NCBI GenBank assembly: GCA_018333995.1 | Contig: JAGXSG010000023.1 | Span: 1-48,522, forward strand | Direction: 5' to 3' | Source: Clostridiales bacterium | GTDB taxonomy: Bacteria; Actinomycetota; Coriobacteriia; Anaerosomatales; SLCP01 | DNA: 48,522 nt | Shown: one piece after another, positions 1-48,522 of the stretch | Numbering within the stretch: the stretch's first letter is position 1 | Layout of the letters: the number at the start of each line of letters is the position of its first letter | The notes under the pieces: model-generated | Seen by the model: the letters and a program-made list of their open reading frames with translations, nothing else | Told to the model about the DNA's origin: nothing | Database searches by the model: none | Translations under genes and position numbers: made by a program

Positions 1-416
1 ACCACCGGCTCGCGCGGCATCCCGCCAGTCGCCTGCGGAAACGAGACCACGCCCCCCATGAGCTCGCCGGCGACCGAATCGTCGTAGATGACGAAGTTCT
101 CTTCGTTCAAGACGTGCAGTCCAAGTCCGCTCATGATGCCAAATCGCGGCATCTGCGAAAATGCGTGCACGGACCAGCCGCCGTCCCGCTCATAGTACTT
201 GCCGATGATATGAGCCGCGCCAACGGCCGTGGACTGCAGGCCGTCACGCACATACTGGTCGAACAACTGAGCCCACACGGCCGACAGAATGATCGCCGAG
301 AGCCCTGCGGTAAGCAGCGCGACTGCGGCAAACGCGACTGTAAGCCGCGTCGTGAGCGTACGGAACACCCGTCCGAGCATGGGCGAGAGAGACACCGCTC
401 GAACCGGGTCGCCCAT
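1..416 (-). CDS. Sensor histidine kinase, N-terminal part (cut by window edge)
   Basis: This is the amino-terminal 138 residues of a membrane sensor; the reading frame stays open to base 1, so the HAMP and kinase domains lie outside the window. A short cytoplasmic lead (about residues 1-24) is followed by a hydrophobic segment, roughly residues 25-45, and then a polar, presumably extracytoplasmic sensor region. The start ATG (416-414) overlaps the stop of the response regulator gene as TGATG, so the two are probably translationally coupled. The kinase assignment is inferred from this position directly downstream of an OmpR-type regulator and from the membrane topology; no catalytic motif is visible. 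The signal sensed is unknown. Confidence 0.72.
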   Translation of the reverse strand, partial: MGDPVRAVSLSPMLGRVFRTLTTRLTVAFAAVALLTAGLSAIILSAVWAQLFDQYVRDGLQSTAVGAAHIIGKYYERDGGWSVHAFSQMPRFGIMSGLGLHVLNEENFVIYDDSVAGELMGGVVSFPQATGGMPREPV

Positions 417-1126
417 CACTCGTCTCCGGCCGCCTGATACTCGAATCGATACCCGACGCCGTGGACGGTGCGGATGAAGGTGGGATCACGCGGGTCATCG
501 TCAAGCTTGGCGCGCAGGTTCTTGACGTGACTGTCGATGGTGCGCTCGTACCCCTCGAAGTCGTACCCAAGAACCTTCTCGACAAGCTCCATGCGCGTGT
601 ACACGCGGCCTGGATACCGGGCGAGCGTCACGAGCAGCTTGAACTCGCTCGCGGTCAGATCTAGCTCCCGCCCGGACAGAAACGCCTTATGCGCGGCGAC
701 GTCGACGTCAAGAACACCGAAGGTCAGCCGGTCTCGCTGCGGTTCCTCACCTGCGTGCGCCCTACGCAGGAGCGCGCGAACCCTAGCGACGAGTTCCCTC
801 GGCGAGAACGGTTTGACCAGGTAGTCATCGGCGCCAAGGGAAAGGCCAACGATCCGATCCTCTTCCTCACCTTTGGCGGTGAGCATGATGATCGGCACGT
901 CGGAGGTGTCGCGGATGTCCCTGCACACGTCCTCGCCACTCACCTTGGGCAGCATGAGATCGAGTATCACCAGATCGAAACGACTGCGCTCAAACGCGTT
1001 GAGCGCTGCCTCGCCATCAGCGACAGCGATCACCCAGTACCCCTCTCGTTCGAGGTACGCGGTGACGACATCCCGGATGGACTTCTCATCTTCAACGAGC
1101 AGGATGCGGCGCGCGGGGTTTGCCAT
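416..1126 (-). CDS. OmpR/PhoB-family response regulator
   Basis: A 236-residue two-component transcription regulator. The N-terminal receiver (about 6-120) has the acidic pair E12/D13, the phospho-acceptor D56 in VILDLMLP, T83 and K105 in LVKPF. A C-terminal winged-helix domain (about 135-230) follows, with the family-typical RTIDSHVKNLRAKL and TVHGVGYRFE stretches. Phosphorylation by the kinase encoded just downstream should control DNA binding. The ATG start is preceded by GGGAGA at a suitable distance. All key residues are present and the length is normal. Which genes it controls cannot be read from the sequence; the operon itself and the neighbouring surface protein are candidates. The subfamily (MtrA-, PhoP- or RegX-like) was not resolved. 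Confidence 0.95.
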   Translation of the reverse strand: MANPARRILLVEDEKSIRDVVTAYLEREGYWVIAVADGEAALNAFERSRFDLVILDLMLPKVSGEDVCRDIRDTSDVPIIMLTAKGEEEDRIVGLSLGADDYLVKPFSPRELVARVRALLRRAHAGEEPQRDRLTFGVLDVDVAAHKAFLSGRELDLTASEFKLLVTLARYPGRVYTRMELVEKVLGYDFEGYERTIDSHVKNLRAKLDDDPRDPTFIRTVHGVGYRFEYQAAGDE

Positions 1127-1269
1127 GCGATGTCTCCCGTCGACGGTGCACGCGGTCAGACAAGCAAAGTCTAATCCTTCGTACCCGCTTGGGGCCGTAC
1201 CTCCACGCTAACTCCACGTACGCAATGCGTTGCCCATTGGTCTGGAACACCCGGTGCATCCTCAGTGCC

Positions 1270-2067
1270 CTACGCGTCAGTGCCTCGCGTCGAATCGTCG
1301 GCAGCGGCCGCGTTGGCACGAGACTTCGACGCCAACAGCGCTAGCACCGAGCCCGCGAAGACAATGGCGAGGAAGATGATGAGGTAGGACGGCACCGCGG
1401 ACCCGCCTTCGCCAGTCCGCATGCCCTGTGCCGGGGATATCATTGATACCGTGTAACTAAGAGAGAGTGCAAGCGTGTCGCCTGCGGCCACCAGTGGCAC
1501 ATCCTTGTAGTAATACGTGTTCTCGTCGGGCCCAGTCGAGGCGAGAATACCCTCAGGAAGCAAGCTCACCTCGCCACGCGGAGACAGGGCGATGGCGAGG
1601 CGCGCCGTCTGAGCCGGGTTTGGTGTTACGAATGAGAATCCAGCCTCGATCTCGCCGCCTTCGATTGCGCGCGTAGCGTCGGGGTACACGACTTCTACCT
1701 GTGCGATTCGCGAGGTCGTCAGCGTGAACACGGCAACCGTCGCGCCGTCACGCTCCTCGATGACCGCGTCAGCTTCGATGTCGTTCTCGATCGCGCCGCC
1801 CATGATCTCTCCCGCCCACTCGATCTGCGAACCCGTGGGGACGGGCAGGGCGACTTCCACCGGCAGCGGCACATCATCGGGCACGACCGCGCTCACGAGG
1901 AGCAAAGGACCCCCGGCTTGGGCCTCGGTCAGAAGAGAGACGCCGAGGGACGTGTAGGTGATCGGTTGCGCATACGCGGCTGGAGCGATCGCGCACAACA
2001 CCGCGAACGCGACGAGGGCGGCTGAAAGTGTAGGGCGTGGTCGGAGCGCTCGGGTCAGGCCGGACAT
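1270..2067 (-). CDS. Secreted or surface protein with C-terminal membrane anchor, function unknown
   Basis: A 265-residue protein I do not recognise. It has a Sec-type signal peptide (hydrophobic run LSAALVAFAVLCAIAPAAYA), an extracytoplasmic region rich in beta-prone, acidic sequence (about 35-215), and one transmembrane helix near the C-terminus (SYLIIFLAIVFAGSVLALL) followed by a short basic cytoplasmic tail. This gives a type I single-pass topology. The ATG at 2067 is chosen because GGAGG lies about 7 nt upstream; an ATG nine codons earlier lacks such a site. It sits upstream of the two-component genes on the same strand, with a 143-bp gap that probably carries the regulator's own promoter. 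Functional linkage to the sensor kinase is possible but unproven. Confidence 0.75.
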   Translation of the reverse strand: MSGLTRALRPRPTLSAALVAFAVLCAIAPAAYAQPITYTSLGVSLLTEAQAGGPLLLVSAVVPDDVPLPVEVALPVPTGSQIEWAGEIMGGAIENDIEADAVIEERDGATVAVFTLTTSRIAQVEVVYPDATRAIEGGEIEAGFSFVTPNPAQTARLAIALSPRGEVSLLPEGILASTGPDENTYYYKDVPLVAAGDTLALSLSYTVSMISPAQGMRTGEGGSAVPSYLIIFLAIVFAGSVLALLASKSRANAAAADDSTRGTDA

Positions 2068-2215
2068 GCGTCTACCTCCGTGGGTACGAGACAACGTGTG
2101 GGAAACGATGATACAGCGAGGAAGCCGGATCTAAGATCGTAACGGTCGATTCGGGCGACAGTGTCTCATACCACGGGTGCAAAATCACCGTGGCCACACG
2201 CAGTCACCACATAAA

Positions 2216-2236
2216 CACCACGGTTACGGCGTGGTG
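2216..2236 (-). terminator. Terminator hairpin after the activase operon
   Basis: Immediately beyond the stop codon at 2237, reading leftward, a perfect 7-bp stem (CACCACG/CGTGGTG) with a 7-nt loop is followed by TTTAT. This resembles an intrinsic terminator with a short U-tract. It closes the three-gene operon that begins at 5252. Confidence 0.6.
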
Positions 2237-3226
2237 CTAACGGATCGCGGCCGCCTCCTCGGGAAGGAGGTGCGTCCGGACCCTCTCCAAACCGCGAGAG
2301 CACCGGTTGCCCCATCCGTCGAGAAATGCGCCGTCGCACACGACGATGACGACCTCGCAGTCGTTGGGACAACCTCCGCACTCCTCGCCGAGCGTTTCGA
2401 ACTTCAAGTCACGCACCGCGAAGTCGAAGGGCTCCTCGACTCCCTCTTCTCGCGCAACCAGCGCTACGCCCAGCGCGCCCATGAGGTGGCCGTCCTCGTC
2501 CACGAGGATCTCGTGCCCGGTCGCGTCGTGAAACGCCTTGACGACGCCCACATTCTTGCTAACGCCTCCCTGGAACACGATGGGGCTGAGTATCTCCTTG
2601 CCCTTGCCCACGTTGTTTAAGTAGTTGCTCACGATCGCGTTGCACAGTCCCGCGATGATGTCTTCGACGGGATGCCCGATTTGCGCCTTGTGAACAAGGT
2701 CTGACTCGGCGAACACCGTGCATCGTCCCGCGATCTTGGTAGGGCGCCTCGACCGCAGGGCGTACTCACCAAACTCCTCGACAGGCACGTCAAGCCGACG
2801 TGCCTGCGATGACAAAAATGAGCCTGTGCCCGCCGCGCACAACGTGTTCATGGCGTAGTCCACGGGGACTCCGTCCCGCACGATGATGATCTTGGAGTCC
2901 TGCCCGCCGATCTCAAAGATCGTGCGGACGTCCGGATGGCGAGAAAGAGTCCCCACCGCGTGAGCAGTGATCTCGTTCTTCACGACCTGAGCGCCTAAGA
3001 CCGCGCCGATCAGCTCACGAGCCGAGCCCGTGGCCCCGACCGCGACGATCTTGACCTCTGGCCCGGTCTCAAGCTGTGTCGAGAGCTCCCCTAGCAAGCG
3101 TTTCACCGCTCGCAGCGGGTTTCCCTCCGTCCACAGGTACGAACCCGCAAGCACCGTTCCCTCGGCACTAACGACAACGCCTTTAGTTGAGATCGAGCCA
3201 ACATCCACGCCCAGATACGCCTTCAC
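2237..3226 (-). CDS. 2-hydroxyacyl-CoA dehydratase activase (HgdC/BcrA/D-type ATPase)
   Basis: A 329-residue member of the ASKHA-fold BadF/BadG/HgdC ATPases, which use ATP hydrolysis to push low-potential electrons onto a partner iron-sulfur enzyme. The phosphate-binding loop GVDVGSISTKG is at residues 6-16 and the second ATP motif EIGGQDSKII at about 105-114. C130 (CAAGTGSF) and C169 (GRCTVF) are the cysteines that in characterised members ligate one [4Fe-4S] cluster at the homodimer interface. An extra C-terminal cysteine group (C283, C286, C290, C309) may bind another metal or cluster. It is the last gene of a three-gene operon, overlapping the gene upstream by 4 nt (ATGA). No dehydratase alpha/beta pair or benzoyl-CoA reductase subunit lies nearby, so the electron acceptor is unknown. 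Confidence 0.88.
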   Translation of the reverse strand: MKAYLGVDVGSISTKGVVVSAEGTVLAGSYLWTEGNPLRAVKRLLGELSTQLETGPEVKIVAVGATGSARELIGAVLGAQVVKNEITAHAVGTLSRHPDVRTIFEIGGQDSKIIIVRDGVPVDYAMNTLCAAGTGSFLSSQARRLDVPVEEFGEYALRSRRPTKIAGRCTVFAESDLVHKAQIGHPVEDIIAGLCNAIVSNYLNNVGKGKEILSPIVFQGGVSKNVGVVKAFHDATGHEILVDEDGHLMGALGVALVAREEGVEEPFDFAVRDLKFETLGEECGGCPNDCEVVIVVCDGAFLDGWGNRCSRGLERVRTHLLPEEAAAIR

Positions 3227-4323
3227 GCGCCCATTCCCACCTTCCGTTTCCTCATCCTCAACATGTCACAAAACGCATCGAGCCGGGTCGCAAGTCCCGT
3301 TTCGGATGTCTGCGCATCGAAACTGATGAACAGCACCGGAAACGTGTGCTCCCGGGAAAGCCGCTGGAGCGCGGCCATCGCGTTTACCTCGGGCATGCAG
3401 CCAAACGGCTTGAGATGCAAGACGCCGTCGAACCCTTCACGCATGAGCGTGTTTGTCATAGCGACGCTCTCGGTGCCATGAGCGCCGATGTGATAGCGCA
3501 GGTAGGGATCTGCCTTCGCGATGATGTCGCGAAGGTGCTCGTGCTTCCGCGGACCTGCGTGGTCGATCATGCTGGTCACCGTTGAGAATCGGTGCACCTC
3601 GACACCGCGCTTCGCGAGTTCACGCTCGATGAAGAAGTTGGAAAACGGCTCCAGGAGCACGTATATCTCGCCTACCACGCCCACCCGAAGCAAGTCGTCG
3701 CGATGCTCGGTGGGCAGTGCCTCAAGTTCAGTCCGATGAGCGGTTTCAACTTGTTCGACCTCACTGATCGTTCGGGTTGTAGCGAGAGCAGCCAAGAACC
3801 GCTCGTGCACCCGGTCAAACGAGCCAGGCTCGAGTTCGAAACCCGACCGCTTCCGCACGATGTCTTCGATTAGGTCGAGCGCGCGGGTCTGCCGAGACGC
3901 AAGCCGGTACGTCTTGACGGCACGCACCATGTTGAGGCGGGAGTTTCGCGACTTGAAAGCGTTGTAGTGCTCGAGAACCGTGAAGCCGCCCGCAAGCCGT
4001 ACCATCTCGAACTCGTAGCCGAGATCGCGAAGAATCGCCTCCTGGACCTCGCCGTAGTATCCAAACCGGCAGCCGCCTCCCGCCTGAAAGAGCAGATTCG
4101 CCCCCATCTCAAGGGCTTCGATGTAGTTTCCAACGTTGTACTTGAACGGGACGCACACGAACTCGGGACTATGCCGAGCTCCAAGCTCGAGCGTACGTCT
4201 CGTCATCTTTGGCGGCGGGACAATTTCGCAATCGAGCATCCCCGCAAGCGTGACGACCGGGATGTCGTAGTTGCCCATATGCGGAAAACTCGCCCGGAAT
4301 GGGCCCACCCTTCGCCTTCTCAC
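3223..4323 (-). CDS. Activase-associated protein of the DUF2229/HgdB-like group
   Basis: A 366-residue protein related to the C-terminal part of the large fused acyl-CoA dehydratase activase proteins of clostridia. The opening SFPHMGNYDIPV, cysteines C57 (FVCVPFKYNVGNYIEAL) and C85 (GGGCRFGYYGEVQ), and a later HLKPFGCMPEVNAM are the likely iron-sulfur or substrate-pocket residues. It starts with GTG at 4323, in a GTGA overlap with the stop of the preceding gene, and overlaps the following activase by 4 nt, so the three products are probably made in fixed ratio. Related double-cubane-cluster proteins are reduced by such activases, so this may be the electron acceptor. That is inference, since no substrate is known. 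Confidence 0.75.
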   Translation of the reverse strand: MRRRRVGPFRASFPHMGNYDIPVVTLAGMLDCEIVPPPKMTRRTLELGARHSPEFVCVPFKYNVGNYIEALEMGANLLFQAGGGCRFGYYGEVQEAILRDLGYEFEMVRLAGGFTVLEHYNAFKSRNSRLNMVRAVKTYRLASRQTRALDLIEDIVRKRSGFELEPGSFDRVHERFLAALATTRTISEVEQVETAHRTELEALPTEHRDDLLRVGVVGEIYVLLEPFSNFFIERELAKRGVEVHRFSTVTSMIDHAGPRKHEHLRDIIAKADPYLRYHIGAHGTESVAMTNTLMREGFDGVLHLKPFGCMPEVNAMAALQRLSREHTFPVLFISFDAQTSETGLATRLDAFCDMLRMRKRKVGMGA

Positions 4324-5252
4324 GACGCGGCCTTCGCGCGGGCTGCCGCTTTCAGAAGATCGACAAAGCTCTCAAGCCGTGTCTTGAGACCCGCCTCTCC
4401 CTGGAGCTCATCGAGTATGATCGTGATCGCCGGCGTGCCCGGCAGACGCCTGATACACAACTCCGTCATGAGAGAGTCCGGACCGCACGGAAACGTCACG
4501 AGATACACGATACCGTCGACGCGCTCACGGTACAGTTCCACCGATCCGAGCAACTGCTTGTTGTACGTCCACGGGATGTCGGTCGAGATTCTGCGGGCGA
4601 GTTTGCGCGCAAGACGCATGTTAGCAAGCTCAGAGCAGACGACCGAGACCCCCTGCTCTCGAAGGATGCGCATGAGCGGCACGCCGAGCAACTCGTCGTA
4701 CAGGTTGTACTCGTGCCCCACCACGAGAACTTTCACGCCGTCGCCCTGGAGAGCGGCGACCTGTTCGCGCTCGAGGGCACGACCGTGCGCCTCGTGCGCG
4801 GCCCTAGCGTCCCGATAGGCGCGCCTAACCGCCCTGCCGCTGTCAGAGAAGCGCGCTCCCAATCGGCAGAGCTCGGCTCGCTCGGTGATTCCATTTGCGA
4901 CATCGACGTTGTACTCAATCAAGTTCACGCCAGGGACCGAATTGCGGGCGACATCAAACGCCCCCCAGAACTTCACACATGCGGTCTCCTGCTTGGTAAG
5001 GGTCACGACGCGGGGCACCAGGATGTGCTCAGCCTTGCCACGCAACGCGTCAACGTGGCCGAGAAACACCTTGAGCGGCAGGCACGTCTCGTCGACCGCC
5101 AGATCGATACCGCGCTCAAGGATCGCCCGGTTACTCGGCGGGCTCGTGATGGTGCTGACTCCAAGGCCCTCGAAAAAAGTGCTCCACAACACGTGGTACT
5201 TGTGGAACAGCAACGATCGCGGGAACCCAACAGTCGCCTGCGAGCACTCCAC
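4320..5252 (-). CDS. Acyl-CoA dehydratase activase-related protein (DUF2229)
   Basis: A 310-residue DUF2229 protein: the N-terminus VGFPRSLLFHKYHVLWSTFF and the block DETCLPLKVFLGHV (C57) match the family's conserved opening, with C92 in TACVKFWG and a late FPCGPDSLMTELC. In many anaerobes this segment is fused between an activase and an HgdB-like domain in one long polypeptide; here it is a separate gene at the head of an operon. Start GTG 5252 has GAGGGG about 9 nt upstream. It is transcribed divergently from the PEP carboxylase gene across a gap of about 160 bp that should contain both promoters. Biochemical role: probably a cluster-bearing partner of the activase; unproven. Confidence 0.75.
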   Translation of the reverse strand: MECSQATVGFPRSLLFHKYHVLWSTFFEGLGVSTITSPPSNRAILERGIDLAVDETCLPLKVFLGHVDALRGKAEHILVPRVVTLTKQETACVKFWGAFDVARNSVPGVNLIEYNVDVANGITERAELCRLGARFSDSGRAVRRAYRDARAAHEAHGRALEREQVAALQGDGVKVLVVGHEYNLYDELLGVPLMRILREQGVSVVCSELANMRLARKLARRISTDIPWTYNKQLLGSVELYRERVDGIVYLVTFPCGPDSLMTELCIRRLPGTPAITIILDELQGEAGLKTRLESFVDLLKAAARAKAAS

Positions 5253-5416
5253 CGTCTGCCGCCCCTCTTCAATCGTGCGGTCAATTCCTTCCTAGTCAGG
5301 GTAGTGTACCCACTTCAAGCCCTTCCCGTTAGCATTGCGCCGTGAAGCGGGAACAATCGTCCTACACCCGACCGCTCCAACCAGCCCGATCCACCACCGC
5401 CACGGAAGAGACGCCG

Positions 5417-6886
5417 ATGCCCCGAGCACCGCGCTGCATGAGCACCCAGCACCCCGACAATGTCACCGTCCCGTTCTTCGCGGAGCGTGCCGATCTCGGC
5501 GGAGAAGATGAGGTGACCGAGGCGTACTACGCGTACTCGCATCTTGGCTGCGACGAGCAGATGTGGGACGTCGAGGGCAAGGAGGTCGACGCCTTCGTCG
5601 TCAAGAAGCTGCTCACGCGCTATGAGGACTACTTCCACGCCAATCGGCTCGGAGACGATGTTCGCCTCACCCTCCGCGTGCCAAACCCAACCGTCGAGCG
5701 CGCGGAAGCGAAGGTGCTGCTCGAGACCCTTGAGAGCATCCCGCGCTCGTACGATGCTGCGCGTCTGTTCTACGGCGGGGAAGATATCCCGCCGCCGATC
5801 TTCGAGGTCATCTTGCCGATGTGCGCCTCCCACCTCTACGTGGAACGCATTCGCCGCTACTACCGTGAGCACATCTACAAACGCCAGTTTCTGCCGTTCT
5901 TCGACGGCGACATCACCATTGGCGAGTGGATCGGGCAATTCCTTCCCGCTGATATCGAAGTCATCCCTCTGTTCGAAGATCGCGACCACATGCTCGCGGC
6001 GGACACGATCCTCAGCCGCTACCTCGACTCGTTCGAGGGTCCCGAACAACGCGTCTTCCTAGCCCGCTCGGATCCCGCCATGAACTACGGAATGCTCAGC
6101 GCGGTCCTGCTCAACAAAGTCGCGCTCGCTCGACTCCACCGCCTTGCCGAGAGCCGTGGCATCACCATCCAACCGATCATCGGCGTAGGCTCCGCACCGT
6201 TTCGCGGCAATCTCACGCCACGCACGGTACATCGAGTGGCCGAAGAGTACCCGAGCGCTGTGACGTTCACCGTGCAATCAGCGTTCAAGTACGACTACCC
6301 CCCGGCCGAGGTCGTCGAGGCCGTGCAAAGCCTGCGCGAGCGAGAGGTGAGGAGGCCCGCGGAGATTGATGAGGAGCGTGCGGTGGATCTCATCGATCGT
6401 TTCGCTGCGGAGTACCGCTCACACGTCGTGGAGCTCGCGCCGCTCATCAACTCGACCGCCGCCCACATCCCGTCCCGTCGGCGCCGCAAGTTGCACATCG
6501 GCTTGTTTGGATACGCGCGTGACGTCGAAGGCATCACCCTGCCACGAGCCATCTCGTTTACGGGCGCGCTCTACTCACTTGGCGTACCGCCTGAGCTGTT
6601 CGGCCTTTCGGCGCTCACCGACGACGACGTCCGGTTCCTTGAAAACGCGTATCCCGGCTTCATGTTCGATCTCGCGGACGCGGCTCGCTACTGGGATCGA
6701 GACAGCGACCTCATGCCAGCCGCCGTCCGCGCCGCCGCCGGGCGCCTTGGCCTGGACGGAGTCGAGCGCGACGAGGCACATATCGCGCTGTCTCGAAACA
6801 TCCGGGCGACCATCGAAGCTGGCGGGCGGGAAAGCGCCACGGCACAGCTCGTGGCGGCGGGGCAGATTCGGCGATTCCTCGGCTGA
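5417..6886 (+). CDS. ppcA: Archaeal-type phosphoenolpyruvate carboxylase
   Basis: A 489-residue enzyme that fixes bicarbonate onto PEP to give oxaloacetate, feeding the TCA cycle and biosynthesis. The signature CMSTQHPDN at residues 7-15 is the hallmark of the short archaeal-type family (about 480-540 residues, unlike the 900-residue bacterial form). GVGSAPFRGNL supplies the conserved PEP/bicarbonate-site loop. The ATG at 5417 is preferred over an in-frame GTG at 5342 because family members begin 6-8 residues before MSTQHPDN and because GGAAGAG precedes it. It is monocistronic and divergent from the activase operon. The archaeal-type form occurs in scattered anaerobic bacteria and suggests old lateral acquisition. 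All visible motifs are intact. Confidence 0.92.
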   Translation: MPRAPRCMSTQHPDNVTVPFFAERADLGGEDEVTEAYYAYSHLGCDEQMWDVEGKEVDAFVVKKLLTRYEDYFHANRLGDDVRLTLRVPNPTVERAEAKVLLETLESIPRSYDAARLFYGGEDIPPPIFEVILPMCASHLYVERIRRYYREHIYKRQFLPFFDGDITIGEWIGQFLPADIEVIPLFEDRDHMLAADTILSRYLDSFEGPEQRVFLARSDPAMNYGMLSAVLLNKVALARLHRLAESRGITIQPIIGVGSAPFRGNLTPRTVHRVAEEYPSAVTFTVQSAFKYDYPPAEVVEAVQSLREREVRRPAEIDEERAVDLIDRFAAEYRSHVVELAPLINSTAAHIPSRRRRKLHIGLFGYARDVEGITLPRAISFTGALYSLGVPPELFGLSALTDDDVRFLENAYPGFMFDLADAARYWDRDSDLMPAAVRAAAGRLGLDGVERDEAHIALSRNIRATIEAGGRESATAQLVAAGQIRRFLG

Positions 6887-6929
6887 TGCGCCTGCGAGGG
6901 CTGTTGTGAACTGGCGCATGAGCGGTGTA

Positions 6930-6960
6930 ACAATTGTGACATTGTGAATGGTGGCACAAT
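6930..6960. promoter_or_regulatory. Repeat-rich operator region upstream of the radical SAM gene
   Basis: The 130-bp gap before the radical SAM gene contains the perfect palindrome ACAATTGT (6930-6937) and, next to it, ATTGTG at 6941-6946 paired with CACAAT at 6955-6960, an inverted repeat with an 8-nt spacer. The half-site TTGTGA also recurs at 6904, 6934 and 6942. TGTGA half-sites are typical of CRP/FNR-family regulators, though the usual spacing is 6 nt. A dedicated regulator is plausible; no regulator gene lies beside it. Confidence 0.45.
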
Positions 6961-7017
6961 CGTTGCGTCCCTGGTATCGTTGACCCGCACACGTACGCTC
7001 TATCCTGGAGGATTTCC

Positions 7018-8202
7018 ATGGCCCACGTCCGCTCGCTCTTCTTCGATGGACCGCTCACCGAGGTTGAGAACAAGTCGGTCGCCGCCTACAAACTCGGCCG
7101 CCCCTCCGAGGTCATCTGGAACATCACAAATCGCTGCAATCTGCTGTGCGAGCACTGCTACATGGCCGCCGATGGTCACGCGCTGCCCGGCCAGCTCACC
7201 GACGAGCAGACGATCGACCTCGTAGACCAGATGGCCGATTCCGGAGTCCCGCTGCTCTTCTTGACGGGCGGCGAGCCGTTCATGCGCGGCAACTTCTGGG
7301 AGATACTCGCGCGTGCCCGCGCGCACGGCATCCGCGTCACCATCTCAACGAACTGCACATTCATCGACCGCGATGTCGCCAAGAGGCTCAAAGCGCATGG
7401 CGTGGGGTATATCGGCACGTCACTGTATGGCCCGGCGGACTTCCACGACAGCCTCGTTCGCGTGCGCGGCACTCGGGACCGCGTTATCGAGGCGATCAAG
7501 ATTCTGCGCGAAGAAGGTGTCGGCGTCGCGCTCAAGACGGCTATTTCCACCGACACGTGGCCGCACATCTACGACCTCATCCAAGAGGCCAAAGATCTCG
7601 ACTGTGGGCTCATCTACCTGTGCGACCTTATCGTGTCGGGCCGCTCTGAGGGTGAGGCCGACGGGCGCATCTCGGCGGACCAATGGCGTGAACTCGCTGA
7701 CTTCATCGCTGACGACATCACCAACCCCGCGAGCAAGCTTGAGTACGACATCGGCGCAATGCCCTCTTTCGTCCCCTATGTCGCCGAAAAGCTCATCGCG
7801 CGCGGCTACGACCTCACGCGCGGACTCGAGCGCCTCAAGATCATGAGCGCGTGTCCCGTGGGCAAGGGCCACATGAACATCAACTCCGAGGGCGGCATCA
7901 TGCCATGCCAATTCGCCCAGGACTGGACGATCGGCAACATCAAGGAGATGTCGCTCGCCGAGGCAACCCGAGAACTGTTCAAGCTCGCCGACTCGCCAAC
8001 TACCGGCATCTGCGCCGAGGAGAACTGCGAGTATGCGCAGATCTGCCGAGGCTGCCGAGTGAAAGCGTTCCACCAGTACAACGACCCGTTTGGCCAGGAC
8101 ACCACGTGCATCGTCAAGTCCGCGGGCGCGAGTGCCCCCCACGCCGCGCGGCACGAGGCGCCTCTCGCGACGCTCCCCTGCGGCGGTCCGAGCTGCGGCT
8201 AG
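7018..8202 (+). CDS. Radical SAM enzyme with SPASM domain
   Basis: A 394-residue protein. C40-X3-C44-X2-C47 (CNLLCEHC) binds the SAM-cleaving [4Fe-4S] cluster and GGEP (84-87) contacts SAM. A C-terminal SPASM region has C279, C297, C332, C337, C343, C346 and C364, the right number and pattern for two auxiliary clusters. Relatives include peptide-modifying maturases and the AhbC/AhbD/NirJ heme-synthesis enzymes, so the substrate could be a peptide or a tetrapyrrole; nothing nearby decides. GGAGGA precedes the ATG at ideal spacing. The protein ends with a flexible, Ala/His-rich stretch and the unusual tail PCGGPSCG, outside the SPASM core. No short precursor-peptide gene was found beside it, which weakens a RiPP role. 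Confidence 0.9.
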   Translation: MAHVRSLFFDGPLTEVENKSVAAYKLGRPSEVIWNITNRCNLLCEHCYMAADGHALPGQLTDEQTIDLVDQMADSGVPLLFLTGGEPFMRGNFWEILARARAHGIRVTISTNCTFIDRDVAKRLKAHGVGYIGTSLYGPADFHDSLVRVRGTRDRVIEAIKILREEGVGVALKTAISTDTWPHIYDLIQEAKDLDCGLIYLCDLIVSGRSEGEADGRISADQWRELADFIADDITNPASKLEYDIGAMPSFVPYVAEKLIARGYDLTRGLERLKIMSACPVGKGHMNINSEGGIMPCQFAQDWTIGNIKEMSLAEATRELFKLADSPTTGICAEENCEYAQICRGCRVKAFHQYNDPFGQDTTCIVKSAGASAPHAARHEAPLATLPCGGPSCG

Positions 8203-8208
8203 AAGTGG

Positions 8209-8439
8209 TTGTCGTACCGCGGGCGTGCGCTGCTGGTGCGGGATCTGCGGCCGGAAGAGGCGCGATACGTCACCGAGATGGTGCGTCGGATCGCAACGCT
8301 CGTGCTGATGGGGCCGGAACTCGATGCGAACTACGAGCGCGTGAAGGCGGATGTGTGGGAGTGGCAGTCTCGCCGGGTCTGGCTCTGGTGTCAGGGCGCG
8401 TCGTATGATTGCAGTCGCACGAATACACTTGAGAGGTGA
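8209..8439 (+). CDS. Small hypothetical protein, possibly a truncated gene
   Basis: A 76-codon frame starting with TTG 7 nt after the radical SAM gene. The first 57 or so residues (RGRALLVRDLRPEEARYVTE onward) look like a normal charged helical protein. The last 18 residues are low-complexity and run straight through the promoter-like DNA of the following antitoxin gene, as if the true C-terminus had been lost. No ribosome-binding site stands out and I do not recognise a family. It may be a gene remnant left at the left border of the toxin-antitoxin island. Confidence 0.35.
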   Translation: MSYRGRALLVRDLRPEEARYVTEMVRRIATLVLMGPELDANYERVKADVWEWQSRRVWLWCQGASYDCSRTNTLER

Positions 8440-8445
8440 TTCGCG

Positions 8446-8670
8446 ATGACCATCGATGAGCTGAAGCGCGAGGCGTTAAGCCTCGACCCTCCGAGCCGCG
8501 CCAGTCTCGCCAGGGACTTGCTCTCGAGCCTCGACGATCTGCCGGAAGACGAGATCGAGCAGCTCTGGGTCGAAGAGGCGCTGCGACGCGACGCGGAGAT
8601 CGATGCCGGCACCGCGCGCAGCATTCCGGCAGACGAGGTGTTCGCCGCCGCCCGGGCTCGTCTGCGTTGA
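8446..8670 (+). CDS. Addiction-module antitoxin (PF09720/TIGR02574 type)
   Basis: A 74-residue acidic antitoxin. The start MTIDELKREALSLDPPSRAS and the helical C-terminus with IEQLWVEEALRRDAEIDAG match the short unstable antitoxins that pair with ParE/RelE toxins. It would bind and neutralise the toxin made from the overlapping downstream gene and probably repress its own promoter. GAGAGGTG precedes the ATG, and TATGAT, a candidate -10 box, lies about 40 nt upstream. The stop TGA is embedded in the toxin's TTG start (TTGA), which couples their translation. Both halves of this module look intact. Confidence 0.88.
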   Translation: MTIDELKREALSLDPPSRASLARDLLSSLDDLPEDEIEQLWVEEALRRDAEIDAGTARSIPADEVFAAARARLR

Positions 8671-8963
8671 GGCACTCACGCACCTTCCACGAGGAGGCCG
8701 CAGCCGAGTTCGATGCGGCTGCTGCTTACTACGCTGTAGAACGCGCCTCTCTGAGCGAGGCGTTCATCTCGGCGGTTGAAGGTGCCGTGGCCCAAGCTCT
8801 GCGCTACCCCGAAGCTGCGCCCCTGATTCGCGGTCGCGTCCGCAGTCTCCGCGTCGAGCGCTTTCCGTACTCCGTGAAGTACTCCGTTGTTGACGAAAGC
8901 ATCAGGGTCCTTGCGGTGGCGCATGATCGTCGCCGTCCGTTCTATTGGGAGGGTCGCCGGTAG
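8667..8963 (+). CDS. ParE/RelE-family toxin
   Basis: A 98-residue basic toxin. It has the family layout of two N-terminal helices (FHEEAAAEFDAAAAYY) followed by a beta sheet ending in RFPYSVKYSVVDESIRVLAVAHDRRRPFYW, the usual ParE C-terminal signature. Members either poison DNA gyrase (ParE) or cleave mRNA (RelE); this one looks more ParE-like, which is an inference from family similarity only. It starts with TTG at 8667, overlapping the antitoxin stop by 4 nt. An attC-like structure begins 11 nt after its stop codon. Confidence 0.85.
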   Translation: MRHSRTFHEEAAAEFDAAAAYYAVERASLSEAFISAVEGAVAQALRYPEAAPLIRGRVRSLRVERFPYSVKYSVVDESIRVLAVAHDRRRPFYWEGRR

Positions 8964-8973
8964 GTGGCGTAAG

Positions 8974-9037
8974 GTTCGAACAAGCAGTTCGAGCGGACTC
9001 ACTTCGTTCGCCGCTCAACTGCTGCACGTTTGGCGAA
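8974..9037 (+). other. attC-like recombination site between two TA modules
   Basis: A near-perfect inverted repeat: AGCAGTTCGAGCGG (8983-8996) and CCGCTCAACTGCT (9011-9023) pair fully except for one extra C at 8990, separated by a 14-nt loop. It is flanked outside by GTTCG-AAC (8974-8981) and GTT-TGG-CGAAC (9028-9037). AAC, a 5-nt spacer, GTTC(R)AGC, a loop, GCTCAAC and GTT is the order of the R'', L'', L' and R' boxes of integron attC sites, and the unpaired base in L'' is characteristic. The R' box deviates from GTTRRRY at one position. Matching isolated boxes occur later in the island (GTTAGCC at 10111, GGCTAAC at 10744). No integrase gene is in the window. Confidence 0.45.
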
Positions 9038-9061
9038 CACCCGGGAGCGTGGACTTGACTG

Positions 9062-9268
9062 TTGACGAAGCGAGCCCGCCGTCGGCTGGAGTACGTGGAC
9101 TACGCATCGTGCATCGAGGATCTGAAAGAGCCGCCTAGCAACCGGCTTCACGCCCTCGGCGGCGACCGCAAAGGCCAGTTCTCCATCTCCATCAACGACC
9201 AGTGGCGCATCTGCTTCCGGTTCGAAGACGGGGACGCCTACGACGTCGAGATCTGCGACTACCACTGA
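9062..9268 (+). pseudogene. higB: HigB-family toxin gene lacking its 5' end
   Basis: The 68-residue frame matches the C-terminal three quarters of HigB toxins: RRRLEYVDYAS, then LKEPPSNRLHALGGDRKGQ, then INDQWRICFRFEDGDAYDVE and DYH. Intact members are about 92 residues and carry a further 20-25 residues (first strand and helix) before this point. Here an in-frame TGA at 9056-9058 blocks any extension and only a weak TTG (9062) is available with no convincing ribosome-binding site. The missing part is replaced by the right flank of the attC-like site, which suggests a deletion at or near that junction. Product, if made, is probably inactive. Confidence 0.75.
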
Positions 9269-9282
9269 GAGAAGGTGTGACC

Positions 9283-9681
9283 ATGGCAATCCCCAACACC
9301 CAAGAGCGCACCGTCCGTCCGACGCATCCGGGCGAGATGCTGCGTGAGGACTTCATGCCCGACTACGATCTGACGGTCGCCAGCATGGCAGACGCCCTCG
9401 GCGTCTCGCGCCAGACCGTCAACGAACTCCTGCGCGAGCGTCGCGCCCTGAGTCCCGAGATGGCACTGCGGCTCTCCCAGCTGTTCGGCAATTCGCCGGA
9501 GTTCTGGCTCAATGCGCAGCGCGCTGTCGATCTTTGGGATGCGAAGCAGAAACTCAAGCGCAAGGGCGCTCACATCAAGCGAGTCACCGCCGCGCTCAAC
9601 GCCGTGTGTGATCAAGTCGCAACTGAAGACTCCGCGTTCATCGCTGAGGCTGCGCGTCAGGCAGGCGAGCGTATCGAATAG
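9283..9681 (+). CDS. higA: HigA-family antitoxin with a foreign C-terminal tail
   Basis: A 132-residue protein. Residues about 10-95 form the HigA Xre-type helix-turn-helix (RPTHPGEMLREDFM, then ALGVSRQTVNELLRERRALS, then LFGNSPEFWLNAQRAVDLWD), which binds operator DNA and HigB. HigA proteins normally end near residue 95-105. The extra stretch (RVTAALNAVCDQVATEDSAF to ERIE) instead resembles the C-terminus of ribbon-helix-helix antitoxins that partner MazF, which often finish in E-W. The stop TAG sits where a TGG-TGA would complete that ending and give the usual GTGA overlap with the mazF start at 9681. So this looks like a fusion of two antitoxin genes; the fusion reading is my inference. 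AAGGTG precedes the ATG at 9283. Confidence 0.82.
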   Translation: MAIPNTQERTVRPTHPGEMLREDFMPDYDLTVASMADALGVSRQTVNELLRERRALSPEMALRLSQLFGNSPEFWLNAQRAVDLWDAKQKLKRKGAHIKRVTAALNAVCDQVATEDSAFIAEAARQAGERIE

Positions 9682-10049
9682 TGATCTCCCAAGGCGAGGT
9701 ATGATGGGCTGATCTCGGTCGGCCCGTCGGCTCGACCCCCGGCTTCAGGCGCCCGGTTGTAATCGTCCAGAACGACTCGTTCAGCCGCAGCCGGATCGCG
9801 ACGTGCGTGGTCAGCAACGACCTGTTCAACAAGCACACGGGGCTGTGCATCGCATGCCCGATCACCAACACACATCGCGGCTACCCCTTCCATGTCGCGA
9901 TCCCCGAAGGCCAGAAGGTCACTGGTGTGATCATGGTTGAGCAAGTGAAGTCCATCGATTTCCGCTCACGCGACGTGAAGCGCATCGCAAGCGCACCGGA
10001 AGCAGTCCTGGAGGAAGTACTGTCGATACTCGACGCGTGCATCTACTGA
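9681..10049 (+). pseudogene. mazF: Chimeric mazF toxin gene with internal stop
   Basis: Read from GTG 9681, the frame gives MISQGEV, then TGA (9702-9704), then WADLGRPVGSTPGFRRPVVI and on to the end at 10049. The TGA stands where MazF/PemK toxins have Trp (GEVWWADL). Beyond it, two MazF pieces follow each other: RRPVVIVQNDSFSRSRIATC, and then VVSNDLFNKHTGLCIACPIT, GYPFHVAIPEG and EQVKSIDFRSRD. The RRPxxxxxNDxF region is therefore present twice, as if two mazF genes had been joined near that motif. An 80-residue product could start at GTG 9807 but would lack the first strands of the fold. Non-functional in my reading; UGA readthrough is unlikely. Confidence 0.75.
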
Positions 10050-10165
10050 GCTGAGCCCTGACCTGCGGAAGCAACCCTACCAGCTTCGCTCGCAGCTGAC
10101 GCCCAAGGACGTTAGCCACGGCACCCTGTGTGGTATCATTGGTTGTACCTTAGGAGGTGCATCCA

Positions 10166-10441
10166 ATGAGTACTCTTCCCGCGATCATCCCGATTTCCGA
10201 TCTCCGTCAGGACACCGCTGGTGTCATCAAGCGTGTCGTTGCCACAGACGAGCCGGTCGTCATCACTCAGCGTGGGCGTGCCTCGGCGGTGCTTGTGAGC
10301 GCGGATGCCTACGAGCGCACCCAGTACGAGAACGAGCTCTTGCGGGCCCTCGCACGAGGTGACGCGGAGATTGCCGCCGGAATCGGTCGCGATGCAGAAG
10401 ACGTGCTAGCTGAGGCTCGAGCGCTGCTCAGGACGGAGTAG
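10166..10441 (+). CDS. Phd/YefM-family antitoxin
   Basis: A 91-residue antitoxin. The N-terminal Phd/YefM DNA-binding fold is clear: IPISDLRQDTAGVIKRVVAT, then EPVVITQRGRASAVLVSADA, followed by a helical, toxin-wrapping C-terminus. ATG 10166 is preferred to a GTG three codons earlier because AGGAGGTG (10152-10159) sits 6 nt in front of it. TATCAT at 10134-10139 is a likely -10 box, so the module has its own promoter directly after the GTTAGCC box. It is followed after 5 nt by its toxin, with which it should form an autoregulating complex. Looks intact. Confidence 0.9.
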   Translation: MSTLPAIIPISDLRQDTAGVIKRVVATDEPVVITQRGRASAVLVSADAYERTQYENELLRALARGDAEIAAGIGRDAEDVLAEARALLRTE

Positions 10442-10446
10442 TCTCG

Positions 10447-10749
10447 ATGTGCGTACGCTTCACGCCGCAGGCCGACCGCCAGTACCTCGAAGCACTTGCC
10501 TACCTGCAGAAGAGGAACCGAGTCGGCGCGCTCACCGTCATGCAGCGCGCTGAAGCGGTGATCGCCCAACTGCGGGAGCATCCGCATTCCGGTCACGCAA
10601 TCCCGGAGTACCCCGATCTGCCGCACCGCGAGCTGCCAGTCCCACCGTACCGGTTCTTCTACCGTGTCGTCGGAGACACGGTGTGGATCGTTGCGGTGTG
10701 GCATGCGCGACAACTGCCGGAAGATCCCGACGATGTGGCGCGCGGCTAA
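10447..10749 (+). CDS. RelE/ParE-family toxin
   Basis: A 100-residue toxin partner of the YefM-like antitoxin. VRFTPQADRQYLEALAYLQK forms the helical start, and the C-terminal sheet contains LPHRELPVPPYRFFYRVVGD and VWIVAVWHARQLP, the RelE/ParE signature with a conserved His-Ala-Arg near the end. Likely targets are ribosome-bound mRNA or gyrase; the sequence does not decide which. The stop TAA (10747-10749) lies inside GGCTAAC, a sequence identical to the reverse complement of the GTTAGCC box at 10111; integron cassette genes often end this way. It marks the right border of the toxin-antitoxin island; the convergent cysK ends 34 nt further on. Confidence 0.87.
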   Translation: MCVRFTPQADRQYLEALAYLQKRNRVGALTVMQRAEAVIAQLREHPHSGHAIPEYPDLPHRELPVPPYRFFYRVVGDTVWIVAVWHARQLPEDPDDVARG

Positions 10750-10782
10750 CCGGTAACAAGCTTCGCTCGCGGGTCATGCGCC

Positions 10783-11778
10783 CTACCGCTCGCTGTCGGA
10801 CAACTGCGTCGAGATGTAGCGCTCGCCCGAGTCCGGAAGGATCACCACGATCATCTTGCCGTGATTCTCCTGGCGTGTGGCCACTTGCACCGCGGCCCAC
10901 ACTGCGGCGCCACAGGAGATACCGACGAGTATACCTTCGGTGCGCGCGACCTTTTGCGCGGTGTCGAACGCATCCTCGTTGGTGACGCGTACAATCTCAT
11001 CCACTATCGAGCGGTTGAGCACCTTGGGCACGAACCCGGCGCCGATGCCTTGGATGCGGTGCGGACCCGGGCGACCTCCCGAGAGTACTGGCGAAGCATC
11101 GGGCTCAACGGCGATCATCTGTACACTCGGCTTGCGCGCCTTGAGCACTTCGCCAACCCCGGTGATCGTGCCGCCGGTGCCAACGCCTGCCACGACTATG
11201 TCGACCGCGCCATCGGTGTCAGCCCAGATCTCCTCGGCGGTCGTCTCACGGTGCACCTGCGGATTAGCGGGGTTATCGAACTGCAGTGGCATGTAGCTGT
11301 CCTTGACGTGCCTCGTGAGCTCCTGCGCCTTCTTGACGGCGCCCTCCATGCCGTCAGGGCCTGGGGTGAGCACCAACTCAGCGCCGAGCATCTGCACGAG
11401 CTTGCGTCGTTCGATCGACATCGTCTCGGGCATGGTGAGGATGAGCCTGTAGCCCTTCGCAGCGCAGGCGAAGGCTAGCCCGATGCCGGTGTTTCCGCTG
11501 GTCGGCTCGATCACCGTGGCGCCGGGTTTGAGCTTACCGGTGCGCTCGGCCGCTTCAATCATCGCCGCACCGATGCGGCACTTCACGGAGTTGGCGGGAT
11601 TGAACGCCTCGATCTTGCCGTACACGTCCGCGAACAGACCGGCCGACAGTCTCCCCAGCCGCACGAGCGGGGTCGCTCCGATCGCCTCCGTGATTGACTC
11701 GTACGTTCGACCACGAAACGCGGCCACGCGCGCGCCGCTCGAGCCGAAGGCGCTATTGGTAATGGGGGTCTCGCTCAT
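10783..11778 (-). CDS. cysK: Cysteine synthase A (O-acetylserine sulfhydrylase)
   Basis: A 331-residue PLP enzyme that makes cysteine from O-acetylserine and sulfide. The PLP lysine is K66 in [11 protein letters not shown], close to the CysK motif of enteric bacteria, and [11 protein letters not shown] is the substrate/phosphate loop. [18 protein letters not shown] binds the PLP phosphate, and the end [12 protein letters not shown] is normal for the family. The first 24 or so residues form a slightly long N-terminal extension. It is the last gene of a sulfur-uptake operon, overlapping the ATPase gene as ATGA, so imported sulfur is probably passed directly to cysteine formation. Confidence 0.95.
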
Positions 11779-12647
11779 ATCGAGTACTCGCTTTCGTGGT
11801 CGGTGTCGTATTTGAACAGGGCGTCGATTCGGCTGTGCAGTTCGGCGAGTACCGGATCACTGCGTCTGCGTGGCCGCGGCACGTCGATCTCGAAGCGATT
11901 GCGGATCGAGCCCGGCTGCGGAGAGAACACAACCACCTCATCGGAGAGGTAGAGCGCCTCACCAATGTCGTGGGTCACCAGCACGATGGTCACTCCCGTC
12001 GAGCTCCACAAAGCGCAGAGGTCGTCTTGAAGCCGCTCGCGTGTCAGTGTGTCGACGGCCGCGAACGGCTCGTCCATCAGTACGATCTTCGGCTCGACCG
12101 AAAGCGCCCGGGCGAGAGCCAAGCGCTGCCGCATTCCGCCGGAGAGCTGAGAGGGGTACTTGCCGAGCGAGTCGGTGAGCCCCACCATCTTCAAAAATTT
12201 CAGCGCCTGGGGTTCACGCTGAGCAGCGGGCAGACCCCGCAACCGCAGCGTGAAGGTGACGTTCTGCAGTACCGTCATCCAGGGAAAGACCGCATAGTCC
12301 TGGAAGATCATCGCGATGTCATGCTTAGGCTGATCACGGAAGACGCTGTTCGCGAGCGGCGAGATGAAGCGATAGCGCCTACGGTAGGCCTCCATCTCCT
12401 TGCGCGTCGACGGTAGCGGCTCAAGCACGCGCACTCCATCGATGTATACCTCCCCCTCGCTGGGTGCTTGCAGGCCACCTAGAATCTCGAGGAACGTCGA
12501 CTTACCGCTGCCCGAGGGACCCAGCAAACTCACAATCTTGCCGTCGGCGATCGAGAGCGATACCGAGAGCACCGCGGTGAGTCCCGCAGCGGTGCGGTCC
12601 GCATTCATGATCGAGTGGAACTTGCTGATGTTCTTCGCCTCGATCAT
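11775..12647 (-). CDS. ABC transporter ATPase, NitT/TauT (SsuB/TauB) family, with an insertion
   Basis: A 290-residue ATP-binding subunit of an importer. Walker [10 protein letters not shown] is at 43-51, the Q-loop in [14 protein letters not shown] at about 112-125, the signature [15 protein letters not shown] and Walker [15 protein letters not shown] follow, and VTHDIGEAL gives the switch His. Between the IDG strand (residue 70) and the Q-loop there are about 44 residues instead of the usual 18-20, a basic insertion that includes [15 protein letters not shown] 12647 overlaps the permease stop (TGATG), which fixes the start. Family members carry sulfonates, taurine, nitrate or pyrimidine precursors; the cysK neighbour favours a sulfur compound. 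Confidence 0.9.
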
Positions 12648-13471
12648 CAGCGTCCCACCTTCCACACCGCGAGCTTGACCTCGGCGAACTTGAGCACCTC
12701 GATGAGGAACCAGCCGATGATCCCGAGTGTCACCATGCAAACGACCATGACGGGGATCTGGAAGAACTCCTTGGCCTCCATCAGCACATAGCCCATCCCA
12801 GAGCGCCCCCCGTACATCTCGGCGATGACGAGCATCACGAGCCCCATGGCGACCCCGGTCTTCACACTCATAATGATCGCTCCCAGGGCGTCCCAGATGT
12901 AGATGCGGGTGATGAGCGTGAACTCGCTCGCGCCGAAGACCCGCGCCGACGCCAGGTAGCGAGGGTCGGTGTCTTTGACCGCCTGATAGGTGTTGAACAG
13001 AATGGGATAGAACGCGCCCAGGAAGATCAGGAACGTCTGCATCGGCAGCCCGATGCCGAAAATGATGATGGTGATGGGCACCCACGCGGGTGGTGGAACC
13101 GGCGCAAGAAGCTGGAAGAACGGCAGAACCCGCTTGCGCACGGCGATGTTCCAGCCCATCAGGACGCCGATAGGAATCGCCGTGGCGAGCGCGATGGCGA
13201 GCGCGATGAAGAACTTACCCATGCTGTGAGCGATGTGCATAAGGTACTCGCCTGAGACGGTCATCTCCCACGCGGTGACAGCGACGGTGCTGAGCGGGGG
13301 TACCAGCGTACTCGGAACCACCCCCGCGCGGGGCAGTACCTCCCACAATGCAAGCGCAGGCACGAACACCACGATGAACTCCGGCGAGAAGATGCTCCCA
13401 AAGGCGTTGCGGAAGAAGAAGCCCGTCTCGCGTAGGACGAGGCGGGGTCCTTTGACGCGGTACTCGGTCAT
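12647..13471 (-). CDS. ABC transporter permease, NitT/TauT (SsuC/TauC) family
   Basis: A 274-residue polytopic membrane protein with about six hydrophobic segments, typical of BPD_transp_1 permeases. The cytoplasmic coupling (EAA) loop is seen around LASARVFGASEFTLITRIYI. The protein ends in a basic cytoplasmic tail. The start at ATG 13471 (MTEYRVKG) gives a family-typical length; a TTG at 13531, just after the upstream stop codon, would add 20 residues and cannot be excluded because neither has a strong ribosome-binding site. It pairs with the overlapping ATPase and two upstream binding proteins. Confidence 0.88.
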   Translation of the reverse strand: MTEYRVKGPRLVLRETGFFFRNAFGSIFSPEFIVVFVPALALWEVLPRAGVVPSTLVPPLSTVAVTAWEMTVSGEYLMHIAHSMGKFFIALAIALATAIPIGVLMGWNIAVRKRVLPFFQLLAPVPPPAWVPITIIIFGIGLPMQTFLIFLGAFYPILFNTYQAVKDTDPRYLASARVFGASEFTLITRIYIWDALGAIIMSVKTGVAMGLVMLVIAEMYGGRSGMGYVLMEAKEFFQIPVMVVCMVTLGIIGWFLIEVLKFAEVKLAVWKVGR

Positions 13472-13534
13472 CGCCTCACGTCCGTCCTCGGCGGACAGCC
13501 CCGTTTGCCCCGAAGCGCCGAGTGCGAACAACGC

Positions 13535-14470
13535 CTAGTTCTCATCCTCGCCCTCCCGGTCGTCATACCCAAGCAACTCCTCGACGAGCCCACGATCGGC
13601 CACCTCGAAACGACCGACGGGCAATCCTTCGAGAGTCGCGGTCGGTATCCCCGTCGCACGCGCGACGGCCGAGCGCAGATCTGCCTGAGAAGCCAGCTGG
13701 TAGGACTCGAGCAGCTCCGGCAGCACACGCAGTGCATCCGTGTTGTCGCGGTGCGCGAGCAGGATGGATTCGACCTGATCCGTCGTGGGTGGGCAGCAGC
13801 CGTCGCCAACGCTTGGATCGTTGCCCGTCTCCTCTACCTCCCAATTCTGATACAGGATCGTGTGGCCCTCCTTGATGGCCACGGCCGCGAGCGCGCCTCT
13901 GAGCACCACCGCGTCCACAACGCCCGCCTCAAGCGCGGGGATCATCGCATCGAAATGCATGGCCTGTAGATCAAACGACCCCGCGTCGACACCAAGGCGC
14001 TCGGCGTCGGCCTTGAAGGTGTCCCACAGGACGCACTCCGGTTGCGAGATGCCCACCTTCTTGCCCTCGAGATCGCTCAAGCGGAGACTGAGACCCTCGC
14101 GGACCACAAGCGTTGCGCCGAATGGGTAGGTGATCTTGCCTACGACGGAAAGTGTCTCGAACCCAGGAAGTCTCTCGATTTCCTCGTAGCGAGCGGGGTC
14201 TATGAAGCCCGCATCGAGATCGCCCGAGAGCAACGCGTATCCCACATCGGCAGGTGTTCCAAACCGGCTTAGCTCGAAGCGGTCGCCGAACCCGGGACTG
14301 CCTTCGGCTACGTAGGCCGCCGCAAGGAGCGGGCCGCCGCTGTGGCCGATCACCGCAGTGTCGCGCTCACTGCAGCCGCTAAGAGCGCCGGCTGCAGTGA
14401 GCAGGGCGACGAGCGACAGCAGAGGCGACATCGGTAACCGTCGATGTGATCTGAAAAGCGCGCACTTCAT
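13535..14470 (-). CDS. Lipoprotein substrate-binding protein of the ABC importer (second copy)
   Basis: A 311-residue protein with a lipoprotein signal: basic start, hydrophobic stretch, and lipobox LSGC giving a lipidated Cys at about residue 33. The rest has the SsuA/TauA/NMT1 periplasmic-binding layout, including LRLSDLEGKKVGISQPECVL and ALEAGVVDAVVLRG. It differs from the neighbouring binding protein in sequence and has an unusual Cys pair in GDGCCPPTT. Lying between the other binding protein and the permease, it is probably an alternative receptor with its own ligand preference; a paired receptor is also possible. Its ligand cannot be read from sequence. The very acidic C-terminus (DDREGEDEN) is odd but plausible for a surface lipoprotein. 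Confidence 0.85.
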   Translation of the reverse strand: MKCALFRSHRRLPMSPLLSLVALLTAAGALSGCSERDTAVIGHSGGPLLAAAYVAEGSPGFGDRFELSRFGTPADVGYALLSGDLDAGFIDPARYEEIERLPGFETLSVVGKITYPFGATLVVREGLSLRLSDLEGKKVGISQPECVLWDTFKADAERLGVDAGSFDLQAMHFDAMIPALEAGVVDAVVLRGALAAVAIKEGHTILYQNWEVEETGNDPSVGDGCCPPTTDQVESILLAHRDNTDALRVLPELLESYQLASQADLRSAVARATGIPTATLEGLPVGRFEVADRGLVEELLGYDDREGEDEN

Positions 14471-14507
14471 GTGTCTGCTTCCTGACTCGGAGTGATTGCG
14501 TGTCGAG

Positions 14508-15497
14508 CTACCAGGTGATGCCTTTGAACGCCCGTGAGAACAGGGCTTCGCCCGGGTTCTCGTTGATGTTCCCGAGCGTGACGAGATCGTCGCCCAGGGA
14601 CTTCAGCCCCACCGTATCGAGCTCGATGTCGAACTTCAGCCGGTCGTTGCCCTTCACGATCGCGTCCGCGGGCGCACTCGTGTACTTCACGGCGATAGCG
14701 ACGATCTCATCTGAGGTCGGATCGGCCAGAATGATCTCGTTCGCCTCGTCGATCGCCTCGATGAAGAGCTTGTACTCTTCAGGATTGCTCTCGATGACCG
14801 CGTTGCGCACGTTGATGGTGCGGCACGGGATGCTCTGCGATACCTCCGGGAACAACACCTTGAAGCCCTTGAGCTCGGCGACGCTGACATGGGGCTCCTC
14901 GAGGATCGCGCCATCGACCGCGGCGCCCTCGAGCGCCGCGATCGCTTCTCCGCCCGCAAGCTTCTCAAGCTGGAATTCAACGCCCGCCTTCTGTGCTACA
15001 CGGGTGTAGGAGATGACCGCTTCGCACGCGGGTGAGATGCCCGCAATGCGCTTGCCTGCAAGATCCTTGATCTCAACAATGGGCGAGTCTGCGGAGACGA
15101 CCAGGACCGAGGTGCAGGGCTTCTTGACCTGCGCGATGGTCTGGATGGGCGCACCGTTGGCGATCGCGGCGATCGCGACCGTTGGGCACGACCAGAATGC
15201 ATCAGCCTCGCCCGACACGACGAGGTCGCGCGCGGCCGTCAGGTCCGCGGACTCGACGATCCTAACGTCAAGGCCCTTGGCCTCGAACAGGCCCTTCTCC
15301 TTGGCCACGTACAAGTTCAGATGGTGGGTGCTCTTCGCGTCCGCCACGACGATCACGAACGGTGCCGCATCAGCGCCCCCTGTCTGCTCTGGCGCGTCGG
15401 TCTCGGCATTCGGTGCGCAGCCGACGAGTCCGCTCAACGCGAGCAGGGTCGCGAGGCATACCTTGAGATATCCCTGTCGCCTTGTCATGCGAATCAT
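14508..15497 (-). CDS. Lipoprotein substrate-binding protein of the ABC importer (first copy)
   Basis: A 329-residue SsuA/TauA-type binding protein. The signal peptide ends in lipobox LVGC (Cys at about 27), then a flexible Ala/Glu linker, then two alpha/beta lobes: HHLNLYVAKEKGLFEAKGLD, VVSGEADAFWSCPTVAIAAI and IVEIKDLAGKRIAGISPACE are typical ligand-cleft segments. It is the first gene of the sulfur-uptake operon. ATG 15497 has GGAGG 7 nt upstream, and that site abuts the right arm of a long-range RNA stem (15508-15515), which suggests leader-RNA control. The substrate is probably a sulfonate or other organosulfur compound, judged from cysK and the cystathionine enzyme next door, not from the cleft residues. 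Confidence 0.88.
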   Translation of the reverse strand: MIRMTRRQGYLKVCLATLLALSGLVGCAPNAETDAPEQTGGADAAPFVIVVADAKSTHHLNLYVAKEKGLFEAKGLDVRIVESADLTAARDLVVSGEADAFWSCPTVAIAAIANGAPIQTIAQVKKPCTSVLVVSADSPIVEIKDLAGKRIAGISPACEAVISYTRVAQKAGVEFQLEKLAGGEAIAALEGAAVDGAILEEPHVSVAELKGFKVLFPEVSQSIPCRTINVRNAVIESNPEEYKLFIEAIDEANEIILADPTSDEIVAIAVKYTSAPADAIVKGNDRLKFDIELDTVGLKSLGDDLVTLGNINENPGEALFSRAFKGITW

Positions 15498-15507
15498 GTC
15501 TGTTCCT

Positions 15508-15591
15508 CCATAGTCATCCGCCCCGCAAAGGCGTTCGTCTGTCAGCCGATCTCGCCCCGAACGGAGCGATCCTGCTTAGGCCGGACTATGG
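15508..15591 (-). promoter_or_regulatory. Structured leader RNA before the sulfur-uptake operon
   Basis: On the minus strand the leader contains CCATAGTC (15591-15584) and, 68 nt later, its exact complement GACTATGG (15515-15508), whose last two G are the first bases of the GGAGG ribosome-binding site. Enclosed are a strong hairpin (GATC-GCTCC, loop GTTC, GGGGC-GA-GATC) and a smaller one (CGCC, TTTG, then GGGGCG). A closed three-way junction touching the ribosome-binding site fits a translational riboswitch or attenuator. I compared it by eye with the SAM-I, SAM-IV and T-box cores and found no convincing match. The rest of the 400-bp gap (15498-15897) holds the divergent promoters and no gene. 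Confidence 0.4.
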
Positions 15592-15764
15592 GTGCGGCGC
15601 AACCCACCATCAACTACGACTAAGGTGCGGAAATTGTGCGGAGCGAACTGCCGAGGTACTACCGTCATCACGCAAGAGGCGCCGTGGACAAACGTTTCCC
15701 CTGCTCAGCGCCTGTCGCGAGGCATTCTCTGAACCGGTGGCACAACATGCGGATGTGGCAAGAT

Positions 15765-15783
15765 GCGCACTCGAATAGTGCGC
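15765..15783. promoter_or_regulatory. Perfect inverted repeat in the divergent sulfur-gene control region
   Basis: GCGCACT (15765-15771) and AGTGCGC (15777-15783) form a perfect 7-bp inverted repeat with a 5-nt centre. It lies 115 bp before the cystathionine-type gene and about 270 bp before the importer operon, which is transcribed the other way. Such symmetry suits a dimeric repressor or activator site. TACAAT at 15840-15845, downstream of it, is a possible -10 box for the rightward gene. Confidence 0.35.
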
Positions 15784-15897
15784 GATCGAGTGACCGCGGT
15801 ACCCTTTGCGCGACCCTCCCTATCCGATGCTCGACAGGTTACAATCTCCACTCGCCGTTGTGCTGCACACATCGCCCGCGAGCCCGAGGAGCCACCC

Positions 15898-17040
15898 ATG
15901 AAGTTCGAGACACTCGCCATCCATGCCGGACAGGGCCCCGACCCCGCCTACGGCGCGGTCATGCCGCCGATCTACCAGACCTCGACGTTCGCCTTCAAGG
16001 GATTCGACACGCCCGGCGAGTTCGACTACACCCGCTCCGGCAACCCCACCCGCAAGCAGCTCGAGGACTGTCTTTCGGCGCTCGAGGGCGGGACGAAGGG
16101 GTTCGTCTTCTCCACCGGCATGGCGGCGATCGCCACCGCGCTGTGGAGCTTTGATGCCGGCGACCATCTGATCGTGCACGACGATCTGTACGGCGGCACG
16201 TACCGGCTACTGACCTCGGTCGTGGCCGAGAAGGGCATCGAGGTCGACTTCGTGAACTTGCGCGACATCGCGGCGGTCGAAGCAGCGGTCGCGCCCCACA
16301 CCAAGGCGATTTGGATCGAGACTCCGACAAACCCGCTCATGAATCTCGTCGACCTCGCCAAGATCGCCGCTTTCGCCAAGTCGCGCAACATTTTGACGAT
16401 CTGCGACAACACGTTCCTGTCGCCGTACTTCCAGCGCCCTCTCGAACTCGGCATCGACATGGTGATGCACTCCACCACGAAGTACATCAACGGACACTCA
16501 GACGTCGTCGGTGGCGCGCTCATCGTCAACAGCGAGGCGCTCGCTGAAAAGATCGGGTTCCTGCAAAACGCGCTCGGTGCCGCGCAGGCGCCCTTCGACT
16601 GTTTCCTCGTACTGCGCGGAGTCAAGACGCTCGCGGTGCGGATGGAAGTCCACAACCGTAACGCGCTCGCGCTCGCCCGCTGGCTCGAATCCCATCCAAA
16701 GATCGCTCAGGTACTGCACCCGGGCCTCGAAAGCCACCCGCAGCACGAGCTCGCCCTGCGCCAAGCGACCGGTTTCGGGGGCACGTTCTCTTTCAGGATC
16801 AAGGGCGGGCAGGACGAAGCTCGCCGTTTCCTTGAGGCGTGCGAGTTGTTCGTTCTCGCCGAGTCCCTCGGCGGCGTGGAATCGCTCATCGAGCAGCCGT
16901 ACACAATGACGCATGTGTCGATGCCCGAGGACGTACGCCGTACTATCGGCATCACCGAAGACCTGATCCGTGTCTCGGTGGGCATCGAGCACATCGACGA
17001 CCTCATCGCGGACGTGGAGCGCGCGCTCGCAGCAATCTGA
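15898..17040 (+). CDS. Trans-sulfuration PLP enzyme (cystathionine gamma-synthase / beta- or gamma-lyase family)
   Basis: A 380-residue Cys/Met-metabolism PLP enzyme. The PLP lysine is K195 in HSTTKYINGHSDV, D170 (CDNT) contacts the pyridine nitrogen, Y44/R46 (DYTRSGNPT) reach the neighbouring subunit's phosphate, and STGMAAI is the phosphate loop. SLGGVESLIEQPYTMTH near the C-terminus is typical of the family. Sequence alone does not separate cystathionine gamma-synthase, cystathionine beta- or gamma-lyase and methionine gamma-lyase. ATG 15898 is chosen over upstream starts because MKFETLAIHAG is the family opening and GAGGAG precedes it. It is divergent from the importer/cysK operon and likely connects cysteine and methionine pools. 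Confidence 0.92.
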   Translation: MKFETLAIHAGQGPDPAYGAVMPPIYQTSTFAFKGFDTPGEFDYTRSGNPTRKQLEDCLSALEGGTKGFVFSTGMAAIATALWSFDAGDHLIVHDDLYGGTYRLLTSVVAEKGIEVDFVNLRDIAAVEAAVAPHTKAIWIETPTNPLMNLVDLAKIAAFAKSRNILTICDNTFLSPYFQRPLELGIDMVMHSTTKYINGHSDVVGGALIVNSEALAEKIGFLQNALGAAQAPFDCFLVLRGVKTLAVRMEVHNRNALALARWLESHPKIAQVLHPGLESHPQHELALRQATGFGGTFSFRIKGGQDEARRFLEACELFVLAESLGGVESLIEQPYTMTHVSMPEDVRRTIGITEDLIRVSVGIEHIDDLIADVERALAAI

Positions 17041-17242
17041 CGGTTGAGCAGGCTGTCCGAGCGCCGAGCTCTCGTCGGTTAACGGATTGGTGGGGCGATG
17101 ATGACGAGCACGGCGGAAGTCGTCCGGGAATCCTGGTCGGGGCGATGGTACTCTCTGTCATGGAACGGTCGTGCGGCCCGCCCGCGCCGGTACCCGCTCA
17201 ACTCGCACGCAGCGAGCGTCACTGAAGAGAGGAATCGCCGAG

Positions 17243-17791
17243 ATGCGCAGTGATATCGTGCTAACCCTGACGGGTCCTGACCGCGTCGGTATCGTCGAAG
17301 AGGTGACCGGGGTCCTGCTCGGTATCGAAGGGAACGTCGGCACGGGACGGATGGCGCGTCTGGGCGGGGAGTTCGCGATGCTCCTGCTCGTCTCGCTTCC
17401 CGCCGCCAACGTGTCTCAGATCGATGCGGCGTTCACCTCTCTCGCGCACGAAGGCTACAAGATCACCTTTGGAGAGACCGCGGCGGCGGCAAAGGCTTCA
17501 CCGGCGGCTTTCGACGTGTATCGGATCGACGTGCGCGGGGCAGACCACGAGGGCATCATCCACGAGATTGCCCGCGAACTCTCCCGGCTCGGCATCAACA
17601 TCGAGTCCGCCGAGACGGGCACGGTGGAGGCGCCGGTCACGGGCGTGCCGCTCTTCTTCATGAAGACGCTCGTCCACGTTCCGGCCCAACTCGCCGAAGC
17701 CGAGTGGATGGCCGCACTCGATGAGGCCGCACGCGCCTCCGGCCTCGATATCGACATCTCCTTCGAGCCGGCGGCGGACCCTGGCTCTTAG
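17243..17791 (+). CDS. Tandem ACT-domain protein (GcvR-like)
   Basis: A 182-residue protein made of two ACT domains: residues 1-80 (SDIVLTLTGPDRVGIVEEVT) and about 93-175 (YRIDVRGADHEGIIHEIARE, then LSRLGINIESAETG). ACT domains bind amino acids; stand-alone tandem ACT proteins such as GcvR act as ligand-sensing partners of transcription regulators or enzymes. No DNA-binding domain is present. ATG 17243 with AGAGGA upstream is preferred to earlier in-frame starts. It follows the PLP enzyme by 200 bp on the same strand, so a role in sensing a sulfur amino acid is possible but unproven. Confidence 0.85.
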   Translation: MRSDIVLTLTGPDRVGIVEEVTGVLLGIEGNVGTGRMARLGGEFAMLLLVSLPAANVSQIDAAFTSLAHEGYKITFGETAAAAKASPAAFDVYRIDVRGADHEGIIHEIARELSRLGINIESAETGTVEAPVTGVPLFFMKTLVHVPAQLAEAEWMAALDEAARASGLDIDISFEPAADPGS

Positions 17792-17919
17792 CGGGTCAGC
17801 GGTTCGAACACGAGAACCTCGTCGCCCCCGGCGTTGGAGAGCGCCAGCCGCTCAGCGGTCACCTCGTAGGATGTCGCCTCAGCCAGGAGCCGGAAGTACG
17901 ACGTTCCCGTGGCTCGCAC
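17788..17919 (-). pseudogene. META-domain (HslJ-like) gene remnant
   Basis: On the minus strand a 43-codon frame from GTG 17919 to TAA 17788 reads SYFRLLAEATSYEVTAERLA and ends DEVLVFEPLTR. This matches the last 35 or so residues of META-domain lipoproteins (pattern: L, aromatic-Y-x-V-x-x-x-x-L-x-L, then L-V-F). An in-frame TGA lies just upstream of the GTG and nothing of the N-terminal part remains. Its stop codon overlaps the stop of the convergent ACT-domain gene. I read it as the 3' end of a deleted gene. Confidence 0.5.
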
Positions 17920-18053
17920 GGTTCACGCTCCCTAGGTGAACTTCTTGCGCAACCGCGCGACTGGACCGATACTAATCTAAGATAAGGAATTCGTTCGTAT
18001 ACTCCCAAACGACACCATCCCTCTTGCGAGATGACCCGTGAAGGAGGAACACC

Positions 18054-18287
18054 GTGCGACTCGACGCGTCCGACATAGACCCTCACGACAGCAAGCCCGT
18101 GCATATTCGTCTCGACCTGATCAGCCGCACCGGCGGCTCCGGGCTGTGGTGGGTCGCACAGCAGTTCGAGGACGGCACTCGGAAGCCAGAAGGGATGTTC
18201 ACCGAATTCGATGCCGCACGCGCCCTCGCCACCGAACTCGCTGCATCGCTCGGAATCCCGATCATCGAGAAGGACTTCGCTTCCTGA
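18054..18287 (+). CDS. Small conserved-looking hypothetical protein
   Basis: A 77-residue soluble protein starting with GTG, with GGAGG 7 nt in front, so translation is likely. It contains a central segment GGSGLWWVAQQFEDGTRKPE and a helical C-terminus (FDAARALATELAASLGI). No cysteines, membrane segment or signal peptide. I do not recognise the family. TATACT at 17998-18003 could be its -10 box, but no clear -35 box is seen. It stands alone between the META remnant and the convergent purB. Confidence 0.6.
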   Translation: MRLDASDIDPHDSKPVHIRLDLISRTGGSGLWWVAQQFEDGTRKPEGMFTEFDAARALATELAASLGIPIIEKDFAS

Positions 18288-18315
18288 GTCGGCCCGTCGT
18301 GCGAGACGCCCTCGG

Positions 18316-19659
18316 CTAGAACTCGCACCCCCCGAGCCGCTCGAAGACCACATCGACGCGGCGAAGGAAGGTGCGCGGGTCGAAGAGCTCGTCCAACCGG
18401 TCTTCGGTAAGTGCGCATCTCGAATCGGCTTCGAGGCGCTCACGGAAGGTGGCACCGGGACGCGCCTGCTGAATGTCGTCCCACACGCGCATCGCGTTAC
18501 CCTGCACGATCGCGTAGGCGTCCTCGCGCGTCATGCCGGTATCGACGAGCGCGAGCAAGACGCGGCTGCTGTAGATTAGCCCACGCGTCGCCTCGAGGTT
18601 CGCCCGCATACGCTCAGGGTAGAGCACGAGCCCATCGAGCACCCACGCAAGCTTGTCGAGAAGGTAGTCGAGCGCGATCGTCGAGCCGCTGAGGACCACA
18701 CGCTCCGCGCTTGAGTGACTGATATCGCGCTCGTGCCACAGCGCGACGTTGTCGAATCCAACCTGCGCGCCCGCCTTCACGACCCTCGCGAGCCCGCAAA
18801 TTCTCTCGGCGGTAATGGGATTGCGCTTGTGCGGCATCGCACTCGAGCCCTTCTGTCCGCTTGTGAAGGGCTCCTCGGCTTCGAGCGTTTCACTCTTCTG
18901 GAGGGCGCGGACCTCGGTCGCGATCTCCTCGGCGGTGGCCGCGAGGGTTGCCAGCACCGCGAGAAATTGCGCGTGCCGATCGCGTGGAATGACCTGTGTC
19001 GAGAGCGGCTCGGGCGTGAGGCCGAGACGCTCGCACACGTACGCTTCCACGAACGGGTCGATGGTGCTGTAGGAGCCCACCGCTCCCGAGATCGCGCCAA
19101 CCGCGACGACCTCGCGGGTGCGCTCGAGCCGATCGAGCGCTCGGCGCATCGCCCAGGCCCAACGCGCGAACTTCATGCCCATCGTCATCGGCTCCGCGTG
19201 AATGCCGTGGGTGCGGCCTACGCAGAGCATCTCTCGCGTTTCAAACGCACGGCGCTTGCAGACTTCGCCCACCCGTCTGACGTCATCGATGAGGATGTCT
19301 AGCGCTTGCGTCATCTGAAAGCAAAGCGCGGTGTCGCCAAGATCGCTTGAGGTCATCCCATAGTGGACCCAGCGGCTCGGTTTGGGGTCACCTTCGCTGA
19401 TATCCGCGTCGATGTTCTCGGCCATGGCGGTGAGAAACGCGATGACGTCGTGGTTGGTGGTGCTCTCTATCTCGTCGATCCGCTCGATCGAAAAAGCGGC
19501 GGTCGCGCGAATGTGTGCGGCGTCCTTGGCGGTGATACCGATCTCGCCGAGCGCCGCCTGGGCCTCGCACGCGAGAAGTTCGATCTCCTTCCAGATCTCG
19601 AACTTGTTCTCGAACTCCCAGATGCGGGCCATCTCGGGGCGTGAGTAGCGAGGGATCAT
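18316..19659 (-). CDS. purB: Adenylosuccinate lyase
   Basis: A 447-residue fumarase-superfamily lyase acting twice in purine synthesis: it splits SAICAR and adenylosuccinate, releasing fumarate. Signature GSSAMPHKRNPI holds the mobile catalytic loop; HYGMTSSDLGDTAL and VGRTHGIHAEP supply the other active-site regions with the conserved histidines. The opening MIPRYSRPEMARIWE is the usual PurB N-terminus, so ATG 19659 with GGAAGG upstream is the start; 15 further residues could be read from an upstream codon but do not fit the family. Monocistronic as far as can be seen, about 90 bp downstream of an unknown gene on the same strand. Confidence 0.96.
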   Translation of the reverse strand: MIPRYSRPEMARIWEFENKFEIWKEIELLACEAQAALGEIGITAKDAAHIRATAAFSIERIDEIESTTNHDVIAFLTAMAENIDADISEGDPKPSRWVHYGMTSSDLGDTALCFQMTQALDILIDDVRRVGEVCKRRAFETREMLCVGRTHGIHAEPMTMGMKFARWAWAMRRALDRLERTREVVAVGAISGAVGSYSTIDPFVEAYVCERLGLTPEPLSTQVIPRDRHAQFLAVLATLAATAEEIATEVRALQKSETLEAEEPFTSGQKGSSAMPHKRNPITAERICGLARVVKAGAQVGFDNVALWHERDISHSSAERVVLSGSTIALDYLLDKLAWVLDGLVLYPERMRANLEATRGLIYSSRVLLALVDTGMTREDAYAIVQGNAMRVWDDIQQARPGATFRERLEADSRCALTEDRLDELFDPRTFLRRVDVVFERLGGCEF

Positions 19660-19752
19660 CGGCGGAAACCTTCCGGCGCTCGGGGATGCATGACATCGAA
19701 CCAAACCGCCGTGCGCGGCTCACTCGTATTATCGCCGAGACGCCGCCGCCGG

Positions 19753-20430
19753 TCATCCCGTCCAGATAACCGCGCTCTTCGCTCTAGCGACAGGCGCGAC
19801 GCTGACTGCCGCCAACGCGGACGCTGGCGTCGATCCCAATCCCTTCAGGGGCTCCCCGAAGATGTCGGCGACCTCGCCGTACATCGTTTCGGCGTACTCC
19901 TGGTGCCAGTCATCGAGCGAGAGGTAGAACAGCGGCGAGAAGGCGAGTCCCATAGCGGCAACAAGCTCGACGATGACGGGCAGCAGCGTGACGCGCGCAA
20001 ACAGCAGGTCGATGATTACCGGGTTGAGGTAGTCGCCCTCATGGAAGGGCATCCACATGTGCGTGAGCCCGTCCACACGCACGACGATGTCGTAGCAGTG
20101 ATTGCCCTCGCCCAGCAAGACGATGGTGTAGTGCCCATCCGGATCCTCGCACTCCCTCTCCCAGCCATGACCCGCCCGTTCGAGAGCCCAGATGCCAGCG
20201 AGTGTCTCGAAGTCCGTCGGCATCGTGAGAGGGCATCTCGGCAGTTCTCTAATCGACTCGCGGATGTTAGCGGCGTACGTGAGATGCTTCTCGCAGATGG
20301 CGTCCCGGGCGAGCGTCATCGCAAGACTCGCCTCAAACCACGAGGCCGAGTTGATGACCGTACGGAGAAGGTCCGGGTCATTGTGATAGTGCGCGCGAAT
20401 CGCGCCGATCAGTCGTGTGAGCGGTTGCAC
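19753..20430 (-). CDS. Hypothetical protein between carB and purB
   Basis: A 225-residue protein that I do not recognise. The N-terminal 75 residues are helical and end in IRESIRELPRCPLTMPTDFE; a middle region has charged turns (GHYTIVLLGEGNHCYDIVVR); a more hydrophobic stretch (IIDLLFARVTLLPVIVELVA) could be a buried helix or one membrane segment. The Ala/Val-rich C-terminus looks disordered. The order of these blocks recalls thymidylate-synthase-like proteins faintly, but I would not assign it. The GTG start has no strong ribosome-binding site. It lies between carB and purB on the same strand and may be cotranscribed with either. Confidence 0.6.
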   Translation of the reverse strand: MQPLTRLIGAIRAHYHNDPDLLRTVINSASWFEASLAMTLARDAICEKHLTYAANIRESIRELPRCPLTMPTDFETLAGIWALERAGHGWERECEDPDGHYTIVLLGEGNHCYDIVVRVDGLTHMWMPFHEGDYLNPVIIDLLFARVTLLPVIVELVAAMGLAFSPLFYLSLDDWHQEYAETMYGEVADIFGEPLKGLGSTPASALAAVSVAPVARAKSAVIWTG

Positions 20431-20567
20431 AGTTCACTCATTCGGTCGTGTCGGTTCCGCGTGGGAAGTATCGACACGCTTCGCGCCGATGATGAACGCA
20501 CGCGATGAACGGCGGCCAGCGCGAACCAGCGAGCCGCCTCCGCACCGCAGGGCGACGGCGCCGGAGT

Positions 20568-23500
20568 CTACTCGATATCTGCGTGGTACGCCTGGAGCGA
20601 GCGCACGCCGTCGCGGGACTCTCTGTAGGCAGCAATGCCCGTCGCCGCCGCAAGGGCTGCCGCGGTGGTGGTGATGTAGGGCACTCGGTGGCGGATCGCC
20701 GCCTTGCGGATGTACGAGTCGTCAAACTCGCTTGATTTGCCCGCCGGCGTGTTCACGACGAGTTGAATGTCGCCGTTCTTAATCGCGTCTTCGATGTTTG
20801 GGCGTCCCTCGTGCACCTTCAGGATCGGCTCGGCGAAGATTCCATGCTCGCCGAGGAACGCCGCGGTTCCACCGGTCGCCCGGATGGAGAATCCTAGCGC
20901 GGAGAACTCCCGCGCAGCGGGAAGCACGAGTTCGCGGTCTCGCTCGGCAACGGTGATCAGAACGGTCCCTGTGTCCGGCAGGTGCTGTCCGGCGGCCTCC
21001 TGCGCTTTGTGGAACGCGAGCCCAAACGAACTCGCCAAGCCGAGCACCTCTCCGGTCGAACGCATCTCGGGCCCGAGCACTGGATCGACCTCGGGGAACA
21101 TGTTGAACGGGAACACCGACTCCTTGACTCCAAAGTGCGGCACTTCTCGCTTGACAAGCCCGAGACTGCCGAGCGGCTCACCCAACACGACGCGCGTCGC
21201 GAGCCCAGCCATCTGCACATCGCATACTTTTGAGACGAGGGGCACGGTGCGCGACGCCCGCGGGTTCGCCTCAAGCACGTACACGGTGTCTTCAGATATC
21301 GCGAACTGCACGTTCATGAGACCTACCACGCCGAGTTCTATGGCGATTCTTCGCGTGTGCTCCTCGATGGTTGCCAGGTGCTCTTCTGCAATTGAGACCG
21401 GCGGGATCACGCACGCCGAGTCACCCGAGTGCACGCCCGCGTACTCGATGTGCTGCATGACGGCGGGAACGAAGGCGTCCGTGCCGTCGCAGATCGCATC
21501 CGCTTCGCACTCGAGCGCGTTTTCAAGAAACGAGTCGATCAAGACCGGCCGCTCGGGCGCAAGCATCGCCGCGGCGGCCATGTAGCGAGCGAGCATCTCC
21601 TCGTCGTGTACGATCTCCATACCTCGGCCACCAAGAACGTAGCTCGGTCGCACCATCACCGGGTAGCCGATCTGGCGGGCCACCTCTCGCGCGTCTTCAA
21701 ACGTCGAGGCCATCCCTGAGGCTGGCATCGGAATACCGAGGCGCTCCATGATCTCTGAGAAACGGTCGCGGTCCTCGGCAAGGTCAATCGTCTCGGGAGA
21801 GGTGCCGACGATCGGCACACCGGCCGCCTCAAGCTCTCGCGCGATGTTAAGCGGTGTCTGACCGCCAAACTGCACGATGACGCCCTCGGGCCGCTCCTTC
21901 TCGTAGATCGCGAGCACGTCTTCGACGGTGAGCGGCTCGAAGTAGAGCTTGTCGGAGGTGTCGAAGTCGGTCGAGACTGTCTCGGGGTTGCAGTTGACCA
22001 TGATCGTCTCAAAGCCAGCTTCGCGAAGCGCGTATGCCGCATGCACGCAGCAGTAATCGAACTCGATGCCCTGGCCGATACGATTGGGGCCTCCGCCAAG
22101 CACCATCATCTTACGCCTGCCGCTCACCGGCACCGTGTCGGGCGCGTTGTATGTCGAGTAGTAGTACGCCGCTTCGGCCACGCCGGACACCGGAACCGGT
22201 TCGTAACCGTGCACGACACCCAGGCCGATGCGCCGCCTGCGAATCTCGGCTTCCGGCGTGCCGAGCAGGCGCGCGAGGTACGCGTCGGCAAAGCCGTCTC
22301 GCTTCGCGCGCGCGAGGAGATCGCCTGGAAGCTCCTCTCCCGCTCGCCCGCCCTCGCCACGCACGCCACCAGCACTCGCGTAAGAAAGCACCTCTTCCTC
22401 GAGCGCGACGAGCTCAGCCATCTGCTCGATAAACCACCGCTTGATCTGAGTGCGCGCGTAAAGCTCGTCTACGCTCGCACCCTGCCTGATCGCCTCGTAC
22501 ATGATGAACTGCCGCTCACTCGATGGTTCCGCGAGCAGCCCCATGAGATCCGCAAGGGGCCGCTCGGCAAAGTCACGCGCAAAACCGAGTCCGTAGCGGC
22601 CGATCTCCAGCGATCGCACCGCCTTTTGGAATGCCTCCTTGTAGTGTTTGCCGATCGACATCGCCTCACCCACCGCACGCATCTGCGTGCCGAGCTTGTC
22701 GATGGCGCCCGGAAACTTCTCAAACGCCCAGCGGGCGAACTTCACGACAACGTATTCGCCACTCGGCTCATAGCTGTCGAGAGTGCCGCCGCGCCAGTAA
22801 GGGAACTCGGCGAGCGAAAGCCCAGCGGCGAGGTTCGCGCTCACGTAGGCGATCGGGAAGCCGGTTGCCTTGCTCGCGAGCGCAGAGGAGCGCGACGTGC
22901 GGGGGTTGATCTCGATGACGACGATACGCCCGGTCTCGGGATCGTGCGCGAACTGCACGTTCGTCCCGCCCACAACCTCGATCTCCTCAACGATGTCGTA
23001 GGCATGCTTCTGCAGCCGGGCCTGGACATCGGGCGCTATTGTGAGCATTGGCGCCGTGCAGAAGCTGTCACCGGTATGTGTCCCCATCGGATCGACGTTC
23101 TCGATAAAGCAAACGGTGATGAGACGTCCATCGGCGTCGCGAACGATCTCAAGCTCGAGCTCTTCCCACCCGAGCACCGACTCTTCGACAAGCACCTGCC
23201 CCACCATCGAGGCCTGGATACCGCGCGCGACGACGGTGCGCAGCTCCTCGATGTTGTAGACGAGCCCGCCGCCGGTGCCGCCCATCGTATACGCGGGACG
23301 GATGACCACGGGGTAGCCAAGGTCTGCGGCGATCTTTTCGGCCTCCTGTACCGAGTGGCAGACCTCACTCCTCGCGCACTCCACGCCGAGGATCTCCATC
23401 GCCTTTTTGAACTCCAGGCGGTCCTCCCCGCGCTCGATCGCGTCGATGTTCACGCCGATGATCTCGACCCCGTGCTCGTCGAGCAAGCCCGCACGCTTGA

Positions 23501-23804
23501 GCGCGGATGAGAGGTTGAGCGCCGACTGCCCCCCGAGATTGGGAAGGAGCGCGTCAGGCCTGGAGGCGGCGATAACCGCGGCGACAGAATCGAGATTGAG
23601 CGGCTCGATGTAGGTCTCATCGGCCATGACGGGGTCGGTCATGATGGTCGCTGGGTTCGAGTTGACAAGTACGATGCGATAACCGAGGCGGCGCAGAGCC
23701 TTGCACGCCTGGGTGCCCGAGTAGTCGAACTCTGCGGCTTGGCCGATGACGATTGGGCCTGAGCCGATGATCATGACGGTGCGGATATCGTCGCGTCTAG
23801 GCAT
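20568..23804 (-). CDS. carB: Carbamoyl-phosphate synthase large subunit
   Basis: A 1078-residue, full-length large subunit. With the glutaminase CarA it makes carbamoyl phosphate for pyrimidine and arginine synthesis. Two homologous ATP-grasp halves are visible: the first (about 1-400) starts MIIGSGPIVIGQAAEFDYSG and contains PAYTMGGTGGGLVYN; the second (about 550-930) starts VLGGGPNRIGQGIEFDYCC and contains PSYVLGGRGMEIVHD. A C-terminal MGS-like regulatory domain (about 940-1070) includes FSIRATGGTAAFLGEHGI. No carA is in this window; none lies between carB and hisF, which starts only 8 nt downstream. Intact by all visible motifs. Confidence 0.97.
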   Translation of the reverse strand: MPRRDDIRTVMIIGSGPIVIGQAAEFDYSGTQACKALRRLGYRIVLVNSNPATIMTDPVMADETYIEPLNLDSVAAVIAASRPDALLPNLGGQSALNLSSALKRAGLLDEHGVEIIGVNIDAIERGEDRLEFKKAMEILGVECARSEVCHSVQEAEKIAADLGYPVVIRPAYTMGGTGGGLVYNIEELRTVVARGIQASMVGQVLVEESVLGWEELELEIVRDADGRLITVCFIENVDPMGTHTGDSFCTAPMLTIAPDVQARLQKHAYDIVEEIEVVGGTNVQFAHDPETGRIVVIEINPRTSRSSALASKATGFPIAYVSANLAAGLSLAEFPYWRGGTLDSYEPSGEYVVVKFARWAFEKFPGAIDKLGTQMRAVGEAMSIGKHYKEAFQKAVRSLEIGRYGLGFARDFAERPLADLMGLLAEPSSERQFIMYEAIRQGASVDELYARTQIKRWFIEQMAELVALEEEVLSYASAGGVRGEGGRAGEELPGDLLARAKRDGFADAYLARLLGTPEAEIRRRRIGLGVVHGYEPVPVSGVAEAAYYYSTYNAPDTVPVSGRRKMMVLGGGPNRIGQGIEFDYCCVHAAYALREAGFETIMVNCNPETVSTDFDTSDKLYFEPLTVEDVLAIYEKERPEGVIVQFGGQTPLNIARELEAAGVPIVGTSPETIDLAEDRDRFSEIMERLGIPMPASGMASTFEDAREVARQIGYPVMVRPSYVLGGRGMEIVHDEEMLARYMAAAAMLAPERPVLIDSFLENALECEADAICDGTDAFVPAVMQHIEYAGVHSGDSACVIPPVSIAEEHLATIEEHTRRIAIELGVVGLMNVQFAISEDTVYVLEANPRASRTVPLVSKVCDVQMAGLATRVVLGEPLGSLGLVKREVPHFGVKESVFPFNMFPEVDPVLGPEMRSTGEVLGLASSFGLAFHKAQEAAGQHLPDTGTVLITVAERDRELVLPAAREFSALGFSIRATGGTAAFLGEHGIFAEPILKVHEGRPNIEDAIKNGDIQLVVNTPAGKSSEFDDSYIRKAAIRHRVPYITTTAAALAAATGIAAYRESRDGVRSLQAYHADIE

Positions 23805-23812
23805 GCATGCTC

Positions 23813-24580
23813 CTACCAGTTGACAGGAATGTCGCGGCTCGCGAGATACTCCTTGACTTCGCGGACGGAAAACGTACGGAAGTGAAACACGGACGCGGCG
23901 AGCAGCGCTGTCGCGTGACCCTCGGCCACACCTTCGTAGAAGTGCTCGAGCGTGCCGGCCCCGCCTGAAGCGATCACGGGAAGCGAGACCGCGTCCGCGA
24001 TCGCGCGGGTGAACTCCAGGTCATAGCCCGCAAGCGTGCCGTCACCGTCCATGCTCGTGGGAAGAAGCCCGCCAGCGCCAAGCGCTTCGCACCGCACCGC
24101 CCACTCGACGCAGTCAACTCCGGTACCAACCGTGCCGCCCGCGACGACCACCTCGAACCCGCTCGGCATCTCGGCGCTGCGACGGCCGTCGATGGCGACG
24201 ATGATCCGCTCGTTGCCGAACTTCTCGGCGGCCTCCGTCACGAACGCAGGGCGCTTCACCGCCGCGCTGTTGATGCTCACCTTGCTCACGCCGACATCGA
24301 AAAGCGCCTCGATATCGTCGAGCGTCGATATCCCGCCGCCTACCGTCAGTGGAACCCCGCCCAACACATCCGCAACGGCGCGGGCCCACTCAAGTCTCGT
24401 CGAGCGGTTCTCCAACGTAGCGGCGATATCGAGCATCGCCACCTCGTCGGCACCGGCCTCAGCGTAGAAACGCGCGTTGTCGACCGGATCGCCAGCGTCG
24501 CGCAAGTCGACAAAGTGCACCCCTTTGACGACGCGGCCGTCCTTCATGTCGAGGCACGGGATGATAGGCACAGGGTCCAC
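23813..24580 (-). CDS. hisF: Imidazole glycerol-phosphate synthase, cyclase subunit
   Basis: A 255-residue (beta-alpha)8-barrel that, with HisH, converts PRFAR to imidazole glycerol phosphate and AICAR in histidine synthesis. The catalytic aspartates are the D of IIPCLDMKDGRVVKG (near residue 11) and the D of LLPTSMDGDGT; the phosphate loops LTVGGGIST and VIASGGAGT are present. GTG 24580 is chosen because AAGGAG precedes it by 7 nt and it gives the family-typical N-terminus; an earlier GTG at 24622 would add 14 atypical residues. Its last codon is 8 nt from the carB start, so the two are cotranscribed. Other his genes are not in the window. Confidence 0.95.
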   Translation of the reverse strand: MDPVPIIPCLDMKDGRVVKGVHFVDLRDAGDPVDNARFYAEAGADEVAMLDIAATLENRSTRLEWARAVADVLGGVPLTVGGGISTLDDIEALFDVGVSKVSINSAAVKRPAFVTEAAEKFGNERIIVAIDGRRSAEMPSGFEVVVAGGTVGTGVDCVEWAVRCEALGAGGLLPTSMDGDGTLAGYDLEFTRAIADAVSLPVIASGGAGTLEHFYEGVAEGHATALLAASVFHFRTFSVREVKEYLASRDIPVNW

Positions 24581-24743
24581 GTGCGCGCTCCTTCCCTCGG
24601 CGGTGCGCCCGGTCGACGACACTCGGTTGACGGCATTCTAACGGAAGCGCAAGGCCGGTGCGCGAACGCCTTCGCCCACAGCGTTCGAGCTACCGCGTCG
24701 CGGTAAACTGTGACGTGACGAAGCCCGACGAGGAGGAGCTGTG

Positions 24744-25847
24744 ATGACGCGACCCGCATCTACCGCAACCCAGTCAAAACCAGGTCCATCCGAGCGGGAG
24801 CTGCTATCTGTTGCCGCTTCAATACGCCCGACCGATCCCTCTGGGGAGCATGCGGCGCGCACCCGGCTCGACCAGCTGACCAAGCCGCCGGGATCTCTCG
24901 GTCGGCTCGAAGATATCGCGGCACAAGTGGCCCGTGTACAAGGCCTGGAGAAGCCTTCCGTCGCGCGAAAAGTCGTGCTCCTCATGGCGGGGGACCATGG
25001 AGTGGTCGCAGAGGGAATCACGCCGTACCCGCAAGATGTCACCTGGCAGATGGTCGCCAATATCGTTTCAGGCGGCGCCGCTATCTGCCAGATCGCGGCA
25101 AGCGTCGGAGCGGACCTTCGCGTCTACGATGTAGGCGTCGCCCGCGACATCACGTTGCCAGGCGTGGTGGCTCGAAAGGTTGCCTACGGCACGCGCAACA
25201 TGGCTGTGGAACCCGCGATGACGCGTGAAGAATGCGCCGAAGCAGTGCTGACAGGAATCCATGCCGCGCGTGACGCTGCCGCAGACGGCTACACACTGAT
25301 AGCCACAGGCGAAATGGGCATCGGCAACTCCACTGCCGCCGCCGCTCTCACCGCCGCGTACACAGGAGCGGACGCGGGGGCGGTTGCGGGGCCCGGCACT
25401 GGACTCAGCAAAGAAGGTGTCGCCCGCAAGGCGCGCATCCTGCGCGACACGCTTGCTCTTCACGCAACGGCTGACCTCGACGCGCTTGGCAAGCTCGCCG
25501 CGGTGGGCGGTCTCGAGATCGCGGCGCTTGCCGGCGTGCTGCTTGGTTCCGCGGAACAAGGCATCTGCGTGGTTTCGGACGGCTTCATTTCGGGTTCAGC
25601 AACCCTCGCGGCGGTCGCGCTGTGCCCAGTCGTTGCCGAGTACGTGTTCGCCTCGCACCTCTCGGCAGAGCCCGGACACCCTATCATGCTCGCCCACCTT
25701 GGGATGCAGCCGTTACTCGACCTCGACATGCGGCTCGGTGAAGGGACAGGTGCCGCGCTCGCAATGGCAGTCATCGATGCCGCATGCCGCTGCCTGTCGA
25801 ACATGGCCACCTTCTCGGAAGCAGGCGTGTCGAGCGGAAACGCGTGA
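24744..25847 (+). CDS. cobT: Nicotinate-nucleotide:dimethylbenzimidazole phosphoribosyltransferase
   Basis: A 367-residue enzyme that makes alpha-ribazole phosphate for the lower ligand of cobalamin. Conserved blocks: TKPPGSLGRLEDIA near the start, LLMAGDHGVVAEGIT, GEMGIGNSTAAAAL (about 189-202), and RLGEGTGAAL with the catalytic-base glutamate E333. GGAGGAG sits 5 nt before ATG 24744. It is divergent from hisF across 160 bp and convergent with cheB. I saw no cobalamin riboswitch in that gap. Its presence alone is compatible with lower-ligand remodelling or full B12 synthesis. Confidence 0.95.
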   Translation: MTRPASTATQSKPGPSERELLSVAASIRPTDPSGEHAARTRLDQLTKPPGSLGRLEDIAAQVARVQGLEKPSVARKVVLLMAGDHGVVAEGITPYPQDVTWQMVANIVSGGAAICQIAASVGADLRVYDVGVARDITLPGVVARKVAYGTRNMAVEPAMTREECAEAVLTGIHAARDAAADGYTLIATGEMGIGNSTAAAALTAAYTGADAGAVAGPGTGLSKEGVARKARILRDTLALHATADLDALGKLAAVGGLEIAALAGVLLGSAEQGICVVSDGFISGSATLAAVALCPVVAEYVFASHLSAEPGHPIMLAHLGMQPLLDLDMRLGEGTGAALAMAVIDAACRCLSNMATFSEAGVSSGNA

Positions 25848-25876
25848 CGATCAAAAGGGTGCCTAACAGGCCGTCT

Positions 25877-26947
25877 TCATCCAACTGCCCCACTGCGACG
25901 ACCAACGATGCGCTGGACTACCATCTCGATAATCTCGGAAAGCTCCGCGACCTCACATGCCGCTCCGCACTCAATCGCGGCTCGCGGCATGCCCCACACC
26001 ACGGCGCTGCTCTCCGCCTCGGCGACGGTGTACGCGCCGGCGTCGCGCATCGCACGAAGACCCTCAGCTCCGTCGGTGCCCATCCCGGTTAAAAGGACGC
26101 CCATCGCCGAAGCCCCGATGACATCGGCGGCCGATTTCATCGCCACATTCACCGAGGGGGCATGCGCTGTATTTGTTGGCCTCTTGTCGAGCTTCAACAC
26201 ACGCTTTCCATTGACGCGCTTCATGTGAACATGCATACCAGCCCTGCCGATGAGGACGCGGCCTCCCTCAAACAAGTCGCCGTCGCAGACCTCGCGAACC
26301 GGAACACGGGCGCACATGTCGAGACGCGATGCGAGAGCGGCGGTGAACCCCACCGGCATGTGCTGAATGACAAGCACCGGCGTATCGAGATGCGGGGGAA
26401 GCGCCAACAGCAACGCCTTAAGCGCAGCCGGTCCTCCCGTGGAGCAGCCTACGATGAGGGCATCCGTCACCGGATCGCCTTCGCGCGCTCCCACCGCGCC
26501 GATCGGGGCATTCTCGTTTCCGCGCCGGTCGTGAGCGCATAGCGTCGCAACATCAACGGATGCCGCCGCCCGAATCTTTTCGAGCAGCTCTGCGCTTATG
26601 CGCGACATGTTCATGTGGGTAAAACCTGAGGGCTTGCTCACAAAATCAACGGCGCCCGCTTCGAGTGCGGACAGGGTGTGCGTGGCGTTTTCTGTCGTTA
26701 CCGAGCTCAGCATGATAGTCGGCACCGGACTGACCCGCATGATCTTGGTAAGCACCGTGACACCGTCTTCACCCGGCATCACCACATCAAGGGTTATCAC
26801 GTCTGGCTTGAGCGCCGGAATCAACTCCAACGCTTGGCGACCCGACCCCGCCGCGCCTACCACTTCAATGTCTGGCGCCGAGGAAAGAATGCGCGTGATC
26901 GCCCTGCGCATGAATGGTGAATCATCGACTACCAGTACCCTGATCAT
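25877..26947 (-). CDS. cheB: CheB protein-glutamate methylesterase
   Basis: A 356-residue chemotaxis adaptation enzyme. The receiver domain (about 1-120) has D8/D9 and phospho-acceptor D54 (TLDVVMPGEDG). The esterase domain (about 165-350) has the catalytic Ser in VGCSTGGPAAL, His in VIQHMPVGFTAAL, and Asp in GMGTDGAEGL. Phosphorylated CheB removes methyl groups from, and deamidates, the receptor. ATG 26947 (MIRVLVVDDSPFMRR) is the family start with AAGGGG ahead; a longer upstream reading has no such signal. It is the last gene of the nine-gene chemosensory operon, 37 nt after cheR. Confidence 0.95.
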   Translation of the reverse strand: MIRVLVVDDSPFMRRAITRILSSAPDIEVVGAAGSGRQALELIPALKPDVITLDVVMPGEDGVTVLTKIMRVSPVPTIMLSSVTTENATHTLSALEAGAVDFVSKPSGFTHMNMSRISAELLEKIRAAASVDVATLCAHDRRGNENAPIGAVGAREGDPVTDALIVGCSTGGPAALKALLLALPPHLDTPVLVIQHMPVGFTAALASRLDMCARVPVREVCDGDLFEGGRVLIGRAGMHVHMKRVNGKRVLKLDKRPTNTAHAPSVNVAMKSAADVIGASAMGVLLTGMGTDGAEGLRAMRDAGAYTVAEAESSAVVWGMPRAAIECGAACEVAELSEIIEMVVQRIVGRRSGAVG

Positions 26948-26984
26948 GTAGTTCGGACCCCTTCGACCCCGCAAAGCCAACGAG

Positions 26985-27815
26985 TCATGCCATATCAACG
27001 GGCTTGCGATACCCGATCGCTTTGCCAACCTGAACCATTTCCAGGGTATTAGTCACGTTGAACAGCGACTCAGAATGTCCAACGAACAGGTGACCCGCCT
27101 CGCGCGTCACGCCAATCAGCCCATCGAGAGCCCTCAAGCGACTCGCCGCATCGAAGTAGATCATAACGTTGCGGCACAGCACGATATCGAACATGCCGAG
27201 CGAGCGCATTCTCCTTGTGTCCACCAAGTTCGCCTGCGAGAAGGACACGCGGCGGCGGAGCGCTTCGTCAATGCGCAACACTCCGTCAACCGGCTTGAAA
27301 TACCAATCGAGGTATCGTCCCTCCGCACTTCGGAATGAGTTGCTCGTGTACTTCGCATGCCTTGCCTTTTCAAGCGCACGACTCGAAATGTCGACTCCGT
27401 GTATCTCGACACGCCGCTCGACATCGAACAGTCCCGCTTCGTGGAGCAGCATGGCGATCGTATACGGCTCCTCTCCCGTAGAACACCCTGCCGAGAGGAT
27501 CCGGACAGAACGCGCTTTCGCTGGAGCATCCCGTACGATGTCGAGAATGGCCTCAATCTGACCAATCTCGCGAAAGAAGTACGTCTCGTTGTTGACGATC
27601 GCGTCGACCGCCCGTTCGAGCTCGAGGCCGTCACCGTACTTGAGCAGGTGATAATACTCGGTGAAATCCGCTGCCTGGGTGGCCTGCATCGCTTTAGCGA
27701 GCTTGCGCGCGAACGTGGGCATTGCCTCCTCTGGCGGATATATGCCGCAGTGTTCGGAAAACAGCTGCCGCATGAGCCGGAACTCGTACGGACGCATCTC
27801 GAACATGGCGCTCAT
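26985..27815 (-). CDS. cheR: CheR-family methyltransferase (operon copy 2)
   Basis: A 276-residue SAM-dependent methyltransferase that methylates receptor glutamates. The N-terminal helical domain (about 1-75) is followed by VNNETYFFRE, the SAM loop LSAGCSTGEEPYTIAML, IHGVDISSRALEKAR, and LCRNVMIYFD. No TPR or other C-terminal extension. Its ATGA start overlaps the stop of the HEAT-repeat gene, so the two are coupled. This is one of two CheR proteins here; they differ considerably in sequence, so they are not a recent duplication, and may act on different substrates. Confidence 0.94.
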   Translation of the reverse strand: MSAMFEMRPYEFRLMRQLFSEHCGIYPPEEAMPTFARKLAKAMQATQAADFTEYYHLLKYGDGLELERAVDAIVNNETYFFREIGQIEAILDIVRDAPAKARSVRILSAGCSTGEEPYTIAMLLHEAGLFDVERRVEIHGVDISSRALEKARHAKYTSNSFRSAEGRYLDWYFKPVDGVLRIDEALRRRVSFSQANLVDTRRMRSLGMFDIVLCRNVMIYFDAASRLRALDGLIGVTREAGHLFVGHSESLFNVTNTLEMVQVGKAIGYRKPVDMA

Positions 27816-30256
27816 GAGACGCCGTTCGGTGAGGCGGACTCAGCATGAAGCGTGGCCGCGATCGCGGCGGCGACCGCCACGTCCTTCTCCACAACAAGCG
27901 CATTCCGCAATTCGTCGACCAGCGCCCCTGGCTCATCGCTCACTGAAAGGCCAAGCGCAGCGGCCCATCGGCTATCGGTATCTGAGGCCCGAAGTTGAAC
28001 GGCTAGGTACGACAGCGCCTCGGGCGTTCCGATACGTCCAAGCGCGAGACACGCGATCGCGCGCCGCTCATCAACCGTACTTGCGGCGTGCGCGAGGAGC
28101 TGGGAAACAGCGGCGGCTCCCAGTGATACGAGGCTCTCGGCTGCGTGCTGCGACAGGAGACTGTCGTCGAGAAGCGCGATCAGCCGCTCTGGTGCGGCGG
28201 GATCGGAAACGCCCGCCATCGCGCGCACCGCACGGATCCGAACGAGTGGCTCAGGATCGCTGATGACTCGCTCTAGCAGGTTAGAAGCCTCCGGCGCGTC
28301 GCATGACTCGAGAGCCTCAACTGCGGCGAGCCGGACGTTCCAGCTCTCCTCTTGTCCGCCGAGCACCCGTGCCGCCACTTCACAGACACCCGGCCAGCCA
28401 AGCGCGAGGAGTGCTCGAAGCGCTGCCTCTCGCACGTCGGGGACTGCGTGCTCAACGTGCTCGGCCACTGCGGGGATCTCCCGGGAGCCTCCGCACTTGC
28501 CTAGTGCCGCCAACGCTGCGACGACCACACCTGGATCCGAGCTGTGGAGCAGGCTCCGCATCAACTCGATGTCCTCCGGCGAGGCCTCGACAGCAAGGCC
28601 CTTCACCGCCGCTGCCGTGATCGATGTCGAACCTTCCTCTACGGCTTGACGCAGGACCCGCCTTGCCGTCGGCTCGTTTCGTGTCGCGAGCGTTCGAATT
28701 GCAGTCACTCTGAGCAGATGATCCACGTCGAGCGCCAGAGTAAAGAGCACCGATAACGCCTCGTGTCCGGGAATCATCCCGAGCGCGGGAGCAACCTGGC
28801 GCCTCACGAGCGGGCTCGGATCACGGGCCAAGGTAAGAGCGATGTCCCAGAGCGCTTCGTCCCCAGACCGCTCCGGTAGACTAGCGAGCATCCGCGCGAC
28901 TGACTCACGTACGCGCTCGTCACCCAGCTCCACTGACTTGCCGAGCGCACCGGCAACACGCAGTGGCCCGAGACCAGCAAGCGCCTCTGCCGCCGCGAAT
29001 CTGATCTCATCGAACTCATCGTGAAGCAGATCTACGAACACCTCGATGTGCTCAGCTCCACCTAGTCTCGCGAGGGCTTCGATGGCCCCGGTGCGAACTG
29101 ACATATTCTCGTCACCCGTTAACCGCAGGAGACGGGGAACGTCCCGCTCATCGCCAGCGGCGGCGAGCGCGCGCACCAGCACTGAGCGGACCGCGGGAAA
29201 CGAACTCCGCTCGGCGGCGTCAAGTTGCGACCTCACAGCTTCGAGATTCTCCGCAAGGAAGCTCGATGCGTCCTCGATCAGATCTGAGGTTTCGGCAGCC
29301 TGGCACACCGAAGGGGCAAACGACGGATCGCCGAGCCACAAGGCGACCACCATGCCCGCCGCTCTGTCGGGACCCTCGCTGCGAAGCGCCGCGTTGACTG
29401 CATCACGCAACGTGGTGGGCGCCGAGTCACGCACGTCAGCGGTGATACGTCGAAACACCGGCCTGGTTCCGTCGTCGATCACCTTGATGATTCCTGCCAA
29501 CGCGCGAACGACACAGGCGCCGTAGAATGCGCTTGCATTCGCCGCCGAGTGCACAAGCGGCACAAGGGAGCGCACGTCCCCGATCCGCCCGAGAGCCTCA
29601 GCGCACGCGGCACCGATCGGATCGTCACCCAGCTTCCCAGCGAGCTGGCGGATCGCCCGTTTTGAGGCGATCGTACCGAGCGCTTCAGCCGCGGCCACAG
29701 AGGCGAACGTGTTCTCCTCAAGCACCTCCAGTAGCGCATGTACCGCGCTCTCGTCGCCTATACACCCAATCGCCTCGATCAGCATGTGGCGTACGTTCTC
29801 GTCCTCTTCGGTATCGAGCATCGGGATGAGATGCGCCAGGGCCGCCGGATCACCGATCTGTCCCAACGCGAGCGCCGAGAAGTTCCGTACATCCGCGACG
29901 TCCGAAGAGAGGTGTTCCACAAGAACCGCAATCGACTCACCGCTGCGCTTGATAAGCGCCTTGATCGCTGCGTTACGCTCGCCGGCATTCTCGGAATACA
30001 GCAGATCGCCCAAGAGCGCGGACGCGTCAACATCCGAGTCAACGGCCAACGCCTGGGCGGCGGAACGGCGAACTCGCCAGTCACTATCCGCAAGTGACTC
30101 GACCAGCCCAAGGACAGCGCCCGCGCCCCGGTCGATTCGAAGCCGCTCTACCTTTCGCCGACGCCGCTCGCCATGGTCGAGAGACTCGAGGTCGTCTGCG
30201 CCTATCGCAATCTCGGCCGAGGCGGCTGAAGAGCGAAACGCCGCGGAACTATCCAT
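27812..30256 (-). CDS. Large HEAT-repeat protein within the chemosensory operon
   Basis: An 814-residue soluble protein built almost wholly of HEAT/PBS-lyase-type helical repeats of about 31 residues. Examples are DWRVRRSAAQALA, PLVRIRAVRAMAGVSDPAAP and EPTARRVLRQAVEEGSTSI; by eye there are some two dozen. No signal peptide, membrane segment or catalytic motif is seen. Such solenoids are protein-binding scaffolds. It starts inside the end of the first cheR (8-nt overlap) and ends inside the start of the second (4-nt overlap), so it is tightly bound to this system. In haloarchaea a HEAT-like protein links CheY to the motor apparatus, which offers a precedent. Its partner here is unknown, and the length of 814 residues is exceptional for a che operon. 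Confidence 0.88.
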   Translation of the reverse strand: MDSSAAFRSSAASAEIAIGADDLESLDHGERRRRKVERLRIDRGAGAVLGLVESLADSDWRVRRSAAQALAVDSDVDASALLGDLLYSENAGERNAAIKALIKRSGESIAVLVEHLSSDVADVRNFSALALGQIGDPAALAHLIPMLDTEEDENVRHMLIEAIGCIGDESAVHALLEVLEENTFASVAAAEALGTIASKRAIRQLAGKLGDDPIGAACAEALGRIGDVRSLVPLVHSAANASAFYGACVVRALAGIIKVIDDGTRPVFRRITADVRDSAPTTLRDAVNAALRSEGPDRAAGMVVALWLGDPSFAPSVCQAAETSDLIEDASSFLAENLEAVRSQLDAAERSSFPAVRSVLVRALAAAGDERDVPRLLRLTGDENMSVRTGAIEALARLGGAEHIEVFVDLLHDEFDEIRFAAAEALAGLGPLRVAGALGKSVELGDERVRESVARMLASLPERSGDEALWDIALTLARDPSPLVRRQVAPALGMIPGHEALSVLFTLALDVDHLLRVTAIRTLATRNEPTARRVLRQAVEEGSTSITAAAVKGLAVEASPEDIELMRSLLHSSDPGVVVAALAALGKCGGSREIPAVAEHVEHAVPDVREAALRALLALGWPGVCEVAARVLGGQEESWNVRLAAVEALESCDAPEASNLLERVISDPEPLVRIRAVRAMAGVSDPAAPERLIALLDDSLLSQHAAESLVSLGAAAVSQLLAHAASTVDERRAIACLALGRIGTPEALSYLAVQLRASDTDSRWAAALGLSVSDEPGALVDELRNALVVEKDVAVAAAIAATLHAESASPNGVS

Positions 30257-31133
30257 GAAGTTCGCCTCCGGTTCGCAGCGGGGAAGCGGAAAGGGGTCGG
30301 CGGTAGAGTGCCACCCGGCCGTAATTCCGTGTCTCGAAGAGGTTGGGGATCTGGTGGATCAAGTCGGCCTCGCCGGTCAACAGCCAACCGCCTGGAACGA
30401 GCGAGTCCCACAAGCGCCTAATCAGCCTCTCGCGGGCGTCAGTTGACAGGTACATCATCACGTTGCGGCATAACACGAAGTCCTGACCGCGCACGGGTAG
30501 CGTCCCAAGCAAATTGCGCACGGCAAACCTCGTGTTCCTGCGGATCTCCTCGGAAACAGATATCATGCCCTCCGCATCCGCCACGGTGTAGCGGTCAAAC
30601 AACGATCTAAACTCACGGCCGCACGATCCCTCTTCGGGCTCGCGATACACGCCGCGCCGGGCGGTTGCGATCGCCGAAGCGGAGATATCCGTACCCACCA
30701 CCGTGTAGGGCAAATCCCTGCCTTCACGGGTACACTCGGCGGCGAGCATTGCCAAGGAGTAGGCCTCTTCTCCACTTGCGCATCCGGCTGACCAGACTCG
30801 TAAGGGCATCTTGCGCTCGATAGCCCGCTTGCATACATCAGGCAGAACCTCTTCACGCAAGAGGCGCATCTGACCGGCATCCCGGAACAGACGTGTCTCT
30901 TGCACTGTCACCTCGCCCACCAGCCTCTCCACCAGCGCCGAGCCTGTCCCCGGCGCATCCAGAAGCGTCTCGAGTTGCTCCCACGTTGTCGCGCCATTCT
31001 CCCGCATCACAGCGGCCAGAGCACCGGCGGCGCGATACTCCCAGCGCTTGTCTAGACGCACGCCAGCGGTCTCGATCGCGCGTTGCTCAAAGTACCTGCG
31101 GAAGTCCTTTGGTGCGAGGATAGAACCCGTCAC
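30249..31133 (-). CDS. CheR-family methyltransferase (operon copy 1)
   Basis: A 294-residue CheR-type methyltransferase. It has a helical N-terminal region, VTVQETRLFRDAGQ where the usual N-E-T-x-F-F is replaced, the SAM loop WSAGCASGEEAYSLAML, VVGTDISASAIATAR, and LCRNVMMYLS. The departure from NETYFFR at the substrate-side loop, together with weak similarity to the other CheR, suggests a separate substrate. The GTG start follows GGGGGCGG; the gene begins 12 nt after the receptor gene, the usual place for the receptor-specific enzyme. It overlaps the HEAT gene by 8 nt. Confidence 0.9.
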   Translation of the reverse strand: MTGSILAPKDFRRYFEQRAIETAGVRLDKRWEYRAAGALAAVMRENGATTWEQLETLLDAPGTGSALVERLVGEVTVQETRLFRDAGQMRLLREEVLPDVCKRAIERKMPLRVWSAGCASGEEAYSLAMLAAECTREGRDLPYTVVGTDISASAIATARRGVYREPEEGSCGREFRSLFDRYTVADAEGMISVSEEIRRNTRFAVRNLLGTLPVRGQDFVLCRNVMMYLSTDARERLIRRLWDSLVPGGWLLTGEADLIHQIPNLFETRNYGRVALYRRPLSASPLRTGGELHG

Positions 31134-31145
31134 GTACCGCCCCCG

Positions 31146-33185
31146 TCACTTCAGCTTGAAGCCTTCGACTACTTCTCGGAGGTTGGATGATTGCTCGGCC
31201 AAGTTGCCCGCGGCTCTAGCAAGCTCCGTGATTCCGTCCAGATTCGTCCGCGTCGCCTGGGCGATGTTTTCCATCGCCATGACCATGTGCTCGCCCCCGC
31301 GCTTCTGTTCACCGGTCGCCGAGACAACCTGAGAAACAAGGTTCGTCATGTGTTCGACCGCAGTCACGATCTGCTGCGAACCATGCGCTTGCTCCTGGAT
31401 CGCGGTGTCTACCTGACGGTGGAGCAGCTTCATCTCGTCGACCTCAGCGAGCACCGTGCGTCCGCTTCGCACCTGTTCAGCGGTGGCCGAACTAATCTCA
31501 CGCATCGCCTCGATCACTTCATCGAAAGTCTCGCTGATGCCGTGGAGAGTCGCTTTCGCCTTGTCGCTCACAGCGCGAGACTCTAGCGCCCTCTTGGCGC
31601 TCGTCAGTGTGGACTCGACAGCGTGCTCCGTGTCTTCCCTGATGGTGGCGATCAGCGCGCTGATTTCCTTCGTGGATTCTGTCGAACGCTCGGCTAGCTC
31701 ACGAACCGCCTCAGCCACAACCGCGAAGCCACGGCCGTGTTCGCCGGCGCGCGCCGCTTCAATCGCGGCGTTGAGCGCAAGTAAGTTGGTCTGCTCGGCG
31801 ATATCATCGATGACCCCCGTGATCTCCCCGATCTCCTTGCTGCGCTTGCCCAGACTCTTGACCACCTCGACAGTGCCTTCGATCGACTCCGCGATGGCAG
31901 CCATCGCGTCGGCCATCGACTCGACCTTGTCAACGCCCTCGTTGGCCGCCTTTCCGGCCTCATCCGTCATCTTGGACACGCGATCCGCGCTCTCGGCGAC
32001 CCGCTCCGTCGACTCGATGACCTGCTGGATGCCGTTCGCGGTGCTTGCCACCACCGTAGACAGCCCCTCAACGCTGTGAGCGATCTGTTCGACAGACGCG
32101 GCCATCTCACTAATGGTCGCGGAGGTTTCATCGGCGCTCGAACCAAGTTGCTCGGCGCTCGATGCAACCTGATCGATGGAGGCGGCCATCTCCTCCATCG
32201 AGACGCTCGTCTCCTCCGTTGCCGAGGACTGCGTCTCCGCGCCCTCGCTGATCATCCTAGTCGTCGCCGATATCTGCTCGGCAGCGGTCGCAAGGTCATC
32301 CGAGGAGGTCTTGATGGTGCCAATGATGAGCGAGAGTTTCTCGGTCATCTCATTGAGCGCGATGGCGAGGTCTCCGAGCTCATCACCTGAGCGGGCGTGC
32401 ATACGGGTAGACAGGTCTCCAGAGGCGATCGTCTCCGCGAAGGCGACCGCACGGCGGAGCGGCACCGTAATCTGACGGGAGATGAACCAGCCCACGCCAA
32501 CCGACGCGAGCACGCTCAGAACCAAGATGACAGCCATTATGGAATACGCGAGCACCTGGGTCTGCTCGGCGCTCTGCTGCGCTGCCTGGATGTCAGCTTC
32601 CACAACCGACTCAAGCTCATCAAGAGCCACGAAAAGCTCTTCGCGCTTCCCGTCAAAGGTCCCCATGTACTCAAAGATCGACATGCCAGTACCGATGTCG
32701 GCACCGCCCTGCAAATTGCGCACGTGCGCACGAACCATCTCGCCGCCCGCCTCGAAGAACGTCTCATACGCCGCGATTGCCCTGTTTAGCGCCTCAACTC
32801 CTGCGGCGCTCTCCATCCTCTCCAGTCCCAGCTCTGCGTCACCCTGCTGGAGAGCGGTCAGCAAGCGTCTCGCCTCAGCGTCGTAGGTGTCAGCCTCTCC
32901 CGAAACCGCACGCGCCTCGCTCGGGGTGATCTGGATGAGGGACTCTGTGTACAAGTCACTGAGCTTCATGGCTGCGACCTGCGCGTCGTGAGTGGTGATA
33001 GTGCGGGGGATATGTTCGTGCACTATCCGGTTGGACGCATTGGCGACGCGCTGCACCGACATAATACCGGCCACGGCCGCGAGCACGACGATCGCCGCAA
33101 CCACAAGAAAACCCAGCGTCAACTTCACGCGCACTGTTCGCTGCATTCGTGGAAGCTGCTTTGGCAACGGGATTCTGAACTTCAT
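31146..33185 (-). CDS. Methyl-accepting chemotaxis protein
   Basis: A 679-residue transmembrane receptor. TM1 is about residues 24-44, an extracytoplasmic helical sensor about 45-210 (four-helix-bundle-like), TM2 about 212-234, then HAMP (about 235-290) and a long signalling domain. The hairpin tip [20 protein letters not shown] and then [20 protein letters not shown] is conserved and binds CheA/CheW. Ala/Glu/Ser-rich stretches on either side provide methylation sites. The C-terminus (EVVEGFKLK) lacks a CheR-tethering pentapeptide. ATG 33185 is chosen for its basic pre-TM1 segment and GAGGAAAGGG upstream. Being the only receptor in the operon, it is probably the dedicated input; ligand unknown. 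Confidence 0.95.
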
Positions 33186-33210
33186 CTTCTCGACCCTTTC
33201 CTCTCGAGCC

Positions 33211-33744
33211 TCAACCGGCAAGGCTTCCCATGGCGTCGGTCTCTTCCTGCGAGAACATCATTTCGAGATCGAGCACGACGACCATACCGCGCTCCACCCT
33301 GCACACACCTTCCACGAACTCGGTGCCGACGCCGGCCGCAAGATCCGGGAGGCGCTCGACCTCGAGCGAGGAGACGCGAACCACCTCCACCACGGCATCA
33401 ACGACAAGTCCTATCGTCCGAGCGCCAACGTGCACGATAATGATGCGGGCGGTCTTTCCGAGCGCCTCAGCGGTAAAGCCAAACCGTTTACGTAAATCCA
33501 CTACGGGGACGAGGCGACCGCGGAGATTGATCACGCCTTCAACGAACCGTGGCGCGTTGGGGATCGCGGTGATCTTCATTGCGCTGTACCGGATAATCTC
33601 CTGCACTTTGCCGATGTGGAATCCAAACTCGTCCTTCGCGAGCAGAAGCGTGACCAGCTGAAGCGTGTCCGCATCACTGACACGAGCTTCCCTGACAGAA
33701 CTTAGGTCCTCATCGAGCACTTTGGGTGCGCGTTTTCGCGCCAT
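33211..33744 (-). CDS. cheW: CheW adaptor protein
   Basis: A 177-residue scaffold linking receptor to CheA. After an N-terminal extension of about 25 residues comes the CheW fold: [52 protein letters not shown], and [14 protein letters not shown], all typical. The C-terminus [14 protein letters not shown] is also family-like. Its ATG (33744) overlaps the cheA stop as TGATG. The N-terminal extension is longer than in enteric CheW (167 residues in total there) but unremarkable. Confidence 0.93.
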
Positions 33745-35783
33745 CAACGGACCCCACCTCCCACGACCGTTTCGTTCTTGGAACGCCCGGCGATTAAGTC
33801 AACCACGCCGTCCACGTCTATGATGGGCACCACAGAACCATCGCCAAGAATCGTCGCGCCCCCGATACCCGGTGTGCGACCGAGGGTTTCCTCGAGATTC
33901 TTGACCACTACCTGCTGCTGGCCGACAAGCGCGTCAACCAGCACGCCGAGCCGATGGCCTACCCCTGAGACCACTACCACGAATCCTTTACCGGTATGGC
34001 TCGGCTCCTCCTCGAAACCGAGCGTATGACCTAGATCGACTACCGGTAGCGAGTGTCCGCGTAAGTCCATGACCTGCGACCCCTTGATCGTGCGGATTTC
34101 GCCTCGGTCGACTCGCAATACCTCCGCAACCGATGCGAGGGGGATCGCGAACGCACGCTCTTCCTCGCTGACAAGCAGCGCTGACATGATCGCGAGCGTC
34201 AGCGGCAAGCGCATCGTAAACGTCGTTCCGCCGCGAAACTCTGTCTCGAACTGAATCGTTCCACCGAGTTCCGCGAGCTTCTTGCGCACGATGTCCATGC
34301 CGACACCGCGTCCCGAGATATCGGTGATCGTCTCGGCGGTGGAAAAACCCGAGCCTGTGATGATATCGACGATCAAAGCGTCGCCGATCTCCTCGTCGGA
34401 GCTAATCCTGCCTTGCTCAACCGCTTTGTTCCAGATTGCGCCGACATCGAGGCCTTTCCCATCATCCCGGGTCTCGATGAATACGTAATTGCCCTCATGA
34501 CCCGCCGCCAACGTGATGGTTCCTTGCCGGGGTTTTCCCGCCGCAACTCGCTCTTCCGGTGTCTCAATCCCGTGGTCGCAGGCGTTCCTCACCATGTGCA
34601 ACAGTGTCTCTTCGACCTGTTCTATCAGACGTTTGTCGAGCTCGGTCTCCTCGCCCTCGAACACAAGCTGAATCTCCTTGCCGGACCAACGCGCAATGTC
34701 GCGGACGGTGCGATGGAATTTCGAGAACAACTGATTCACCGGTACCATGCGCAACCGCATCACTTGGTCCTGTAACCCATCCACGAGCCGTGACAGATCT
34801 TTCGCCGCACCCGCGAGTAGCTGCACGGACTCATCTTTTCGGTTGGCCGCCTTGATCTCGCCCACCAGATCCTCAAGTCTCGTCCGCGCGGTGACAATCT
34901 CGCCGGTCAGGTCCATAAGCTCGTCGAGTCGCCCTATGTCGACTCGGATGATGTGCTGCGCGCTCGCGGCTACTGTCGGCTCGCATACTTCCGCATCCGA
35001 TTTCTGGAGATCCCCGGTACCAGCGATCGTACGTATTGTCGACACACTCACGCCGAGGTTGTCCCCGATCTCGGCATCGGTGATGTCGGTGAGCGCAACA
35101 ACCTCGAATGTCACGTCGGTACGCGCCGAGTCAGCCTCAAAGATCATGGGTATGTCGTCGAGGAGCGGCCGGGCTTCGAGCACCTCCCCCTTGCCGAGCG
35201 CACGTTCGATCGCGCTGATCCGGAGAGCACCGAGCCGAAGTTCGATTCCCCACCTCAGCAAGAGCCTCACCGCCCGAAGCCCTTCGTCCGGCGCCTCGGC
35301 TATCCGCGCCTGTGCGTACTCGCCGAGACCGGCAAGCCCCGTCGGCGTCCGGTCTGCATTCTCCGTGACTGGCACCGAATCGAGCAGGGCGTCAATCGCG
35401 CGCACCGCGTCGCGTGCGGAACCAACTACTTCACCTTCCCCGGCGGACACAGCAGCCAGCGCATCCCGCAGTGCGTCCACCCCGCGGAACAGCACCTCTA
35501 GACACGCCTCGTCGACCGCACGCTCCTTCTTTCGGAACGCCTGGAACACGCTTTCCATGACGTGCGAAAGATTCTTGATGTCGTCGAAATCGAACATCGC
35601 CGCGAGACCCTTGATGGTGTGGGTCGCGCGAAACATGTTCTCAATCAGGTCATCCGGTGCTTCGTCCGTGAGATAGATCCGCTCCAAAGCGAGCAGATCA
35701 TCGTCGAGCGACCGGAGGTACTCGTCGGCCTCGACGATGAACTCCTGCACGAGAGACGCATCGTTGAACTCTTCGGGGGCCAT
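33744..35783 (-). CDS. cheA: CheA chemotaxis histidine kinase
   Basis: A 679-residue kinase. The Hpt (P1) domain has the phosphorylatable H55 in ATHTIKGLAAM. Residues about 130-265 form a linker with a possible P2 domain binding CheY/CheB. P3 dimerisation follows (VDIGRLDELMDLTGEIVTAR), then the P4 ATPase with N box VRNACDHGIETPEER, G1 DDGKGL, and G2 DISGRGVGMDIVRKKL. The CheW-like P5 domain closes the protein. One Hpt domain and no fused receiver means a standard layout, not a multi-Hpt pilus-type CheA. The start lies 11 nt after cheY. Confidence 0.95.
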   Translation of the reverse strand: MAPEEFNDASLVQEFIVEADEYLRSLDDDLLALERIYLTDEAPDDLIENMFRATHTIKGLAAMFDFDDIKNLSHVMESVFQAFRKKERAVDEACLEVLFRGVDALRDALAAVSAGEGEVVGSARDAVRAIDALLDSVPVTENADRTPTGLAGLGEYAQARIAEAPDEGLRAVRLLLRWGIELRLGALRISAIERALGKGEVLEARPLLDDIPMIFEADSARTDVTFEVVALTDITDAEIGDNLGVSVSTIRTIAGTGDLQKSDAEVCEPTVAASAQHIIRVDIGRLDELMDLTGEIVTARTRLEDLVGEIKAANRKDESVQLLAGAAKDLSRLVDGLQDQVMRLRMVPVNQLFSKFHRTVRDIARWSGKEIQLVFEGEETELDKRLIEQVEETLLHMVRNACDHGIETPEERVAAGKPRQGTITLAAGHEGNYVFIETRDDGKGLDVGAIWNKAVEQGRISSDEEIGDALIVDIITGSGFSTAETITDISGRGVGMDIVRKKLAELGGTIQFETEFRGGTTFTMRLPLTLAIMSALLVSEEERAFAIPLASVAEVLRVDRGEIRTIKGSQVMDLRGHSLPVVDLGHTLGFEEEPSHTGKGFVVVVSGVGHRLGVLVDALVGQQQVVVKNLEETLGRTPGIGGATILGDGSVVPIIDVDGVVDLIAGRSKNETVVGGGVR

Positions 35784-35794
35784 TGACAGATCGC

Positions 35795-36166
35795 CTAGTC
35801 CTCAAACCGATCGATGATCGAATGCAGCTTCTGCGGTTGAAACGGTTTCACGAGGTACTCTGTGGCGCCGGCGAGCATCCCCTTACGAATGTCCTCGTCG
35901 CTTCCCTCAGTCGTGAGCACCACGATCGGCAAGCTCCGCTTGTCCGGATCCTTGCGGATCGTCTGGATCAACTCGAGGCCGTTCATCTCCGGCATGTTGA
36001 TGTCCACGACCATGAGGTCAGGGACTCGCTCGGCGACTCGCTCAAGCGCCTCCACACCGTTTGCCGCCTCCCTGATCTGACACCCCCAATACTTGCCGAG
36101 GGCAAACGACACCAGCATCCTCATTGTCTTTGAATCATCGACTATGAGGACGTCTCCAAGTTGCAT
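35795..36166 (-). CDS. cheY: CheY-type single-domain response regulator
   Basis: A 123-residue receiver domain. D10/D11 (IVDDSKTMRM), phospho-acceptor D55 or so in VVDINMPEMNG, T in VLTTEGSDED and the Lys of LVKPFQPQKL are all in place. There is no output domain, so it acts by binding another protein: a motor switch, or conceivably the HEAT-repeat protein. GGAAGGGAG precedes the ATG, and it begins 3 nt after the STAS gene. The sequence after the acidic pair (SKTMRMLVSFAL) matches the CheY group found next to cheA. Confidence 0.92.
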   Translation of the reverse strand: MQLGDVLIVDDSKTMRMLVSFALGKYWGCQIREAANGVEALERVAERVPDLMVVDINMPEMNGLELIQTIRKDPDKRSLPIVVLTTEGSDEDIRKGMLAGATEYLVKPFQPQKLHSIIDRFED

Positions 36167-36169
36167 GAC

Positions 36170-36502
36170 TCACTCCCTTCCAGTAGAGCTGGCCACCTGA
36201 TCAGTAGCTACGTCTACGACGTCGAACACGGTGTCCAGCCTCCACTCGGCAAACGAACGTGCGATATCCGCGCTTGCGGCCACGGTAAGTGACCTGCCTG
36301 TTGGCATCGAGGAAGCGGCACGCAAGATAACCGCGAGACACGCTCCGTCTATCACATGGGCATCTCGCAGGTCGACGCGTATGTCCCCAGCGCCGACGTC
36401 CAGCGCCTCAGTGATTCCGCGTCTCAACGCGTCGAGCCCCTCGGGGCCCCTCGGGTCAGGTGCGGTCACCACGTGGAGCCTGACCGCTCTTCTGGCACTC
36501 AT
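36170..36502 (-). CDS. STAS-domain protein heading the chemosensory operon
   Basis: A 110-residue protein with the fold pattern of anti-sigma-factor antagonists: IRVDLRDAHVIDGACLAVIL is the central strand-helix, followed by SLTVAASADIARSFAEWRLD. In SpoIIAA/RsbV proteins the segment after the D carries a phosphorylated Ser (D-S-x-G); here it reads DGAC, so the usual site is missing. That suggests a non-phosphorylated, purely structural interaction role. No anti-sigma kinase is nearby. STAS proteins are known to be attached to some chemosensory clusters. It is the first gene of the operon, with GGTGAG before its ATG. Confidence 0.75.
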   Translation of the reverse strand: MSARRAVRLHVVTAPDPRGPEGLDALRRGITEALDVGAGDIRVDLRDAHVIDGACLAVILRAASSMPTGRSLTVAASADIARSFAEWRLDTVFDVVDVATDQVASSTGRE

Positions 36503-37032
36503 GACTCACTCACCAGTCATACTCCCCCCGGGGCGTCACAACGGCCACGTGAACGCATCCGCTACTCAATGTACAGTTTCGTGCAATGATTCCTGAATAG
36601 ATACATCGGCTCACATGCCTGGGAGTTTGAGACACCATATCCAGCGCGTGTGCTCGATCCGCTATGCGCGGCGGCTATCACATGCCCGGAAGCCCGCACA
36701 CTGCACCCCCGTGATCCTGGCTATTGATATGTGGTCACACCTGCGTACAGCATACAGAAATCCACGCTCGCACTTCACGTCCTTAGTAAGCGAACGTCGG
36801 CACCTCAGATGCAATAGACGCATGAGCTGGTCAAATCGAAATAGCGGGCGCCGACCACAGGCTCAGGTATCATTTGACGGGAGTAGTCGCACAAGCGATT
36901 GTGAATTCAGTCATAAAGCGTCGCCGCATGAAGGCCGATACTCTCTTGTGACGGCGTCCTGGTCGACGCTGTATGGCACGCCGCCGGTCGCGACGCGACA
37001 CGGCAACTTGATTCCCGGCCAAAGGGGGAACG
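36503..37032. other. 530-bp noncoding region between divergent operons
   Basis: No credible gene is seen on either strand. Base composition is visibly more AT-rich than in the flanking genes, in keeping with promoters: the chemosensory operon is read leftward from it and the rhodanese lipoprotein rightward. It contains a perfect inverted repeat GTCAAAT (36830-36836) and ATTTGAC (36872-36878), 35 nt apart, which could close an RNA stem or be paired operator half-sites. No match to the c-di-GMP riboswitch core was found by eye. Confidence 0.6.
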
Positions 37033-38082
37033 ATGATAGCGCGCAGAGTGTTGCTTGTCCTTATGAGCCTCATGATATTCGCGGGGCTCGCCATCCTGCC
37101 CGGTTGTGGCGAGGCCGAGACGCCCGCTCCGGCACCGCCGGCGGAGGAGCCAGCGGAAGCCCCATCGATCGACGAGGCCGCTGAGCTCATCGAGGTGACG
37201 AACGAGTACCTGAGTTCCGAGTTCTCGCAGAACTGGGTGGTCAACGCCGCAGACCTCAATGACCTGCTGTTCGTGAAGAACGATGATTCGTTCCAGCTGA
37301 TCGACGTTCGCAGCCCGGAACACTACGCCGCCGGCCACATCGAGGGCGCGATCAACATCCCCTACGAGACGATCGTAGACGAGGACCAGCTCGCGAAGCT
37401 CAATCCCGACAAGACGCAGCTAGTTGTCGATTACGACGGCTCTAAGGCGACGGGCGTGGTGTGTGTATACAGCCAGCTCGGTTACGAGGCGATGTTCCTG
37501 CGCTTCGGCATCAGTGGCTGGACCACCGACCCGGCACTCTACGGTATCGACGGCGGCAAGGTGTGGGACGGCGTGGGCGCTGACTATCCGGTGACAACCG
37601 AAGGATTCACCGCCGAGCCCACCTTCGACCTCCCCACGCTTGACACCGGCGCTGCTGACGTTCGTGAGGTCGTCATCAATGCGACCAAGGCGTTCCTTGC
37701 CCGCGGAGGCAACACGAATCTCATCACCGCAACAGAGCTCAACGGATGGATCGAGGCCGGCGCGGACGACTTCATGCTGATCACCGCGGTCTCCCCTGAG
37801 CACTACGCGCTCGGACACCCCGAGGGTGCGATCAATATTGGCCGCGCGAAGCTCGCGACCGAAGGGGTCCTCAAGCAATTCGACCCCGACAAGAAGATCG
37901 TCGTCACCTGCTATCAGGGACATAATTCCGGCTTCATGCAGATGTTCCTCGGTCAACTGGGTTACGACGTGTACGCTCAGCGCTTCGGTCTCGGTGCGTG
38001 GACCAACAACGCCGAGGTGCGCGGCGTGCCGATGTACGACCCTGCCAAGGTTCAGAACTTCCCTGTAGTCACAGGCCAATAG
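37033..38082 (+). CDS. Lipoprotein with two rhodanese domains
   Basis: A 349-residue protein exported and lipidated at the cysteine of LPGC (about residue 25), followed by a Pro/Ala/Glu linker. The first rhodanese domain (about 70-170) has FQLIDVRSPEHYAAGHIEGA and then VVDYDGSKATG: the active-site Cys is replaced by Asp. The second (about 225-340) has FMLITAVSPEHYALGHPEGA and VVTCYQGHNSG, with the Cys retained. So only the second can carry a persulfide. The single-active pattern matches dimer-like sulfurtransferases with one dead half. AAAGGGGGAA precedes the ATG. It may act in extracytoplasmic sulfur or cyanide handling, but no partner gene is adjacent. Confidence 0.88.
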   Translation: MIARRVLLVLMSLMIFAGLAILPGCGEAETPAPAPPAEEPAEAPSIDEAAELIEVTNEYLSSEFSQNWVVNAADLNDLLFVKNDDSFQLIDVRSPEHYAAGHIEGAINIPYETIVDEDQLAKLNPDKTQLVVDYDGSKATGVVCVYSQLGYEAMFLRFGISGWTTDPALYGIDGGKVWDGVGADYPVTTEGFTAEPTFDLPTLDTGAADVREVVINATKAFLARGGNTNLITATELNGWIEAGADDFMLITAVSPEHYALGHPEGAINIGRAKLATEGVLKQFDPDKKIVVTCYQGHNSGFMQMFLGQLGYDVYAQRFGLGAWTNNAEVRGVPMYDPAKVQNFPVVTGQ

Positions 38083-38105
38083 CGGCGGCGTACGCACCGC
38101 TCCCT

Positions 38106-38143
38106 GGAAGGCCTCGTCCACTGGCATGTGGGCGGGGCCTTCC
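38106..38143 (+). terminator. Terminator-like hairpin after the rhodanese gene
   Basis: GGAAGGCC (38106-38113) pairs exactly with GGCCTTCC (38136-38143), and the inner bases extend the stem with a few mismatches. It lies 24 nt past the rhodanese stop codon. No run of T follows, so it may be a weak or factor-assisted terminator, or an mRNA-stabilising structure. Confidence 0.5.
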
Positions 38144-38215
38144 GAGTATGAACGCACGCGGATCGTGCGTGACGGGTAGATACTCCTCGTCGACTCAGAA
38201 GAAGGAGACGCAACG

Positions 38216-39100
38216 ATGATATCCTCCCGCAGATTGAAAACCGCGCTCGCCACCGCGGCGCTCAGTGTTCTCATGGCGATGTCTGTCACCGGATGCCGCG
38301 AAGCGGAGTCCGAGCCACCTGCCCCTGTGCCTGGACCAGCGACGGAATCGCCCGCATCCCAAGTCCCGGAACCCGCCGCCAAATCCACATCCGTGCTCGT
38401 GTACCTTGTCGACGGGGAGAAACTCACCGTAGCGCGGCGTGAGATCAGTGCGACACCCGGGGTCGCCGCCGCCGCTATGGACGAGCTGCTCACCGGAGTC
38501 GCGGAGCGCGAATCGGAGCTTGGCTTCGCCACGGAGATTCCAGAGGGCACCGTGCTTCTCGGCCTTCAGATCGAAGAAGGCGTAGCTACCGTTGATCTGA
38601 GCGGCGAGTTTCAGTCGGGAGGCGGCTCGACATCGATGCTGCTGAGAGTCGCCCAGGTGGTGTACACCCTTACCCAGTTCGACACCGTTGACACGGTAAG
38701 CTTCATGATCGACGGCGTCCCCGCTGAGGCAATCGGCGGTGAGGGCGTCATGGTCGACCCTCCAGTGGGCAGAGAAGACTTCACCGACAACGTCTTGCCT
38801 CTCATCTTCGTTGAGTCGCCCGCGCCGTGGGATGCAGTCGAACCGCCGCTACGCGTGACCGGAGTTTCAAACACGTTCGAAGCGACGCTACTCCTCGAAC
38901 TCGTGGATTCGGGCGGGCGGATCATCTTCGAGGGCATGGCCACCGCCACCGCCGGCTCAGGCACATGGGGCACATTCGACGTCGTTATCGACTACGAGGC
39001 TGAACTCGAAGGAAGCGGATCGCTCATCGTGTTCGAGGAGTCGGCCGAAGACGGCTCACGCATCAACCTCAAAGAGATCCCGATCGACCTCAAGCGCTGA
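38216..39100 (+). CDS. GerMN-domain lipoprotein with Gmad2 domain
   Basis: A 294-residue exported lipoprotein: signal peptide ending at VTGC (about 27), a Pro-rich linker, a GerMN domain (about 58-175: VLVYLVDGEKLTVARREI, VAAAAMDELLTG, VATVDLSGEF, LRVAQVVYTLTQFDTVDTV), and a C-terminal Gmad2 immunoglobulin-like domain (about 198-292: VESPAPWDAVEPPLRVTGVS, ending WGTFDVVIDYEAELEGSGSL). GerM is known from spore germination in Bacillus, but GerMN proteins are also common in non-sporulating actinobacteria as cell-wall-associated lipoproteins (LpqB is one). GAAGGAG precedes the ATG. Role probably in cell-wall or division processes; spore formation cannot be inferred. Confidence 0.9.
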   Translation: MISSRRLKTALATAALSVLMAMSVTGCREAESEPPAPVPGPATESPASQVPEPAAKSTSVLVYLVDGEKLTVARREISATPGVAAAAMDELLTGVAERESELGFATEIPEGTVLLGLQIEEGVATVDLSGEFQSGGGSTSMLLRVAQVVYTLTQFDTVDTVSFMIDGVPAEAIGGEGVMVDPPVGREDFTDNVLPLIFVESPAPWDAVEPPLRVTGVSNTFEATLLLELVDSGGRIIFEGMATATAGSGTWGTFDVVIDYEAELEGSGSLIVFEESAEDGSRINLKEIPIDLKR

Positions 39101-39126
39101 GGCAGCGACCGCAAACGCGATGAGGG

Positions 39127-39552
39127 TCATTCATGGGCCTCACGCTCTGGTACGGCGTCGTCATCTTCGACCGGCCGGGTAACGATGTACACGCTCACGA
39201 TCGAAGCCGCAACAACCATCGCCGTCGGCGCGGCGATGGCCACGAACGTACTCGACGCGGTGAGAACGACAATGACGCTTGAGATCAATATCGCTGGCCA
39301 CAATGTGAGTAGCGCGGCTCTCTTCGCTCTTCGCGGAACGCCGCCGCCGTAGATGAATCCTGCCACGTAGCCCCCGAACCGCGGATGCGTGACGAGCCAT
39401 CGATGCATGCGCTCGGATGAGCGTGCGAAGCAATACGCGGCAAGCAGCAGAAACGGCGTCGTAGGCATCACTGGCAGTACCATTCCTACGACGCCGAGTC
39501 CCAGCGACACCGTTCCAAGAATCAGCAGCGCCGGACGAACGAGGGCGTTCAC
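39127..39552 (-). CDS. YbaN/DUF454 inner-membrane protein
   Basis: A 141-residue membrane protein with about four hydrophobic segments. The family signature is seen in GLGVVGMVLPVMPTTPFLLL and then AAYCFARSSERMHRWLVTHP, the conserved PTTPFLLLAA-(C/Y)-FARSS motif of DUF454. Function is not known; family members lie in the cytoplasmic membrane. The C-terminal tail is acidic (EDDDAVPEREAHE). It is the last gene of a three-gene leftward operon, 8 nt after yqeY, and converges on the GerMN gene with a 26-bp gap. Confidence 0.9.
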   Translation of the reverse strand: MNALVRPALLILGTVSLGLGVVGMVLPVMPTTPFLLLAAYCFARSSERMHRWLVTHPRFGGYVAGFIYGGGVPRRAKRAALLTLWPAILISSVIVVLTASSTFVAIAAPTAMVVAASIVSVYIVTRPVEDDDAVPEREAHE

Positions 39553-39560
39553 AGGGTGTC

Positions 39561-40004
39561 CTACCCGAGTCTCGCGGCGACGATCCTCGCGACCTCGGCC
39601 TTGTCGCAGTTCCCGCCGGTCACCTGTCCCACGAGTCCGATCACCCGGCCCATCTCGCGCTTGTCCGAGACTCCCTCCTCGGCAAGTATTCGATCGACTA
39701 TCGCGGCAAGTTCCTCGCCGGTCACCTGAGTTGGCAGATAACCCTCAAGGATGGCCACCTTTTCCCGTAGCGATGCGGTCCGCGCCTCATCGGTGCCAGC
39801 CTTGATTGAGCCCTCAAGGGTCTCGGCCGTCTGCTTGAGCACCTTCTTCAGCGCCGAAACGACCTCGGCTTCAGCGGCGTCTCGGCGAGACTCCTTCTCG
39901 AGTGCGTCGACCTCGCTCTTGACAAGGCGCAACACCGACACGCGCTGCTTGTCGTGTGCGCGCATCGCGTTCTTGATCTCCGAGATAAGCGACTCTCTAT
40001 CCAC
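39561..40004 (-). CDS. GatB/YqeY-domain protein
   Basis: A 147-residue protein of the YqeY family, which matches the tRNA-binding tail domain of the GatB amidotransferase subunit. Typical are the opening RESLISEIKNAMRAHDKQRV, LRLVKSEVDALEKE, ILEGYLPTQVTGEEL and MGRVIGLVGQVTGGNCDKAE. Stand-alone YqeY may bind tRNA; its role is not settled. GTG 40004 is the start because AGGAGGT lies 7 nt upstream and the length then equals that of relatives. It follows the small lipoprotein gene by 16 nt and precedes the YbaN gene by 8 nt. Confidence 0.92.
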   Translation of the reverse strand: MDRESLISEIKNAMRAHDKQRVSVLRLVKSEVDALEKESRRDAAEAEVVSALKKVLKQTAETLEGSIKAGTDEARTASLREKVAILEGYLPTQVTGEELAAIVDRILAEEGVSDKREMGRVIGLVGQVTGGNCDKAEVARIVAARLG

Positions 40005-40020
40005 TCCGTGACCTCCTTGC

Positions 40021-40434
40021 CTAATGAAGATCAAGCGCGTCGTGAACCTTGTCAACTTCAGCCTTAAACGCGTCGAGTACAGGCTGGATCGCCCGCAACG
40101 CCTCGCTGGCGGTCATTTCATCGGGTACCTGCGCCGTGGCGTCGACCAATTCGTCATAGGCGGCCTGAGCGGCTGAAATGTCGACGCCTTCAAGGCCCTC
40201 GGCCGCCGCGGCCACCGCCGCCCACTCGGATGAGAGACGCTCAACCGCAGACACGACATCTTCTGCGGGACCGTCCGGGTCGACATTGAGGAACCGGACA
40301 AACGTGCTCTCCACATCGTGGATGGCCTCGTCGAGCACCTTGTAGGCGTCCTGTTCAGGCGGGTTCGGAGCACACCCTGCGAACATCCCAAGCAGCAACA
40401 TTACTCCCGCCGCCAGCGCTACCACCTTCTTCAC
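40021..40434 (-). CDS. Small helical lipoprotein, function unknown
   Basis: A 137-residue lipoprotein: signal VKKVVALAAGVMLLLGMFAG with Cys at about 21 (MFAGC), then an almost entirely helical, acidic body (DEAIHDVESTFVRFLNVDP, then SSEWAAVAAAAEGLEGVDIS). No known domain recognised. GTG 40434 is preferred because it gives a proper basic n-region to the signal peptide and GGGGAGA lies upstream. First gene of the operon with yqeY and ybaN; a link between the three is not evident. It is divergent from the MoaD-like gene. Confidence 0.8.
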   Translation of the reverse strand: MKKVVALAAGVMLLLGMFAGCAPNPPEQDAYKVLDEAIHDVESTFVRFLNVDPDGPAEDVVSAVERLSSEWAAVAAAAEGLEGVDISAAQAAYDELVDATAQVPDEMTASEALRAIQPVLDAFKAEVDKVHDALDLH

Positions 40435-40562
40435 TGGTCCGTCTCCCCCCTCGAATGCGTCCGGCCGTCCCGGCAATCAGGCGACAACGCATCGGACTTC
40501 GTGGCCGCTAAGTTGGCAGTTTATCACATGGTATCGCAGCTCCGGGATGGTATCTTGAAGGC

Positions 40563-40895
40563 ATGAAAACGATCGCGCCCGTGACGATACGGATGTTCGG
40601 GATGCTCCGCTCGGCGAGAACAGAGCGAGGCCTAGCGCCGATATCGGAGATGACACCGCCCGCTACGGGATTGTCGGCGCGTGACATCGCTCACGCGCTT
40701 GAACTGCCGGTCGACCAGATTGAGGGCGTGTTCGTCAACCACGTCGTCCGTGGACTCGACCACATCGTCATGCCCGGTGACCGAATCGCGTTCGTCCCAC
40801 CGGGCACGCCAGGCCCCCATCGCTTCTTACTCGGCCTCTTCGGAGCACACCAAGCACCGACTGTGGACACGATGCGCACGCCGCCCGCAAGGTAG
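40563..40895 (+). CDS. MoaD/ThiS-like beta-grasp protein without terminal Gly-Gly
   Basis: A 110-residue ubiquitin-fold protein. ARDIAHALELPVDQIEGVFV and VVRGLDHIVMPGDRIAFVPP follow the MoaD/ThiS pattern of the helix and last strands. In sulfur-carrier proteins the C-terminus is Gly-Gly, which is adenylated and thiocarboxylated; here the last strand continues as GTPGPHRFLLGLFGAH and ends in PPAR, so it cannot work as a standard sulfur carrier unless processed. The group is common in anaerobes as 'MoaD/ThiS family protein'. No moeB- or thiF-like gene is adjacent. A binding or regulatory role is possible. Confidence 0.82.
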   Translation: MKTIAPVTIRMFGMLRSARTERGLAPISEMTPPATGLSARDIAHALELPVDQIEGVFVNHVVRGLDHIVMPGDRIAFVPPGTPGPHRFLLGLFGAHQAPTVDTMRTPPAR

Positions 40896-40950
40896 TAGTA
40901 TGCAACGTGCAACCCGGCGTCCCGCCGGTCGTCGAAAGGTCGTGGAATCA

Positions 40951-41628
40951 GTGGCGGACCCGCAAAAGGAACGGCAGCAATACGCGCTTCAGACGATCTT
41001 CTCCTTCTTTCTCGGACTCATGGTGCTCGCGTTCATCGGTATCGGCGTGAACACGTTCTACCCCCAGCCGGAGCAGTGGGACACTCCCGAGATGCGTGAA
41101 CTCCAAAACGAACAGGACCAGATCTACCGCGTGACAAAGGGTGAGCTCTCCCCGCAGGATGAACGGCGCCTCGGTGAGATCCAAGAAGAGATGCGCGTCC
41201 TGACGGACCAAACCGAAGCGAACCGGCAACTATGGGCACGCAACACGAGTATCGTGCTCATCTTGTTCGCGACGATGGTCATGGGAGTCTCGCTCGTACG
41301 CAGCGATCAACTCCGTGTCATCTCCAACGGCCTGTTGCTCGGCGGCTTGTTCACTATGGTCTACGGGGTCGGATGGATCATCTTCAGCGGGGAATCGGTC
41401 GCGCGCTTCGCCGTCATTGTCTTCGCCTTGCTCGTAACATTGGCGCTTGGCTATCTGCGTTTCGTGCACGGCAAGACGTCGAATGGTACGGGTGTACCCG
41501 TTTTCTCAGGGTCGCCGGCGGCGATCACCATGGGGGACTCGGATGCCGCGCTGGTTCTAGCGAGAATCGAGATCCTCGAAGCGCGCGTCGATGCGGCGGC
41601 CGAGGCACTAATCGGTCGGCGGCTATGA
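40951..41628 (+). CDS. Membrane protein of unknown function
   Basis: A 225-residue membrane protein with an N-terminal TM (IFSFFLGLMVLAFIGIGVNT), an external or cytoplasmic charged loop rich in Glu/Gln (about 37-84, likely coiled coil), then three TMs (TSIVLILFATMVMGVSLV; VISNGLLLGGLFTMVYGVGW; FAVIVFALLVTLALGYLRFV) and a cytoplasmic tail with a short helix. Not recognised by family. GTG 40951 is the start I prefer (AAAGG upstream); ATG 40900 would add 17 basic residues. It converges with the CreD-like gene so closely that the two coding ends overlap by 6 bp. Confidence 0.75.
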   Translation: MADPQKERQQYALQTIFSFFLGLMVLAFIGIGVNTFYPQPEQWDTPEMRELQNEQDQIYRVTKGELSPQDERRLGEIQEEMRVLTDQTEANRQLWARNTSIVLILFATMVMGVSLVRSDQLRVISNGLLLGGLFTMVYGVGWIIFSGESVARFAVIVFALLVTLALGYLRFVHGKTSNGTGVPVFSGSPAAITMGDSDAALVLARIEILEARVDAAAEALIGRRL

Positions 41629-42858
41629 TGTTGGCGGCACGTGTGCTGCCAGCGCCTGCTGCCGCTCGCGGTCGGTGACCCCACGCTTCGCCGCCCGCTC
41701 CGCCGCGTTGCGCTCAAACAGCTCGGCCCAATCGATGTGGGCGGTGCGGAACATGAAATACGCGAGCGTCAAGATGGTGCCGATCGTTATCGCAAGCCCC
41801 GTGTTGCCCTCAAAGAAGAAGCTGAAGCTGAACAGCACGAGAAAGACAAACTGTCCTACGGCCGCCTCTATAAGCGTCCGGCGGTCGGAGACGGCAAGCC
41901 GCAGGTAGCTCACGCACAGCGCCACCGAAACCGCCGAGGCGATGGCAAAAGCGGCAAGCAGATCGATGCGGTCGACAAGGTACGCAAAGAGCAGGTGAAA
42001 CGCGAAGAACCCGGCGGCAAGGAACGCGAAGTTCACGGGGTGGATGTTGACCCGGCGTATCGCGGTGACAAGCACCAGGGCGGCAAAGTAGAAGATGAGC
42101 GAGACCGGTGCGAAGAACGAGATACGTGAAGCGACCGGTCCTGGGTTGAGCGGGGTCGGCATCGTGATGGCGATCGGGCGACCACTCACAAGCGTGTCGT
42201 AGCTCCAGGTCAGTTCCCAGCCATCCTCCGTCGCTTGCTTCGATGTGGGAGAAACGCCATCGGACGGGAAGTCGAACCCGTCGAATCCGGTGCGCATCAC
42301 AAGCGAGAAATCGTTGATCACGTCAACGCCATCCGTGGCGATGTAGCGCCACGCGTCGAGCCCCTGCGTGCGGTAGCCGGTCTCGACACGAGCTTGTGCC
42401 CCCGCCGCAAGCGAAAAGGTGGCGATCGCCTGACCTCCATCGAATCGTACCGGAACCGTCGATCCGTCCACGGTGACAAAGAACCCGTCGTAGACACCGG
42501 TCGCGGTCGGGAATGAAAGCGCCATCGTGACTTGCGTCGCCTCACGTGACGAGTTGTGAATCCCATATGCGCCCGAAAAGTCCACGGTGTACGTCGAGTA
42601 CCACAGTAGACCTCTTCGCCGCTGGTCAAGTGTGAAGTCAGCGGTGATCTCACTAGATGCGACCGGCACCGGTTTACCGTTTACCTTGAACTGTGGAACT
42701 GATTGTGCCTGGGGCTCGCCCCAAAGGGACGACACGCCCTCCCATCCGGCACCGTCAGCCTGGTGAGTTCTCGCCTCAATCGAGCCCCCAAGAAACACCC
42801 AGCCAAACGCCGCGACGATAAACACGACAAAGATAGCGAAGAGTCTCTGCCCGCTCAC
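41623..42858 (-). CDS. CreD-like inner-membrane protein
   Basis: A 411-residue protein. One N-terminal TM (LFAIFVVFIVAAFGWVFLGG) leads to a large extracytoplasmic beta-rich domain (about 40-240). This is followed by five or six closely packed TMs (ISFFAPVSLIFYFAALVLVT; HPVNFAFLAAGFFAFHLLFA and others). The block from NIHPVNFAFLAAGFF to RTAHIDWAELF matches the C-terminal part of CreD, an E. coli inner-membrane protein of the CreBC regulon linked to envelope stress and beta-lactam/colicin tolerance; the N-terminal half is less similar. GTG 42858 with GGGGGAG upstream is the start. Divergent from the P-type ATPase across about 250 bp, where no other feature was found. Confidence 0.75.
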   Translation of the reverse strand: MSGQRLFAIFVVFIVAAFGWVFLGGSIEARTHQADGAGWEGVSSLWGEPQAQSVPQFKVNGKPVPVASSEITADFTLDQRRRGLLWYSTYTVDFSGAYGIHNSSREATQVTMALSFPTATGVYDGFFVTVDGSTVPVRFDGGQAIATFSLAAGAQARVETGYRTQGLDAWRYIATDGVDVINDFSLVMRTGFDGFDFPSDGVSPTSKQATEDGWELTWSYDTLVSGRPIAITMPTPLNPGPVASRISFFAPVSLIFYFAALVLVTAIRRVNIHPVNFAFLAAGFFAFHLLFAYLVDRIDLLAAFAIASAVSVALCVSYLRLAVSDRRTLIEAAVGQFVFLVLFSFSFFFEGNTGLAITIGTILTLAYFMFRTAHIDWAELFERNAAERAAKRGVTDRERQQALAAHVPPTS

Positions 42859-43104
42859 CGCTCCCCCTTTCCTCACAGCCTTCCGTGTCAATCCAGCGGT
42901 CGCACCATCTCATCGTCACGCACTCGGGAGCCGCGCCCGTTGCGGTGAGAACACACCTCGGTAACGGTTACGTGACGCGGACACAAAGACAAGCCCTCAC
43001 CTCCGCCACCATTTCGCATAGACCGTCAATGTTTGACCGAAATCGGGAATCAACTCATGTCGCGGCGCTTTCTCTTGCGCTGCGCCTGCTGCGGAGATGG
43101 GGAT

Positions 43105-46005
43105 ATGTCGGCGGTTCGCGTACCCAAACGCACTGTCAAGCGCCCCACGGGTGAGGAGTACGCCGCCCTCACGCGTCACGAAGTGTTCGCCCAGACAGGA
43201 TCGGGCCCGTCAGGTCTCGATCAACCCACCGCGGCCGAACGGCTCCTTTCTGCCGGGCCAAACGAGATCAACGAGGCGGTGGTCCATCCTCTGCCGCTTC
43301 GGTTCTTCGAGCACTTCTACCACTTGTTCGCGCTCATGCTCTGGGTTGGCGCCGCCCTTGCGTTCCTCGGCGGATTACCTGAACTTGCCTGGGCGATCAT
43401 CGCAGTCATCGTGATCAACGCCGTGTTCTCCTTCTGGCAGGAGTACCGCGCCGAGAAGGCGACCGAGGCCCTCAAGCGGCTGATCCCCCGCACCGCACGA
43501 GTGGTTCGCGCCGGGGTGACGCTCGAGATACCCGCAGCCGAGGTGGTGTTTGGCGACCTTCTCGTGCTTGAGGAAGGCGGCAGCATCCCGGCGGACGCCC
43601 GCCTCGTCGAACAGTTCGAGTTACGTGTCGACCAGGCCTCTCTCACAGGCGAATCGACGCCAGTACGCCGAAGCGCAGAGCCGGCCACCGAGCGGTACGC
43701 CAACTCGACCGACATCCCCAACCTCGTGTTCGCGGGCACCAACGTGGTTCACGGACGCGGCTCGGCCGTAGTGGTCGCGACCGGCATGGACACGCACTTC
43801 GGAACCATCGCCGGGCTGACCCAGTCACTCGGCGATAGTCTATCGCCCCTTCAGCGCGAGATGGGCAGGGTGACGCGCCTCGTAGCGGTGCTCGCGACGA
43901 CACTCGGCGCGGTCTTCTTCTCGCTTGGCTACTTCGTCGCAGAGCTGCCGCTAGTCACCGGCCTTCTCTTCGCTGTGGGAATCATCGTCGCGAACGTTCC
44001 CGAGGGCCTTCTGCCCACCGTCACTCTAGCCCTCGCCATGGGCGTGCAGCGGATGGCGCGCCGAGCCGCGCTCGTCAAGCGTCTCTCGGCGGTAGAGACC
44101 CTTGGGTCGACCACAGTGATCTGCACCGACAAGACCGGCACGCTCACAGCGAACGAGATGACCGTCCGGGCGGTCTGGATCCCGGACTCTACGGTCGAGG
44201 TGACCGGGACCGGATACGAACCCGTCGGCGAGGTGCTGCTCGAAGGCTTAGCGCCTCCCTCAGACACGGCAACCCGGGTCGCGCGCGCACTAAAGGTCGC
44301 GGCCGCGTGCTCGGACGCGCGTCTCGTCGAACCGGATGATTCGCGGCCGTCGTGGCGCATCATCGGCGACCCTACGGAAGGCGCGCTCGTTGTCGCCGCG
44401 CGCAAGCTTACTCGGCCGGTTTCCGGAGATCATGCCGGAGCCCCCGCAGGCGAACCCGAAGCCACTTCCAGCTCTGCTCCGCGCGTCTTAGAGTTCCCAT
44501 TCGATTCGGTCAGGAAGCGGATGAGCACCGTGCACGCCGCGCCGGAGGGCCTCGTGCTCTTCGCGAAAGGTGCTCCGCGCGAACTGCTCGAGTTGTGTGC
44601 ACGCCTTTGCGACGAACAAGGCGTGCGGCCAATGACCGAAGATGACAGGGCGCACGCTATGCGGCGCAACGATGAGTTCGCGCGGGCGGGCATGCGTGTG
44701 CTGGCCGTGGCCGAGCGGCACATCGGACACACCGATGCGCCGCGCGCCCCGGACGAGGCCGAGCGCGATCTCACCTTCCTCGGTCTCATCGCGATGCACG
44801 ACCCGCCTCGTCCCGAGGTCGAACGCGTGGTCGCTCAGTGCAAGACGGCCGGCATCCGCATCATCATGGTGACCGGCGATTACGGACTGACAGCCGAATC
44901 GATCGCACGCAGGGTCGGCATCGTCGAGGACATATCGACGATCGTCTCCGGGCCTGAGCTCGAGGCGCTCTCCGAGGAAGACCTCGCTGCGCTGCTCGCA
45001 AGCGACAAGCCCATACTTTTCGCGCGGGTCGCGCCAGAGCACAAGATGCGGATAGCGCTCTCGCTCAAGTCGCTCGGACACACAGTTGCGATGACCGGTG
45101 ATGGCGTGAACGACGCGCCCGCGCTGAAAGCGGCCGACATCGGTGTGGCGATGGGCGCTTCCGGAACCGACGTCGCACGCGAGGCCGCCGACATGGTGCT
45201 CGCTGACGACAACTTCGCCTCGATCGTCCACGCGATCGAAGAGGGACGCGCGGTATACGACAATATCCGTCGATTCGTGACGTACATCTTCACGAGCAAC
45301 ATCCCTGAGATCGTCCCATTCATCCTCTTCGTGATATTTGGCATCCCGTTGCCGCTGACGGTGCTCCAGATCATCGCCATCGACCTGGGGACCGATATCC
45401 TCCCCGCGCTCGCCCTCGGAATCGAAAAACCGGAACGCGACGTCATGCGGCGTCCGCCTCGGCCGAGAAGCGAGCGGCTCCTCGACCGCCGAGTGTTGAC
45501 CCGAGCGTACTTCTTCCTCGGTCCCATACAGGCGGTCGCCTGCATGGGAGCCTACTTCTGGGCGTACTGGAGCCGCGGATGGCGGCCTGGAATCGAGCTT
45601 CCCGACAGCGGGGAGCTCTACATGCTTGCTACGACGATGACGTTTGGGGCGGTCGTAGCGACCCAGATCGGCAACGCGTTTGCGCAGCGGACGACTCGTG
45701 AATCGATCACGACCGTCGGGTTTTTCTCCAATCGGCTGCTCCTCGTGGGCATCGCGACAGAGATTGCGCTGTTCGTCCTCTTGACGCACTGGCCTCCACT
45801 TGCTGGCGTCTTCGGTTTTGTCCCGATTGAGGCGCGCGACTGGCTCGTGCTCGCCGCACTCGCGCCTGTATTGCTCATCGCCGACGAGTTGCGCAAGTCG
45901 GTCCTTAGGCGGATGCGGGGGGACGGAGTGTCGGCGGACGCTCCCCTCGGCGGGAATACTCCCCGCATGCACATGCGTGTCACCCATTTTGAGGAGGCAT
46001 CGTGA
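43105..46005 (+). CDS. P-type cation-transporting ATPase (P2 type)
   Basis: A 966-residue ion pump. The cation-ATPase N-terminal domain (about 20-65) precedes TM1-2; the actuator motif TGES is at 181-184; TM4 carries VPEGLL (298-303), as in Na,K- and H,K-ATPases; the phosphorylated aspartate is D342 in CTDKTGTLT; KGAPRELLEL is the nucleotide-domain Lys site; and MTGDGVNDAPALKAADIG is the hinge. About ten TMs in all. The PEGLL motif points to Na+/K+/H+ type (P2C-like) more than to Ca2+ (PEGLP), but the ion is not certain. ATG 43105 has GGAG 8 nt upstream; earlier starts give an odd Cys-rich lead. A 4-nt GTGA overlap couples it to the next gene. Confidence 0.93.
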   Translation: MSAVRVPKRTVKRPTGEEYAALTRHEVFAQTGSGPSGLDQPTAAERLLSAGPNEINEAVVHPLPLRFFEHFYHLFALMLWVGAALAFLGGLPELAWAIIAVIVINAVFSFWQEYRAEKATEALKRLIPRTARVVRAGVTLEIPAAEVVFGDLLVLEEGGSIPADARLVEQFELRVDQASLTGESTPVRRSAEPATERYANSTDIPNLVFAGTNVVHGRGSAVVVATGMDTHFGTIAGLTQSLGDSLSPLQREMGRVTRLVAVLATTLGAVFFSLGYFVAELPLVTGLLFAVGIIVANVPEGLLPTVTLALAMGVQRMARRAALVKRLSAVETLGSTTVICTDKTGTLTANEMTVRAVWIPDSTVEVTGTGYEPVGEVLLEGLAPPSDTATRVARALKVAAACSDARLVEPDDSRPSWRIIGDPTEGALVVAARKLTRPVSGDHAGAPAGEPEATSSSAPRVLEFPFDSVRKRMSTVHAAPEGLVLFAKGAPRELLELCARLCDEQGVRPMTEDDRAHAMRRNDEFARAGMRVLAVAERHIGHTDAPRAPDEAERDLTFLGLIAMHDPPRPEVERVVAQCKTAGIRIIMVTGDYGLTAESIARRVGIVEDISTIVSGPELEALSEEDLAALLASDKPILFARVAPEHKMRIALSLKSLGHTVAMTGDGVNDAPALKAADIGVAMGASGTDVAREAADMVLADDNFASIVHAIEEGRAVYDNIRRFVTYIFTSNIPEIVPFILFVIFGIPLPLTVLQIIAIDLGTDILPALALGIEKPERDVMRRPPRPRSERLLDRRVLTRAYFFLGPIQAVACMGAYFWAYWSRGWRPGIELPDSGELYMLATTMTFGAVVATQIGNAFAQRTTRESITTVGFFSNRLLLVGIATEIALFVLLTHWPPLAGVFGFVPIEARDWLVLAALAPVLLIADELRKSVLRRMRGDGVSADAPLGGNTPRMHMRVTHFEEAS

Positions 46006-46649
46006 ACGTTGTCATCGCCGGGAGCGGCAGGGTTGGAATCCTCCTCGCGACCCGCCTATCGCTTCGCGGACACGCGGTAGCCGTCATCGATCACGACCGT
46101 GCGGCGCTCGCGCGCCTCGGCGCTGGATTCGGCGGAACCGTGGTGCACGGCAAAGCCTTCGATCGAGGCGCCCTCGAGGCTGCGGGCATCGAACACGCCG
46201 ACGCATTCTGCGCGGTCACGAGCGGTGACAACTCCAACGTCGTATCGGCAAAGGTAGCGCGCGAGGCCTACCGCGTTCCCCGTGTCGTAGCACGCATCTA
46301 CGACCCGAGGCGCGCGGAGATATACCGCCGCTTGGGCATCGCGGCCGTTTCGTCGGTATCGTGGTGCGCTCACGAGGTCAGCTCCCTACTGCTCCACCCG
46401 GGTCTTCACCATGAGCTGAGCTTTGGTGACGGAGAGGTACGCCTCGTGACAGTCGAGGTGCCGCCGTCGCTCGACGGCAGACCGGTCGATCTGCTGCAGC
46501 GACCCGGATCGATCTCGGTCGTCGCCCTCGTTCGTTCCGGGTCGTCGTCGATGCCCACTGCGGGTACCGCTTTGTCAAGCGGCGACATGCTTTATGTAGC
46601 GGTTTCCAACGACACGCTGCTCGACCTCGAGCGAATGCTCGAACCGTAG
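46002..46649 (+). CDS. TrkA-type RCK protein (N and C domains)
   Basis: A 215-residue potassium-transport regulator-type protein. RCK-N domain (about 1-120): VVIAGSGRVGILLATRLSLR with the GxGxxG nucleotide site, then VIDHDRAALARL, with D binding the ribose of NAD(H). A TrkA-C domain (about 135-215): VRLVTVEVPPSLDGRPVDLL, then SGDMLYVAVSNDTLLDL. TrkA proteins gate TrkH/KtrB channels in response to NAD(H), ATP or c-di-AMP. No channel gene is in the window; instead the gene overlaps the P-type ATPase by 4 nt, so the pump may be the target. GTG start. Confidence 0.9.
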   Translation: MNVVIAGSGRVGILLATRLSLRGHAVAVIDHDRAALARLGAGFGGTVVHGKAFDRGALEAAGIEHADAFCAVTSGDNSNVVSAKVAREAYRVPRVVARIYDPRRAEIYRRLGIAAVSSVSWCAHEVSSLLLHPGLHHELSFGDGEVRLVTVEVPPSLDGRPVDLLQRPGSISVVALVRSGSSSMPTAGTALSSGDMLYVAVSNDTLLDLERMLEP

Positions 46650-46662
46650 GAGGAGGATCGCT

Positions 46663-47079
46663 ATGTTCGTGCTCATCGTGGGAGGCGGCAAGGTCGGTGC
46701 GGCGCTAGCGCAGGAACTCGGCGACACCGGCCACACGTGCCGCGTCATCGAACAGGACCCCGCGCGTGTCGAGCACCTCGCGGAGGATCACCCTGCTCTC
46801 GATGTGCTGAGAGGCGATGGCTGTGAGCCCGTCGTTCTCGAATCCGGCCGAATCACTCAAGCGGACGCGGTTGCCGCGGTGACCGGTCACGACGAAGACA
46901 ACCTCGTTGTATGCCTGCTCGCCAAGCGGGAGTACAGTGTCCGGGTCACCGTCGCGCGCATCAACGACCCGCGCAACGAGTGGTTATTCACTGAGATGTT
47001 CGGGGTCGACCACACAGTGTCGAGCACCCGGATGATGGCGCACATCCTCGATGAGCATCTCGAGGGGACGAGCGCGTAG
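46663..47079 (+). CDS. TrkA-type RCK-N protein
   Basis: A 138-residue single RCK-N (Rossmann) domain with MFVLIVGGGKVGAALAQELG and VIEQDPARVEHL; the ribose-binding acidic residue is E34 in VIEQD. GDGCEPVVLESGRITQADAV and VTGHDEDNLVVCLLAKREYS are typical of the domain. It has no TrkA-C domain, so it probably pairs with the upstream two-domain protein, as in KtrA-like octameric rings; that is inference. AGGAGGA precedes the ATG, and the gene starts 13 nt after the first RCK gene. Third and last gene of the ATPase operon. Confidence 0.9.
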   Translation: MFVLIVGGGKVGAALAQELGDTGHTCRVIEQDPARVEHLAEDHPALDVLRGDGCEPVVLESGRITQADAVAAVTGHDEDNLVVCLLAKREYSVRVTVARINDPRNEWLFTEMFGVDHTVSSTRMMAHILDEHLEGTSA

Positions 47080-47179
47080 CCGGTCACCTCGCGGACCATG
47101 CCAATGGGTGGGTATCTACTGTTGCGTCGGCCGGTCGGGCCCGTATCGGCCGCACACCCTTACATGCGAGGAGCAACCC

Positions 47180-47992
47180 GTGCCACACGCCATCTGGAAG
47201 GGCTCGATATCATTTGGCCTCGTGACGATTCCAGTAACTCTCTATCCTGCCGAGGAACGCCGCGACCTCTCGTTTAGGATGCTCGACAGGCGAGATCTCA
47301 CCCCCGTCAAGCAACTGCGCGTTAACGCGCGAACCGGAAAGGAGGTGGCGTGGGGGGAGATCGTCAAAGGCTACGAGCTCGAGGACGGCCGGTTCGTGGT
47401 CGTGACAGAAGAGGACTTCCGCGCCGCCGACGTCGAAGCAACCCGTACGATAGACGTGCTCGGCGCTGTGTGCGCGGATGAGATCGATCCGGCTTACTAC
47501 GACAAGCCCTACCACCTCGAACCCGCGCTTTCCGGACGGAAAGCGTACGCGCTCCTGCGTGAAACGTTGCGCCGTACCAAGCGCGTCGCACTCGCCAAGG
47601 TGGTGATCCGCACGCGCCAGCATCTTGCCGCGCTCGTCCCCCACGGACCGCTGCTCATGCTCGAGATCCTGCGCTACCCGCACGAGCTTCGCGCAGCCGA
47701 TACGCTGAAGCTGCCCCCGGCAGACATCACCGAGGCCGGCCTGACCGAAACCGACCTCGCGATAGCGGCGCAGCTGGTTGAGATCATCTCGCGCCCGTTC
47801 GACCCATCCGCCGAGGAGTACCGCGACACGTACCGGGACGCCGTACTGGCGCTCATCGAACGCAAGGCCGAAGGTGGCGCGGTAGCCGCACCGGAAGAGG
47901 TGCCGGAGGCGTGGGCCGAGACCGGCGAGGTCATCGACATCACGGAACTGCTCAAAGCGAGCCTCGAAGCCGCGCGAGCGCGTACGTCGTGA
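47180..47992 (+). CDS. ku: Ku DNA-end-binding protein (bacterial NHEJ)
   Basis: A 270-residue bacterial Ku: a homodimeric ring that threads onto double-strand break ends and recruits LigD. The opening AIWKGSISFGLVTIPVTLYP is diagnostic, as are KEVAWGEIVKGYELEDGRFV, YYDKPYHLEPALSGRKAYAL, and RTRQHLAALVPHGPLLMLEI. The C-terminal tail (about 240-270) is acidic to mixed. GTG 47180 follows GAGGAG by 6 nt. It is directly followed by ligD, so both halves of the NHEJ machinery are encoded together. Confidence 0.96.
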   Translation: MPHAIWKGSISFGLVTIPVTLYPAEERRDLSFRMLDRRDLTPVKQLRVNARTGKEVAWGEIVKGYELEDGRFVVVTEEDFRAADVEATRTIDVLGAVCADEIDPAYYDKPYHLEPALSGRKAYALLRETLRRTKRVALAKVVIRTRQHLAALVPHGPLLMLEILRYPHELRAADTLKLPPADITEAGLTETDLAIAAQLVEIISRPFDPSAEEYRDTYRDAVLALIERKAEGGAVAAPEEVPEAWAETGEVIDITELLKASLEAARARTS

Positions 47993-47997
47993 GCGCC

Positions 47998-48522
47998 ATG
48001 CCGCTCGACGAGTACCGCAGCAAGCGTGATTTCAGCCGGACCGCCGAACCCGCTGGCGAGCCGGACGGCGGACACCGGCGCGTGGCTGTCGGCGCGCTCT
48101 CCTACGTGGTGCACAAGCACGCGGCGCGGAATCTGCACTACGATCTGCGCCTGGAACTCGACGGCGTGCTTCTGTCGTGGGCGGTGCCCAAAGGGCCAAG
48201 CCTCGACCCAGCGGACAAGCGGCTCGCGATGCGGGTCGAAGACCATCCGCTCGAGTATGGCGCGTTCGAAGGCACGATCCCTCCAGGCGAGTACGGTGCG
48301 GGAGCGGTGATCGTGTGGGACCGCGGGACGTGGCGACCTCTCGCAAGCGGCTCCGGAAGTGCGCACGCGGAGCTGGAAGCCGGAGCGCTTAAGTTTGCGC
48401 TTCAAGGCGAGAAACTCACCGGTGCCTGGACGCTCGTGCGAATGAAGCCACGCCCGCGGGAACGCACAGAAAGCTGGCTGCTCATCAAGGAGCGCGACGG
48501 GCACGCGCAGCCTCGCGGCGAG
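47998..48522 (+). CDS. ligD: LigD, N-terminal 3'-phosphoesterase domain (cut by window edge)
   Basis: The first 175 residues of a LigD protein; the frame is open at the right edge. The 3'-phosphoesterase domain cleans 3' ends before joining. Its metal and catalytic residues are all visible: H41, H47, D49 and R51 in VVHKHAARNLHYDLRLELDG, H83 and Y87 in VEDHPLEYGAFEGTIPPGEY. WLLIKERDG near the end closes the domain. A PE domain first suggests the PE-ligase-polymerase order of Pseudomonas LigD, or a stand-alone phosphoesterase; the missing part decides. ATG 47998 lies 5 nt after ku; a GTG at 47989 overlapping the ku stop (GTGA) is an alternative start. Confidence 0.92.
   Translation, partial: MPLDEYRSKRDFSRTAEPAGEPDGGHRRVAVGALSYVVHKHAARNLHYDLRLELDGVLLSWAVPKGPSLDPADKRLAMRVEDHPLEYGAFEGTIPPGEYGAGAVIVWDRGTWRPLASGSGSAHAELEAGALKFALQGEKLTGAWTLVRMKPRPRERTESWLLIKERDGHAQPRGE

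Follow-up and report, generated by a model that had tools for sequence, protein, structure and literature searches.

The window analysed here, a stretch of 48,522 nucleotides, contains a chemosensory operon of nine genes on the minus strand. The operon runs from position 36502 down to 25877 in the order STAS, CheY, CheA, CheW, MCP, CheR1, HEAT, CheR2 and CheB, and its genes are joined by overlaps or short gaps. This gene order had been proposed in a sequence-only reading of the window, and all nine open reading frames were found to be present. Pfam supports CheB, both CheR proteins, HEAT_2, the MCP with its 4HB and HAMP domains, CheW, CheA and CheY. The flanking genes are of the housekeeping type (carbamoyl-phosphate synthase large chain, a His_biosynth-family protein and a CobT-type phosphoribosyltransferase), and a promoter scan found nothing usable. 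Elsewhere in the window, a Ku-family DNA-repair protein gene lies near the end (47051-47992) and a phosphoenolpyruvate carboxylase of the PEPcase_2 type, a family associated with archaea, is encoded at 5342-6886 in this actinobacterial host.

The first gene encodes a small STAS protein (36170..36502). Its STAS_2 score of 24.8 bits is below the 29.2 cut-off, and a 47% identical homologue is found in the same place in a second genome of the host family, G003. In both proteins another residue stands in place of the serine that is normally phosphorylated (IDGACLAV). CheY (35795..36166), a single-domain response regulator, was identified by Pfam and is 40-46% identical to most of the CheA-adjacent CheYs of other HEAT clusters, M. 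xanthus Che7 included. CheA (33744..35783) carries Hpt, H-kinase_dim, HATPase and CheW domains and lacks a receiver domain. The CheW gene (33211..33744), also recognized by Pfam, was assigned from its context an ATG start at 33744 that overlaps the CheA stop, and an alternative TTG start at 33747 is possible. The MCP (31146..33185) is a transmembrane receptor with a 4HB sensor, a HAMP domain and a long cytoplasmic hairpin, as indicated by Pfam, its transmembrane segments and the position of its tip. It most likely starts at ATG 33185, judging from an opening (MKFRIP) that is conserved in relatives. Approximately 197 residues separate HAMP from the tip and approximately 199 follow the tip, which by length gives about 28 heptads per arm. 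No NWETF-like tail was found on this MCP.

CheR1 (30249..31133), the HEAT-repeat protein (27812..30256) and CheR2 (26985..27815) follow. The HEAT gene overlaps both methyltransferase genes, as the earlier reading had noted, by 8 nt with CheR1 and by 4 nt (ATGA) with CheR2. A 4-nt overlap of HEAT and CheR (GTGA) recurs in an unrelated deltaproteobacterium. The further claim that these overlaps tie the HEAT protein stoichiometrically to adaptation does not follow, since an overlap does not fix stoichiometry; the overlaps suggest translational coupling at most. The last gene, CheB (25877..26947), encodes a receiver and a methylesterase domain and scores above the cut-off of NCBIfam NF001965 in addition to its Pfam match. 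Its start was corrected: the gene most likely begins at ATG 26947, 37 nt past CheR2, because both relatives begin with MIRVLVVDD, and TTG 27028 is disfavoured.

The HEAT protein is 814 residues long and matches Pfam HEAT_2 with an E-value of 7.6e-81 over 12 stretches. An AlphaFold model computed from two sequences is all-helical, with approximately 50 helices, and predicts an alpha-solenoid at modest confidence (mean pLDDT 65, pTM 0.40). Conservation across phyla is highest in the repeats of the N-terminal third. A profile built from chemosensory HEAT proteins gave a generic HEAT protein a score no lower than that of the protein of the window. Thus, the profile cannot separate chemosensory from generic HEAT proteins, and the assignment of orthology (Cpc7-like by position) rests on synteny and on the neighbouring CheR.

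Two CheR lineages and the recurrence of HEAT-CheR-CheB

The two methyltransferases share 28-29% identity. A tree of 107 CheR domains, a sample gathered with both CheR1 and CheR2 as queries, placed all 12 HEAT-adjacent CheRs, CheR2 among them, on one side of a single, weakly supported branch (support 49), and none of 500 shuffles gave a value as low. CheR1, which is kept between species, was found apart from CheR2, among M. xanthus CheR5-like and Wsp-like CheRs. The proposal that the operon holds two different CheRs is thus borne out, with separate origins for the two, and the identity and the differing tree positions exclude CheR1 as a duplicate of CheR2. The NETxFF loop, in which one of the enzymes had been singled out for its variant (VTVQETRLF), is unremarkable: among approximately 100 CheRs the first residue varies freely and LF replaces FF in four, so the variant does not mark a special enzyme. 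A scan of genome contigs with CheR1 returned mostly generic CheRs, together with a deltaproteobacterial HEAT cluster and Myxococcus genomes, and a scan of viral contigs returned no CheR1 relatives.

The CheR1 scan led to 23 genomes, which were searched with a CheR2 profile, and the neighbourhoods of the best matches were read. Each of the ten best-scoring matches adjoins a HEAT gene (one of them, Delta AUK157, was itself part of the profile). The hosts are M. xanthus (two loci), Corallococcus, Nitrospiraceae (two), Desulfuromonadales, Deltaproteobacteria MAGs (two), Oscillatoriales and Gemmatimonadetes. As in the window, where the HEAT gene is immediately 5' of CheR and CheB, the context is a cheA-cheW cluster. 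For example, M. xanthus and Gemmatimonadetes share the order CheY-CheA-CheW-MCP-HEAT-CheR-CheB, and the Oscillatoriales locus reads CheA-CheW-MCP-HEAT-CheR-CheB. A locus from a different class of the host phylum (G633) has the order CheB, a HEAT-like protein (388 aa, by eye), an HDOD-like protein, CheR, CheY, CheA and CheW, with the HEAT-like and HDOD-like genes at L216:3763-5826.

By protein size, the first M. xanthus locus matches Che7 (CheY7 125, CheW7 148, CheR7 273 and CheB7 348) and the second matches Che8 (CheA8 862, CheR8 290 and CheB8 345), compared with published tables (PMC3945109). The HEAT gene of the Che7 locus falls at the otherwise unassigned MXAN_6961. The operon had been thought to represent a set known from no standard bacterial class; the HEAT-CheR-CheB core is instead that of M. 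xanthus Che7 and Che8 and of several further loci. A Geobacter paper considered as a source of HEAT precedents does not mention HEAT. A single CheR per operon is common among the loci read, and the operon of the window has two. In the other HEAT loci, no second CheR was seen between the MCP and HEAT, and no STAS gene was detectable with the window STAS as query.

Two further features of these clusters are recorded here. The Che7-like HEAT proteins of the cyanobacterium and of Gemmatimonadetes (L180:5736-8810 and L181:10990-13650) have an N-terminal extension that appears PAS-like by eye. In addition, two distant Che8-like clusters encode, between CheW and HEAT, a receiver-like protein with the shared motif SLYGADDY(V/I)E(Q/K)HHIPD (L173:7786-8556 and L177:13037-13954).

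The host genome and its relatives

The rpoB of the host groups with a Micromonosporaceae record and other genomes of the same phylum (SH-aLRT 99), and the host is therefore a member of Actinomycetota. In a MAG titled Williamsia sp. (L246, the genome of L044), rpoB groups with Dyadobacter, and this record is probably mislabelled or mixed. The host genome (1.95 Mb in 34 contigs, 98.9% complete) encodes two CheA proteins, four MCPs, seven type IV pilus/secretion ATPases that pass the T2SSE-family cut-off and 11 GGDEF domains. A search of this genome for FliG_C gave no match. The system therefore does not fall in the flagellar (F) class, and its output is likely non-flagellar because FliG is missing from a nearly complete genome. 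The suggestion of a non-motility output, made from the lack of a flagellar gene in view, is thereby supported in its non-flagellar part. A look through the genome for flagella, type IV pili and diguanylate cyclases had been proposed, and the FliG_C search and the counts of ATPases and GGDEF domains given above cover these three.

The second chemosensory cluster of the genome (C14) encodes a CheR that is long (535 aa) and by eye has TPR-like repeats, together with CheY, a GspE/PilB-like protein, two CheW, a short MCP, a CheA with a receiver and CheB. It looks like a pilus-type cluster, and such clusters are common in the order of the host. In this cluster the GspE/PilB-family protein is encoded between CheY and CheW (L026:9273-11249) and could provide a direct connection from the array to pili. 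The C14 MCP has 144 residues after the tip and the other two MCPs of the genome have similarly short frames. Since the frames of these receptors are shorter, the long MCP of the window is probably dedicated to its own array.

The operon is present in three of nine genomes of the host family (the host, G003 and G005), and the other six do not have it. G003 has the full operon from STAS to CheB, and G005 retains CheR1-HEAT-CheR2-CheB, with the remainder cut off by a contig end. Within the family the operon is thus whole (in one case cut by the contig) or absent, and no otherwise identical operon lacking HEAT was found, a finding that would have counted against the HEAT protein as a part of the system. 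The second CheA cluster of G001 was considered as a HEAT-less version and was ruled out by its CheC-like gene, its different order and a CheA identity of 36%. A close CheR2 is found only in these three among 298 genomes of the class, and a full HEAT protein only in these three among 398 genomes. Such a sporadic distribution is in keeping with an accessory system that is mobile or frequently lost. The CheR-HEAT-CheR order, for which a search had been suggested, is kept, followed by CheB, in the two other family species and so is not due to chance, and a CheR in the position of CheR1 was not seen in the other HEAT loci. HEAT is 60-61% and CheR2 approximately 81% identical to the counterparts in these two species, and the identity of the MCP is 80%; thus HEAT evolves faster than CheR2 or the MCP.

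Candidate roles of the HEAT protein

The gene set, its order, the genome context and the recurrence of HEAT-CheR-CheB in many phyla were observed directly, and from here we infer the steps of a mechanism. The reading we prefer, at about an even chance of being correct, is a Che7/Che8-like system for a non-flagellar output in which HEAT serves as the output adaptor of CheY-P. The membrane receptor, CheW and CheA would form an array separate from the pilus-type array of the genome, and CheA would phosphorylate CheY and CheB. CheY-P may then dock on HEAT, with the conserved N-terminal third of the solenoid (approximately residues 31-180) as the most likely site, and HEAT would relay the signal to type IV pilus activity or to the control of genes or development. 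Adaptation in this class would be the task of CheR2 and CheB. CheR1, which comes from another lineage, would be a second active methyltransferase and supply an additional methylation input to the same or another receptor, and STAS may be an unphosphorylatable partner module. To our knowledge, Cpc7 of M. xanthus is the only bacterial HEAT chemosensory protein that has been studied. Binding of HEAT to CheY, as the sequence-only reading had suggested, is plausible by analogy because Cpc7 is reported in a review to interact with CheY7 and to regulate development (PMC11514114).

In the HEAT loci, however, HEAT adjoins CheR and never CheY, which indicates CheR as the partner and argues against the CheY-adaptor reading. 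The HEAT profile result given above and the MCP length and CheA placement described below also count against that reading. The main rival is an adaptation scaffold, in which HEAT is a detached alpha-solenoid that localises or regulates CheR2, the task that a fused TPR domain has in the CheR-TPR proteins of other non-flagellar systems. In nearly all loci the HEAT gene immediately precedes CheR, often with an overlap, whatever the remaining cluster contains. In addition, the HEAT-adjacent CheRs group in the tree, are mostly 270-295 aa, and in no case carry a TPR-sized extension, while CheR-TPR fusions typify clusters with alternative functions (PMC3447774), as the long CheR of C14 illustrates. 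The reported binding of Cpc7 to CheY7 and the HDOD gene between HEAT and CheR in the other actinobacterial class speak against a scaffold, which we regard as possible but rather unlikely; it and the CheY-P adaptor could both hold. Their evidence combined would favour a bridge, with CheY-P and CheR bound on one solenoid and output coupled to adaptation, and the predicted length of HEAT (approximately 24 helix pairs) would be enough for two surfaces. Both contacts are predictions, and this arrangement is considered quite improbable. That HEAT is a passenger with no signalling role could be argued from its sequence, which a profile alone does not assign to an orthologous family. Its recurrent position beside a single group of CheRs across many phyla and the all-or-none operon of the host family make this very improbable.

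A broader proposal, which remains speculative and which we would not expect to hold, is that HEAT-CheR-CheB is a defined class of at least six phyla. In this class a free HEAT solenoid would replace the CheR-fused TPR and couple CheY-P output to receptor methylation, and the window branch would have recruited a Wsp/Che5-like second CheR and STAS. The presence of HEAT-CheR-CheB in many phyla, including small flagellum-less actinobacteria, provides a comparative set for the role of the solenoid in binding CheY-P, CheR or both. The two CheR lineages and one dedicated long receptor of the window variant make methylation specificity testable.

Comparison with known chemosensory systems

The haloarchaeal system resembles the operon in having a HEAT protein, OE2401F, encoded in the che region and required for the signal to the motor. 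The interaction partners of this HEAT_PBS protein are CheD and the CheF-type OE2402F, and motor switching requires it (PMC2666748). The haloarchaeal system differs in its archaellum and in CheF, CheC and CheD; none of these three is in the window operon, and no CheF (DUF439) domain was found among its nine proteins. Pilus-type and Wsp-type systems, such as the C14 cluster, are likewise non-flagellar, and CheR1 is nearest to the CheRs on that side of the tree. However, these systems have a CheA with a receiver and a CheR-TPR fusion and lack HEAT. In the CheA phylogeny that had been recommended for classification, the window and G003 CheAs are outside the receiver-bearing clade (100/99) and are not placed within the Che7/Che8 clade (96/96). 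A single clade of all HEAT-system CheAs was not rejected (AU p 0.26).

HEAT-CheR-CheB and a CheA without a receiver are also found in M. xanthus Che8 and in a Desulfuromonadales cluster that resembles it, whose CheR, CheA and HEAT are by score slightly nearer to those of the window than the Che7 counterparts are. They differ in having at least two CheW, an extra CheY and no MCP in the cluster, and lack CheR1 and STAS. Che7 (CheY7-CheA7-CheW7-Mcp7-Cpc7-CheR7-CheB7) has nearly the same core order, with HEAT right before CheR and CheB, a CheA without a receiver, a single-domain CheY and a CheR of one group with CheR2. The operon differs from Che7 by the addition of CheR1 and STAS and in that its CheA is not placed within the Che7 clade. 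Furthermore, Che7-type MCPs have approximately 336-429 residues after the tip, and Mcp7 has no transmembrane segment, whereas the window MCP is transmembrane with the shorter arm given above. HEAT beside CheR and CheB is therefore known from Che7 and Che8, and the novelty of this variant lies in its CheR1, its STAS and its long transmembrane receptor.

Follow-up and report, generated by a model that had tools for sequence, protein, structure and literature searches.

The P-type ATPase gene and the two RCK genes behind it in the window (the whole stretch of 48,522 nucleotides analysed here) probably encode one three-component system, in which the RCK pair would serve as dedicated nucleotide-sensing regulatory subunits of a Na+/K+-type pump, contacting and gating it. 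That the pair belongs with the pump is supported by sequence comparison, because the gene neighbourhood is conserved, a 4-nt overlap between the ATPase and RCK1 genes recurs, the proteins diverge in parallel, and many carriers have no TrkH. RCK switches have so far been linked with potassium channels and with secondary transporters (Kef antiporters are also RCK-gated); RCK control of a pump seems undescribed, and no RCK-linked P-type ATPase was found among the matches listed in open-licence full text. Since the three-gene set recurs in several phyla, it may represent a pump with a seemingly undescribed mode of control. Should RCK control extend to an ATP-driven Na+/K+ pump, a single sensor would act on both the passive and the active movement of K+, and the system would reveal how bacteria switch a Na,K-ATPase-type pump. 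Cultured carriers make it directly testable: Acetobacterium dehalogenans, Thermoanaerobacterium butyriciformans, Schleiferilactobacillus harbinensis, and Citrifermentans bremense.

Features of the ATPase-RCK1-RCK2 locus (window coordinates)
Feature	Position	Strand	Details
P-type ATPase, type IIC-like (Na,K-ATPase-like)	43105..46005	+	ATG 43105, stop 46003-46005, 966 aa
RCK1	46002..46649	+	GTG 46002, stop 46647-46649, 215 aa; TrkA_N + TrkA_C
RCK2	46663..47079	+	ATG 46663, stop 47077-47079, 138 aa; TrkA_N only
ATPase stop/RCK1 start overlap	46002..46005	+	GTGA, 4 nt; sequence
Putative ribosome-binding sequence of RCK1	45991..45997	+	GAGGAGG; sequence
Putative ribosome-binding sequence of RCK2	46650..46656	+	GAGGAGG; sequence

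The three-gene layout given in the initial annotation is exact to the base, as judged from the open reading frames and the sequence: the 4-nt overlap results from the positions of the RCK1 start codon and the ATPase stop codon, and 13 nt separate RCK1 from RCK2. Through the overlap, translation of RCK1 is presumably coupled to that of the ATPase. The absence of a channel gene at the locus, which had likewise been claimed, holds for the Pfam-tested neighbours in the window, a CreD-like gene upstream on the opposite strand and a Ku gene downstream.

The ATPase carries the marks of the P-type superfamily, i.e., the DKTGTLT phosphorylation motif, the LTGEST loop, and E1-E2 and HAD domains (Pfam: E1-E2_ATPase, Cation_ATPase_N, Cation_ATPase_C, Hydrolase), and the PEGLL motif noted earlier is indeed present at residues 299-303. 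Its top NCBIfam model is TIGR01106 (Na,K/H,K-ATPase alpha, type IIC), at 609.6 bits and thus below the cut-off of 946.1, so the protein is filed as IIC-like and not as a family member; the kdpB model reaches 103.1 bits (cut-off 527.9). The nearest solved relatives are Na,K-ATPase alpha subunits (P-type IIC). The cation ligands of the Na,K-ATPase, which we take to be E327, Y771, S775, N776, E779, D804, T807, D808, Q923, D926, and E954, are identical at 10 of 11 positions in this assumed numbering (E300, Y727, S731, N732, E735, D760, T763, D764, Q854, and E886 in the window ATPase), the sole exception being N857 at the position of D926. The structure model of the ATPase is weak (pLDDT 65.9).

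Among 69 genomes of the taxonomic order, 13 (that of the window and 12 others) have the arrangement ATPase-RCK1-RCK2; of the 80 nearest ATPases outside the order, 48 are followed by an RCK gene, with both RCKs present in 46; these sets span four phyla, and ATPase identity among the carriers falls to 45%. Because the grouping is kept in the 12 other genomes of the order and behind 48 further ATPases, it is not a chance arrangement. The initial annotation had suggested surveying how often this ATPase clade neighbours RCK genes without trkH, and the operon stretches contain no TrkH, except at one locus (L076) with a trk cluster upstream on the other strand. Spacing is tight as well: of 59 operons, 28 (the window's among them) have an ATPase-RCK1 distance of exactly -4 nt and 48 one of no more than 30 nt, while RCK1 and RCK2 are at most 30 nt apart in 53 of 57. 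Cation_ATPase_C matches number 119 in the order, and the 13 that lie within 5 kb of an RCK are the 13 operons (this control used 86 RCK places among the matches listed, with weaker matches left out). No RCK was found in three other P-type ATPase stretches, whose ATPases share 37-38% identity with that of the window. RCK positions come from HMM and BLAST scans of GC-rich contigs. Row L040, the same genome stretch as L074, was left out of trees and counts; L043 and L094 (long 5' frame extensions) and L108 and L116 (contig ends) were counted as RCK carriers; and L080 has an RCK pair and no distance value (59 of 60 operons have distances). Several observations count against a link between pump and RCKs: 28 of the 80 nearest ATPases are not followed by an RCK gene, 6 of these in carrier phyla; none of 96 ATPase frames is fused to an RCK; and one RCK pair of the window clade (L048) has no adjacent ATPase.

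Both window RCKs show the features of the TrkA_N Rossmann fold, GxGxxG and an acidic residue at the end of beta-2 (VID and VIE). Among the ATPase-linked pairs, GxGxx(G/A) is present in 57 of 58 RCK1 and in 58 of 58 RCK2 sequences, and the acidic position of RCK1 is a cysteine in two Schleiferilactobacillus, a point against the pump-regulator reading. The TrkA_C match of RCK1 lies just below the cut-off of 27 in one Pfam scan (26.6 bits) and above it in another (28.8 bits); its single-chain model (pLDDT 88.6) has TM1088B, TrkA, and KtrA as top fold matches. RCK2 lacks the C-terminal RCK_C lobe that most orthologues have. Gating by c-di-AMP, which the initial annotation had considered, is not supported: the published RCK_C signature for this ligand, (I/L)(I/L)X2DX1RX5N(I/L)(I/L) in the excerpt of PMC10117811, occurs in 0 of 58 RCK1 and 0 of 58 RCK2 sequences, and the RCK_C domain is missing altogether from the window RCK2. 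The window genome does encode a c-di-AMP cyclase domain; the proposal was dropped on the published signature, and other modes of c-di-AMP binding are possible.

ATPase and RCK distances are correlated over 58 operons (r 0.68 and 0.69), and 0 of 2000 permutations reached such values, a result that held for permutation within phyla too. On the RCK1 tree (81 of 82 rows, a tandem TrkA row being left out for length), the ATPase-linked RCK1 require 3 label changes vs 20.3 in shuffled data. Strict monophyly of the ATPase-linked RCK1 is rejected (p-AU 1.3e-8), which counts against the pump-regulator reading. A separate, motif-trimmed RCK tree holds 60 rows (50 of 157 rows left out). In the trees, permease-linked RCK1 nest inside the ATPase-linked RCK1, so the clade changed partner at least once; these sister RCK pairs, from the taxonomic order of the window, adjoin a KimA-like permease.

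The RCK pair might instead gate a TrkH encoded elsewhere, the operon just co-expressing two parts of K+ homeostasis. A two-subunit RCK ring does partner TrkH in Thermotoga maritima (excerpt of PMC4380455), and the window genome contains two trkH genes, neither with an adjacent RCK/trkA. In the initial annotation, such orphan genes were to speak for a distant partner if relatives carried the same RCKs beside trkH; the orphans exist, but the trkH-adjacent RCKs of relatives fall in a different clade, which includes a second RCK pair in the window genome (contig C16). The RCK1 of this second pair falls into a separate 7-row set (support 100): 4 of its members lie beside trkH, 2 have no adjacent trkH, and 1 is the C16 protein itself. 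Moreover, 32 of the 59 carrier genomes other than the window's have no TrkH/KtrB match, among them the isolates Flexilinea flocculi, two Schleiferilactobacillus, Geomonas, and Citrifermentans. A distant TrkH as sole partner therefore fails as a general account and is made unlikely for the window genome taken alone; we regard this explanation as very improbable.

Somewhat more weight, although it is still unlikely, is due to the idea that a transporter encoded elsewhere is the client, or a further client, of the pair, either a KimA-like permease (AA_permease_2/K_trans type) or a small K+ channel, the pump being a mere neighbour. The nested permease-linked sister pairs point in this direction, as do two genomes (G045 and G050) in which the operon pair are the only RCKs and a possible KimA-like client is encoded elsewhere; a single small Ion_trans_2 channel occurs in the window genome and in each of the two Schleiferilactobacillus. 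However, neither a KimA-like nor a K_trans match was obtained in the window genome, two uncultured Clostridia (G099 and G104, completeness not known) keep the operon with no TrkH, KimA-like, Ion_trans_2, or K_trans match, and the recurrent overlap with the ATPase and the co-divergence speak against this explanation. In a TrkA_N scan of 12 TrkH-less carriers, the operon pair stood alone in 2 and provided the only strong matches in 4, and the additional strong RCK genes in the other 6 count against assigning the pair to the pump. It is also rather improbable that the RCKs are assembly, stability, or redox-sensing factors of the pump and not allosteric gates. In favour of this idea, 10 of the 58 ATPase-linked pairs have an RCK2 that consists of the nucleotide-binding half alone (1 further is cut by a contig end), so that some pairs do without the complete gating architecture, but TM1088A is also short and sits in the Trk gating ring (excerpt of PMC4380455).

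In the preferred reading, the pump regulated by its RCK pair, the ATPase would carry out ATP-driven transport of monovalent cations, with Na+ export and K+ import as the likeliest direction. The two RCKs would form a two-subunit dimer or ring like TM1088A:TM1088B, an adenine nucleotide (ATP/ADP or NAD(H)) could occupy their Rossmann folds, and the RCKs might raise or lower pump activity with the energy or ion state of the cell. On a broader scale, we lean slightly towards a widespread pump family, spanning four phyla here, in which a docked RCK assembly of two subunits gates a P-type ATPase of the Na,K-ATPase type, with an RCK module interchangeable between TrkH channel, KimA-like secondary transporter, and pump. 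P-type pumps are thought to act as monomers, which counts against a docked ring.

Among known systems, the alpha subunits of Na,K-ATPase and H,K-ATPase (P-type IIC) have the 10 of 11 cation ligands in common with the window ATPase, which differs from Na,K-ATPase alpha in its sub-threshold TIGR01106 score, the asparagine at the D926 position, and its RCK genes. KdpFABC likewise bases prokaryotic K+ transport on a P-type ATPase, but KdpB acts with the channel-like KdpA (excerpt of PMC6255902) and belongs to another P-type class. According to the excerpt of PMC10117811, RCK proteins gate K+ channels as well as antiporters, Kht among them; the K+/H+ antiporters KhtTU and CpeAB resemble the present system in that an RCK_C-bearing soluble subunit is encoded with a non-channel transporter, and differ as secondary antiporters with a c-di-AMP-bound RCK_C, the signature of which is absent from RCKs of the window type. 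The closest parallel to the RCK pair itself is TM1088A:TM1088B with the TrkH protein TM1089 of T. maritima (PDB 3L4B), where two RCKs are likewise separately encoded and one, TM1088A, is short (143 aa). Both window RCKs match these proteins in sequence, and the best fold match of RCK1 is found there, too. The short subunit seems swapped: full-length RCK1 is slightly nearer to TM1088A (71.2 bits vs 67.7 for TM1088B), whereas short RCK2 is slightly nearer to TM1088B (42.8 bits vs 37.4 for TM1088A). In T. maritima the partner of the RCK ring is a TrkH channel, whereas in the window the adjoining, overlapping membrane-protein gene encodes a P-type pump.

The three genes placed by the initial annotation, with their coordinates, match the open reading frames and the sequence exactly. 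The ATPase gene and RCK1 overlap by 4 nt (GTGA), RCK1 and RCK2 are 13 nt apart, and GAGGAGG lies ahead of both RCK starts. Pfam assigns cation P-type ATPase domains to the pump, TrkA_N and TrkA_C to RCK1, and TrkA_N only to RCK2, which has no RCK_C half; short RCK2 of the same kind occur in 10 of 58 ATPase-linked pairs, and one further RCK2 is cut by a contig end. Immediately 3′ of the operon (window 47144-48522) lies a gene for Ku (NHEJ; NCBIfam), followed by a frame that, judged by eye, resembles the LigD phosphoesterase domain.

Genes of the ATPase-RCK operon in the window
Feature	Position	Strand	Basis
P-type ATPase	43105-46005	+	ORF/sequence
RCK1	46002-46649	+	ORF/sequence
RCK2	46663-47079	+	ORF/sequence

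The 69 genomes of the window's order were searched with RCK2, and stretches around matches were fetched: ATPase-RCK1-RCK2 occurs in 12 genomes plus the window's own. These genomes contain 119 Cation_ATPase_C matches; the 13 within 5 kb of an RCK among the matches listed are exactly the 13 operons, 24 further ones lie at least 18.9 kb from a listed RCK on the same contig, and the remainder lie on other contigs. Outside the order, 584 ATPase relatives were confirmed in genomes taken one per species, and the best 80 of them were inspected; these are the nearest relatives and not a random sample. Two RCK genes follow directly in 46 and one before the contig end in 2, but none in 28, while 4 more stretches are cut too early. 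Carriers belong to Actinomycetota, Chloroflexota, Bacillota, and Thermodesulfobacteriota; Nitrospirota, Cyanobacteriota, Pseudomonadota, and archaea account for 19 of the RCK-less ATPases, the carrier phyla for 6. On the ATPase tree (95 rows), the RCK label changes 13 times versus 28.6 when shuffled.

In 28 of 59 operons, the ATPase and RCK1 genes overlap by exactly 4 nt (distance -4 nt), and in 48 of 59 their spacing does not exceed 30 nt; between RCK1 and RCK2 it stays within 30 nt in 53 of 57. Over 58 operons, pairwise distances correlate for all three gene combinations (r 0.676 for ATPase-RCK1, 0.694 for ATPase-RCK2, and 0.773 for RCK1-RCK2); 0 of 2000 permutations were as high, likewise when permuted inside phyla. 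This correlation shows joint inheritance of the three genes; contact is not implied by the correlation itself.

The top NCBIfam model for the window ATPase is the Na,K/H,K-ATPase alpha chain (609.6 of 946.1 bits, well below cut-off), and its best solved relatives are Na,K-ATPase alpha chains, with the single protein and with a 12-sequence profile alike. Of eleven residues that we take to be Na,K-ATPase cation ligands, ten are identical in the alignment with this profile; the position of the eleventh, D926, is an asparagine. Among the 12 commonest patterns per site over 60 RCK-linked ATPases, M5 S-N-E and M8 Q are invariant, M4 reads PEGL (with P replacing the last L in a few), and M6 reads D-T-D except for one D-to-E and one T-to-A. 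Because of these matches and the kept ligand residues, Na+/K+ exchange is the likely activity. A second type-II ATPase of the window genome (L156; 37% identity) has PEGLPA at the M4 motif and no RCK within its 13-kb stretch. Three fetched stretches (L083:4079-11119, L078:3621-11104, L081:3655-11107) carry tandem P-type ATPase genes before the RCK pair, the first with 41-50% identity to the window ATPase. A membrane-bound pyrophosphatase gene (H_PPase) lies 3′ of the RCK pair at L079:11317-13452 and L048:10580-12703; the L048 pair belongs to the ATPase clade and has no adjacent ATPase.

The initial annotation had offered as an alternative that the RCK pair serves a distant TrkH, and the orphan trkH genes it had suggested looking for do exist: two in the window genome, at G000:C2:50726 and C16:60656, have no adjoining RCK, and together with a second RCK pair (G000:C16:95091-96392) the Trk genes are scattered over three places. 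However, this second pair groups with trkH-linked RCKs. In the RCK1 tree (81 rows), its RCK1 is one of 7 rows in a starred set with support 100, the others being four from trkH-adjacent pairs and two without adjacent trkH; the window RCK1 belongs to a starred set of 5 rows, every one ATPase-linked, and ATPase-linked RCK1 overall show 3 label changes versus 20.3 shuffled. Also against a distant TrkH, 32 of 59 other operon-carrying genomes have no TrkH/KtrB match, including several isolates and 5 of the 10 genomes with a known completeness of 90% or more and contamination of 5% or less. A TrkA_N scan of 12 TrkH-less carriers found the operon pair to be the sole RCKs in two (G045, G050), other matches to be partial and weak in two Schleiferilactobacillus isolates and two uncultured Clostridia (G099, G104), and further strong RCK genes in the remaining six. 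One ATPase-RCK-RCK operon, in L076, is closely preceded on the opposite strand by trkH and several RCK genes (L076:1614-6693), one of these RCKs being a tandem of 457 aa.

Another possible client is a KimA-like permease (Pfam AA_permease_2 and K_trans), which adjoins a sister RCK clade in the order. Since these permease-linked RCK1 nest inside the ATPase-linked ones, whose strict monophyly is rejected (p-AU 1.3e-8), the RCK module has, judging from the tree, switched partner. G045 and G050 encode a KimA-like gene elsewhere, so their RCK pair could serve both pump and permease. The window genome has one Ion_trans_2 channel and no KimA-like or K_trans (Kup) match; each Schleiferilactobacillus isolate has a single match to K_trans and a single one to Ion_trans_2, and G099 and G104, of unstated completeness, have no TrkH, KimA-like, Ion_trans_2 or K_trans match. 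Some Chloroflexota (L137:213-16783; also L131, L135, L138, L078, L081) carry a second, distant APC-type permease gene upstream of the operon; L137 also holds a closer KimA-like permease, KdpD, and KdpC, which make this a K+ homeostasis setting.

If the RCK pair regulates the pump, the simplest mechanism would be a nucleotide-dependent RCK assembly that docks on it. The predicted RCK1 model (pLDDT 88.6) has its best match in TM1088B, a member of the two-subunit TrkA ring 3L4B, followed by TrkA and KtrA. Both window RCKs retain a GxGxxG fold together with the acidic residue, as would be expected for adenine-nucleotide binding. Gating by c-di-AMP, raised in the initial annotation, finds no support: the window genome has a cyclase domain, yet the RCK_C signature quoted in the accessible part of PMC10117811 is present in 0 of 58 ATPase-linked pairs.

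No RCK-linked P-type ATPase is described in the full-text literature among the matches listed, nor in the accessible parts of PMC10117811, PMC4380455, PMC10219603, PMC6255902, PMC6957272, PMC7231039, and PMC9651954. The pump class and the regulator class are both known, and we rate their partnership as new. The closest parallel is the TM1088-type ring of T. maritima, which like the operon comprises two separate RCK proteins, whereas its partner, according to the accessible part of PMC4380455, is the TrkH protein TM1089.
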